Source of the DNA: Chloroflexota bacterium
GTDB lineage: Bacteria; Chloroflexota; Dehalococcoidia; UBA2979
Assembly (NCBI GenBank): GCA_003670735.1
Contig: QWQU01000008.1
Location: 1-37,881 of the forward strand
Direction: 5' to 3'
DNA: 37,881 bases
Under the pieces are notes generated by a model that was given only the letters and a program-made list of their open reading frames with translations, searched no databases and was not told where the DNA came from. Positions 1-37,881 of the stretch are shown here, piece by piece (position 1 is the stretch's first letter; every line of letters starts with the position of its first letter). The translations under genes and the position numbers were made by a program.

Positions 1-99
1 ATCCCGGCGGCGAGCGTCGCGGTCGTGAACGCGGCATGGGACTCGCAGTTCCCGAGCGGCGTCCCGGCAAGCACAGCCCTGATCGGCCGCTGCTCCTAG
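1..99 (+). CDS. C-terminal end of an unidentified protein, cut by window start
   Basis: An open frame runs from base 1 to a TAG stop at 97-99 and gives 32 residues ending STALIGRCS. The motif around FPSGVPAS is faintly like the C-terminal region of RidA/YjgF proteins, but the frame stops too early for that family, so no function is assigned. A short hairpin begins right at the stop codon, which supports this being a genuine gene end. Confidence 0.4.
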   Translation: MPAASVAVVNAAWDSQFPSGVPASTALIGRCS

Positions 100-115
100 C
101 GCCGTAGGCGCTTTT
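98..115 (+). terminator. Rho-independent terminator of the upstream partial gene
   Basis: Perfect 6-bp arms AGCGCC (98-103) and GGCGCT (107-112) flank a 3-nt loop and run into TTTT (112-115). The hairpin overlaps the stop codon of the partial gene ending at 99, so it would end that transcript before the SDR gene. Confidence 0.55.
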
Positions 116-253
116 CGCCCAGCGTTCTGGATCGACCACACAGGCTGACTCGGTCGTCTCGTTTCGGGTGCTCGTGATCGGGAGGGTTGATCGCCTTCCG
201 TCGAGTGCGCTCGTAGCATCGCTGCGAACGACTCGAGCAGGAGGACGACTCAG

Positions 254-1036
254 ATGGCTCTCGCGGACTTCGATGTCACTGGGAAGCGCGTACTGATCAC
301 GGGCGCGGGACGCGGCATTGGTCGCGGGATCGCACTGGCGTTCGCGGACGCGGGCGCCGATGTGGCGATCACGAGCCTGGGCGAGCCAAACGCGGCGAAG
401 GTCGCAAGCGAGGTGCAGGCGCTGGGTCGGCGCGGGTTCGGCTACGCAGCTGATGGCACGAGCGTCGGCGCGATGGAAGCGATCCGCGACAAGGTGCTGA
501 GCGACCTGGGCGGGCTCGATGTGATCGTGAACTGCGTCGGCGACTCGATCCCGGGCACGGTGGCGCAGGCACCGGGCGGCGAGGGCCGCGCGATGACCGA
601 GGCGGACTGGCACAAGGTGATCGACCTCAACCTGACGCAGGCGTTCGTCGGTTCGCATGTGTTCGGGCCGACGCTGCTGGAGCAGCGCTCCGGCTGCGCG
701 ATCAACATCTCCTCGTTCGCGGCGACGCGAGCGGGCGCGAACATGAGCGCGTACGCGGCGGCGAAGACGGGGCTGACTCGATTCACGGAGTCGTTGGCGC
801 TGGAGTGGGCACCGTTCGGCGTGCGCGCGAACGGCATCAATCCCGGCCAGTTTCCGGACCCCGAGCAGATGACCGAGGAGGAGTTCCGTCAGCGCGATGA
901 GCGCGCGACGAACATCCCGCTGCGACGCCTCGGACGCGTGCGCGAGGTCGGACTGCTGGCGGTGTATCTCGCCTCGGACGCTGCGGCGTATGTGACCGGG
1001 CAGACGATCGGGATCGACGGCGGGCGCACGATCTAG
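254..1036 (+). CDS. Short-chain dehydrogenase/reductase (SDR family, FabG-like)
   Basis: This 260-residue protein is a classical NAD(P)-dependent SDR, which oxidises or reduces a hydroxyl/keto group on an unknown substrate. The dinucleotide-binding motif TGAGRGIG lies at residues 16-23. The catalytic triad is Ser154, Tyr167 and Lys171 in the SxxxxxxxxxxxxYxxxK arrangement, and the C-terminus ends IGIDGGRTI, typical of FabG-like members. Length is normal for the family. The ATG at 254 follows an AGGAGG Shine-Dalgarno sequence near 239-244. It stands alone between two hairpins, so it is probably monocistronic. The substrate cannot be read from the sequence; secondary alcohol or 3-hydroxyacyl substrates are both possible. 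Confidence 0.93.
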   Translation: MALADFDVTGKRVLITGAGRGIGRGIALAFADAGADVAITSLGEPNAAKVASEVQALGRRGFGYAADGTSVGAMEAIRDKVLSDLGGLDVIVNCVGDSIPGTVAQAPGGEGRAMTEADWHKVIDLNLTQAFVGSHVFGPTLLEQRSGCAINISSFAATRAGANMSAYAAAKTGLTRFTESLALEWAPFGVRANGINPGQFPDPEQMTEEEFRQRDERATNIPLRRLGRVREVGLLAVYLASDAAAYVTGQTIGIDGGRTI

Positions 1037-1045
1037 GAAGACTAA

Positions 1046-1065
1046 GGCCCGCCTTTCGGCGGGCC
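1046..1065 (+). terminator. GC-rich hairpin after the SDR gene
   Basis: Perfect 8-bp arms GGCCCGCC (1046-1053) and GGCGGGCC (1058-1065) enclose a TTTC loop, 10 nt after the SDR stop. There is no T-run after the stem, so this is terminator-like by position and stability rather than canonical. Confidence 0.65.
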
Positions 1066-1623
1066 CTCTCGGCCTCTACGGTTCCGGACAGTGGCGAGGT
1101 TGGTCAAGCCAACGTCGGCACATGTCCTCTGCCGTTTCGACGCGCCATCCGCGGTGGTGAGGAGTGACGGTTAGTAGCCGTCAGTCGTCCCAGATTCCGC
1201 TGGCCCCACTAGGTGTCCACTGAATGCCACCGCCGCACAGACGCCATCCTGTGCGCGTCTCCCGTCTGACAACGTACTTCGGAGTATTCCGGCCAGGCCG
1301 GGGAGGGTTCCGAAGCTGCCTACGTTCTGCCGGAGCGACTCAGAGAGCGGAGCACTTGCCCCGTCAGTGGTGATCTCCCGAGGCTGCCTCATTACCCGAA
1401 GGCACACGACGCAGCGAGGAAGTCCCTCTTTCATCGGCCATGCAGCCCGTCGACTGGTACTAACAGTCGGTCAGAACCTCGACGCCCCTAAGAAGAAAAA
1501 CTTCGCCAAAAACGAAGCCCTCCCTCCTAGCACGCTGCGATTACCCGCTACACGTGCGTGACGATTCTACCGAACTGGGTACGCCCCCGGATAACCATTT
1601 TGGCACTCAGCGAAGCCGACTAC
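1066..1623. other. Gene-free interval of about 560 bp
   Basis: No convincing coding region is visible. The frames open here (for example 1171-1434 minus and 1367-1561 plus) lack a ribosome binding site and the GC-rich third-position pattern of neighbouring genes. Several small inverted repeats occur: GTTGG/CCAAC near 1099-1113, TGACGG/CCGTCA near 1165-1183, and GACTG/CAGTC at 1452-1468. The last sits in a context resembling the 3' end of 23S rRNA, but no other rRNA segment is present. A minus-strand terminator lies at 1496-1517. Confidence 0.5.
1496..1517 (-). terminator. Terminator for the minus-strand cyclodeaminase remnant
   Basis: Read on the minus strand, CTTCG (1517-1513), a TTTTTGG loop and CGAAG (1505-1501) form a 5-bp stem followed by TTTTT (1500-1496). 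It lies about 107 nt past the stop of the truncated ornithine cyclodeaminase gene. The stem is short, so confidence is moderate. Confidence 0.5.
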
Positions 1624-2313
1624 CTAGAAGGGCAGCTCTACGCCGATGCCCTGCTCACGAGCCTTCTTCAGGATGTAGGCGCTGGCGGCAGCGTCCTCGA
1701 TGCCGATGCCCTGGCTCTCGAAGAGGGTGATCGCGTCGCTCGATGGGCGACCGGGGACCTTGCCGCCGACGACGTCGGCGAGCGGGACGGCGCGGTTCCA
1801 GCGGAAGGCACCACGCTCGGCGGCCCAGATCAGCTCACCGCACTCGATCTTCGCCTGCTCGACGTTGTCGACGGCGACGAGCTCAGCTCGAGTGATCGTG
1901 GCCTCATCGATCTCGCGCTTCTGCCACGAGTTCGAGCCGGCGGCGATGACGCAGGTGCCGGGGTCGAGCTTGGTGCCGTCGAAGACCGGCTCACGCGCGG
2001 TGGTGATGGCGACGACGATGTCGGCGCCAGCGAGCGCAGCGTCCGAGGACTCCACGGGGACGACCTCGACGCGCAGCTTCTCCTCGGTGACGGCGGCGAA
2101 GGCGGCGCGCTTCTCCGGGTCGCGGCTGTAGACGAGCACCTTCGAGATGGGACGGACGGCGCAGATCGCCTCGACCTGGGTGACGGCCTGACGGCCAGTG
2201 CCGATCACGCCGACGGTCGTGGCGCCCTCGCGCGACATGTAGCGGGCGGCGACGCCGCTGGCGGCGCCAGTGCGGATCCAGGCGATGGTGCCGGGCTCCA
2301 GGATGGCGTCGTA
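1624..2313 (-). pseudogene. Ornithine cyclodeaminase/mu-crystallin family protein, N-terminus missing
   Basis: The minus-strand frame encodes the C-terminal two thirds of an ornithine cyclodeaminase/mu-crystallin family enzyme (NAD-dependent cyclodeaminase, imine reductase or related). Recognisable elements in order are IRTGAASGVAARY, the Rossmann motif GVIGTGRQA, VYSRDPEKR, the GTCVIAAGSN segment, ECGELIWAAERG and the C-terminal ITLFESQGIGIEDAAASAY. Family members are about 310-330 residues; only about 230 are present. Homology begins abruptly at DAILEPG, around base 2310. The frame stays open to 2481, but that part is the antisense of another gene fragment and resembles nothing in the family. 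The missing N-terminal region carries much of the substrate site and dimer interface, so the remnant is probably inactive. No proper start codon or Shine-Dalgarno is present. Confidence 0.8.
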
Positions 2314-2500
2314 CGGTGGCGACCTCGCCGCCTGGGTCGAGGACAACATGGACGTCGTGATTGAGGTCAGCTCTGGCTTCAAGATGACGGTCGACGGCGA
2401 CCGCAACGGCCCGAAGCTCCTCAACAACTGGGTCTTCCAGGCCGACATCCGCGGCATCAACGTGAACAAGATCACGTTCAAGGCCAGCGGCGGCTGCTAG
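2314..2500 (+). pseudogene. C-terminal fragment of an unidentified protein
   Basis: A plus-strand frame running into the TAG at 2498-2500 encodes about 62 residues containing VIEVSSGFKMTVDGDRNG and ending FKASGGC. It shows the G/C third-position bias of real genes here, and a strong hairpin terminator follows at 2556-2589, so it looks like a genuine gene end. Upstream of about 2313 the same DNA becomes the antisense of the cyclodeaminase, so the start of this gene is missing. The alternating hydrophobic pattern suggests beta strands. I do not recognise the family. Confidence 0.55.
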
Positions 2501-2520
2501 TCAGCCAACTCACCAGACCG

Positions 2521-2537
2521 CAGCGCTGTTAGCGCTG
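2521..2537 (+). repeat. Small perfect hairpin downstream of the gene fragment
   Basis: CAGCGCT (2521-2527) and AGCGCTG (2531-2537) form a 7-bp perfect stem with a GTT loop, about 20 nt after the stop at 2500 and just before a larger terminator. It may be part of a tandem termination structure. Confidence 0.45.
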
Positions 2538-2555
2538 TCCAGTCCGGGGCGAACC

Positions 2556-2589
2556 AAAGCGGGAGGAGCCTCTCGGCTCCTCCCGCTTT
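2556..2589 (+). terminator. Strong terminator hairpin, 15-bp perfect stem
   Basis: Arms 2556-2570 and 2575-2589 are perfectly complementary over 15 bp, beginning AAAGCGGG and ending CCCGCTTT, with a TCTC loop. The A-rich start and T-rich end of the stem could act in both directions. It closes the transcript of the fragment ending at 2500 and insulates the glycosyltransferase gene. Confidence 0.85.
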
Positions 2590-2646
2590 ATTCTCTGAGC
2601 AGTCACTTTTCACGAATCTCACTAGTCCTCATCCCGCGGAGCACGA

Positions 2647-5031
2647 GTGCAGCAGGCCACACTCCCGACTCGACGCACGTTTGAGGGCACGGCCGCCGTG
2701 TATCAGGGCTGGGGCCACGCGGTGGCGAGCCTGATTGGGGCGCTGTTCACGCTACTGACGCTGGCGTTCTCGATCATGTCGTACGGGGCTGAGAGCCAGG
2801 CGGCACTGCTCGGGATGAACGTGGCGGCGTGCGCGCTCGGGATCGTGATGGCGTTCCTGTGGACCTCGGCGATCACGTTCCGCTCGGCGGTGCTGCTCGA
2901 AGGGCCGGCGTTTCGGCGCGTGGCGATCGTGCAGCTGCTGGGGCTGGTTGCGAACGAGGCGGTGTTCGCCGCCGGCACGTTCGCACTCGACGCGGAGTCT
3001 GCCGAACTGGCGTATCGGATCGTGGTGTTCACGCTCGTAGCGGCGTTCGTGCAGCTCGTGGTGACGTTCGTCGGGATGCACGTCTGGGGCTATCGAGTCT
3101 TCCTGCCAGCGCCCGAAAAGCGGCTGCTGGCCGGTGAGGAGTGGCAGCGCGAGACGCCGACCGACGTCGAGTTGATCTCGATCGCTGCGGGTGAGCGACA
3201 GCTCTCCGGGTTCTGGCAGATGCGTGGCTGGGTGCTCTCGTATGCGGTCGCGTTCACGGGGCTGCTGAGCTACGGCTGGTTCAGCACTGTGATCCTTGGC
3301 ATGACGAACGGCGACGGAACCGCACGGGTGGTTCAAGCGTTTCAGGTGCTCTTCAGTCGCGAACCGCACCTGGCGGCGATGGGATTCGTGTGGCCGCCGA
3401 TCCCTGCGTTCACCAACATTCCGCTGGTCGCGCTGCTCCGTCCCCTCGGCTACACGATGTTCGCGGGCTCGCTCATGGGGGCGTTCTACGGCGCTGGTGC
3501 GGTGGTGGCGTTTGCCAGCGTGCTCCGCGCGCTGGGCGCGAACCGACTGGTGACGGCGGTGCTGACGGCCGCACTCGCCACCAATCAGTACTTCTACCAG
3601 TCAACGGCCGCCGGGCTGTCCGAGCCGGTGCTCGCGTTCTTCCTGCTCGCCTCGTTGCGCGCGTACATCGCGTGGCTGCGCGACCCACAGCCGCAGCACG
3701 TGATGTACGCGGGGCTGGCGTGCGCGGGCGGCCTGATGTGTCGCTACGAAGCGGCGGTCTGGACGGCGGCGATGGCGCTCGCGTTCATGGTCACGCTGTA
3801 CGAGGGCATTCCGGGGTTCCCCTATCTCCGCACGCCGGGCGCGGGATCAGCCTCGGCTGCTCGGCTGCGGATGAGCTCGTCGGTATGGGCATTCCTCGCA
3901 CCGACGGCATTCGTGATCATGGTGTGGGTGATCCTCAATCAGCAGATCGCGGGCAGCCCGCTGTACTTCCTCAACGGGCCGGGCTCGACACGGATGTCGC
4001 CGGACACAGCAAAGCTCGCTGGCGAAGGACTCGCGGCGTACTCACCGCAGGGCTTGCTGGTCTTCCACGCATACCACTCCATCTCCGGCACCGTGATCAT
4101 GCTCCTCGACCGTGCGGCCTTCTTCTCTCCCCACATCTTGCTTGCCTCGGTGATGACCATTCCGTTTGTCGTGTTCCGGCGTGACTACCGCGTGCTGGGA
4201 ATACTCGGGATCGTCTGGTCGATCACGGTGTTCGCACTGATCACGGGGTATCTCGGATCGTTCCCCCCGTACCAGCGGTACTGGTACTGGCTCGGGCCGA
4301 TGGGCATCGTCTTGAGTACCTACGGCATCGTCCGCGTGCAGGCGTGGGGAGCTCGAGTGCTGCTGTGGGTGGTGTTGGTCATGCTCGCGTTCTCTCCGAA
4401 CGTGCGTACATTCCAGAAGACGTACGCCGCCTTCGATGACGCTCAACCCACCAACGAGGAACGGCTCCGGAACGCGCTCTTCAGCACACCCGACCTGGGC
4501 ACTGTCGGTGGACGCCAGGAACTGGTCACGGAGTGGCAGGCGCTGGCGACCGAGGTCAATAAGATCCCGCCGGAACAGGTGATCATTCTCGATGTCGCAG
4601 GCCCCGGCGGTCCGCTCCTGCTGTACGTCCAGCATGTGCAGCGATTCATCACCACCACCGACATCGGTTTCGCTGATGAGATCCTTCCGGAACTGCCACT
4701 GCACGCGAGTTACATCCTGCTGCCCGAGCCCACCTATGACGTTCAGTCGCGCTCGATCGTCATGCAGCGCTATCTCGGCATATGGGAAGGCCAACTGCCC
4801 TGGGCGAAGGTGGTGCAGGAGTTCCCGGGACAGCGCCGCTGGCGCCTGCTGCAACTGATCGCCGCACCGAAGGGCCTGCAGCCGCAGGGCGAGCAGCAAG
4901 GCATTCGTGGGCTGCTGGGATCTCCGACGCCCACACTCACGCCGATTGCGATCGCTAGTCCGACTGCCACCGCTCCAGCAACGGCGACGAGCACCGGGAC
5001 GGCTACGCCGACCTCGACACCATCGCGCTAA
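2647..5031 (+). CDS. Large membrane glycosyltransferase with GtrA-like N-terminus
   Basis: The 794-residue polytopic membrane protein starts at GTG 2647, five nt after GGAG (2638-2641). Residues about 15-155 form four hydrophobic helices in a GtrA-like pattern with aromatic pairs ending the helices (for example VWGYRVF). The remainder resembles GT-C type lipid-linked sugar transferases: many transmembrane helices, an early loop with DGTARVVQAF that could hold the acidic catalytic residue, and a conserved-looking MCRYEAA segment. Residues about 755-794 are a Thr/Pro/Ser-rich low-complexity tail likely outside the membrane. GT-C enzymes transfer sugars from polyprenyl phosphates to glycans or proteins, while GtrA proteins are thought to move polyprenyl-phosphate sugars across the membrane; a fusion would couple both. 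Donor and acceptor are unknown. Its stop overlaps the convergent DUF983 gene by 4 bp. Confidence 0.8.
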   Translation: MQQATLPTRRTFEGTAAVYQGWGHAVASLIGALFTLLTLAFSIMSYGAESQAALLGMNVAACALGIVMAFLWTSAITFRSAVLLEGPAFRRVAIVQLLGLVANEAVFAAGTFALDAESAELAYRIVVFTLVAAFVQLVVTFVGMHVWGYRVFLPAPEKRLLAGEEWQRETPTDVELISIAAGERQLSGFWQMRGWVLSYAVAFTGLLSYGWFSTVILGMTNGDGTARVVQAFQVLFSREPHLAAMGFVWPPIPAFTNIPLVALLRPLGYTMFAGSLMGAFYGAGAVVAFASVLRALGANRLVTAVLTAALATNQYFYQSTAAGLSEPVLAFFLLASLRAYIAWLRDPQPQHVMYAGLACAGGLMCRYEAAVWTAAMALAFMVTLYEGIPGFPYLRTPGAGSASAARLRMSSSVWAFLAPTAFVIMVWVILNQQIAGSPLYFLNGPGSTRMSPDTAKLAGEGLAAYSPQGLLVFHAYHSISGTVIMLLDRAAFFSPHILLASVMTIPFVVFRRDYRVLGILGIVWSITVFALITGYLGSFPPYQRYWYWLGPMGIVLSTYGIVRVQAWGARVLLWVVLVMLAFSPNVRTFQKTYAAFDDAQPTNEERLRNALFSTPDLGTVGGRQELVTEWQALATEVNKIPPEQVIILDVAGPGGPLLLYVQHVQRFITTTDIGFADEILPELPLHASYILLPEPTYDVQSRSIVMQRYLGIWEGQLPWAKVVQEFPGQRRWRLLQLIAAPKGLQPQGEQQGIRGLLGSPTPTLTPIAIASPTATAPATATSTGTATPTSTPSR

Positions 5032-5435
5032 TAGCCGCCGGGCGGGACACCGCCCTCGTCCTGCGTGAAGCCATAGACCCAGAGCAGCGCGAACCAGAGG
5101 CCCTTCGATGGGCGGTACGCGAGTACGGTCACGACGACGCCCGCGACGACGATCGTCCAGATCGGGTCGAGACCGACTGAGCGGATCGGGTGCGCGAAGA
5201 GCTCGATGAAGGTCAGCAGGAAGACGAACAGCGCGCCGATGCCGTAGCCGACGACAACGGCACCGATCCATGCGCCACTTTCGACCGCATAGGTGAGGCC
5301 GCAACTTGGACACCGGTCATAGAGGTCGAGCCAGCTGCGGAACATCGAGGCGCGCCCGCACGACGGGCACGTACCCGGGATAGCGCCCTTCACGAGCGCT
5401 CCCAGTGCCTGGCCGCCGGTCAATCCGACTCGCAT
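5028..5435 (-). CDS. DUF983 family zinc-ribbon membrane protein
   Basis: This 135-residue protein matches the DUF983 pattern: a CPSCG pair at residues 23-26, a second CPSCG at 42-45 (a likely structural zinc site), then two or three hydrophobic helices between about residues 54 and 120. Function is not established for the family, which is often found near cytochrome or envelope genes. The ATG at 5435 (minus strand) is preceded by AAGGAG about 13 nt upstream. It lies between two plus-strand glycosyltransferase genes, converging on the first and diverging from the second, so it is transcribed independently of both. Confidence 0.85.
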   Translation of the reverse strand: MRVGLTGGQALGALVKGAIPGTCPSCGRASMFRSWLDLYDRCPSCGLTYAVESGAWIGAVVVGYGIGALFVFLLTFIELFAHPIRSVGLDPIWTIVVAGVVVTVLAYRPSKGLWFALLWVYGFTQDEGGVPPGGY

Positions 5436-5581
5436 GCGTGCAGCGTGCTCCTTCCGGATCGCGAGCGCTACCGCACAACCACGAGAACGGAACTGTTAGC
5501 CGTTTGCGAGGTTCGAGCGCCCGAGACTGACCGGCACGTCCTGCCTGCTCACGCATCCTCACTCGGGATACCGGAGGGGTG

Positions 5582-7402
5582 ATGCGCGCGTTCAACGACT
5601 CGAGACCTGTGATGCGAACTGGGCTGGCGCTGCCGGCGCAGCTCGTGGTGTTCGCGCTCGTCGGCATCGGCAACGCGCTGGTCGATGCCGCGGTGTTCAT
5701 GGTGCTGGTCCGATCGCTCACGCTGAGCGACGGGCTGCCGGCGACGGTGGCCTCGACGATCGGCTTTGGCACCGGTGCGCTGCACTCCTACCTGTGGAAC
5801 TCGCGCGTGACCTTCCGAACCGGCGCGCATCAGCGAGGCGCACTGACGCGCTTCGTCGTGGTGACACTGCTCGCGGCAGCAGCCTCGGCGCTCGCGTTCG
5901 CAATCGTGCATGCGTACTGGCCGGCGTCCGACACACAGCTCGTCGCCGCGAAGGGCGCGGCGATGGTGGTCGGTGCAATCGCGAACTTCGCGCTGATGCG
6001 CAGCTGGGCATTCGCGCCGCGAGATGACTCGGAGTCGACAGGATCGCAAGAGACCGCGCGCACGCCTCGCGTGCATCCGTTGCTGGCAGTGCTCGCAATT
6101 GCGCTCGTGATCCGGTTGCCGTTCCTCGCGGTGCCCGGCTTCTCGTGGGACATCTTCCTGTTCAGCCAGTGGGCGAACACCGCGGTTGAGCACGGGCTCG
6201 CGAATGCGATGCTGCGACCGGACATGGACTACGTCGGCTACAATTACGTGCTGCTCGTGCTCGGCACGCTCTACGCCGAGGCGACGCATGTAAACGACCT
6301 CGCGGCGAGCTGGGGCTTCGGCCAGACGCTGAAGATCGTGCCGCTGCTGGGTGACCTCGGGGTGGCGGCGCTGCTGTACTTCGTCGGTCAGCGGTGGGGC
6401 GAGATCGTGACGGAGCCGCGCTGGCTCGCACGCATCTCGTGGCTCTCGAGCCTGACCTCGGGCGAGCGACTGGGCGTTGCGGCGGCGGCGCTGTTCGCGC
6501 TGAACCCGGCAACGCTCTACGACTCGGCGTACTGGGGTCAGGTCGACTCCGTGATCACGGCGGCGATGCTCGGCGCGCTGCTGCTGATGGTGACGCGGCA
6601 CCCCGGCTGGGCCGGTGTGGTGCTGGCGCTCGGGTTCCTGGTGAAGCCGCAGCCAGTGCTGCTCGTGCCGCTCGTCGGGTGGAGCGTGCTCTGGCTGAAC
6701 GGCGTCGCGGGACTGGTCCGAGGTGCGATCGGCGGGCTCGTGATGCTCGCGGCCGGGCTCGCTTACTTCTGGGTGGCCGGGATCGGCGATCACATCCTCG
6801 AGATCTACCGGCACCTCTTCGAGACCGGCGACCAGGTCTCCGTCAGCGCGTGGAACATGTGGTGGATCGCCTACCGGCAGCGCGGCAACATCGCGCCGTG
6901 GGACGTCGTGCTCGAGCTGGGTTCGATGGGCGTCACGATCGGTCAGCTCTCGAAGGTGCTGCTGGGTGGCGCGGTCGCGCTCGCGCTCGTGTCGACCGGC
7001 CCGAAGCCGACGATGCACCGCGTGCTGCTGGCGGCGGCGTTCCTCACGTTCGCGTTCTTCATGCTCACGATGAAGATGCACGAGCGATACCTGTTCCCGG
7101 CGCTGGCACTGCTCGCGCCGGTGGCAATCCTCGATCGCCGATGGCCTGCGCTTCATGTCGCATTATCAGTGACGTTCCTCCTCAACCTGTATGACGTGTA
7201 CCCGATGCCGCCTCCGGCGGTGGTTGGCGACTACCACTACATCGGCGCACCGGCGGACATCTGGCTGTCAGCCCTCAACTGCGGTCTGTTCCTCGCCTTT
7301 GCGCTGGCACTGGGGACGGCGGTACCGAGCGCCTGGAGTGGATTCCGGATCCCTCGACCACAGCTGCGGCAGGCTCGGCGCCTCGGGTTGGGGCGCTCGT
7401 AG
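5582..7402 (+). CDS. GtrA domain fused to Gpi18-like (COG5542) mannosyltransferase
   Basis: About 606 residues. The first 150 are a clear GtrA domain of four helices with SYLWNSRVTF and NFALMRSWAF at the helix ends. From about residue 175 it becomes a GT-C glycosyltransferase of the Gpi18-like mannosyltransferase type: WDIFLFSQWANTAVEHG in the first loop, then LNPATLYDSAYWGQVDS and LGFLVKPQPVLLVPL, the two most characteristic motifs. A late MKMHERYLFPALALL motif is also typical. It should transfer a sugar from a polyprenyl-phosphate donor on the outer face of the membrane. GGAGG at 5573-5577 best serves ATG 5582; GTG 5579 is possible but too close. Domain order matches the gene at 2647, suggesting a related pair. 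Confidence 0.87.
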   Translation: MRAFNDSRPVMRTGLALPAQLVVFALVGIGNALVDAAVFMVLVRSLTLSDGLPATVASTIGFGTGALHSYLWNSRVTFRTGAHQRGALTRFVVVTLLAAAASALAFAIVHAYWPASDTQLVAAKGAAMVVGAIANFALMRSWAFAPRDDSESTGSQETARTPRVHPLLAVLAIALVIRLPFLAVPGFSWDIFLFSQWANTAVEHGLANAMLRPDMDYVGYNYVLLVLGTLYAEATHVNDLAASWGFGQTLKIVPLLGDLGVAALLYFVGQRWGEIVTEPRWLARISWLSSLTSGERLGVAAAALFALNPATLYDSAYWGQVDSVITAAMLGALLLMVTRHPGWAGVVLALGFLVKPQPVLLVPLVGWSVLWLNGVAGLVRGAIGGLVMLAAGLAYFWVAGIGDHILEIYRHLFETGDQVSVSAWNMWWIAYRQRGNIAPWDVVLELGSMGVTIGQLSKVLLGGAVALALVSTGPKPTMHRVLLAAAFLTFAFFMLTMKMHERYLFPALALLAPVAILDRRWPALHVALSVTFLLNLYDVYPMPPPAVVGDYHYIGAPADIWLSALNCGLFLAFALALGTAVPSAWSGFRIPRPQLRQARRLGLGRS

Positions 7403-7481
7403 CAAAGGTCGGCCTCCGATCCGATGCTGCGTCCGGCGCTATACTGCGCAGGCACAAACCAGCATTGAACTAGGAGTCGCT

Positions 7482-9770
7482 ATGACCTCGACGCTCCCGA
7501 GTCGGGTTCTCGGTACCAGCCCCGTACGACCGGACGGCGCTGACAAGGTGACGGGCCGCGCGAACTACGGCGCGGACGTGAACCTGCCGCGCATGCTGTT
7601 CGGACGGCTCAAGAAGAGCCCGTACGCGCACGCCATCATCAAGAAGATCGACGTCTCGAAGGCCCTGGCACTGCCGGGTGTCGAGGCGGTTGTCACGGCC
7701 CAGGACTTCCCGGACGTGAACAACATGGACGGCGCTGCGCCACGCAAGTTCCTGATCGGGAACTTCATCGCGGTCGACAAGGTCCTTTACTACGGCCACC
7801 CCGTGGCTGCGGTCGCTGCGACCAGCCCGCACATCGCGGAGGACGCGCTCGACCTGATCGAGGTTGAGTACGAGGTCCTCCCGCCAGTGATGACCGCCGA
7901 AGCGGCGATGTCGCCCGACGCGGCAATCCTGCACCCCGGTATGCGCACCGCTGAGCCGGTCGGCATCAGCGGCGACACCGCGGGCCGCGACTCCAACGTC
8001 GCGTCGCACCTGCAGGTCGCGACCGGTGACGACATCGACGCCGCGTTCGCGGCCGCCGAGATCGTCGTTGAGAACGAGTTCCACACCTCGACCGCGCACC
8101 AGGGCTACCTCGAGCCCCACACGGCGACGGCGCAGTGGAACTCCGACGGCAGCCTCGTGATCTACAGCTCGTCGCAGGGCTCGTTCCAGATCGTGCGCGA
8201 CCCGCTCGCGACGATCCTGAAGATGCCCGCCTCCCGCATTCGCGCGATCCCGATGGAGATCGGCGGCGGCTTCGGTGGCAAGAACCGGCTCTACTGCGAG
8301 CCGCTGGCCGCGATGCTGGCGAAGAAGGCTGAGAAGCCGGTCAAGCTGAGCATGACCCGCGAGGAAGTGATCGAGGCCTCTGGCCCGACCTCCGGCGCGT
8401 GGATCCGTGCCAAGCTCGGCGCGACGAAGGACGGCACGTTCACCGCGTTCCAGATGTGGATCGCGTACGAGGCCGGTGGCTTCCCGGGCTCCTCGGTCGG
8501 CGGTGGTCTGAACACCTCGCTCGGCCAGTACAGCATCCCGAACGTGAAGATGGACGGCTACGACGTCGTCGTGAACCGCCCGCGCAACGCGGCCTACCGC
8601 GCCCCGGGTGTGCCGGCGCCGAACTACGCCATTGAGTCGCTGGTCGACATGATGGCGGAGCGCCTGGACATCGACCCGATCGACATCCGCATCCAGAACT
8701 CGTCGGCTGAGGGCACTCGCCGACCGAACGGCGTCATCATTGGCCCGAACGGCAACCGCGAGGTGATGCAGGCGATCAAGGACTCGGCGCACTACCGCTC
8801 CGAGCTCACCGGCAAGAACCGCGGCCGTGGCGTTGCCATCGGCTTCTGGAACGCCGGCGCTGGTGCGCACTCGATGAACGCCACCGTGAACCTCGATGGC
8901 ACGATCACGCTGAACACCGGCGCGGTCGACATCGGCGGCCTGCGCGCGACCGAGGCGATGACCTTCGCCGAAGTGCTGGGCATCCCGTACGAGGCGACCA
9001 ACCCGCGCATCGTGGACACCGACTCGATCGGCTGGACTACGCTGACGGCAGGCAGCGGCACCGGCGCGGGCATCTCCGCCAGCGCCTTCCTCGTTGCCGG
9101 CCAGATCAAGCAGCGCGCGATTGAGCGCGCCGCCAAGATCTGGGAAGTCGAGGCCTCGACGGTCACGTATGACGTCGAGACTGCTTCGATGACCGGCCCG
9201 GCCGACGCCGAGGGCAAGCCTCGGACGATGACCTTCCAGCAGTTGGCTGCTCAGCAGGCCGGCACTGGTGGGTACATCAGCGGCCACGTCGACAACAGCG
9301 GCGCTCAGGGTGGGCCGACGTACGCCGGCAACATCGTGGACGTCGAAGTCGACGAGGAGACCGGCAAGGTCACCGTGCTCCGCTTCACCGTGGTGCAGGA
9401 CGCCGGCAAGGCGCTGCACCTCGGCTACGTGGAGGGCCAGCTCCAGGGTGGTGCCGCTCAGGGCATCGGCATGGCGCTGACTGAGGAGTACTACTACGAC
9501 GAGAACGGCGTGCTGCGGAACGCGAGCCTGCTCGACTACCGCATCCCGACCGCGCTCGACGTGCCGATGATCGAGACGATCGTCGTCGAGGTCCCGAACC
9601 CCGGTCACCCGCTGGGTGTCCGCGGCGTGGGCGAGTGCGCAATCGTCGTCCCGATGGCGGCTGTGGCGAACGCCGTGGCAAACGCGGTCGGCCTGCGGCC
9701 GACCTCGATGCCGGTGTCGCCGCGCAAGCTGATCGAGATGATCATGGACCGGGACGGCATCGAGGCCTAA
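7482..9770 (+). CDS. Xanthine dehydrogenase/aldehyde oxidase family molybdopterin-binding subunit
   Basis: The 762-residue protein is the large, molybdenum-cofactor subunit of a xanthine oxidase-family hydroxylase. The N-terminus has the a/b hammerhead domain (VTGRANYGADV through SPYAHAIIKKID). GGGFGGK at 261-267 and AYRAP at 371-375 are cofactor-binding signatures, and Glu718 in GVGECAIV is the expected catalytic base. The AYRCSFR loop of form I CO dehydrogenase is absent, so CO is unlikely as substrate; an aldehyde, N-heterocycle or other hydroxylated compound is expected. Start ATG 7482 follows AGGAG (7472-7476). No FAD or 2Fe-2S subunit is adjacent, although such enzymes need them for electron transfer; they must lie elsewhere or be shared. 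Confidence 0.93.
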   Translation: MTSTLPSRVLGTSPVRPDGADKVTGRANYGADVNLPRMLFGRLKKSPYAHAIIKKIDVSKALALPGVEAVVTAQDFPDVNNMDGAAPRKFLIGNFIAVDKVLYYGHPVAAVAATSPHIAEDALDLIEVEYEVLPPVMTAEAAMSPDAAILHPGMRTAEPVGISGDTAGRDSNVASHLQVATGDDIDAAFAAAEIVVENEFHTSTAHQGYLEPHTATAQWNSDGSLVIYSSSQGSFQIVRDPLATILKMPASRIRAIPMEIGGGFGGKNRLYCEPLAAMLAKKAEKPVKLSMTREEVIEASGPTSGAWIRAKLGATKDGTFTAFQMWIAYEAGGFPGSSVGGGLNTSLGQYSIPNVKMDGYDVVVNRPRNAAYRAPGVPAPNYAIESLVDMMAERLDIDPIDIRIQNSSAEGTRRPNGVIIGPNGNREVMQAIKDSAHYRSELTGKNRGRGVAIGFWNAGAGAHSMNATVNLDGTITLNTGAVDIGGLRATEAMTFAEVLGIPYEATNPRIVDTDSIGWTTLTAGSGTGAGISASAFLVAGQIKQRAIERAAKIWEVEASTVTYDVETASMTGPADAEGKPRTMTFQQLAAQQAGTGGYISGHVDNSGAQGGPTYAGNIVDVEVDEETGKVTVLRFTVVQDAGKALHLGYVEGQLQGGAAQGIGMALTEEYYYDENGVLRNASLLDYRIPTALDVPMIETIVVEVPNPGHPLGVRGVGECAIVVPMAAVANAVANAVGLRPTSMPVSPRKLIEMIMDRDGIEA

Positions 9771-9794
9771 GCCTCGAGCCCAGCTCGAACCTCG

Positions 9795-9825
9795 CGAAGG
9801 CGGGCCCCAGTGAGGCCCGCCTTCG
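9795..9825 (+). terminator. Terminator hairpin after the molybdenum hydroxylase gene
   Basis: Perfect 12-bp arms CGAAGGCGGGCC (9795-9806) and its complement (9814-9825) surround a 7-nt loop 24 nt after the stop. Only TCGTCGTT follows, so the T-tract is weak. Confidence 0.78.
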
Positions 9826-10012
9826 TCGTTCATGGCTCGTTCTTATGTGCTGCCAGCGATGTGGATTTTCGCCTCGTTTTCACCTCAAAACGGGCGTGCA
9901 GACCATGCGATTCGTGATAGAGTGCCACTCGCTCGGCGGGGGATACGCCACCGGCGGTGCCGTCACACGCGACGTCTCAGACGCGTGTAGTGGATTCGAG
10001 AGAGGAACGCGC

Positions 10013-11203
10013 ATGCCGATCGAATGGCCAGAGGGAAAGCGCCCCGTCTTCGTGGGTGCTGGTTGGACGATGATCCGTCGCTATATGCCGCGCACCAAGG
10101 CGAGCAACGCCAAGGAAGCAGCGACGATGGCGATCGCTGACGCCGGTCTGAAGGTCTCCGACATCGACGGCATCTTCATCTGGGCCAACCCGAACTGGGG
10201 CAACGTCCAGGGCCCGACGGTGTGGCTGGACATCGCTCAGATGATGCAGGTCATGCCCTGGGAGAACATCAAGTTCTGGCTGCAGCCGGAGGCCGTGGCC
10301 GCCGGTTCCTGCTCGGGCATCCAGTGTGCCGCCCTGGCGCTCGGCGCCGGCGCTGTGAACTACGCGCTCGTCATCCGCACGGGTCACCACCCGGCCGGCG
10401 TGCGCTACCGCCAGATCTCGACGAACCGCGCTCCGGGCAACTCGGCGTTCAGCACGCCGTACGGCCACGGTGTCGGTGGCGCCGGCCAGTCCGTCACGTA
10501 CCAGCGCTACCTCGCCAAGTACGGCGCGAAGCGCGAGGAGATGTGGGGCTACATCGGCACCGCTCACAAGAATGGCCAGGACACCCCGCAGTCCGTGTGG
10601 CGTGGCCGCCTGATCACCGAAGAGGACTACCTCAACGCTCGGTTGATCGCGTACCCGATGAACATCTTCGACAACGACATGCCGTGTGACGGTGTGCTGG
10701 CAGTCGTGATGACGACCGAAGACCGCGCGAAGAGCACGCCGCACCCCGGTGGGTACATCGCGGGCATGGCTGCCATCCCGACGCACCGCAACCAGACTGG
10801 TATCACCGAGCCCCTGGAGGGCCTGGAGGAGACCAACGGCTGGCAGGCGAAGAACCTGTACGCGAGCGCTGGCCTGAACCCGACCGACGTCACCGTGAAG
10901 CACGTCTACGACGGCTTCTCGCCAATGGTCTGGATGTGGATCGAGGCCTTCGGCTTCGCTCCCAAGGGCGAGGCACACGCGTGGGCGCAGCCGGAGACCA
11001 TCGGTCGCGACGGCCCGCACCCGCTGAACATGTCGGGCGGTAACCTCGGTTCCGGCCGCGTGCACGGCTTCGGTCACGTGCTGGAGACGGCGATGCAGCT
11101 CATGGGCACCGCCGGCATCCGCCAGGTCAAGAACAACGAGGTCGCACTCTGCGAGACCGGCCCCTTCGGCTCGGCCTCCAGCTTCATGGCGACTCGCGAC
11201 TAG
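10013..11203 (+). CDS. Thiolase-like (SCP-x/acetyl-CoA acetyltransferase-like) protein
   Basis: This 396-residue protein belongs to the thiolase superfamily, in the divergent branch annotated as thiolase-like or lipid-transfer proteins. A nucleophile candidate is Cys100 in AGSCSGIQC. The second catalytic region reads NMSGGNLGSGRVHGFGH, with His351 and His355 in place of the usual GHPxG motif, and a C-terminal Cys380 sits in ALCETGPFGS where thiolases have CxGGGxG. This suggests possible catalysis, but with altered geometry, so classical beta-ketothiolase activity is uncertain. The ATG at 10013 is preceded by AGAGAGGAA; upstream in-frame starts lack a ribosome site. A hairpin follows. A role in degrading acyl-CoA or sterol/aromatic side chains is inference. 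Confidence 0.87.
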   Translation: MPIEWPEGKRPVFVGAGWTMIRRYMPRTKASNAKEAATMAIADAGLKVSDIDGIFIWANPNWGNVQGPTVWLDIAQMMQVMPWENIKFWLQPEAVAAGSCSGIQCAALALGAGAVNYALVIRTGHHPAGVRYRQISTNRAPGNSAFSTPYGHGVGGAGQSVTYQRYLAKYGAKREEMWGYIGTAHKNGQDTPQSVWRGRLITEEDYLNARLIAYPMNIFDNDMPCDGVLAVVMTTEDRAKSTPHPGGYIAGMAAIPTHRNQTGITEPLEGLEETNGWQAKNLYASAGLNPTDVTVKHVYDGFSPMVWMWIEAFGFAPKGEAHAWAQPETIGRDGPHPLNMSGGNLGSGRVHGFGHVLETAMQLMGTAGIRQVKNNEVALCETGPFGSASSFMATRD

Positions 11204-11222
11204 TTCGCGTCTCTCGCAACTC

Positions 11223-11257
11223 ACAAGAAGCCCGGCGCAATGCGCTGGGCTTCTTGT
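11223..11257 (+). terminator. Terminator hairpin after the thiolase-like gene
   Basis: Arms 11223-11238 and 11242-11257 pair over 16 positions with one G-T wobble, around an AAT loop, starting 20 nt after the stop at 11203. The T-rich end of the stem runs into TTGTTCG. Confidence 0.8.
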
Positions 11258-11374
11258 TGTTCGCTCGCATTCCAATCCGCTGACATCTCGCGTCATACAA
11301 CGCGCGCGTAAACCCACCTCGATGCCCCGTTCGTACGTATCGGTGTTCGCTCGCGACTCGAGGAAGGAACGACT

Positions 11375-12151
11375 GTGCACGTCGACAACACGCAGCAAGG
11401 CATCCCGAGCTGGGTCGAGCTGATGACCTCCGACGAGGACGCAGCGGTGCGGTTCTACGGCGACCTCTTCAACTGGGTCGACAACGCGCAAGACGTCCCC
11501 GGCGAGAATGGCGGGACGTATCACCTCGCAACGCTGGGCGGCGACAACATCGCGGGCATCGGTACCGAGCGGCAGCCCGGCGTGCCCCCGCACTGGAGCA
11601 TCTACTTCGCGGTCGACGACGCGGTAGCAGTGGCGGCCAAGGTGCCGGCCGCAGGCGGTCAGGTGATCGTGCCGCCGACGGACGTCATGAATCTCGGACG
11701 AATGGCGATCGTCGCCGATCCGACCGGCGCGCCGATCGGGCTCTGGGAGGCGAAGCTACACAAGGGCTTCGGACGCCGCGACGAGCCGGGCAGCGTGTCA
11801 TGGTGCGAGCTGCTGACAGATGACGCAGCGCAGGCGACGGCGTTCTTCACGAACATCCTCGGCGTGCCCGCGGAGGAGATGGCGATGCAGGGCTACTCCT
11901 ACACGCTGCTGGGCCCGACGGTGGGTCGAGGCGCCGGGATCATGTCTAAGACACCCGAGATGGGCTCGATGCCGACGATGTGGGGCGTGTACTTCGAGGT
12001 AGCCGACACGGACGCGACGGTAGCAAAGGCGCGCGACCTCGGCGCAACAGTGCTGAATGAGCCACAGGACATGATGGCGGGGCGCTGGGCAATGCTCGCG
12101 GACCCGCAGGGCGCGGTGTTCGGCATCATCAAATCCGCCCCAATGCCCTAG
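11375..12151 (+). CDS. VOC (glyoxalase/bleomycin resistance) protein with two domains
   Basis: The 258-residue protein has two tandem vicinal-oxygen-chelate modules. The first begins GIPSWVELMTSDEDAAVRFY (about residues 9-28) and the second GSVSWCELLTDDAAQATAFF (about 139-158). Each is followed by the expected beta strands and a LADPTGA/LADPQGA-type end. Two-module VOC proteins of this length resemble the hydroxylase/CFP30B-like group. The fold supports metal-dependent lyase, isomerase or dioxygenase chemistry, or ligand binding; the reaction cannot be read here. The GTG at 11375 is preceded by GGAAGGAA. It lies alone between hairpins. Confidence 0.88.
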   Translation: MHVDNTQQGIPSWVELMTSDEDAAVRFYGDLFNWVDNAQDVPGENGGTYHLATLGGDNIAGIGTERQPGVPPHWSIYFAVDDAVAVAAKVPAAGGQVIVPPTDVMNLGRMAIVADPTGAPIGLWEAKLHKGFGRRDEPGSVSWCELLTDDAAQATAFFTNILGVPAEEMAMQGYSYTLLGPTVGRGAGIMSKTPEMGSMPTMWGVYFEVADTDATVAKARDLGATVLNEPQDMMAGRWAMLADPQGAVFGIIKSAPMP

Positions 12152-12178
12152 GGCGTTCCGCCCTTCTCGCCCGTCGTT

Positions 12179-12217
12179 ACGAGGCGATCTCTGCGAGGAG
12201 GTCGCCTCGTTGCTTTT
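12179..12217 (+). terminator. Terminator after the VOC gene
   Basis: ACGAGGCGA (12179-12187) and TCGCCTCGT (12202-12210) form a 9-bp perfect stem with a 14-nt loop, followed by TGCTTTT. A smaller GGGCG/CGCCC hairpin at 12151-12163 starts at the stop codon itself. Confidence 0.7.
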
Positions 12218-12271
12218 CGGTTGCACGCCCTGCGGGTTGCGCTGCAACGGTTCGAGGCAGAGGCTGGGCGT

Positions 12272-13552
12272 GTGACCAGTCAATCGAACACAGCCAGCGT
12301 CGCGAGCGACGTTCCCGCTGCGATGCCCTCGCAGCTGTCCGTGTATTGCATCGCCGCGGGCGCCGGCATCGCCTCGATGGCGATGAACTTCTGGCTGCCG
12401 CTGCTGCCCCTCTACATGCAGGAGCTCGGCGCCGGGAACCAGTCGAGCGCGCTGTTCTGGACGGCGATCGCCAACATCGCGCTCGGTCTCGCACGGATCG
12501 TGAGTGGGCCGCTCTGGGGCATGGTGTCGGACCGCATCGGTCGCAAGCCGATGTTCGTACGCACGCTGTTCTGCGCGGCGGCCACGATCGTGATCGTCGC
12601 GGCCGCACAGGCGCCGTGGCAGGTCGCACTCGCGTTCATCGTCCAGGGGCTGCTCTCGGGCTTCATCCCTGCAGCCACGGCGCTGATGAGCGTCAGTGTG
12701 CCCGAGGAGCGCATGAGCGCGAGCCTCAGCCTGGTGACGGGCGGCCAGTACCTGGGCACCACGCTTGGACCAGCGCTCGGCGCAGCACTCGTAGTGTTCT
12801 TCGGGTTCCGTGGCTCGATGCTGGTGGGTGCGGCGCTGCCGATCGTTGCGGCGCTGCTCGTGCTGACAATGGTGCCTCGCGATGCGGTGACCCCTCGAGC
12901 GCCACGCGCGGCGGGTCCGAGGGCGCGCACGTCACCAATGGCGATGGTGCGCACGCTGCCGGTGCAGTTCTACGTAGCGGTGTTCCTGTTCTTCTTACTG
13001 TTTGCGATGAACCAGCTCGTGCGACTGCTCACGCCGCTCGCGCTGCAGGACATCGTTGGTCGATCGAGCGTTGCCGCTGTCTCAGGTCTCGCGTTCTCGA
13101 TTAGTGGCGCGGCGGCTGTACTCGGGATCGTGTTCATCGGGCAGCGCTACGTACGCCCCGGTCGCCTCAAGCTGACGCTGATCGTGGGGACGATCGTGGC
13201 TGCCGCCGCGACGGCTGCGCTGGCGTTCGCCCATGTCGTGCCGGTATTCATCGCGCTCTTCACCGTGTTCTCGCTCGTGCTGGCAATGATGATTCCGGCT
13301 ACCAACACGCTGATCGCCACGAACGTCTCACGCGAGCGGCGCGGCACTGGCTTCGGGGTCGCGAGCAGCGCACAGGCGATGGCGCTGATGGTCGGGCCGA
13401 TCACGGCCGCCGCGTTCGGCGGGGCACTCAGCCTCGGATTCCTCGTCGGTGGGGCCCTGTTCGTCGGCATCGCGGTGCTCGTGTTCTTCTCCGTACGTGA
13501 GCCTCGGCCCTTTGGTGGGGTGGTTGAGGCCGAGGCGGAAGCCGCCAGCTAG
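12272..13552 (+). CDS. MFS transporter (multidrug/DHA1-like)
   Basis: The 426-residue protein has about twelve hydrophobic helices and the major facilitator motif A, GMVSDRIGRKP, between helices 2 and 3. A central loop rich in Pro and Arg near residue 210 joins the two six-helix halves. It likely exports or takes up a small molecule using the proton gradient. GTG 12272 with a purine-rich GAGGCAGAGG upstream gives a normal MFS N-terminus; the frame is open 51 nt further upstream. It is followed by a second, only distantly similar MFS gene on the same strand. Confidence 0.85.
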   Translation: MTSQSNTASVASDVPAAMPSQLSVYCIAAGAGIASMAMNFWLPLLPLYMQELGAGNQSSALFWTAIANIALGLARIVSGPLWGMVSDRIGRKPMFVRTLFCAAATIVIVAAAQAPWQVALAFIVQGLLSGFIPAATALMSVSVPEERMSASLSLVTGGQYLGTTLGPALGAALVVFFGFRGSMLVGAALPIVAALLVLTMVPRDAVTPRAPRAAGPRARTSPMAMVRTLPVQFYVAVFLFFLLFAMNQLVRLLTPLALQDIVGRSSVAAVSGLAFSISGAAAVLGIVFIGQRYVRPGRLKLTLIVGTIVAAAATAALAFAHVVPVFIALFTVFSLVLAMMIPATNTLIATNVSRERRGTGFGVASSAQAMALMVGPITAAAFGGALSLGFLVGGALFVGIAVLVFFSVREPRPFGGVVEAEAEAAS

Positions 13553-13656
13553 CCCCTGTTCCGTGGCCTTCCGGCCGGTCAGCCTCGACACCTCGCGTCG
13601 AGGTGAGGCGATCCGCTACTCTGGCGCTATCACGACCATTGAAAGGCGTGCACACG

Positions 13657-14937
13657 ATGGCGATCGAGAACGATCGACCGGCCGACGCACCGGCACGCTC
13701 CTCCAGCGTCACCCACGAAGAGGGCGATTACCCGCGCTATCGGTGGGTGATCATCAGCCAGATGATCCTCCAGCAGCAGCTGGGGCCGCTCATCTTCTCG
13801 AGCCTCGGCGTTCTGCTGCCGTCGATGCAGAAAGAGCTGCACTTCGGGCTGATCGAGCTCGGACGACTCGGGTCGGCACGGACCGTCGGCAACTTCGTGC
13901 TGTTCGTGGCGAGCATCCTGCTGGTGCGGTTCCGCCCGATCCGCATGTTCAACATGTTCGCGCTCGTGCTCGCCGCTGCGTTGCTGATCGTAGGCTTCGC
14001 GCCGAGCTACTACGTCGCGCTCGGCGGACTCGCGCTGTACTCGTTTGGTGTGTCGTTCGGGCAGGTGCCGGCGAACATGGTGCGACAGCAGTGGATCGCG
14101 CCAAAGGAGATGGCGACGGTCTCGGGCGTGATGCTCGCACTGCAGACCGTCTTCCAGATGGCCGGCCTGGCACTGGTTCCGTTGATCCTCGAGCCAATCG
14201 GTGGCTGGCGGTCAGTGTTCATCGGCAACGCGGTGATCTTGCTCGCGATCGCGTCGGTGTGGTTCTTCACCGCGCGCGAGCGCATCACGCCGAGTTACGA
14301 GCGCATGCGCAGCCAAGACCGCGGCCTGTCGGCGGCGGGTGCTGTGTTACGACGCCGCGAGTTCTACCTGCTGGGCTTCGCCGTGCTGGGCGGCGCAACG
14401 GCGTTCACGACCAACCTCTACCTGCTGCCGAAGTTCTTCGTCGATGAGCGGCACTTCTCGCTGCAGGTGGCTGGATCGATCACCGCGGTGATCCCTCTCG
14501 GTGGACTGCTGGCGAACCTCGTGGCTGGCGTGCTCTCGGACCGCATCGGACGGCGGAAGCTGATCATTTGGCCGTCCGGCATCGCACTGCCGATCCTCTG
14601 GTACATCATGATCGGCGACTACCCACCGAGCATCCTTGTGCCCGTCGCGTTCCTGACCGGCGTGTTCGTGTTCCTGCCGTTCCCAGCGCTACAGACGATC
14701 CCGCTCGAGATTCCAGGGCTGAGCCCAGCAGAGCGCGCGATTGGTCAGGCGCTGCAGATGACGATCTCAACGGTCGGCATCTTCTTCGGGCCGATCTTCG
14801 TGACCTCGATCGCCGCGAGCACAGGGTCGCTGCGCAGTGGTCTGCTGTACCTGCTGCTGCTGCCGACGCTGTTCGTGTGGACGACGATATTCATGCCCGA
14901 GACCGGGCGCGTCGCGCGACAAAAGGCAGCGAGCTAG
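13657..14937 (+). CDS. MFS transporter
   Basis: This 426-residue protein has about twelve transmembrane helices. After a polar N-terminus of about 30 residues come RYRWVIISQMILQQQLGPLI (first helix) and, in the second half, the MFS signature GVLSDRIGRRK near residue 295, suggesting a better-conserved C-terminal half. The architecture resembles monocarboxylate/organic-anion MFS carriers, but substrate assignment is not possible. The ATG at 13657 has GAAAGG 10 nt upstream; an earlier in-frame GTG at 13603 is less likely. The gap from the preceding MFS gene is about 100 nt and contains small inverted repeats, so co-transcription is possible but not certain. Confidence 0.85.
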   Translation: MAIENDRPADAPARSSSVTHEEGDYPRYRWVIISQMILQQQLGPLIFSSLGVLLPSMQKELHFGLIELGRLGSARTVGNFVLFVASILLVRFRPIRMFNMFALVLAAALLIVGFAPSYYVALGGLALYSFGVSFGQVPANMVRQQWIAPKEMATVSGVMLALQTVFQMAGLALVPLILEPIGGWRSVFIGNAVILLAIASVWFFTARERITPSYERMRSQDRGLSAAGAVLRRREFYLLGFAVLGGATAFTTNLYLLPKFFVDERHFSLQVAGSITAVIPLGGLLANLVAGVLSDRIGRRKLIIWPSGIALPILWYIMIGDYPPSILVPVAFLTGVFVFLPFPALQTIPLEIPGLSPAERAIGQALQMTISTVGIFFGPIFVTSIAASTGSLRSGLLYLLLLPTLFVWTTIFMPETGRVARQKAAS

Positions 14938-14952
14938 GGGCGTTCCGTCCCT
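14936..14952 (+). terminator. Small hairpin at the end of the MFS gene
   Basis: AGGGGCG (14936-14942) and CGTCCCT (14946-14952) pair over 7 bp with one G-T wobble and a TTC loop, overlapping the stop codon. The position and sequence echo the hairpin at the stop of the VOC gene (12151-12163). Weak but repeated. Confidence 0.45.
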
Positions 14953-15035
14953 CTCGCCCTGCGTATCGGGGCGTGGTCGGTGACGCGATTACTCGGCGTC
15001 CTGCACGCATACCTCGAGGTCTGCGAGTGGGGCTG

Positions 15036-15998
15036 CTAACCGCCGTTGTGGAGCAGCAGCACGATCAGCGCGCCGGTGCCGAAGAGCACGACGTTGAGCA
15101 GCGAGAGCCGGTCGCGGAGCAACATCTCATCGATGTTGCGCTCGGGCTGGCGGTCAGCGACGAAGCGGATGCGTAGCAGGCCGTAGATCACGAATGGCAG
15201 TGTAACGAGCATTGAGTGGTCCGCCGGCAGATTCTTCGCCGTGGTCAGGTACATGACGTACGAGATCACGCTTGAGGTCATCGCGAGGCCGGCCATCTGC
15301 TCGAGGAACTCACCCGAGTACTCGCCGATAACGGCGCGCGGGGCGAGGCCAAAGTCACGCACGAGCAGCCACTCCTGACGCCGACGCAGCGTCGCGAGGT
15401 AGAGCGCACCGAACGTGGTGACGACGTAGAGCCATTCAGAAATCGGCACGTCGATCGCGAAGCCGCCGGCGATGGCGCGCAGCGTGAAGCCGAGCGCAAC
15501 GGCGATCGCATCGATGATCGCGACCTGCTTCAGCACGAACGAGTAGGCGAGCGTGAGCGCCACATAGAGCGAAAGCACACCCCCAAAGCGTGGGTCGAGC
15601 AGGAAGCCCGCGATGACCGCGCTGGTCGGGATGCCGATCCCACACACCACGGCCAAACGAACAGGCAGGCGGCCGGAGGCGATCGGGCGGAAGCGCTTCC
15701 GCGAGTGCATGCGGTCGCGCTCGACATCAACGACGTCGTTGAGGAGGTATGCGCCCGAGGCCGCGAGGCTGAACAAGGCGAAGCCGACCGCACTCGACGC
15801 GATCAGCGGAATCCAGCTATCGGGGTTGCGGAGCTGCCACGCCGTGCCGTTGGAGAAGATGAAGGCCGCGAAAAGCAGGCCGTTCTTCTGCCACTGCGCG
15901 GGACGCATGGCCTGGATGAGCGCGAGGAAGATTCCCGGGATACTGACCGAGGGCCGCTCTTCGTGAGCGACCGCCTCCGGTGATTGGAGCGCGGTCAT
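15036..15998 (-). CDS. UbiA-family prenyltransferase (decaprenyl-phosphate phosphoribosyltransferase-like)
   Basis: The 320-residue membrane protein has about eight helices. The first aspartate-rich motif is NDVVDVERDR, with Asn87, Asp88, Asp91 and Asp95, followed by KRFRPIASG, and the N-terminal MRPAQWQKN segment is typical of the branch containing decaprenyl-phosphate 5-phosphoribosyltransferase. A second conserved stretch, DAIAVALGFTLRAIAGG, covers the other metal-binding region. Members of this branch transfer phosphoribose from PRPP to polyprenyl phosphate. That reaction is inferred from family resemblance; other UbiA chemistry is possible. The ATG at 15998 follows AAGGTGG. It converges on the MFS gene ending at 14937 and diverges from the next MFS gene. 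A polyprenyl sugar donor would suit the GT-C enzymes at 2647 and 5582. Confidence 0.87.
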   Translation of the reverse strand: MTALQSPEAVAHEERPSVSIPGIFLALIQAMRPAQWQKNGLLFAAFIFSNGTAWQLRNPDSWIPLIASSAVGFALFSLAASGAYLLNDVVDVERDRMHSRKRFRPIASGRLPVRLAVVCGIGIPTSAVIAGFLLDPRFGGVLSLYVALTLAYSFVLKQVAIIDAIAVALGFTLRAIAGGFAIDVPISEWLYVVTTFGALYLATLRRRQEWLLVRDFGLAPRAVIGEYSGEFLEQMAGLAMTSSVISYVMYLTTAKNLPADHSMLVTLPFVIYGLLRIRFVADRQPERNIDEMLLRDRLSLLNVVLFGTGALIVLLLHNGG

Positions 15999-16164
15999 CG
16001 AGCCACCTTCCGTGCGCGCATCCTCATCTTAGGGTGCGTGCACACCTCGGGACATGCGGGCCACCCCCTCTCTACTCGGTCTCAACTCGGTTCTGGGCGA
16101 GTGATAACCGCCGCGACGCGACGTACGATGCCTGCTCACTCGCCACATCGCCGGAGGCTCGTCC

Positions 16165-17454
16165 GTGACACAGGCCACTGAGGATCGCCAGCCCGAGGTC
16201 AGCCCGGCTGAGCCCGCGCGCATGGGGACGTTCCATGCGTTCTCGTACCGCAATTATCGGCTGCTGTGGATCGGCGACCTCGCCACTGCGGCGGGCGCTT
16301 GGATTCAGCAGACAGTGATGGGCTGGGTCGTCTACGACCTGACCGGATCGGGGAGCATCCTCGGGGCGGTCAATCTGATGCGGACCATTCCGATCCTGCT
16401 GTTCTCACCCGCCGCCGGCGTTGCGACCGACCGAGTGCCGCGCAACCGCATCATCGCGATCAGCCAGTTCTGCATGTTTGTCCTGACCTTCCTCGTCGGC
16501 TTCGATCTGCTCGCGGGGACGCTGCAAATCTGGCACCTCTTCTTGTTCACGTTCCTGATCGCGACCGCGCAGACGTTCAACCTGCCGGCGCGGCAGACCT
16601 TCGTGTTCGACCTGGTACCGCGAAACGTGATTCCGAATGCGGTGGCGCTGTCATGGTTCGCGTTCAGCCTCGCCCGATCGATCGGGCCGGCGATCGGCGG
16701 CCTACTGATCCTGAAGTTCGGACCAGCAAACAATTTCTTCCTGCAGGGTGTCGCCTACGCCAGCGTGATGGTGACGATCCTGATGATCCGTACCGAGCAG
16801 GTGCAGCGCACGTCGAACCGCAAGCCGTTCTTCGAGAGCGTGCGCGAGGGCTATGGCTTCGTGCTGACGGAACCTCGAGCGCGGCTGGTGCTGGTCATGA
16901 GCCTGATCTCGCCGATGTTCATCATCCCGCTGCACGGAGCGCTGCTCCCGATCTTTGCGAAGCAGGTCTTCCACGAAGGCCCGGACGTGTTCGGCATCCT
17001 CGTGGGATCGATCGGGTTCGGCGGGCTGTTCGGCGGGCTGCTGACTGCCTCGCTCAACCGCGTCGATCGGCGCGGGATGCTGCAGCTGGTGGCGTTGCTG
17101 ATCTTCGCCGGCTCCGAGGTAATCTTCTCGATCCTCGCGGGCACGACCGGCAACATCTGGATCTCGGTACCGTTCCTCGTGATCGCGGGAGTTGCGGAGT
17201 CGCTCTACACGACGACGAACACGACGGTGCTGCAGCTGCTGGCGCCTGAGCACCTGCGCGGCTCGATGGCCAGCGTGCTGCAGCTCGCAATGTTGATTAT
17301 GCCGATCGGTGGCATTGTGGCCGGCGCCGGTGCGGACCTGTTCGGCGCGCCGGTGATGGGCGCGACGATCACCTTCATCGCCTTCAGCATCGGCGCGAGC
17401 ATCCTGATCCTGTCGCCACGGATGCGAGGTCTGCGCTTGAGCCAGCTGACCTAG
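16165..17454 (+). CDS. MFS transporter of the EntS/DHA3-like (MFS_3) type
   Basis: The 429-residue protein starts at GTG 16165 with GGAGG about ten nt upstream. After a short polar N-terminus, AFSYRNYRLLWIGDLATAAG and WIQQTVMGWVVYDLTGS are the usual opening of MFS_3 proteins (EntS-like exporters and macrolide efflux relatives), followed by ATDRVPRNR in the motif A loop. About twelve helices are present. Typical family roles are efflux of siderophores, drugs or lipids; no neighbour fixes the substrate. It is divergent from the UbiA-family gene. Confidence 0.88.
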   Translation: MTQATEDRQPEVSPAEPARMGTFHAFSYRNYRLLWIGDLATAAGAWIQQTVMGWVVYDLTGSGSILGAVNLMRTIPILLFSPAAGVATDRVPRNRIIAISQFCMFVLTFLVGFDLLAGTLQIWHLFLFTFLIATAQTFNLPARQTFVFDLVPRNVIPNAVALSWFAFSLARSIGPAIGGLLILKFGPANNFFLQGVAYASVMVTILMIRTEQVQRTSNRKPFFESVREGYGFVLTEPRARLVLVMSLISPMFIIPLHGALLPIFAKQVFHEGPDVFGILVGSIGFGGLFGGLLTASLNRVDRRGMLQLVALLIFAGSEVIFSILAGTTGNIWISVPFLVIAGVAESLYTTTNTTVLQLLAPEHLRGSMASVLQLAMLIMPIGGIVAGAGADLFGAPVMGATITFIAFSIGASILILSPRMRGLRLSQLT

Positions 17455-17590
17455 GATCCGGCGCCCACACCGGCACACTGAGAGGTTCTTGCAACGTACA
17501 GACCGTTCGAGAACGCCTCGAATGTCTCGTTTGCACGCCTAGGCTCTCGATTGCGAGGCGCACAGCGCTCCTCGCGAGGGGAGCCTGGCG

Positions 17591-18067
17591 ATGTTGTACA
17601 CCCATGTCCTGCTGACGCATGACGGCTCGGAGCTGTCCGACCGCGCGGTCGAGCACGCCGAGGCGATCGCGAACGCGTTCCAGTCCCGCGTGACTGTGCT
17701 GCGCGTCACCGAGACCGTCGGCGAGGTGATGGTGCACATCGCGCCCACCGCGCTCGAAGGGGCAGGCGCGATCGTGGCGGACGTCGCGGAAACCGTGGTC
17801 GCCACGGAGCACGCCACAGCCGAACGCGACGTCGAGGCCGTTGCGGCGATCCTCGCAACATCCGTAGCGAGCTCGGTGGACACGCTGATCAAGGAGGGCT
17901 CCCCCGGCCCAACGATCGTGGAGGCGGCGATTGAGGTCGGCGCGGACCTGATTGTGATGGCGACGCACGGCCGTAGCGGGCTCAGTCGCGCGGTGATGGG
18001 CTCGGTCGCCGACCACGTGCTGCACAACGCGCCGTGCCCGGTGCTGCTCTGCCGAGTCACTGACTAG
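17591..18067 (+). CDS. Universal stress protein (UspA family)
   Basis: The 158-residue protein has the UspA fold signatures: an N-terminal VLLTHDGSELSDRAVEHA segment and the C-terminal ATP-binding motif GRSGLSRAVMGSVADHVL (about residues 128-145), matching G-2x-G-9x-G-S. This is the ATP-binding subclass. The insert between about residues 45 and 90 is acidic and Ala/Val rich. USPs modulate stress survival; the target is unknown. The ATG at 17591 follows GAGGGGAG. A strong hairpin lies downstream and the next gene converges. Confidence 0.9.
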   Translation: MLYTHVLLTHDGSELSDRAVEHAEAIANAFQSRVTVLRVTETVGEVMVHIAPTALEGAGAIVADVAETVVATEHATAERDVEAVAAILATSVASSVDTLIKEGSPGPTIVEAAIEVGADLIVMATHGRSGLSRAVMGSVADHVLHNAPCPVLLCRVTD

Positions 18068-18118
18068 GGCCGCGACCTAGCCTCGAAACACCCGCACACG
18101 GTATTTGCCCACAGAACG

Positions 18119-18146
18119 AGCGAGGCGCCCTCTCGGGCGCCTCGCT
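18119..18146. terminator. Bidirectional terminator between convergent genes
   Basis: AGCGAGGCGCCC (18119-18130) and GGGCGCCTCGCT (18135-18146) form a perfect 12-bp stem with a TCTC loop. It lies 51 nt after the UspA stop and 24 nt beyond the stop of the convergent PPOX gene. Confidence 0.8.
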
Positions 18147-18169
18147 TCGTGTCAGTCGCGGGAGCAGCG

Positions 18170-18571
18170 TTAGTTCTGCTGCACCCACGGGCCGGCGCCG
18201 GTAACGCGGTCAGCCTTCACGCGGACCATGACGCGGACTTCGCCCTCGTTCTTGGGGTAGTCCTTGCCGCTGTACTTGTTCGACAGCTCGTTGATGTGGT
18301 CGTAGGCGTTCTCGGTAACGAGCTCGGCCTGGCCGCGCACGAGCAGGTACTGCCCGGGAGCCTCGAGGTTCTGCACGGAGACCGTGACGCGGGGGTCGCG
18401 GCCGAGGTTGACGGCCTTCTGGCGCGCCATGTTCGTGTTGAACACGAGGTCGCCATCCTTCTCGTCGACCCAGACGAGGGTGACCTGCGGCGTGCCGCTC
18501 TTGTTGGTCGTGATCACGTGGGCAAAGACCTTGCCGTGCAGCAGATCCTTGGCGGGCTGAGGCAGTTCCAT
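18170..18571 (-). CDS. PPOX-class, probably F420-binding, oxidoreductase
   Basis: The 133-residue protein resembles the pyridoxamine 5'-phosphate oxidase-like split-barrel family, in the F420-type branch. Typical segments are AHVITTNKSGTPQVTLVWVD, LVFNTNMARQKAVNLGRDPR and YLLVRGQAELV. Family members bind FMN or F420 and reduce small organic substrates or biliverdin-like compounds. The choice of F420 rests on the sequence branch and on the F420-dependent LLM-class gene near 24500. The ATG at 18571 follows GAGAAGGAA; a longer in-frame extension to 18640 lacks one. Confidence 0.87.
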   Translation of the reverse strand: MELPQPAKDLLHGKVFAHVITTNKSGTPQVTLVWVDEKDGDLVFNTNMARQKAVNLGRDPRVTVSVQNLEAPGQYLLVRGQAELVTENAYDHINELSNKYSGKDYPKNEGEVRVMVRVKADRVTGAGPWVQQN

Positions 18572-18749
18572 CGACGTTCCTTCTCTCGGGAAGCGCATGT
18601 TGTACGGGTACCCCGGCGGGGTAGGCAGGGAGTATCGCACTCGCCGGGCTTCGCCGCCCGATCCCGGTCGAGCGAGGAATCGTGAGCCCAGACGAGGCTT
18701 GCGGATGCCGGGCTATCACGGGCGGGTTCTTTCCCTACAAAAGGTCTCG

Positions 18750-18782
18750 ACATACACCGGATCTGCCCCGATCCGCGTATGT
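18750..18782 (+). promoter_or_regulatory. Inverted repeat abutting the sortase start codon
   Basis: ACATAC (18750-18755) pairs with GTATGT (18777-18782), and inside it CGGATC (18758-18763) pairs with GATCCG (18770-18775), leaving a TGCCCC loop. The structure ends one nt before ATG 18784, and no Shine-Dalgarno is visible there. It could be an operator or an RNA hairpin limiting translation. If translation starts upstream at GTG 18682 it would instead be coding DNA. Confidence 0.4.
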
Positions 18783-18783
18783 A

Positions 18784-19524
18784 ATGCTGCACGTCACGTC
18801 CTGGGGCACCGAGCTGGTCGCGAACCGCGGCCGGCAACTGGGGATCGTCTCGCTCATCGCCGGGCTGCTGCTGGTGGTCGCCTGCTCCAAGCAGAGTGAC
18901 GTCCAGCTGACCGCCGGCACGGCGACGCCCACTGCGTCCGTCTCGGCGACTGCGAGCGCGACTCCCGAGATCCCCACGCCTACACCGACCCCGATCTCGC
19001 TGGCCGGCGCGCCGTTCCCGCCCTCGCCCAAGCTCCAGCGCACGCCGCCGACGAACGCCGATGGCATCAAGCGGATCGTTGCCCCTCGCCTCCACCTCGA
19101 TAACTACATCGAGACAGTGCCAGTCATCAGCGGCGAGATGCAGACGCCGGCCGACGCGAACTATGCGATCGGCTACTACCCCGACTTCAAGGTGAAGCCC
19201 GGCGATTCTGGCAACGCGATCTTCTCGGCCCACGAGACCTGGAACCACCAGCAGGGCCCGTTCTACGCGCTGCACTACGCAGCCGTGGGCGACGACATCT
19301 TCGTCGAGATGAACGATGGCAAGCAGTTCCACTACCGCGTCAGCAGCTACAAGCGCTACGAAGTGAAGAACATGCCGATGAACGAGATACTCAACCCGAA
19401 GGGCCGCGCCTTCGGTGAGCAGTGGATGACCTTGATTACGTGCGGCGGTCGCATCGTCTACGGCGAGGACGGCTTCGGCGAATACCTCGACCGCGACGTG
19501 GTCGTCGCCAAGCTGGTTAAGTAG
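18784..19524 (+). CDS. Sortase-family lipoprotein
   Basis: The 246-residue protein starts with a lipoprotein-type signal: hydrophobic GIVSLIAGLLLVVAC, with the lipobox cysteine at residue 34. A Thr/Pro/Ser-rich linker (about residues 40-75) precedes a sortase domain. The catalytic triad is visible: His150 in IFSAHETW, Cys220 in LITCGG, and Arg237 in LDRDVVVAK. Sortases cleave a C-terminal sorting motif and attach proteins to the cell surface or polymerise pili. No obvious LPxTG-type substrate occurs in the window, so the target is unknown. Start ATG 18784 suits the signal peptide; GTG 18682, with GAGGAA close by, is an alternative. The stop overlaps the convergent YihY gene by 8 bp. Confidence 0.85.
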   Translation: MLHVTSWGTELVANRGRQLGIVSLIAGLLLVVACSKQSDVQLTAGTATPTASVSATASATPEIPTPTPTPISLAGAPFPPSPKLQRTPPTNADGIKRIVAPRLHLDNYIETVPVISGEMQTPADANYAIGYYPDFKVKPGDSGNAIFSAHETWNHQQGPFYALHYAAVGDDIFVEMNDGKQFHYRVSSYKRYEVKNMPMNEILNPKGRAFGEQWMTLITCGGRIVYGEDGFGEYLDRDVVVAKLVK

Positions 19525-20599
19525 TCCGCTCTCGTCCCCGGCCACGGCTTCGCCACAGTCCACCAAGCAACACCAGCGCCACGAGCGTGCCCACGAATTG
19601 GGCCACATGACCGGGCCGCTTCGTCGCAGATGAGTCGGCTGGCGAGTTCGATAGTTGCTCGTCCGAACCGTGCAATCCCGAGGATGGTTCCGCGCTCTCA
19701 GGCATGCCTTGCTGGCCGTTCGGGTTGAGTGCGTTACCGACGACCGCATTCACCTCGGCACCCATCAGGAACAGGTACGCGCTCAGGTACATCCAGAGCA
19801 TGAGCACCACCACGCCGCCGAGTGTGCCATAGGTCGCCTCGTACTTTCCGAAGCGGGTCACGTACTGCACGAAGCCGAACGAGGCGATCGCCCAGCCGAT
19901 CACGAAGAAGACGGCTCCGGGCGTGATCCACTGCCAGGCTCGACGGCCTGCGGGGCCAATCCAGTACAGCACGCCCGCCGCGACCATCAGCATCACTAGC
20001 ACGAGCAGCACGCCGGCGATCTGCAGCGGCCAATAGGCAACCTCGCCTGCACCGATCGCGTTCGCGACGCGGAGCGCGAACAAACGCGCACCGAACAGCA
20101 GGCCGATGCCTGCCAGCAGCGTGAGTGCACTGCCAGTCGTGAGTCCAAGTGAGGTGATCGTCTGCCGCCACCACGGGCGGTCCTCGACGACCTCGTACGC
20201 CTGGTTCATGGCGCGCATCGCGGCAGAGACACCGCCCGAGGCAGCCCAGACGGCGCCGATGATGCCAAATGAAAGCAGACCGGTCGGGTGTGTGCTCAAC
20301 ACCGAGTTGAGTTGGTCCTCCACGATCGGGCGCGCGCTCAGCGGGATCGCATTACCAACCCGCTGTAGCACGAGTGCCGTGGGGTTATCGAGACGCAGCA
20401 GCCAGGCAGCCGCGGATCCCGCTGCTGCGAGGAAGATCGCGAACGGAAACAATGCGAGCAGCATGCGGTAGGTCAGCGACGCCGCGTAGTCGCCGATTCC
20501 GTCCTGCGACGCGCGCTTCCAAATCGCCTTGGTGTGGTCTCGGGTTTGCTCCCACATAAACGGAGTGTCGCCCGGCATGCGTGCAGATCGCGGGCACAC
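19517..20599 (-). CDS. YihY/BrkB-family inner membrane protein
   Basis: Up to 360 residues. After a basic N-terminus comes the family hallmark of aromatic/hydrophobic segments, DYAASLTYRMLLALFPFAIF, then about six helices including LLSFGIIGAVWAASGGVSAA, and WITPGAVFFVIGWAIASFGF followed by YVTRFGKYEATYGTLGGVVV, the most conserved stretch. The C-terminal 60 residues are polar with one last helix. This family was once annotated as RNase BN; its actual function is unknown. Alternative starts are 20578 (MPGDTP) and 20557 (MWEQ); none has a strong ribosome site. It lies 38 nt after the glycosidase gene on the same strand and is probably co-transcribed with it and the GT4 gene. Confidence 0.87.
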   Translation of the reverse strand: MCPRSARMPGDTPFMWEQTRDHTKAIWKRASQDGIGDYAASLTYRMLLALFPFAIFLAAAGSAAAWLLRLDNPTALVLQRVGNAIPLSARPIVEDQLNSVLSTHPTGLLSFGIIGAVWAASGGVSAAMRAMNQAYEVVEDRPWWRQTITSLGLTTGSALTLLAGIGLLFGARLFALRVANAIGAGEVAYWPLQIAGVLLVLVMLMVAAGVLYWIGPAGRRAWQWITPGAVFFVIGWAIASFGFVQYVTRFGKYEATYGTLGGVVVLMLWMYLSAYLFLMGAEVNAVVGNALNPNGQQGMPESAEPSSGLHGSDEQLSNSPADSSATKRPGHVAQFVGTLVALVLLGGLWRSRGRGRERTT

Positions 20600-20637
20600 G
20601 CCGCCAAGGAGCGCTCACAAAACGCTATCGGTCGCTG

Positions 20638-22791
20638 CTACCACGGCCCCCAGGGCGCTTCGACCAACTCGATGTCGCCGGAGCGGACGTGGGCGTCCCA
20701 GTGCTGCTCGTCATGCTCGCGCCAGCAGCGCAGGTCGAGTTGGGCGTTGCCGATGCGCATGCCTCGGAGCTCCACATCGCCGAGCCAGCTCGGGACGTGC
20801 GGGGCGACGAGCAGCCGACCGTTGGGCGCGTCCGCGCGCAGGCCGAGCATCGCCTGCAGCAGGTGGAACACGGTGCCAGCAGCCCACGCCTGCGGGACGT
20901 TTGCGCCGAGGTACTGCACGGGGAACGAGTGCGGCGCGCGGTTGATGCCGGCATAGAGCTCGGGCAGGCGGTACGAGCTGAAGGAGCGCGCGGCATCGAG
21001 CACCTCGCGCGCGACGCGACCGGTCTCCTCGACGTAGCCATAGCGCCGGAAGCCAAGCGCGATGATGCCGTTGTCGTGCGGCCAGACCGCGCCGCGCTGG
21101 TATGCGTAGGGATTGAACGCTGGGTGCGAGGCGGCAAGCGTGCGCACGCCCCAGCCACTCAGCATGTCGGGCTCGAGTAGGCGCTGCACCACTCGCGCGG
21201 CGTGCTCGGGCGACGCGATGCCGCTCCAGAGCGCATGACCGGCGTTAGAGACGACGGTGGGCACACGCTCCTTCTGAGGATCGAGGACGAACGCGTAGGA
21301 GCCGATCTCCTCGCACCAGAAGCGCGCCTCGAACTGCGCTTGCAGCGCACGCGCACGGTCACGGAGCGCCGAGGCACGCGATGGGTTACCGAGCGCGTCG
21401 TAGACCTCGGCCATGCGCATCCAGGCATCGAAGACATAGCCCTGCAGCTCAACCAGCGCCTTGGGCTGCGGGACGTTGCGGCCGTCGGGATAGACGACCG
21501 AATCGAAGCCGTCCTTCCAGCCGACGTTCTCATAGCCCTGACCGCTGCGGCTCTGGTGCTCCTGAAAGCCGTCACCGTCGAGATCTCCATAGCGGTCGAT
21601 CCACTCGAGGCAGCGCTCCGCGGTGTCGAGATGACGGCGCAGCAATTGCTCGTCGTTCGTCCACTTCCATGCCTCGTGCAGCACGATCAGGTAGAGCGGT
21701 GTCGCGTCGGCGGTGCCGTAGTACGGCGTGTGCGGGATGCGCTTGAAGTGCGCAAGCTCGCCGTAGCGAATCTCGTGCAGGATCTTGCCGGGCTCGGCAT
21801 CACGCCGTTCATCGAGCTCGGTCGCCTGATACTCCGCCAGCACGTCCAGCGTGCCGTATGCCATGCCGGTGTGTAGCGGCATCGTCTGGAGGCTCGTGAT
21901 CAACGTGTCACGGCCGAAGACAGTGACGAACCACGGCACGCCCGCGAGGGGCAACCATGCTGGCTCGTCGCCTTCGGAGGGCTGCTCCAGGCTCAGCGCG
22001 TTGAGATCCTCGACGGACTGGCGGTAGAGCTTCGACACATCCTCATTGCTCGAAACGAGCGTCGGCGTTCGCGCGATCCACCGGCGCAGCGCGCGGTCAG
22101 GCTCGGTGAGCACGAGACGGTCATGGCACGCACTCGGATCAGCCGGATGCGTCTCACCGTCGTATTCGAGGTGGTAGAGACCGCAGGTATGCCAGGTCGC
22201 ACCCGCGTCCACAGTGACGTCCCAGGTAATGCTGCCGTTCGCGTAGTGCGGCGTCGAGCCGGAGTTCACTACCTCGTAGCGAAGGGCGCGCTCGAAGTCG
22301 AGGTGCTCGTAACGCGTGGTGAGGATGCTGCCCTCTTCGTCCCAGTTCGTGATGATGTGGCCGCGACGCACAGCGGCTTTCGTGCGCACCTCGAACAGGT
22401 CGGCGAAGTCGGAGCGTTGCGCGATCTCGAACATGAAGCGCGCCGGGGTCGTGCCGTAGTTCGTGATGTCGATGTCTTCGTGGATGCCATCGATCACGGA
22501 GCGGTTCACGGTCAGCCCGAGCGTGCCCGCGGGGATCGTGCCGCCTTCGGTCAGCATCTCCTCGTTCGCGAGGTAGAAGGCGGCCGCGTAGTACCTCGTC
22601 ACATTCGAGGTGCGCAGGCTCCACGGGACGCCGTTGGCGAAGATGCCGTAGTGCGAGAGGAAGCGCGTGTCACGCCCATAGATGCCCTGGTCGGTGCCGA
22701 GGTCGACGCCGCCCTGCAGGTTCGTGACCATGAAACTCATGCCCTGGTTAATCGTCAGCACGGGAACGCTGACCTGCACCTCGACCGGCAT
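20638..22791 (-). CDS. Amylo-alpha-1,6-glucosidase/glycogen debranching-type enzyme
   Basis: The 717-residue protein has the two-part architecture of bacterial debranching-type glycosidases. An N-terminal beta-rich domain (about residues 1-230, with LGTDQGIYGRDTRFLSHY) is followed by an (alpha/alpha)6 barrel. Barrel signatures include PWFVTVFGRDTLITSLQTM near residue 290 and GWKDGFDSV near 425, the second bearing an Asp expected at the active site. The predicted activity is hydrolysis of alpha-1,6 (or related alpha) linkages in glycogen or similar glucans. No signal peptide is visible, so it should be cytoplasmic. It follows the GT4 gene by 29 nt in the same direction, a pairing seen in other bacteria. 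The start at 22791 has only a weak purine stretch upstream. Confidence 0.9.
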   Translation of the reverse strand: MPVEVQVSVPVLTINQGMSFMVTNLQGGVDLGTDQGIYGRDTRFLSHYGIFANGVPWSLRTSNVTRYYAAAFYLANEEMLTEGGTIPAGTLGLTVNRSVIDGIHEDIDITNYGTTPARFMFEIAQRSDFADLFEVRTKAAVRRGHIITNWDEEGSILTTRYEHLDFERALRYEVVNSGSTPHYANGSITWDVTVDAGATWHTCGLYHLEYDGETHPADPSACHDRLVLTEPDRALRRWIARTPTLVSSNEDVSKLYRQSVEDLNALSLEQPSEGDEPAWLPLAGVPWFVTVFGRDTLITSLQTMPLHTGMAYGTLDVLAEYQATELDERRDAEPGKILHEIRYGELAHFKRIPHTPYYGTADATPLYLIVLHEAWKWTNDEQLLRRHLDTAERCLEWIDRYGDLDGDGFQEHQSRSGQGYENVGWKDGFDSVVYPDGRNVPQPKALVELQGYVFDAWMRMAEVYDALGNPSRASALRDRARALQAQFEARFWCEEIGSYAFVLDPQKERVPTVVSNAGHALWSGIASPEHAARVVQRLLEPDMLSGWGVRTLAASHPAFNPYAYQRGAVWPHDNGIIALGFRRYGYVEETGRVAREVLDAARSFSSYRLPELYAGINRAPHSFPVQYLGANVPQAWAAGTVFHLLQAMLGLRADAPNGRLLVAPHVPSWLGDVELRGMRIGNAQLDLRCWREHDEQHWDAHVRSGDIELVEAPWGPW

Positions 22792-22820
22792 GGACGCTCG
22801 TTTCTAGTGGCGCGGCCTCA

Positions 22821-23900
22821 TCACATCAGCGCCGTTGTCGCAGGCACTCCCGCGCTCAGCGCCGCGGCGGGCTGCTGCTCGCCAATAAGGTCCGCGTAGA
22901 TGCGCACATAGTCCGCAGCCATGCGCTCAACTGTGAAGCGCTCATCGAACGCCGCGCGGCATGCCTGCCGATCGAACGTACCGAGGCGGTCAAGCGCCGC
23001 GACCGCCTCATCGACCCCGCGCACGACGAAACCGGAGCGACCATCTTCGATCACCTCGGGCACCGAGCCGGCGCGGTAGGCGATCGTGGGCGTGCCGCAG
23101 GCCATCGCCTCGATCATCACCATGCCAAACGGCTCGGGCCAGGCGATCGGGAAGAGCAGCGCGGCGGCGTTGCCGAGGAAGTCCTGCTTCTCCGCATCAC
23201 TCACCTCGCCCACCCAGTCGACAAGCGGGTCGAGTAGCAACGGGCGCACAACCTCGTCGAAGTAGTCCTGGTTGATCGGCTCGATCTTGGCGGCGACGCG
23301 CAGCGGCATGCCGATGCGGCGCGCCATCTCGACCGCGTCGTGAAAGCCCTTCTCGGGCGAGAAGCGGCCCATGAAGGCGAGGTAGCCACCATTGCCAGGG
23401 CCCTGGTGATAGAGGTCAGACGGCAGGCCGTGATAGACAGTGCCCCGCCAGTCGATGCCAGCGAGCGGCAGTCGTTGCGACTCAGAGATCGAGACCATCG
23501 GCAGGTCGGCGAACTCGCGGTGCAGCGCGACGAACTCGGGGAAATCGAGACGACCGTGCTGGGTCGTGAGATGCGCCATCGACTGTCGACGCACCAGCGG
23601 GAAGTGCAGGTAGCTCGTATGGAAATGCATCACGTCGAACGTCTCGATCTGCCTCGAGACCTCCTCAAGCATCGCAAGGTGGACCGCGATCGGGTCGGTG
23701 CAGTTCGGGTCGAGGCGCAGGCCCATTCGCGCCATCGGCACGAGGTGGCCCGATGTCCGCGAGTCGGCCGTGGCGAACAGCGTCACCTCGTGGCCTTGTC
23801 GCACGAGCTCTTCGGTCAGGTAGGACACCACCCGCTCGGTGCCGCCGTAGCCGGTGGGCGGAACGGCTTCATAGAGCGGCGCGACTTGGGCGATACGCAT
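22821..23900 (-). CDS. Glycosyltransferase family 4 protein
   Basis: The 359-residue cytoplasmic protein has a GT-B fold. It begins MRIAQVAPLYEAVPPTGYGG, the usual N-terminal strand and glycine loop. The C-terminal donor-binding half contains MGRFSPEKGFHDAVE and the EX7E-type motif EPFGMVMIEAMACGTPTIAY near residue 255. It should transfer a sugar from a nucleotide donor with retention; the acceptor is unknown. The ATG at 23900 follows GGAGG by ten nt. It heads a three-gene minus-strand set with the debranching-type glycosidase and the YihY protein. The order suggests glycogen or another alpha-glucan, but a compatible-solute or envelope glycan is also possible. Confidence 0.9.
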   Translation of the reverse strand: MRIAQVAPLYEAVPPTGYGGTERVVSYLTEELVRQGHEVTLFATADSRTSGHLVPMARMGLRLDPNCTDPIAVHLAMLEEVSRQIETFDVMHFHTSYLHFPLVRRQSMAHLTTQHGRLDFPEFVALHREFADLPMVSISESQRLPLAGIDWRGTVYHGLPSDLYHQGPGNGGYLAFMGRFSPEKGFHDAVEMARRIGMPLRVAAKIEPINQDYFDEVVRPLLLDPLVDWVGEVSDAEKQDFLGNAAALLFPIAWPEPFGMVMIEAMACGTPTIAYRAGSVPEVIEDGRSGFVVRGVDEAVAALDRLGTFDRQACRAAFDERFTVERMAADYVRIYADLIGEQQPAAALSAGVPATTALM

Positions 23901-24008
23901 GGTGGTGATTGCCTCCACGTGCAGTATTCGCCTTAGTGCGGCCCGTTCCGGGAACGAGCAGTCGCTGCGGCCATATCGTTCCCGTTGCAAGTGCTCGAAC
24001 GCTGGCAA

Positions 24009-25030
24009 CTAACTGGCGGCATCGGCGTTTGCGTGCGAGATATCCACAGCGGCGAGGCGTGCAGGGTCGAGCGGAAGCGCTGGCATCAGCTCTCGCTCCG
24101 CGAACTCCATGAATGCGTCTTGCTGCTGGCCGATGTTGTGCACGTACACGTGGTCGTACCCGGCATCGACCATCTTCTGCACCGCCTCGATGTATCGAGC
24201 GGGGTCGTTGCCGAGCACGATGCGTCGTACATACCCGAGTCCACGGTCGCAGGGATTTCTACGGCGGACTCGATGTCTTCCGGGGTCTTGAGCTCGCTCG
24301 ACAGGCGGCCCTTGAGGCCGACGTTCGGCCACCACTCATGCACGAGCGCGCGCGACTCGCCCTCGGTCGGCGCGAAGCAGGTCGCGACCTGCGCGATACG
24401 CGGCTTGCCGGCGCCACCGTGTGCCTCGAAGCGCTCGGTGATCTCGCGGTCCGGTGCGAGGCCGACGAGCCCGTCACCGATGCGGCCCGCGAGGTCGATC
24501 GCACGGTGGCCTTTGACCGCGACATAGACGCGCGGCGCCTGTTCGGGAAGGCTGAAGATGCGCGCCTCGTCGGTGACGAAGTGCTTGCCGATACGCGAGA
24601 CCTCACGGCCTCGCCAGAGCAGGCGCATCAGCTCGATGGCCTCCTCGAGCATCTCGAGGCGCGTGCCGGCGTTCGGCCACGGCTCGCCAGTAACGTGCTC
24701 GTTGAGCTGCTCGCCACTGCCAACGCCAAGGAAGAAGCGGCCGTCGAAGAGCATCTGCGTCGTCGCAGCTGCCTGCGCGAGGATTGCGGGGTGCATACGG
24801 ATGATCGGACAGGTCACGCCGGTACCGACTTGCAGCGCCGACGTGACCTGAGCGATGGCGCCAAGCGCGCTCCATACGAACGCGCTCTGGCCCTGATGCT
24901 CGGTCCAGGGATGGTAGTGGTCGGAGATCAGCGCAAAGCTGAATCCGTGCTGTTCCGCGAGTGCGGACTGACGCACGAGCTCCTGCGGCGTGTGTTCCTC
25001 ACTCGAGAGTGCGAAGCCAAACGCGACCAT
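24009..25030 (-). CDS. F420-dependent LLM-class oxidoreductase (TIGR03557-like), frameshifted
   Basis: This is a luciferase-like monooxygenase superfamily enzyme of the F420-dependent glucose-6-phosphate dehydrogenase-like group. Visible motifs are SDHYHPWTEHQGQSAFVW, GTGVTCPIIRMHPAILAQ, GRFFLGVGSGEQLNEH and RLEMLEEAIELMRLLWRG. The reading frame breaks near 24234. One frame from ATG 25030 gives VEIPATVDSG and then nonsense to 24086, while the family C-terminus (YVRRIVLGNDPARYIEAV and DAGYDHVYVHNIGQQQ) continues in another frame to the TAG at 24009. Restoring one G in the GGG run (minus strand, 24236-24234) rejoins the frames exactly as DSGYVRR. The repaired protein is about 340 residues. It is either a sequencing error or a recent inactivation. 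The start follows GGGGGTGG; the unknown gene at 25047-25451 lies 16 nt upstream. Confidence 0.88.
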
Positions 25031-25046
25031 CAGCCACCCCCATCTG

Positions 25047-25451
25047 TTACGGCTTCAGCGTGTGCACCACCGCAGCGCCGAAGAAGTTGATCGTGTGCGC
25101 GTTGTAGGACTCAAGCAGGGCCAATGCCTCGCCCTGGCGATCGTCGGCGGCGAGGAATGCGACCACGCCTGCACCGTCCTCGATCGCCTGTGCGTACTCG
25201 GCGAGGTTGTCCTTGTTGGTCAGCGCCTGCTGCACCGTGCGTACGGCCTGCTCGGTGATGCCGTGCTCCTCGCCCTTGGGGTCGATCGCGTGTTCACCGT
25301 CGTGGCCAACGTAGAGGCGCACTTCCTCGAAGCCCGCGCCCTCAAGCCGGCCTTCGAGCTCTGCCGCACGCGCACGGTCGTCCACGACCGCGATCATGTG
25401 GCCGGTCGGGTCGGCGATAAATTCCTCGTTGCTCCGCACGTTGATAGCCAC
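25047..25451 (-). CDS. Unknown 134-aa protein, first gene of a pair with the LLM oxidoreductase
   Basis: The protein starts at GTG 25451 with AAAGGAG eight nt upstream. I do not recognise a family with certainty. It shows two similar alternating segments, MIAVVDDRARAAELEGRLEG near residues 19-38 and VVAFLAADDRQGEALALLE near 95-113, each a hydrophobic strand followed by an amphipathic helix, as in duplicated ferredoxin-like folds of small stress proteins such as the general stress protein 17M type. It has no signal peptide or membrane helix. Close spacing (16 nt) to the F420-dependent oxidoreductase suggests co-transcription. Confidence 0.78.
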   Translation of the reverse strand: MAINVRSNEEFIADPTGHMIAVVDDRARAAELEGRLEGAGFEEVRLYVGHDGEHAIDPKGEEHGITEQAVRTVQQALTNKDNLAEYAQAIEDGAGVVAFLAADDRQGEALALLESYNAHTINFFGAAVVHTLKP

Positions 25452-25577
25452 CGCTGGCTCCTTTCACACGAAGCATCCGCTTCTCATTCAACGTCGCATG
25501 GCAGGTGGAACACCCACGCATCGGCGCTAGGCGCGGCACTTGCGAGGCTGTTACGAATGCGAACCAGACAGACGTGA

Positions 25578-25604
25578 CAGTGGCCCGCGATATGCGGGCC
25601 ACTG
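25578..25604. repeat. Perfect 11-bp inverted repeat
   Basis: CAGTGGCCCGC (25578-25588) and GCGGGCCACTG (25594-25604) flank a GATAT loop. The stem is GC-rich and has no T-run on either side. Confidence 0.8.
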
Positions 25605-25626
25605 GAGGCTGGGGCGAGGTGTAAGT

Positions 25627-25678
25627 CCAGAGATGAGCGATACGCCACTGGGGCTCGTTGCGTATCGCTCATCTCTGG
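25627..25678. repeat. Perfect 19-bp inverted repeat
   Basis: Arms 25627-25645 and 25660-25678 are exact reverse complements over 19 bp, beginning CCAGAGATGAG and ending CTCATCTCTGG, with a 14-nt loop. The length and perfection are too great for chance in this much sequence. Neither arm is followed by a T-tract. Possible roles are a terminator, a structured RNA or a short mobile-element remnant. Confidence 0.85.
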
Positions 25679-25824
25679 TAGAGCAGCAGCGCGATGCGGG
25701 ACTGCACGCCGCGTCCTGCTGCACAGCGAAAAGGGCGTACCTGTTGCCGGGGCGAACCAGCGATCTAGGCTTCCCGCTGCTCCGTCATCTTGGAGGCGGC
25801 ACCGTCGCCCGCTGATAAATCGCG

Positions 25825-25843
25825 GACGACAGTGCATGTCGTC
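25825..25843. repeat. Perfect 7-bp inverted repeat
   Basis: GACGACA (25825-25831) and TGTCGTC (25837-25843) enclose GTGCA, 20 nt past the stop of the AmaP-like gene (25863, minus strand). It fits a terminator position for that gene, without a T-tract. Confidence 0.5.
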
Positions 25844-25862
25844 TCCATCGCAGATGGGATTT

Positions 25863-26486
25863 CTACTTCTCGATCACCGGGCGCTCGTCCGCAGTCACAA
25901 CCGGACGCATGACCGGGTCATGGCGACGCTGCGAGCGGTTCGAGTGCTCGCGGGCGTAGCGCACCTCGATCTTCGGTGCGCCCTGCATCTCCGCGCCGTA
26001 CTTCGAGGAGAGCGAGCTGGCGATGCGCTGTTGCACGTCGGCAACGACCTGCTTCAGTTCGGCGTCGGGGTCGACCTCGATCTCCAGGTTCACCGCGACG
26101 CTGTGCTGACCTGCCGCGCGCACGTCGGCATGCGCCTCGGAGACGAGGTCCGCGTCGAGGGCGGCCTGCTCGACCTGGCGCTCGAGTTCAGACGGCGCGA
26201 TCAGTACTGACTGGTTGTCGCCCGTGGCGAGCTCGATCACACGAGGTCGCGAGCGGCCGCGCAGGCTGGCGACGAGCATCCCGATCGCCAGCAGCTCCAG
26301 CACCGCCAGACCGCCGGTAATTGCCCAACGAGCTGTCTCGCTCATCGTTATCTCTACAGACAGGTCAGTGCCGGCAATCGAGCCAGCCACCGGCTGAGGC
26401 GCCCAGAGCACCCACAGCGCGACGGCGGCCCCTGCCACCAGCACCAGGCCAATCACCGCACCGAGGATTCGACCAATAATGGACAT
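25863..26486 (-). CDS. AmaP-like (alkaline shock membrane anchor) protein
   Basis: The 207-residue protein has two N-terminal helices (about residues 5-30 and 52-75, the second including WAITGGLAVLELLAIGMLVA). A cytoplasmic domain follows with alternating strands and helices, ATGDNQSVLIAPSELERQVE, then HSVAVNLEIEVDPDAELKQV and VVADVQQRIASSLSSKYG. This matches AmaP/Asp23-related membrane anchors, which recruit Asp23/Gls24 proteins to the membrane during envelope stress in Gram-positive bacteria. No Asp23 gene is adjacent. The ATG at 26486 has AAGGAG upstream. An upstream in-frame extension to 26777 has no ribosome site and is ignored. It is divergent from the response regulator. Confidence 0.78.
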   Translation of the reverse strand: MSIIGRILGAVIGLVLVAGAAVALWVLWAPQPVAGSIAGTDLSVEITMSETARWAITGGLAVLELLAIGMLVASLRGRSRPRVIELATGDNQSVLIAPSELERQVEQAALDADLVSEAHADVRAAGQHSVAVNLEIEVDPDAELKQVVADVQQRIASSLSSKYGAEMQGAPKIEVRYAREHSNRSQRRHDPVMRPVVTADERPVIEK

Positions 26487-26803
26487 GAGCGCACTCCTTC
26501 TTGATGAGCGCGCTGAGCCTCGCCGGTCGGGGCTGCTGGGAGCATCAATCGGCGCGTCCGGGGCGCTGCAAGCGCGCTGCGATTTCCTCGTGACTGCGAA
26601 CACGAGTGGCATGCTTGTGCTGCGCCTGCATCGAGAAAGCACGCAGAAACGCGCCAGTTCCCCGTCCTGTAATGCTTCTGAAATGCCCGATTCTGGCGAT
26701 GTTACAATTCGTGCCTGCATGGCCCGGTAGCATTCGCCTCGCGCTGAGGGAACGAACAAGCGCAGGGCTGTCCACATCGGACAGCCGCACCAGGGAGGAC
26801 ACC
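26487..26803. other. Divergent intergenic region between AmaP-like and response regulator genes
   Basis: These 317 bp hold the divergent promoters of the two flanking genes. Apart from the extended -10 element at 26700-26708 and the ribosome binding site GGGAGGAC at 26793-26800, I see no further structure, and the open frames crossing it have no start signals. Confidence 0.5.
26700..26708 (+). promoter_or_regulatory. Extended -10 promoter element for the response regulator
   Basis: TGTTACAAT (26700-26708) matches the extended -10 form TGnTATAAT at all but one position. No good -35 is present at 17 bp, as expected for extended -10 promoters. It would give a leader of roughly 90 nt before ATG 26804. 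Confidence 0.5.
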
Positions 26804-27616
26804 ATGGCAGGCACAGAGCAACTCGTCCTGGCCATCGACGACGAGCCGGGGATTCTCCGGGTCATCAAGCTCGATCTCTCCGACCAGGGATTCCGGGTAC
26901 TGACCGCCACGAACGGCGAGGAAGGTCTGCGGCTGGCTGAGAAGCACCGCCCTGACCTGATTCTGCTGGACGTGGTGCTCCCGGGCATGGCCGGTCTCGA
27001 AGTGCTGCGCGAACTGCGCGAGCGCTCGAACGTCCCCGTGATCATGCTGACGGCCAAGCGCGCGGAGGCGGACAAGGTTCGCGGCCTCGAGCTGGGTGCG
27101 GACGACTACCTCGGCAAGCCGTTCAGCCTCGATGAGCTGAGCGCACGCGTGCGCGCCGTGCTGCGACGCACCAACGCCGCCCCGAGCGCAGAGAACGTCG
27201 TCGCAGTCGAGGATGTCGAGATCGATCTCGGTCGACGCATGGTGCGCCGTGGCGATGACATCCTCACGCTGACGCGTACCGAATGGAATCTGCTGCAGTG
27301 CCTCGCGGCGAATGCCGGCAAGGTGATGCTGAACGCAGAGCTGCTGAGCAAGGTGTGGGGTCCCGAGTACGTCGGCGACCTCCAGTACCTGCGCGTCTGG
27401 ATCTCGCGCCTGCGCGCAAAGATCGAGCGCGACCCGGCGGAGCCGAAGATCATCCGCACGTTCCCCGGCGTCGGCTACATGCTGAACACCGGCTTGCCGC
27501 ATCACGACAGTGAGATGCAGGAAGCTGCGGAAGAGCTTGTGACCGACCCGGCGGCGCTCGCTCTCGAGGATGACGCCGAAGAGGCCGAGGAGCCGGTGGC
27601 GCGCGCGACCGCGTAG
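26804..27616 (+). CDS. OmpR/PhoB-family response regulator, orphan
   Basis: This 270-residue two-component regulator has a receiver domain (about residues 6-120) with acidic residues Asp12 and Asp13, the phosphoacceptor Asp56 in LLDVVLPGM, and Lys105 in GKPF. The winged-helix DNA-binding domain (about 135-230) has LTRTEWNLLQCLAANAGKV, LLSKVWGPEY, LRVWISRLRAKIE and FPGVGYMLN, as in KdpE/PhoB-type regulators. The C-terminal 40 residues are an acidic tail, unusual for the family. Start ATG 26804 follows GGGAGGAC; upstream starts in the same frame are not supported. No histidine kinase is adjacent, so its partner is unknown. A hairpin terminator follows. Confidence 0.93.
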   Translation: MAGTEQLVLAIDDEPGILRVIKLDLSDQGFRVLTATNGEEGLRLAEKHRPDLILLDVVLPGMAGLEVLRELRERSNVPVIMLTAKRAEADKVRGLELGADDYLGKPFSLDELSARVRAVLRRTNAAPSAENVVAVEDVEIDLGRRMVRRGDDILTLTRTEWNLLQCLAANAGKVMLNAELLSKVWGPEYVGDLQYLRVWISRLRAKIERDPAEPKIIRTFPGVGYMLNTGLPHHDSEMQEAAEELVTDPAALALEDDAEEAEEPVARATA

Positions 27617-27650
27617 CACTCGCCTGCACCTCGGCGCATACAGCGCCAAC

Positions 27651-27677
27651 CGAAGCGCGCCCTCGTGGCGCGCTTCG
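27651..27677 (+). terminator. Terminator hairpin after the response regulator
   Basis: CGAAGCGCGCC (27651-27661) and GGCGCGCTTCG (27667-27677) make an 11-bp perfect stem with a CTCGT loop, 34 nt after the stop. No T-tract follows. Confidence 0.72.
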
Positions 27678-27866
27678 TCGTATCTACGGGCAACTACAGG
27701 TGTTCTCGCGCATCCACGGTCGTCCACGTGAGTGGATTTCAACTGTTAGGCGTTCGCAATTCCCTGCATGGCTCGGCATCCGTTTTGCGACCGGCCGGCC
27801 CATACGGTGCATACGCAACGACTCCGACTGACCGTTGCGTTCTCGATGAGGGATTGGGGCCTGACG

Positions 27867-28919
27867 ATGGTTGAAGCACGCGTGAAGAACACCGCCAGGG
27901 ATCGTGCATTCGTGTGTGAGCGCTGCTCCGGCAAGATGCTCTACGACGGCGAGAACCTGAGTTGCCTGATGTGCGGCTACGAGTCGCTTGATGACGAGCG
28001 CGTGCGACGCGGTCGCGTGAACCCCGGCGAGATGCTGGACGCGCTGGTGCGCTTCCGCTCTGAGCTCAGCCACTTCGTCGAGGCGATCGGTCCTCGTGTG
28101 ACCTCCGGCTCACCGGCAGAGCGCGAGCTCGCGCAACTTGAGAATGACGACGCGGTCGCGCACGCACTCGTGCCGAACCTCGCGTACCAGTCCGTGTTCG
28201 CCTCCGGCCACGCGCTGATCGCGCTGGCTCGTGGGCTCGAGCCGCCCGCGCCCGAGTACGGCACATGGGCGACGAGCAATGCCGTGTTGCAGGCCACAGG
28301 CCTCGTGAACTGGCTGCTCGACCCGTCGATCAGCGCTGCGGAGCGCGCACTGCGCGCACTCGCGATCGAGGATCAGGAACTGACTGCTGAGGCTCAGGTC
28401 ATGCTTGGCATGAGCGGCGGCCAGCAGGACGCGCAGGGACCGTTCGCCAATGCGATCGCGTCCAACCGCGCCCGCGCTGCGCAGCTTGCCAGCCAGCTCG
28501 GCATCGACGTGCCGAGCGTTCCGAACTCCGACGAACTCGCGAGCTACCTCGAGTGCTCCGCAGAGCAGCGCATGTTCGCGTCGATCGTGGCAGGCCGCCC
28601 GTGGGCACTGCTGCAGGCGACGGCGATGGCGAGCTCGCTGGGTGCGCACCCGAGTGGTGCCGTGGCCGCCATCCAGGTCGCCACGACCGCCGCGTGGTAC
28701 GCCCGTGCCGCCTGGACGTTCGCGCGCTGGATGCTGCCGACGCCGGGCGCTGACCTCGTCAGCACGCTTGAGCGTGGCTACGACTCGATCGGCCTGCCCG
28801 AGGACGAGCGGACGCGCTTCTGGCGCACCGCTGCCGTCGCGGTGCCGGTCGCTGAGCCGCGCCGACCGCGTGGCACGCACTCGATGCGCTCGTCCGAGCG
28901 CATCGTGCGCTCGCGATAG
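27867..28919 (+). CDS. Unknown protein with N-terminal zinc ribbon and helical domain
   Basis: The 350-residue protein is unrecognised. It begins with a four-cysteine zinc ribbon, Cys17, Cys20, Cys33 and Cys36 (CERC and CLMC). Residues 45-330 are Ala/Leu-rich and predicted largely helical, with recurrent segments such as SVFASGHALIALARGLEPP and GLVNWLLDPSISAAERALRA, perhaps an all-helical bundle. The C-terminus is Arg/Ser-rich. There is no signal peptide. ATG 27867 is chosen because the zinc ribbon starts soon after; ATG 27846 is possible, and neither has a good ribosome site. It is followed closely by three more unknown genes on the same strand, probably one transcript ending at the hairpin at 30381-30410. 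Confidence 0.75.
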   Translation: MVEARVKNTARDRAFVCERCSGKMLYDGENLSCLMCGYESLDDERVRRGRVNPGEMLDALVRFRSELSHFVEAIGPRVTSGSPAERELAQLENDDAVAHALVPNLAYQSVFASGHALIALARGLEPPAPEYGTWATSNAVLQATGLVNWLLDPSISAAERALRALAIEDQELTAEAQVMLGMSGGQQDAQGPFANAIASNRARAAQLASQLGIDVPSVPNSDELASYLECSAEQRMFASIVAGRPWALLQATAMASSLGAHPSGAVAAIQVATTAAWYARAAWTFARWMLPTPGADLVSTLERGYDSIGLPEDERTRFWRTAAVAVPVAEPRRPRGTHSMRSSERIVRSR

Positions 28920-28932
28920 AGCCAGGTCTGCG

Positions 28933-29085
28933 ATGTACGTCTCGCGCTTCTCGGAGCTTGAGCGGCACATCCAAACGGTGACAGGCGACCAGGCGTTTCA
29001 AGAATGGTCGGCGCACATGTCGCCGCTACTCGCGGAGTCGCCGAAGCGCGAGATTTTCGAGATCACATCGGGCGACGCAGGCTAA
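28933..29085 (+). CDS. Unknown 50-aa small protein
   Basis: This short frame runs from ATG 28933 to TAA 29083-29085, 13 nt after the zinc-ribbon gene and in a different frame from it. The predicted product starts MYVSRFSELERHIQTVTGDQ and is amphipathic, with a Trp and few Cys. Codon use is like the neighbours. It faintly resembles the end of small antibiotic-monooxygenase-like (NIPSNAP/ABM) folds, which is speculation. Confidence 0.5.
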   Translation: MYVSRFSELERHIQTVTGDQAFQEWSAHMSPLLAESPKREIFEITSGDAG

Positions 29086-29105
29086 CAAGCGTCTTGGGGT
29101 ATCCC

Positions 29106-29654
29106 ATGCTGGCACACCACCATCACCCTGTCCCATCCATCGATACACACAGCGTGGCGCGTGCGGTTGTGATCGCCGGCCTCGGCGTAGCGACCGCGGG
29201 CGTGCTCGCATTCGCGGTGACATTCGTGCGCACGCCACGCGAGGCCATCGCCTCGACGGTGACGTCGAGCGTGGTGAGCGCGGCAACGTTCGATGCATTC
29301 GCATCGACTGGTGCCGCAGGACCGACCGGTGTGCGCATCGACGCGGCAGGCCGCTTCGTCGCACGCGCCGAGGTGGTCGGTGCCCAGCACTCGACACTCG
29401 CACTGGACACCACGCGTGGCGACCAGTTGATCAACATCGCGGGCGCACGCCTGTACGGGCTGCCGCGCGGCGCGAGTGACCTCTCGATCGTCGAGGGCGC
29501 ACGCGTGCTCGTGCAGGGCACCTGCCCGCCGAGCACAACGCAGCTCGATGCGAGTTGCACCACTGAGACCGTGCTCGTGCGCTACGACGTGCGCAGCACT
29601 GCACCTATCAAGTCAGCGGTCCCACCGCTTGGCCTCGAACAGTCGGCTGCCTGA
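29106..29654 (+). CDS. Unknown protein with one N-terminal membrane segment
   Basis: The 182-residue protein has a single strong helix (about residues 18-40, VARAVVIAGLGVATAGVLAF) after a His-rich start. An extracytoplasmic beta-rich region includes TLALDTTRGDQLINIAGARL and LSIVEGARVLVQGTCPPSTT, suggesting an OB-like or similar barrel, with two cysteines that could pair. No family is recognised. ATG 29106 is chosen because the helix begins soon after; its ribosome site is weak. The gene after it starts 11 nt downstream, so they are likely co-transcribed. Confidence 0.68.
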   Translation: MLAHHHHPVPSIDTHSVARAVVIAGLGVATAGVLAFAVTFVRTPREAIASTVTSSVVSAATFDAFASTGAAGPTGVRIDAAGRFVARAEVVGAQHSTLALDTTRGDQLINIAGARLYGLPRGASDLSIVEGARVLVQGTCPPSTTQLDASCTTETVLVRYDVRSTAPIKSAVPPLGLEQSAA

Positions 29655-29665
29655 GGAGGTACCAG

Positions 29666-30358
29666 ATGATCGGCAAAGTCCTGGGCATGACGGCACTGGG
29701 CGTCGGTGCATACACGGCGTATCGGATGATGCAGCCGTCGGTGGCGATGGATGGCGGCAACGGCGGCACGCTTGAGGTGCCCTACCCGCTTGGCATGGGC
29801 TCGTCGATGACGCGCTGGCGTCGGCGCATCGCAGCGATGGTCGCGGGCAACGAGTACAACACACTCGAGGACCTCGAGGCAGGCGATGAGGTGGCCGACA
29901 CCGGCAGCACCTCGTTTCAGTGGGCCTTCGGCTCCACCGAAGCGAGCGCGGTCACAACGGCGCTGGCGATGGAGCGCATCGTCACTGAGCCGCCGACCCC
30001 TTCGCCTCAAGACGAGCTCCTCATGACCGACAAGCTCGAGTCGGCCGGCATCCACCGGGACGAGGAGTCGCGCGACGCGTTCCACCCGGTGCCCCGCTCG
30101 CACGTCTCGGGTCACGCCTCGCCTCGCCGGCTCGCCCGCGCGATCGAGCGGGCGCTGGGCACGGAGAACGTCGGCGTGATCGTGGACACCAGTAAGACGA
30201 TCGTCGAGATCGACGAGCACCACGACGTCGGCCGCGGCAATGTGCTGCTGATCGACGGCGAAGGCACCTCGAAGCTGCTGCGCCACGGCAGCATGCGCTC
30301 GCTGGTGGCGGCGCTCTCGTCGGCTTCCTCGGACGACAGGTCGTCCAGCCCGAGCTAG
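29666..30358 (+). CDS. Unknown protein, membrane-anchored N-terminus
   Basis: The 230-residue protein begins with a hydrophobic stretch, MIGKVLGMTALGVGAYTAY, likely a membrane anchor or signal. A polar, probably disordered centre follows. Residues 150-220 form an alpha/beta region, with RRLARAIERALGTENVGVIV and GRGNVLLIDGEGTSKLLRHG, before a Ser-rich tail. I do not recognise the family. The GAGGAGGT ribosome site just upstream of ATG 29666 is one of the strongest in the window. It ends the run of unknown genes. Confidence 0.72.
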   Translation: MIGKVLGMTALGVGAYTAYRMMQPSVAMDGGNGGTLEVPYPLGMGSSMTRWRRRIAAMVAGNEYNTLEDLEAGDEVADTGSTSFQWAFGSTEASAVTTALAMERIVTEPPTPSPQDELLMTDKLESAGIHRDEESRDAFHPVPRSHVSGHASPRRLARAIERALGTENVGVIVDTSKTIVEIDEHHDVGRGNVLLIDGEGTSKLLRHGSMRSLVAALSSASSDDRSSSPS

Positions 30359-30380
30359 CCGCCGGATTCGGCACCACATC

Positions 30381-30410
30381 CAGAAGGGAGGCCAATTGGC
30401 CTCCCTTCTG
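30381..30410 (+). terminator. Strong terminator, near-perfect palindrome
   Basis: CAGAAGGGAGGCC (30381-30393) pairs with GGCCTCCCTTCTG (30398-30410) across an AATT centre. The T-rich end of the stem is followed by TGTAT. It separates the unknown gene run from the solute-binding protein gene. Confidence 0.82.
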
Positions 30411-30452
30411 TGTATCCCCTCGCCATTTGGACTGCCTCTCAACACATTCGTG

Positions 30453-30481
30453 TTGATTTGCAACTGTAATAGCCGTATACG
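30453..30481 (+). promoter_or_regulatory. Sigma-70-type promoter of the first solute-binding protein gene
   Basis: TTGATT (30453-30458) and TATACG (30476-30481) are separated by exactly 17 bp. The expected start site falls at about 30488, inside ATCCGTGA (30483-30490), an octamer found at a similar place before the two paralogues. A leader stem-loop at 30492-30521 follows. Confidence 0.6.
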
Positions 30482-30491
30482 TATCCGTGAT

Positions 30492-30521
30492 AACGCCCTG
30501 GCAGCGCCAGCCAAGGGCGTT
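30492..30521 (+). promoter_or_regulatory. Leader stem-loop upstream of the first solute-binding protein
   Basis: AACGCCCT (30492-30499) pairs with AGGGCGTT (30514-30521), and inside it TGGC pairs with GCCA (30506-30509). It ends about 12 nt before the AGAGAGGAAA ribosome site and could stabilise the mRNA or regulate its translation. Confidence 0.45.
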
Positions 30522-30547
30522 CGTGGCATTCCAGAGAGAGGAAACCA

Positions 30548-32317
30548 GTGGTAGATATCGATTTGGACCGGTTCTACAGCCGGCGTCGCGTCATCGAAGG
30601 GATGGGCGTCAGTGCGCTCGGCCTCGCTGGGGCAGCGTTGTTGGGCTGTGGGAGCACCACGAAGGCAGAGCCCGGCGCTGCCACCAACGCCGGGCCTGCA
30701 TCGGTAGCCGGAGCCACCAAGGGCGGTGGCCTGCCGATGACGGCACCGAAGATCGCCGGCACCCCGAAGCGAGGCGGCACCTGGACCAGCCAGGTCACCT
30801 CGACCTATAAGCAGCACGACGCGCATACCGCGCTCGCGACGAACATCTATCACCACATCGGTGACAAGGGCATCGAGCCCCACCCGGTCACCAACAAGCT
30901 GCTGCCGCACATCATCAGCTCGTGGGAAGTCGCCGACAAAGAGGGCACGACCCTCGTCATGAAGGTGAATCCGAATGTCCAGGTACACGACGTGGCGCCG
31001 TGGAACGGTCGCCGCTTCGACGCCGAGGATGTCGCGTGGAACCTCGAGCGCCTCGGTGGGCTGTACGCCGACCGGCTGAAGATTCCGCTGACGTCGTTCC
31101 AGCGCGCCTCGATGGTGGCGAACATCACCAAGGCAGTCGCGGTCGACAAGGACACCGTACGCGTGACGCTGTCGCGTCCGAACAACGCGTTCTTCGCTGG
31201 CCTCACTGAGAACCGTGTGCCGTTCATGCCGAAGGAAGTCGACGACATTGGGTTCAAGGACCCGATGAAGCTCGCCGGCACCGGCCCTTTCCAGATGGCC
31301 GAGTGGGTGAACGACCAGAAGTCGGTCTACAAGCGCAACCCGAACTACGCCAAGTTCCGCCCGAATGAGCCGTACTTCGATCAGCACGTGCAGATCGTGA
31401 TCCCGGACACTGCCGGCGCCGAGGCCGCGTTCATGTCGGGCCAGACGCAGATCCAGGCGGCACCGACGCCCGACAAGATCGCCCAGTTCAAGAAGGCGAA
31501 GCCGGACGCCAACCTCTACACCTGGGTAGACCAGAACTGGCAGCACATCCGCCCCAGCGTCGAGTACGGACCCTTCAAGGACTTCCGCGTCCGCAAGGGT
31601 CTGCACATGATCGGCGACTACAAGGCCATGGGCGACGGCTACTACACCGACGGCTGGGCATACCAGGCCTCGTTGAGCCCGATGTTCCCGGAAGCCTGGG
31701 GCCCGGACAAGGTGAAGACCCTGCCCGGCTACAACCCGGACACCAAGGAGAAGGATCGCGCCGAGGGCATCAAGATGATCGCCGCCGCTGGCTACCCCAA
31801 CGGCAAGGGCATGGACTTCGAGATCATCTTCCAGAACCCATCGGACGTGAACAAGGAGAACGCAACGCGCTTCCAGGCGCAGATCTCCGCAGCCCTGCCC
31901 GACATCAAGTTCAAGCTCCACCCATACCCGGACAGCGCATCGTTCTCCGTGCCGCAGGCTGACGGCAAGTTCCAGATCCTCGCTTACACCATCACCGCTG
32001 CTCCGGACGCGGTGATCGAGTTCACGTCGCAGTACCACTCGAAGGGCAGCCGCAACTACGGCCACTTCAACGAGCCGGCACTCGATGCACTCATGGACAA
32101 GGCGATCGTCGAGCTCAACAACGACGCTCGTACGAAGATCATGGACGAGGCGCAGCAGAAGTTCATGGACGAGTGGATGCCCATGTACGTGCTGTACGCG
32201 CAGCCAGTGAAGAACATGATCCAGGGCAACGTTGGCGGTTACGACACCACCGCAGGCATCGCCTACGGCTACAGTGCGAACACCAAGGTCTGTCGCTGGT
32301 ACTACGTCGACAAGTAG
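30548..32317 (+). CDS. Family-5 (peptide/organic solute) ABC substrate-binding lipoprotein, Tat type
   Basis: The 589-residue protein starts at GTG 30548 after AGAGAGGAAA. Its N-terminus has a twin-arginine motif (YSRRRVIEGMG) and a lipobox (LAGAALLGC), so it should be exported folded by Tat and lipid-anchored. The mature part has SBP family-5 features: a RGGTWTSQVTSTY start, WNGRRFDAEDVAWNLER, the conserved KIPLTSFQRASMV, LYTWVDQNWQHIRPSVEYGP and EWMPMYVLYA. Family members bind oligopeptides, nickel, glycosides or opines; the ligand here is unknown. No ABC permease or ATPase is adjacent. It shares most of its length and motifs with the proteins at 35564 and 37502. Confidence 0.92.
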   Translation: MVDIDLDRFYSRRRVIEGMGVSALGLAGAALLGCGSTTKAEPGAATNAGPASVAGATKGGGLPMTAPKIAGTPKRGGTWTSQVTSTYKQHDAHTALATNIYHHIGDKGIEPHPVTNKLLPHIISSWEVADKEGTTLVMKVNPNVQVHDVAPWNGRRFDAEDVAWNLERLGGLYADRLKIPLTSFQRASMVANITKAVAVDKDTVRVTLSRPNNAFFAGLTENRVPFMPKEVDDIGFKDPMKLAGTGPFQMAEWVNDQKSVYKRNPNYAKFRPNEPYFDQHVQIVIPDTAGAEAAFMSGQTQIQAAPTPDKIAQFKKAKPDANLYTWVDQNWQHIRPSVEYGPFKDFRVRKGLHMIGDYKAMGDGYYTDGWAYQASLSPMFPEAWGPDKVKTLPGYNPDTKEKDRAEGIKMIAAAGYPNGKGMDFEIIFQNPSDVNKENATRFQAQISAALPDIKFKLHPYPDSASFSVPQADGKFQILAYTITAAPDAVIEFTSQYHSKGSRNYGHFNEPALDALMDKAIVELNNDARTKIMDEAQQKFMDEWMPMYVLYAQPVKNMIQGNVGGYDTTAGIAYGYSANTKVCRWYYVDK

Positions 32318-32345
32318 CGCGAGCTAGCTCGACTACACGTTGGGA

Positions 32346-32389
32346 ACAAGACGAAGGCCCGCATCGAACGATGCGGGCCTTCGTCTTGT
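32346..32389. terminator. Bidirectional terminator, 20-bp perfect stem
   Basis: Arms 32346-32365 and 32370-32389 are exact complements over 20 bp with a GAAC loop, the longest perfect stem in the window. It lies 28 nt after the solute-binding protein stop and 26 nt beyond the stop of the convergent MFS gene. Confidence 0.85.
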
Positions 32390-32415
32390 CCTCGCGCCGC
32401 GAGAGCGAGACGCGG

Positions 32416-33753
32416 CTACGAGGCGACTTCGACCGCGAGTGCGGTTCGCGCATGACTCGGTGGCTTGGGCTTGGTCGAGAGCAGGAAGAACACCGAACCG
32501 GCGAAGGCGGCAAGCGCGATCACGGTGAAGCCGCTCTGGTAGTTGCCGAAGTGGTCGGCCATGAGACCGGCGATCAGCGGGCCGCTGATCGTGCCCGCCA
32601 TGACGATCGTCGAGGACCAGCCCATGATCGAGCCGAAGTTGCCCGCACCGAAGTAGTCGGCACGAATCGCCTGCATCAGCGGACCTCGGATGCCCCACGC
32701 GAGGCCGTGCAACACAGCGAACGCAGCGACCATCGCGAACGAGTTCGCATACGCGACGAGCAATAGACCAACCATGTGCATCGCCATGCACACGATCGTG
32801 ACCGCACGCTTGTCAAAGCGATCGCCGAGGAAGCCGCCGGCGATCTGGCCGACCATCTGCATCGCCTGCATTGCCATCACGACGAACCCAGCAGCCTCGA
32901 GTGAGTACTTGAGGTCCTCGTGCAGATGCGCGACGAGGTGCACGGTCACAACGGAGACGACGAGCAGCGCTGAGCCGTGGCCGAGCGAGATACACCAGAA
33001 GGCGCGCGTGCGCAGTGCCTCGCGGACGGTGAAGTCCTCGGAGCCATCGACTGCCACGGCGTTGCTGCGGCGCGCGTTCGCGCTCAGCGCGTACTCGGCA
33101 GCGTCCTCAGCGGTCACGCCATCGATCGTCTCGCCCATGTCCTCGGGTCGCAGGCGGATCGCCTGCGTGAGCGGCAAGCCGATCGCGATGATGATCAGGC
33201 CCGAGACGAACGCCGTCGGCCGCCATCCGTATCGCTCGAGCGCGATCACGACGAGCGGCGCCATTAGGCCGCCGAGCGAGAAGCCGATCTGCGAGATCGA
33301 CAGCGCCTTCGAGCGGTGGCGACTGAACCAGCGCACGAGCGCGACCGTCACCGAAAGGAAACCGCCGAGGCTCTGGCCGGCGGTCATCATGAAGAACGTG
33401 AGGTAGTACATCGGCAGCGAGTGGATCTGGCTGAACAGCATGAAGCCCACGCCGAAGACGACGATGCCGATGCGCATGGTCGTCCTCGGGCCGAAGCGGT
33501 CGGTCATCCAGCCATTCAGCGGCCCGAGGCCACTCTCGAGACGGGCGAGCGAGAAGGCGAGCGAGAGCAGCGCCTTGCTCCAGCCGAACTCCTGCCCAAG
33601 CAGCACGACGTAAGCGCCGGTCGCGCTCTGGAGTAGCGCCCCACCCAGCACCTGGACGGCACCCCCGGCGACAACCATCCACCAGCCATAGAAGACGTGG
33701 CCCTGCGGAGCGATCGCCCGATAGGTCGATCCGCGCATCCCAGTGAGACTCAT
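32416..33753 (-). CDS. MFS transporter (monocarboxylate/oxalate-formate type)
   Basis: The 445-residue protein has about twelve helices. It begins with a short polar stretch followed by GHVFYGWWMVVAGGAVQVLG, the opening typical of oxalate/formate and monocarboxylate MFS carriers. Loop 2-3 has GWMTDRFGPRTTM, and a second-half motif is GGFLGDRFDKRAV. It plausibly moves an organic acid. The start ATG 33753 (or 33738) lacks a strong ribosome site. It is divergent from the CaiB/BaiF gene, and the shared intergenic region carries two palindromes. Transport of a carboxylic acid that is then activated to a CoA ester is a natural reading of the pair. Confidence 0.85.
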   Translation of the reverse strand: MSLTGMRGSTYRAIAPQGHVFYGWWMVVAGGAVQVLGGALLQSATGAYVVLLGQEFGWSKALLSLAFSLARLESGLGPLNGWMTDRFGPRTTMRIGIVVFGVGFMLFSQIHSLPMYYLTFFMMTAGQSLGGFLSVTVALVRWFSRHRSKALSISQIGFSLGGLMAPLVVIALERYGWRPTAFVSGLIIIAIGLPLTQAIRLRPEDMGETIDGVTAEDAAEYALSANARRSNAVAVDGSEDFTVREALRTRAFWCISLGHGSALLVVSVVTVHLVAHLHEDLKYSLEAAGFVVMAMQAMQMVGQIAGGFLGDRFDKRAVTIVCMAMHMVGLLLVAYANSFAMVAAFAVLHGLAWGIRGPLMQAIRADYFGAGNFGSIMGWSSTIVMAGTISGPLIAGLMADHFGNYQSGFTVIALAAFAGSVFFLLSTKPKPPSHARTALAVEVAS

Positions 33754-33829
33754 CGGCGCCCCCGAACGGCAGCAGCAGGACGCGGGCCGCCTCGAGATGG
33801 CGCGGCCGACGTTGGCGTACAGGTGAGCA

Positions 33830-33848
33830 GGTACCCGGCTAGGGTACC
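33830..33848. promoter_or_regulatory. Palindromic operator candidate, divergent promoter
   Basis: GGTACCC (33830-33836) and GGGTACC (33842-33848) are a perfect 7-bp inverted repeat with a 5-nt spacer, between the divergent MFS and CoA-transferase genes. Length and symmetry fit a dimeric repressor site such as a TetR or GntR binding site, but the regulator is not in the window. Confidence 0.4.
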
Positions 33849-33930
33849 CCCGCGGGCGAGGGCTGTCCCTCCCCCGACCGCACCTGCATCGAGCTGTAAT
33901 GGGGCAATCGAGCACAGCCGTATCACGAAG

Positions 33931-33940
33931 TGGTATACCA
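33931..33940. promoter_or_regulatory. Short palindrome TGGTATACCA
   Basis: A self-complementary 10-mer lies about 64 nt before the CoA-transferase start. It includes TATACC, a possible -10 element, so it might be a promoter or an operator overlapping one. Confidence 0.35.
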
Positions 33941-34003
33941 ACGCTGCATCCAACAGGCGGCCGAGGACGTCCCGGCCAGCCCATGTGTCGGAGGGTCAGA
34001 CCC

Positions 34004-35368
34004 ATGCCATCTCGCCCGCTTGAAGGTATTCGCGTCCTCGACTTCACCTGGGTCCGCGCCGGACCGTGGGCCACGCGCTGGCTCGCGATCCTCGGTGCCG
34101 ACGTGATCAAGGTGGAATGGCCAGACCCCGCGATTGGTGGCTCCACCGGTCGCGTCGTCCGCAACATTCCGGGCATGGGCACCACGCCTGATGGCGTGCC
34201 GCGCAGCATGAACTCCGACGGTCACTTCAACGACATGCACGCGATGAAGCGCAGCGTGACTTTGAACGCGCGCACACCGCGCGGCCTCGAGCTCGCGAAG
34301 CAGCTCGTCGCGATGTCTGACGTCGTGATCGAGAACTTCAGCGCCGGCGTGCTGAAGTCATGGGGCATCGGCTTCGAAGAGATGCAGAAGCTCCGCCCGG
34401 ACATCATCTACGTCTCGATGGCAGGCCTCGGACACACCGGTCCGCGCGCCCACTTCCAGACGATGGGCCCGTCGGTGCAGGCGCTCTCCGGCCTGACGTT
34501 TACCTCGGGTCTGCCAGATCGTCAGCCTGCTGGTTGGGGCTGGTCGTACATGGACGACACCGGCGGGATGTATGGGATCATGTCCGTGCTCACCGCACTG
34601 CAGCACCGGCAGCGCACGGGCGAGGGTCAGCACGTCGACCTGTCGCAGGTCTCGGCGGCAATGACGCTGCTCGGCCCGGCGCTGCTCGACAACACCGTGA
34701 ACGGCCGTGGCACGCGTCGCGAGGGCTTCCCGCCGGGCGACCGCGCGGTGTGGCCGGGCACGCCCACCGTCTTCAACCACCGTGGCCCGATCGCGGTGCC
34801 GCACAACGCGTACCGCACCAAGGGCGATGGCCACAACGACTGGGCCACGATCGTCTGCGAGACGGACGAGCAGTGGCAGAACCTCGTGAAGGTAATGGGC
34901 AGCCCCGCGTGGGCGACCGATGCCAAGCTCGCGACGCTCGAGGGACGCATCGAGGCCCAGGAGGCGATCGACGCGCACATCGACGCGTGGACGCACGGCA
35001 TCGAGAAGTACGAGCTGACCGACCTCTGCCAGCAGGGCGGCGTGCCGGCGATGGCCGTGCAGAGCAACGAAGACCGCGTCGAGCACGACCCGCAGCTCAA
35101 GGCTCGCGGCATGTACGACGAGACCTCGCACCCGATTCTCGGCTCGTGGCCGATGCAGCACGCGCCGTGGCAGATGTCCGAGACGCCGACTCCGATCGAC
35201 CGCGGCGCCCCGATCTGCGGCGAGCACAACATCGAGATCCTCTGCGGCATGCTCGGCGTGACGCAGGAGGAGCTGGCCGCCGGCTACGCCGACAACACCT
35301 TCTGGCCGAAGTCAGTCCCGCTCGAGAGCTACCTGACCGAGGCCCTGGAGGGTGCGAAAGTCAGCTAA
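34004..35368 (+). CDS. CaiB/BaiF family CoA-transferase (type III)
   Basis: The 454-residue protein starts at ATG 34004 with GGAGGGTCAG upstream. It has the class III CoA-transferase pattern: PLEGIRVLDFTWVRAGPWAT, LGADVIKVEWP, NARTPRGLELAKQLVAMSDV, VIENFSAGVLKSWGI and the catalytic region YMDDTGGMYG with Asp184/Asp185 as the expected acidic nucleophile. Such enzymes move CoA between acyl carriers, for example in carnitine, bile acid, formyl/oxalyl or aromatic acid metabolism. The partner acid is unknown, but the neighbouring MFS and solute-binding genes suggest an imported carboxylate. It is followed by a hairpin and the second solute-binding protein. Confidence 0.92.
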   Translation: MPSRPLEGIRVLDFTWVRAGPWATRWLAILGADVIKVEWPDPAIGGSTGRVVRNIPGMGTTPDGVPRSMNSDGHFNDMHAMKRSVTLNARTPRGLELAKQLVAMSDVVIENFSAGVLKSWGIGFEEMQKLRPDIIYVSMAGLGHTGPRAHFQTMGPSVQALSGLTFTSGLPDRQPAGWGWSYMDDTGGMYGIMSVLTALQHRQRTGEGQHVDLSQVSAAMTLLGPALLDNTVNGRGTRREGFPPGDRAVWPGTPTVFNHRGPIAVPHNAYRTKGDGHNDWATIVCETDEQWQNLVKVMGSPAWATDAKLATLEGRIEAQEAIDAHIDAWTHGIEKYELTDLCQQGGVPAMAVQSNEDRVEHDPQLKARGMYDETSHPILGSWPMQHAPWQMSETPTPIDRGAPICGEHNIEILCGMLGVTQEELAAGYADNTFWPKSVPLESYLTEALEGAKVS

Positions 35369-35420
35369 TCAGGAATTACGGATAGAGGTTGTAATAACCT
35401 CACCCGAACGGCAACGTCAT

Positions 35421-35449
35421 GAGAAACCCACCAAATTGGTGGGTTTCTC
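35421..35449 (+). terminator. Terminator hairpin after the CoA-transferase
   Basis: GAGAAACCCACC (35421-35432) and GGTGGGTTTCTC (35438-35449) pair perfectly over 12 bp around AAATT. A smaller hairpin (35385-35401, GAGGTT/AACCTC) precedes it. Confidence 0.8.
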
Positions 35450-35487
35450 CGTTGATCAGGCATCTATCGCGCGATGACATCCGTAGA

Positions 35488-35504
35488 TATATTCGCATCC
35501 GTGA
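35488..35504 (+). promoter_or_regulatory. Promoter region of the second solute-binding protein gene
   Basis: TATATT (35488-35493) is a fair -10 element followed by ATCCGTGA (35497-35504), the same octamer found before the first paralogue and, with one mismatch, before the third. No clear -35 is seen at the usual spacing. Confidence 0.4.
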
Positions 35505-35563
35505 TTCGCCGTCTCCGCCTCACAACCACGGGGCGGCGAGATCCTCAGAGGGAGGACGCATAC

Positions 35564-37321
35564 GTGACCCTGGGTACTGATCGGATTAGCCGGAGATCAA
35601 TCATCTCCGGGATGGGCGTCGGGGCGATGGGCCTCGCTGGCGCCGCGTTGCTGGGATGCGGCTCCAAGCCGGCCGGCACCGCACAGACGCAGATCGACGC
35701 CAACAAGCAGGCGATCGCCAACGCCCCCAAGGGCACTGGCCTCCCGCAGACGGCACCGGTCAACACTGGCAAGCAGCGCGAGGGTGGCGTCTTCACGCAG
35801 TCGATCACCTCGACGTACGTGCAGCACGACCCCGGCACCGCACTGGCCGGCAACATCTGGCACATCATCGGTGACAAGGGCCTGGAGCCCGACCCGGGCA
35901 CCGCAGCGATTCGCCCGCACATCATGACCTCGTGGGAAGTCGCTGACCCGACGACCCTCGTCTTCAAGGTCAAGCCCGACATCAAGATGCACAACATGGC
36001 GCCGTGGAACGGTCGCACGTTCGACGCGTCTGATGTCGCATGGAACCTGGAGCGCATCGGTGGTCTGTACGCCGAGAAGCTGAAGATTCCGTTGGCGTCA
36101 TTCCAGCGCGCCTCGATGGTCGGCAACATCACCAAGGCTGTCGCGGTCGACGCGACCACGGTCAAGGTGACGCTGTCGAAGCCGAACGGCTCGTTCTTCA
36201 ACGGCCTGATGGACACTCGTGTCCCCTTCGCGCCGAAGGAGATGGACGACATCGGCTGGACCGACCCGCTGAAGATGGGCGGCATGGGCCCCTACCAGGT
36301 CTCTGAGTGGGTCAAAGACCAGAAGATGAACTTCAAGAAGCACCCCGGTTACTTCCGTCAGGGAGAGCCGCACTTCGACGAGTTCAAGTACCTGGTGATC
36401 CCCGACAAGGCCGGTCAGGTCGCTGCGTTCTCCAGTAAGCAGATGCAGCACATCACTGCACTGACTCAGACCGACCTGGACACGATCAAGAAGACCACGC
36501 CGGACGCACTGCTTTACACGTGGATCGACACGAACTGGAACCACCTGCGTCCGAGCCTCGACTACGGACCGTTCAAGGACTTCCGAGTCCGCAACGCGCT
36601 GCACCTGGCGATGGATCGCGACAACATCAACGACGGTCTGTACGGCCCCGGCTGGGGCTACCAGGCCTCGCTGAGCCCCGCGTTCCCCGAGGGCTGGAAG
36701 CCCGACAAGGTGAAGGGCCTGCCCGGCTTCAACCCGGCCACCAAGGTGCAGGATCGCGCCGAGGCCAAGAAGCTGCTCGAGGCTGCTGGTTACCCGAACG
36801 GCAAGGGCATCGACTTCGAGATCATCTTCAGCGCCGCCGGTGCGCCGGCGAACGCTCAGGAGAACGCGCTGCGCTTCCAGGCGCAGATGCAGCAGGTGTT
36901 CCCCGAGATGAAGGTCAACATGAAGCCGTACGCGGACAGCGCTGCATTCGGCGTGCCGCAGGCCAAGGGTGACTTCAAGATGGTGTCGTACGTCATCACG
37001 GCGGCGCCGGACGCAGTCATCGAGATGCAGTCGCAGTACCACTCGACGGGTAGCCGCAACTACGGCCACTTCTCCGACAAGAACGTGGACGCGCTCCTCG
37101 ACAAGGCGCAGGGCGAGCTCAACCGTGACGCTCGTGGCGCCCTCATGGAGGAGTTCCAGACCAAGTTCCTCACGGACTGGATGCCGATGTACGTGCTGTG
37201 CGCCAACCCGGTGCGCAACATGGTGCAGGGCAACATCGGCGGCTACGACACCACGGCTGGCCCGTGGTACGGCTACTCGACTCAGTCGAAGGTCTGCCGC
37301 TGGTTCTACGTCGACAAGTAA
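35564..37321 (+). CDS. Family-5 ABC substrate-binding lipoprotein, Tat type (second copy)
   Basis: GTG 35564 with GAGGGAGGA upstream gives a 585-residue protein; an earlier in-frame ATG at 35474 falls in the promoter region and is not used. Tat motif SRRSIISGMG and lipobox LAGAALLGC match the first copy. Mature-region motifs are the same: WNGRTFDASDVAWNLER, KIPLASFQRASMV, PSLDYGPFKDFRVRNALHLA, AAGYPNGKGIDFEIIF and the C-terminal VCRWFYVDK. Most aligned positions agree, so it is a duplicate of the gene at 30548, diverged enough for a different ligand. No permease is nearby. A 19-bp hairpin follows. Confidence 0.92.
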   Translation: MTLGTDRISRRSIISGMGVGAMGLAGAALLGCGSKPAGTAQTQIDANKQAIANAPKGTGLPQTAPVNTGKQREGGVFTQSITSTYVQHDPGTALAGNIWHIIGDKGLEPDPGTAAIRPHIMTSWEVADPTTLVFKVKPDIKMHNMAPWNGRTFDASDVAWNLERIGGLYAEKLKIPLASFQRASMVGNITKAVAVDATTVKVTLSKPNGSFFNGLMDTRVPFAPKEMDDIGWTDPLKMGGMGPYQVSEWVKDQKMNFKKHPGYFRQGEPHFDEFKYLVIPDKAGQVAAFSSKQMQHITALTQTDLDTIKKTTPDALLYTWIDTNWNHLRPSLDYGPFKDFRVRNALHLAMDRDNINDGLYGPGWGYQASLSPAFPEGWKPDKVKGLPGFNPATKVQDRAEAKKLLEAAGYPNGKGIDFEIIFSAAGAPANAQENALRFQAQMQQVFPEMKVNMKPYADSAAFGVPQAKGDFKMVSYVITAAPDAVIEMQSQYHSTGSRNYGHFSDKNVDALLDKAQGELNRDARGALMEEFQTKFLTDWMPMYVLCANPVRNMVQGNIGGYDTTAGPWYGYSTQSKVCRWFYVDK

Positions 37322-37337
37322 CCTCAAGGCTCACGCC

Positions 37338-37379
37338 ACGAGTGCAACGGGGCTCCTTCGGGAGCCCCGTTGCACTCGT
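37338..37379 (+). terminator. Terminator, 19-bp perfect stem with TTCG loop
   Basis: Arms 37338-37356 and 37361-37379 are exact complements, closed by the stable TTCG tetraloop, 17 nt after the stop of the second solute-binding protein. No T-run follows. Confidence 0.85.
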
Positions 37380-37470
37380 TACTTCCTTCACGCAGTGCTC
37401 ACTCTCACTCGCACGTGATCTTTACAACATTTGTAATCTCTCAATAACCGTGACGCCCCACGGCCGTACG

Positions 37471-37486
37471 CCTCGAACATTCGAGG
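37471..37486 (+). promoter_or_regulatory. Leader hairpin before the third solute-binding protein
   Basis: CCTCGA (37471-37476) and TCGAGG (37481-37486) pair around ACAT. The 3' arm overlaps the start of the GAGGAGAGAGAAG ribosome site, so the hairpin could partly hide it. The octamer AACCGTGA (37446-37453) lies just upstream. Confidence 0.4.
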
Positions 37487-37501
37487 AGAGAGAAGCAAGC
37501 G

Positions 37502-37881
37502 GTGACCACGACATTCGGTTCGGTGACTCGTCGGCAGGTCGTCCAGGGACTCGGCATCGGTGCGATGGGATTGGCGGGGGCTGCACTGCTCGGGTGCGGC
37601 AGCTCGAAGTCCGCTGACGGTGGAAGCGGCGCGAACGCGCAAGCCACAACCGTCGCTGGCTCGACGCGCGGTGCGGGTTTGCCACTCGTCGCACCGAAGG
37701 TCGCCGGCAAGGTGAAGCCAGGCGGCACCTGGACCTCGGCTGCGACGACATTCCCGAAGCAGCTCGACTCGCACACCGCGCTCGGCGCCGGCCTGCACGG
37801 CTATATCGGCGAGAAGGGCATCGAGCCGCACCCAACCACCAATGCCCTGCTCCCTCACGTGCTGACCTCATGGGAGGTCGC
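37502..37881 (+). CDS. Family-5 ABC substrate-binding lipoprotein, Tat type (third copy, cut by window end)
   Basis: The frame opens at GTG 37502 after GAGGAGAGAGAAG and runs off the window after 126 codons. It repeats the pattern of the other two copies: Tat motif TRRQVVQGLG, lipobox LAGAALLGC, a Ser/Gly/Ala linker, then PGGTWTSAATTFPKQLDSHT and GEKGIEPHPTTNALLPHV, closely matching the first copy. It is the third member of a tandem family, so the cluster may continue beyond the window. Confidence 0.9.
   Translation, partial: MTTTFGSVTRRQVVQGLGIGAMGLAGAALLGCGSSKSADGGSGANAQATTVAGSTRGAGLPLVAPKVAGKVKPGGTWTSAATTFPKQLDSHTALGAGLHGYIGEKGIEPHPTTNALLPHVLTSWEV

Follow-up and report, generated by a model that had tools for sequence, protein, structure and literature searches.

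Receptor banks, in which many binding proteins serve few membrane transporters, are already known from other bacteria. In Pseudomonas aeruginosa, several family-5 solute-binding proteins (SBPs), DppA1-A5, broaden the specificity of one DppBCDF core, and their peptide substrates were established by experiment (PMC4206461). Expansions of orphan SBPs of the TTT/Bug family have been described in Bordetella and Rhodoplanes (PMC5994714). In the SAR202 Chloroflexota, expansions of catabolic paralogues have been read, in the parts of the two reports cited here, as a sign of refractory organic matter oxidation (PMC5395668, PMC10444878). Aquatic Chloroflexota that have not been cultured are regarded as likely oxidisers of refractory dissolved organic matter, the selection and import of which are poorly understood; we found no direct match in the literature for SBP banks in freshwater members of the phylum.

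In this study, we analysed a window of 37,881 nucleotides that is one entire contig of a 77% complete Chloroflexota MAG (G000) and ends at 37881 inside the third of three SBP genes. We consider it probable that the window SBPs are part of a lipoprotein receptor bank feeding a few shared ABC cores encoded elsewhere. Outside the membrane, each lipid-anchored SBP would capture a different small molecule and pass it on to one of a few shared Dpp/Nik-type permeases (DppB/DppC), which a stand-alone OppD/OppF-type ATPase pair would power. Every SBP would be transcribed separately, as a unit of hairpin, palindromic operator, RBS and gene. Inside the cell, the imported carboxylate would be turned into its CoA ester by a family III CoA-transferase (the window CaiB, for example) in preparation for oxidation, whereas the MCT-like carrier of the MFS might provide a second route for a related acid.

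Three binding-protein genes and their signals

SBP1 and SBP2 are complete family-5 binding proteins, scoring 153.8 and 188.6 bits against a curated PF00496 (SBP_bac_5) cut-off of 32.4 bits, whereas only the first 126 codons of SBP3 are present, with no Pfam match of their own (Table 1). The MFS carrier and CaiB/BaiF CoA-transferase that the earlier note had placed between copies one and two were confirmed there by MFS_1 and PF02515 matches. The true start of SBP2 is likely the GTG at 35564, with the RBS GAGGGAGG. A sigma-70 consensus scan of 30000-37881 found no promoter, and a terminator scan of the same interval found terminators at no more than chance level, because the hairpins there lack T runs. 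A continuation of SBP3 on contig C51 was rejected by inspection, as the first residues of C51 belong to a different SBP type at the expected overlap.

Table 1. Positions of genes and candidate control elements in the SBP region of the window
Feature	Position	Strand	Evidence or remark
13-bp hairpin, terminator-like, no T run	30381..30410		Perfect stem CAGAAGGGAGGCCAATTGGCCTCCCTTCTG; separates SBP1 from upstream gene
SBP1 palindromic operator candidate AACACATTCGTGTT	30441..30454		Palindromic PWM scan, 17.0 bits, best in window
SBP1, family-5, Tat-type lipoprotein signal	30548..32317	+	PF00496 8.7e-45
MFS carrier, monocarboxylate/L-lactate type	about 32416..33753, start 33753 or 33738	-	PF07690 (MFS_1) 2.3e-45
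Element ATCACGAAGTGGTATACCAA upstream of CaiB	33922..33941		Direct reading and comparison with G001
CaiB/BaiF (family III) CoA-transferase, BbsEF-like	34004..35368	+	PF02515 2.6e-94
13-bp hairpin between CaiB and SBP2	35421..35449		GAGAAACCCACCAAATTGGTGGGTTTCTC
Weak SBP2 palindromic operator candidate TTCGCATCCGTGAT	35492..35505		PWM scan, 10.6 bits
SBP2, family-5, Tat-type lipoprotein signal	35564..37321	+	PF00496 2.4e-55
19-bp hairpin between SBP2 and SBP3	37338..37379		ACGAGTGCAACGGGGCTCCTTCGGGAGCCCCGTTGCACTCGT
SBP3 palindromic operator candidate ACAACATTTGTAAT	37424..37437		PWM scan, 13.1 bits
SBP3 N-terminal part, cut by contig end	37502..37881	+	GTG start 37502; at most 68% identical to N-termini of related SBPs

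The AlphaFold2 model of SBP2 (pLDDT 78.9, above 70 for most residues from 90 on) has the two-lobe fold of DppA, OppA and GbpA, with Foldseek matches to 3m8u, 6ofq, 5f1q and 1dpp at E 1e-30 or better and a TMt of about 0.8. The closest solved relatives of the window SBPs are mostly peptide binders. However, the DppA equivalog model gave 72-78 bits against a cut-off of 1005, and the DppA anchors are not conserved. In a profile alignment of moderate certainty in this region, the column of Asp408, which we take to anchor the peptide amino end, has no acidic residue, and that of Arg355, presumably the carboxyl-end anchor, is variable. Membership in the TTT/Bug binding proteins was rejected, as Pfam finds SBP_bac_5 only.

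The three paralogous family-5 proteins with twin arginines and a lipobox that had been reported from the sequence are all real genes, although their Tat assignment is motif-based and they did not arise by recent tandem triplication. The latter was rejected by a tree of the copies, a check the earlier note had proposed: the copies are 44-62% identical and fall into two groups older than the species, with SBP3 clustering in the SBP1 clade.

All three copies have the twin arginines, a weakly hydrophobic stretch and a lipobox 12-21 residues from the RR (SRRRVIEG...ALLGC in SBP1, SRRSIISG...ALLGC in SBP2 and TRRQVVQG...ALLGC in SBP3), the spacing given for haloarchaea (PMC2945643). Across an alignment of 22 sequences (A1) the RR columns are at least 90% conserved and the lipobox Cys is invariant. 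The TIGR01409 Tat model, which like other short models is insensitive, gave 12.9 bits for SBP3 (cut-off 16.7) and no match for SBP1 or SBP2; TatC itself is encoded in the MAG (C36, 7e-57). It had been supposed that Tat export of such a lipoprotein is uncommon and suggests a cofactor. We rejected this, as all 20 of the SBPs examined from three further genera carry RR and lipobox, and the solved relatives mostly bind peptides. Judged by these motifs, predicted Tat export is a lineage-wide habit and no evidence of a cofactor.

Permeases elsewhere in the genome and ATPases in relatives

No permease gene was found on the window's contig. The statement that 7.3 kb of SBP genes contain neither permease nor ATPase is literally true, but it carries little weight because the window is a whole contig that stops inside SBP3, there are permease pairs elsewhere in the genome and relatives have ATPase pairs. 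More generally, where a MAG is fragmented, little can be concluded from an SBP gene that has no permease next to it, since these assemblies often break at SBP genes. The MAG holds about 15 PF00496 matches and three DppB/DppC pairs (C6, C17 and C15), one directly behind an SBP paralogue 71% identical to SBP2 (C6) and another adjoining a fused CaiB and two SBPs (C17). In G001, of the same genus, contig C5 has the order CaiB (80% identical to that of the window), broken CaiB, SBP, DppB, DppC.

SBPs also outnumber the membrane components in other genera, with 18 SBPs, two DppB and two ATPase genes in G004 and 17, one and two, respectively, in G005. The family has 6-34 SBP matches per genome, and the sharing is less extreme in some relatives with many more DppB copies (e.g., G008 and G010). 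Most SBP genes, even complete ones on long contigs, have no adjacent permease. These neighbours and copy numbers support the earlier suggestion that the window copies feed a permease encoded elsewhere.

The search of the genome for Dpp genes, which had been recommended, was successful for the permease pairs but recovered no OppD/OppF-type (oligo_HPY) ATPase gene in the 77% complete MAG. Of the 30 genomes covered by the search of relatives, 27 have such ATPases, and in the three relatives examined (G001, G004 and G005) the pair stands alone between thrS and lepA. As lepA is also missing from this MAG and from G002, both assemblies probably have a gap at this locus.

Could the SBPs instead be sensors, which when ligand-bound signal to membrane histidine kinases or chemoreceptors and deliver nothing to a permease? 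For orphan TTT SBPs, a sensory role is among the published proposals (PMC5994714), and in two places the neighbours would fit it: on C51, a membrane protein with a CHASE4 domain comes after four tandem SBPs, and on C21, a dCache histidine kinase comes after a fragment of a different kind of SBP. We nevertheless regard this as unlikely, since neither the window copies nor most SBPs of G001 and G002 adjoin a gene recognised as a sensor, and DppB/DppC lie directly behind window-type paralogues in both this genome and G001.

It is similarly improbable that the SBPs are duplicated receptors of an ordinary ABC importer of their own, with its permease and ATPase encoded just past the contig end. The contig does stop inside SBP3, and operons of the order SBP-DppB-DppC are known from this genome and its relatives; however, the window-type operons of relatives lack the ATPase pair, most SBP genes have no adjoining permease, and a separate hairpin and upstream region precede every SBP of the window.

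Possible carboxylate activation and a shared palindrome

The window CaiB (PF02515, 316.8 bits) has as its best solved relative a benzylsuccinate CoA-transferase subunit (9fn0_B, 1.4e-61). It resembles BbsEF (PDB 9fn0) in keeping the catalytic Asp, which aligns with those of YfdW and 9fn0, and in having relatives that are paired or fused like the two-subunit enzyme, but differs in that the window has a single CaiB gene, the pair or fusion being found in relatives only; nor were genes for benzylsuccinate synthase noticed in passing. This resemblance suggests that the SBPs may bind carboxylates rather than peptides, a substrate class to which the neighbouring genes and the missing peptide anchors point. 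CaiB genes lie within 3 kb of seven of 16 window-type SBP clusters, where at most 1.3 would be expected (P about 1e-4), although several clusters have none nearby. The link to the CoA-transferase drawn in the earlier note is supported by this proximity and by an upstream palindrome that certain CaiB genes of the window type share with SBP genes.

The best solved relative of the MFS carrier is the SfMCT L-lactate transporter (6g9x, 3.6e-19). That the SBPs scavenge or store nutrients at the membrane for uptake by this carrier rather than by an ABC permease is very unlikely: two G001 loci (L061 and L066) do have an MCT-like MFS gene oriented divergently to a window-type SBP, but many SBP loci have no MFS and to our knowledge carriers of this type require no binding protein.

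The palindrome ATCACGTACGTGAT is found upstream of most SBP genes and some window-type CaiB genes. Its motif log-likelihood was 76.5, whereas shuffles reached 17-23 and control genes 30-45. The motif also held up out of sample: among SBP upstream regions from three further genera, 17 of 20 scored above the 95th percentile of controls. In a leave-one-genome-out test with G000 held out, no control gene scored as high as the SBP1 site, 1.9% did so for SBP3 and 11.6% for the weak SBP2 site. Exact patterns alone are too unspecific, having many genome-wide matches inside genes; the genome-wide search did return upstream matches at two CaiB genes of the window type (79% and 61% identical), as well as at two SBPs outside the training set. 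In G001, ATCACGAAAGTGGTATACCTA lies about 80 bp before the 80%-identical CaiB, with an inner spacer one base longer than that of the window's ATCACGAAGTGGTATACCAA, whose shorter spacer is the reason for its poor score with the 14-bp PWM. SBP2 and CaiB in the window have weak or variant operator sites only.

No transcription factor was recognised by eye among the listed genes downstream of the genome-wide palindrome sites. We raise, as a tentative possibility, a family-wide regulon in which one factor binding ATCACGTACGTGAT would govern a large number of SBP genes, each transcribed on its own, along with BbsEF-like CoA-transferases and an operon of the xanthine-dehydrogenase type, such that the cell might sample many dissolved carboxylates via few shared permeases and one ATPase pair.

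Relation to described systems

This shared control sequence has apparently not been described. If our proposal is correct, a receptor bank tied by an operator to carboxylate-activating enzymes would be a concrete route to substrates, and the operator could serve to collect the remaining pathway genes. The SAR202 bacteria are likewise uncultured Chloroflexota with expanded CaiB/BaiF CoA-transferases and MFS carriers, whereas an SBP receptor bank or shared operator is not described in the parts of those reports cited here (PMC5395668, PMC10444878). The TTT/Bug expansions also combine many binding proteins with few membrane components, and the nearest relatives of proteins in their tandem arrays are often encoded elsewhere rather than in the array; they differ in being of the TTT family with a secondary transporter, in contrast to PF00496 proteins with an ABC core. 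As with DppA1-A5 and DppBCDF of P. aeruginosa, several family-5 SBPs, both near and far from each other, would serve one Dpp-type ABC core. The bank proposed here differs from it in its missing peptide anchors and more numerous SBPs, as well as in its Tat-type lipoprotein signals and its ties to CoA-transferases and a common palindrome.

Paralogy and arrangement of the binding proteins

In the MAG from which the window derives (G000; 1.36 Mb in 84 contigs, 77% complete, the window being the entire contig C78 of 37,881 bp), SBP1 and SBP2 share 62% identity, and the SBPs on contigs C6 and C77 are 71–73% identical to SBP2. A tree resolved the copies into two groups: SBP1 and SBP3 fall with SBPs of two other congeneric species (support 100/99), and SBP2 with the SBPs on C6, C77 and C5 and a protein of genome G002 (support 92/97). 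The window copies are therefore, judging from the tree, older than the species. Hairpins precede each of the three SBP genes (see table), which therefore look like separate transcription units.

A second, more distant SBP clade (35% identical) forms arrays of its own, with four copies on C51 and two on C17; in the C51 array, a frameshift that is either genuine or an error of assembly divides the second SBP between two frames. Many SBP genes run up to a contig end (6 of 16 in the congeneric genome G001; P about 8e-6, taking roughly 60 ends among about 1800 genes), so the SBP copy numbers are lower bounds.

Coordinates of features in the window and in the extracted loci (L-numbers)
Feature	Position	Remarks
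SBP1	window 30548-32317	family-5 binding protein
SBP2	window, likely start 35564, not 35474	family-5 binding protein
SBP3	window, start 37502	126 codons, then cut by contig end
MFS carrier		minus strand, between SBP1 and SBP2
CaiB/BaiF CoA-transferase	window 34004-35368	between SBP1 and SBP2, divergent from MFS
Hairpin	window 30381-30410	upstream of SBP1
Hairpin	window 35421-35449	between CaiB and SBP2
Hairpin	window 37338-37379	between SBP2 and SBP3
Xanthine-dehydrogenase-type gene	window 7191-9770	named from sequence
Thiolase-like gene	window 9635-11203
Thiolase-like gene	L008:1337-2527 (G000)	beside C6 SBP-DppBC operon
ChsH2-type zinc-ribbon/OB-fold protein	L058:1759-2211	after a DppBC operon
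fmdB-like zinc-ribbon genes	L006:8667-9227; L008:7985-8476; L052:5200-5760; L052:14400-14912	between CaiB and SBP/DppBC genes
Split SBP	L001:1545-3361 (G000, C51)	second of array
Broken CaiB	L058:6566-7731 (G001, C5)	stop and frame change; between intact CaiB and SBP-DppBC operon
OppD/OppF pair	L048:6476-8523 (G001, C18)	no permease or SBP adjoining
OppD/OppF pair	L050:6206-8377 (G004, C49)	no permease or SBP adjoining
OppD/OppF pair	L051:3530-5579 (G005, C47)	no permease or SBP adjoining
CHASE4 membrane protein	L001:7487-8098	after four tandem SBPs
dCache histidine kinase	L003:881-2575	after SBP fragment of another kind

Receptors and transporter cores

In line with the earlier note's suggestion of a permease encoded elsewhere, DppB/DppC pairs occur in the genome on C6 (in the order fmdB-like gene, SBP, DppB, DppC), on C17 (divergent DppB/DppC with a fused CaiB, an fmdB-like gene and two SBPs) and on C15 (a pair with an SBP lacking the RR-lipobox signal). 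No oligo_HPY-tailed ATPase was found in this 77% complete MAG. G001, and G004 and G005 from other genera, each carry an isolated OppD/OppF pair flanked by thrS and lepA (both named from sequence), and these pairs are 79–83% identical across genera. LepA was found neither in G000 nor in G002 (67% complete), and the thrS-lepA stretch of both has therefore probably been lost to an assembly gap. G002 carries a different ATPase pair, linked to an SBP and a permease of its own (locus L049). Matches to SBP, DppB and ATPase genes numbered 18, 2 and 2 in G004, 17, 1 and 2 in G005, and 16, 5 and 3 in G001, respectively, with more DppB in the relatives G008 and G010. The nearest genomes thus have many receptors per transporter core.

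In G001, the gene closest to the window CaiB (80% identical) has behind it a second CaiB that is broken, then SBP, DppB and DppC. The broken gene, set against the single CaiB of the window, may mean that a second CoA-transferase subunit was lost.

Metabolic neighbours and a shared palindrome

CaiB genes are expanded too (10–33 matches per genome). Of the window-type SBP clusters, 7 of 16 have one within 3 kb, where at most 1.3 were expected (P about 1e-4); for the second clade the figure is 3 of 9 (P about 0.02), and the remaining SBPs had no excess in the same 3-kb test. Several relatives have paired or fused CaiB genes. The window CaiB keeps the catalytic Asp, and its best match of solved structure is a benzylsuccinate CoA-transferase subunit; the MFS carrier is nearest to the lactate transporter SfMCT. 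A homologue of the window's xanthine-dehydrogenase-type gene adjoins CaiB-SBP-DppBC in G001, and another sits near an SBP in G002. The two thiolase-like genes of G000 are 92% identical over 396 aa. Proteins of the ChsH2 type, one of which was also observed, are tied to thiolase or acyl-CoA steps in steroid side-chain breakdown.

An EM motif search of 22 SBP upstream regions from three genomes yielded the consensus ATCACGTACGTGAT, whose palindromic model reached a log-likelihood of 76.5, versus 17–23 for letter shuffles and 30–45 for random sets of 22 other genes. When one genome at a time was left out, most held-out SBP upstream regions scored above at least 95% of control genes; the candidate site of SBP2 was weak, and the test failed for the SBPs C51d, C17a, C6, G001 C26b and G002 C6. 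In the case of C17a and C6, the gene in front is fmdB-like and has a palindrome site itself. Two of the four fmdB-like genes in the table have a palindrome upstream. In an independent test on 20 SBPs from three other genera, 17 exceeded the 95th and 10 the 99th control percentile (Mann-Whitney P 1e-12).

An exact sub-pattern had 33 matches in three whole genomes, versus nine for the reversed pattern; those inside genes are probably due to chance. Genes with a match upstream include two SBPs not used for training, two window-type CaiB genes of G002 that share 61% and 79% identity with the window CaiB, and a small G001 gene whose G002 homologue (71%) precedes the xanthine-dehydrogenase-type gene there. 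The variant ATCACGAAGTGGTATACC is found about 63 bp upstream of the window CaiB, and ATCACGAAAGTGGTATACC precedes its G001 orthologue. We infer a common regulator for the palindrome-bearing genes; by eye, no transcription factor was recognised among the genes listed downstream of palindrome sites.

Export, substrate and known parallels

TatC is present in G000. The earlier note read Tat export as suggestive of a folded or cofactor-bound protein; RR and lipobox signals occur in nearly all family members and in 20 of 20 SBPs of other genera, and nothing in the analysis points to a cofactor. Tat/SPII has been accepted as a class of signal (PMC9287161), and in haloarchaea the majority of lipoproteins are predicted to be exported by Tat (PMC2945643).

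The modelled SBP2 has the fold of DppA, OppA and GbpA, and NCBIfam assigned neither SBP1 nor SBP2 to a named transporter. Canonical peptide binding appears unlikely because Asp408 and Arg355, with which DppA holds the two ends of the peptide, are not conserved in profile alignments of moderate certainty at those columns. The best guess from the CaiB, thiolase and xanthine-dehydrogenase-type neighbours is that the substrates are carboxylates. Possibly, the CHASE4 protein and the dCache histidine kinase are sensing partners of SBPs.

The window's SBP system is a variant of known cases. It would share several SBPs per ABC core with Pseudomonas aeruginosa, in which one DppBCDF serves five DppA proteins (PMC4206461), and a large SBP expansion with Bordetella and Rhodoplanes, whose orphan TTT SBPs are greatly expanded (PMC5994714). 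The multiplication of CaiB genes is paralleled in SAR202 Chloroflexota, in which CaiB and MFS families are expanded (PMC5395668).
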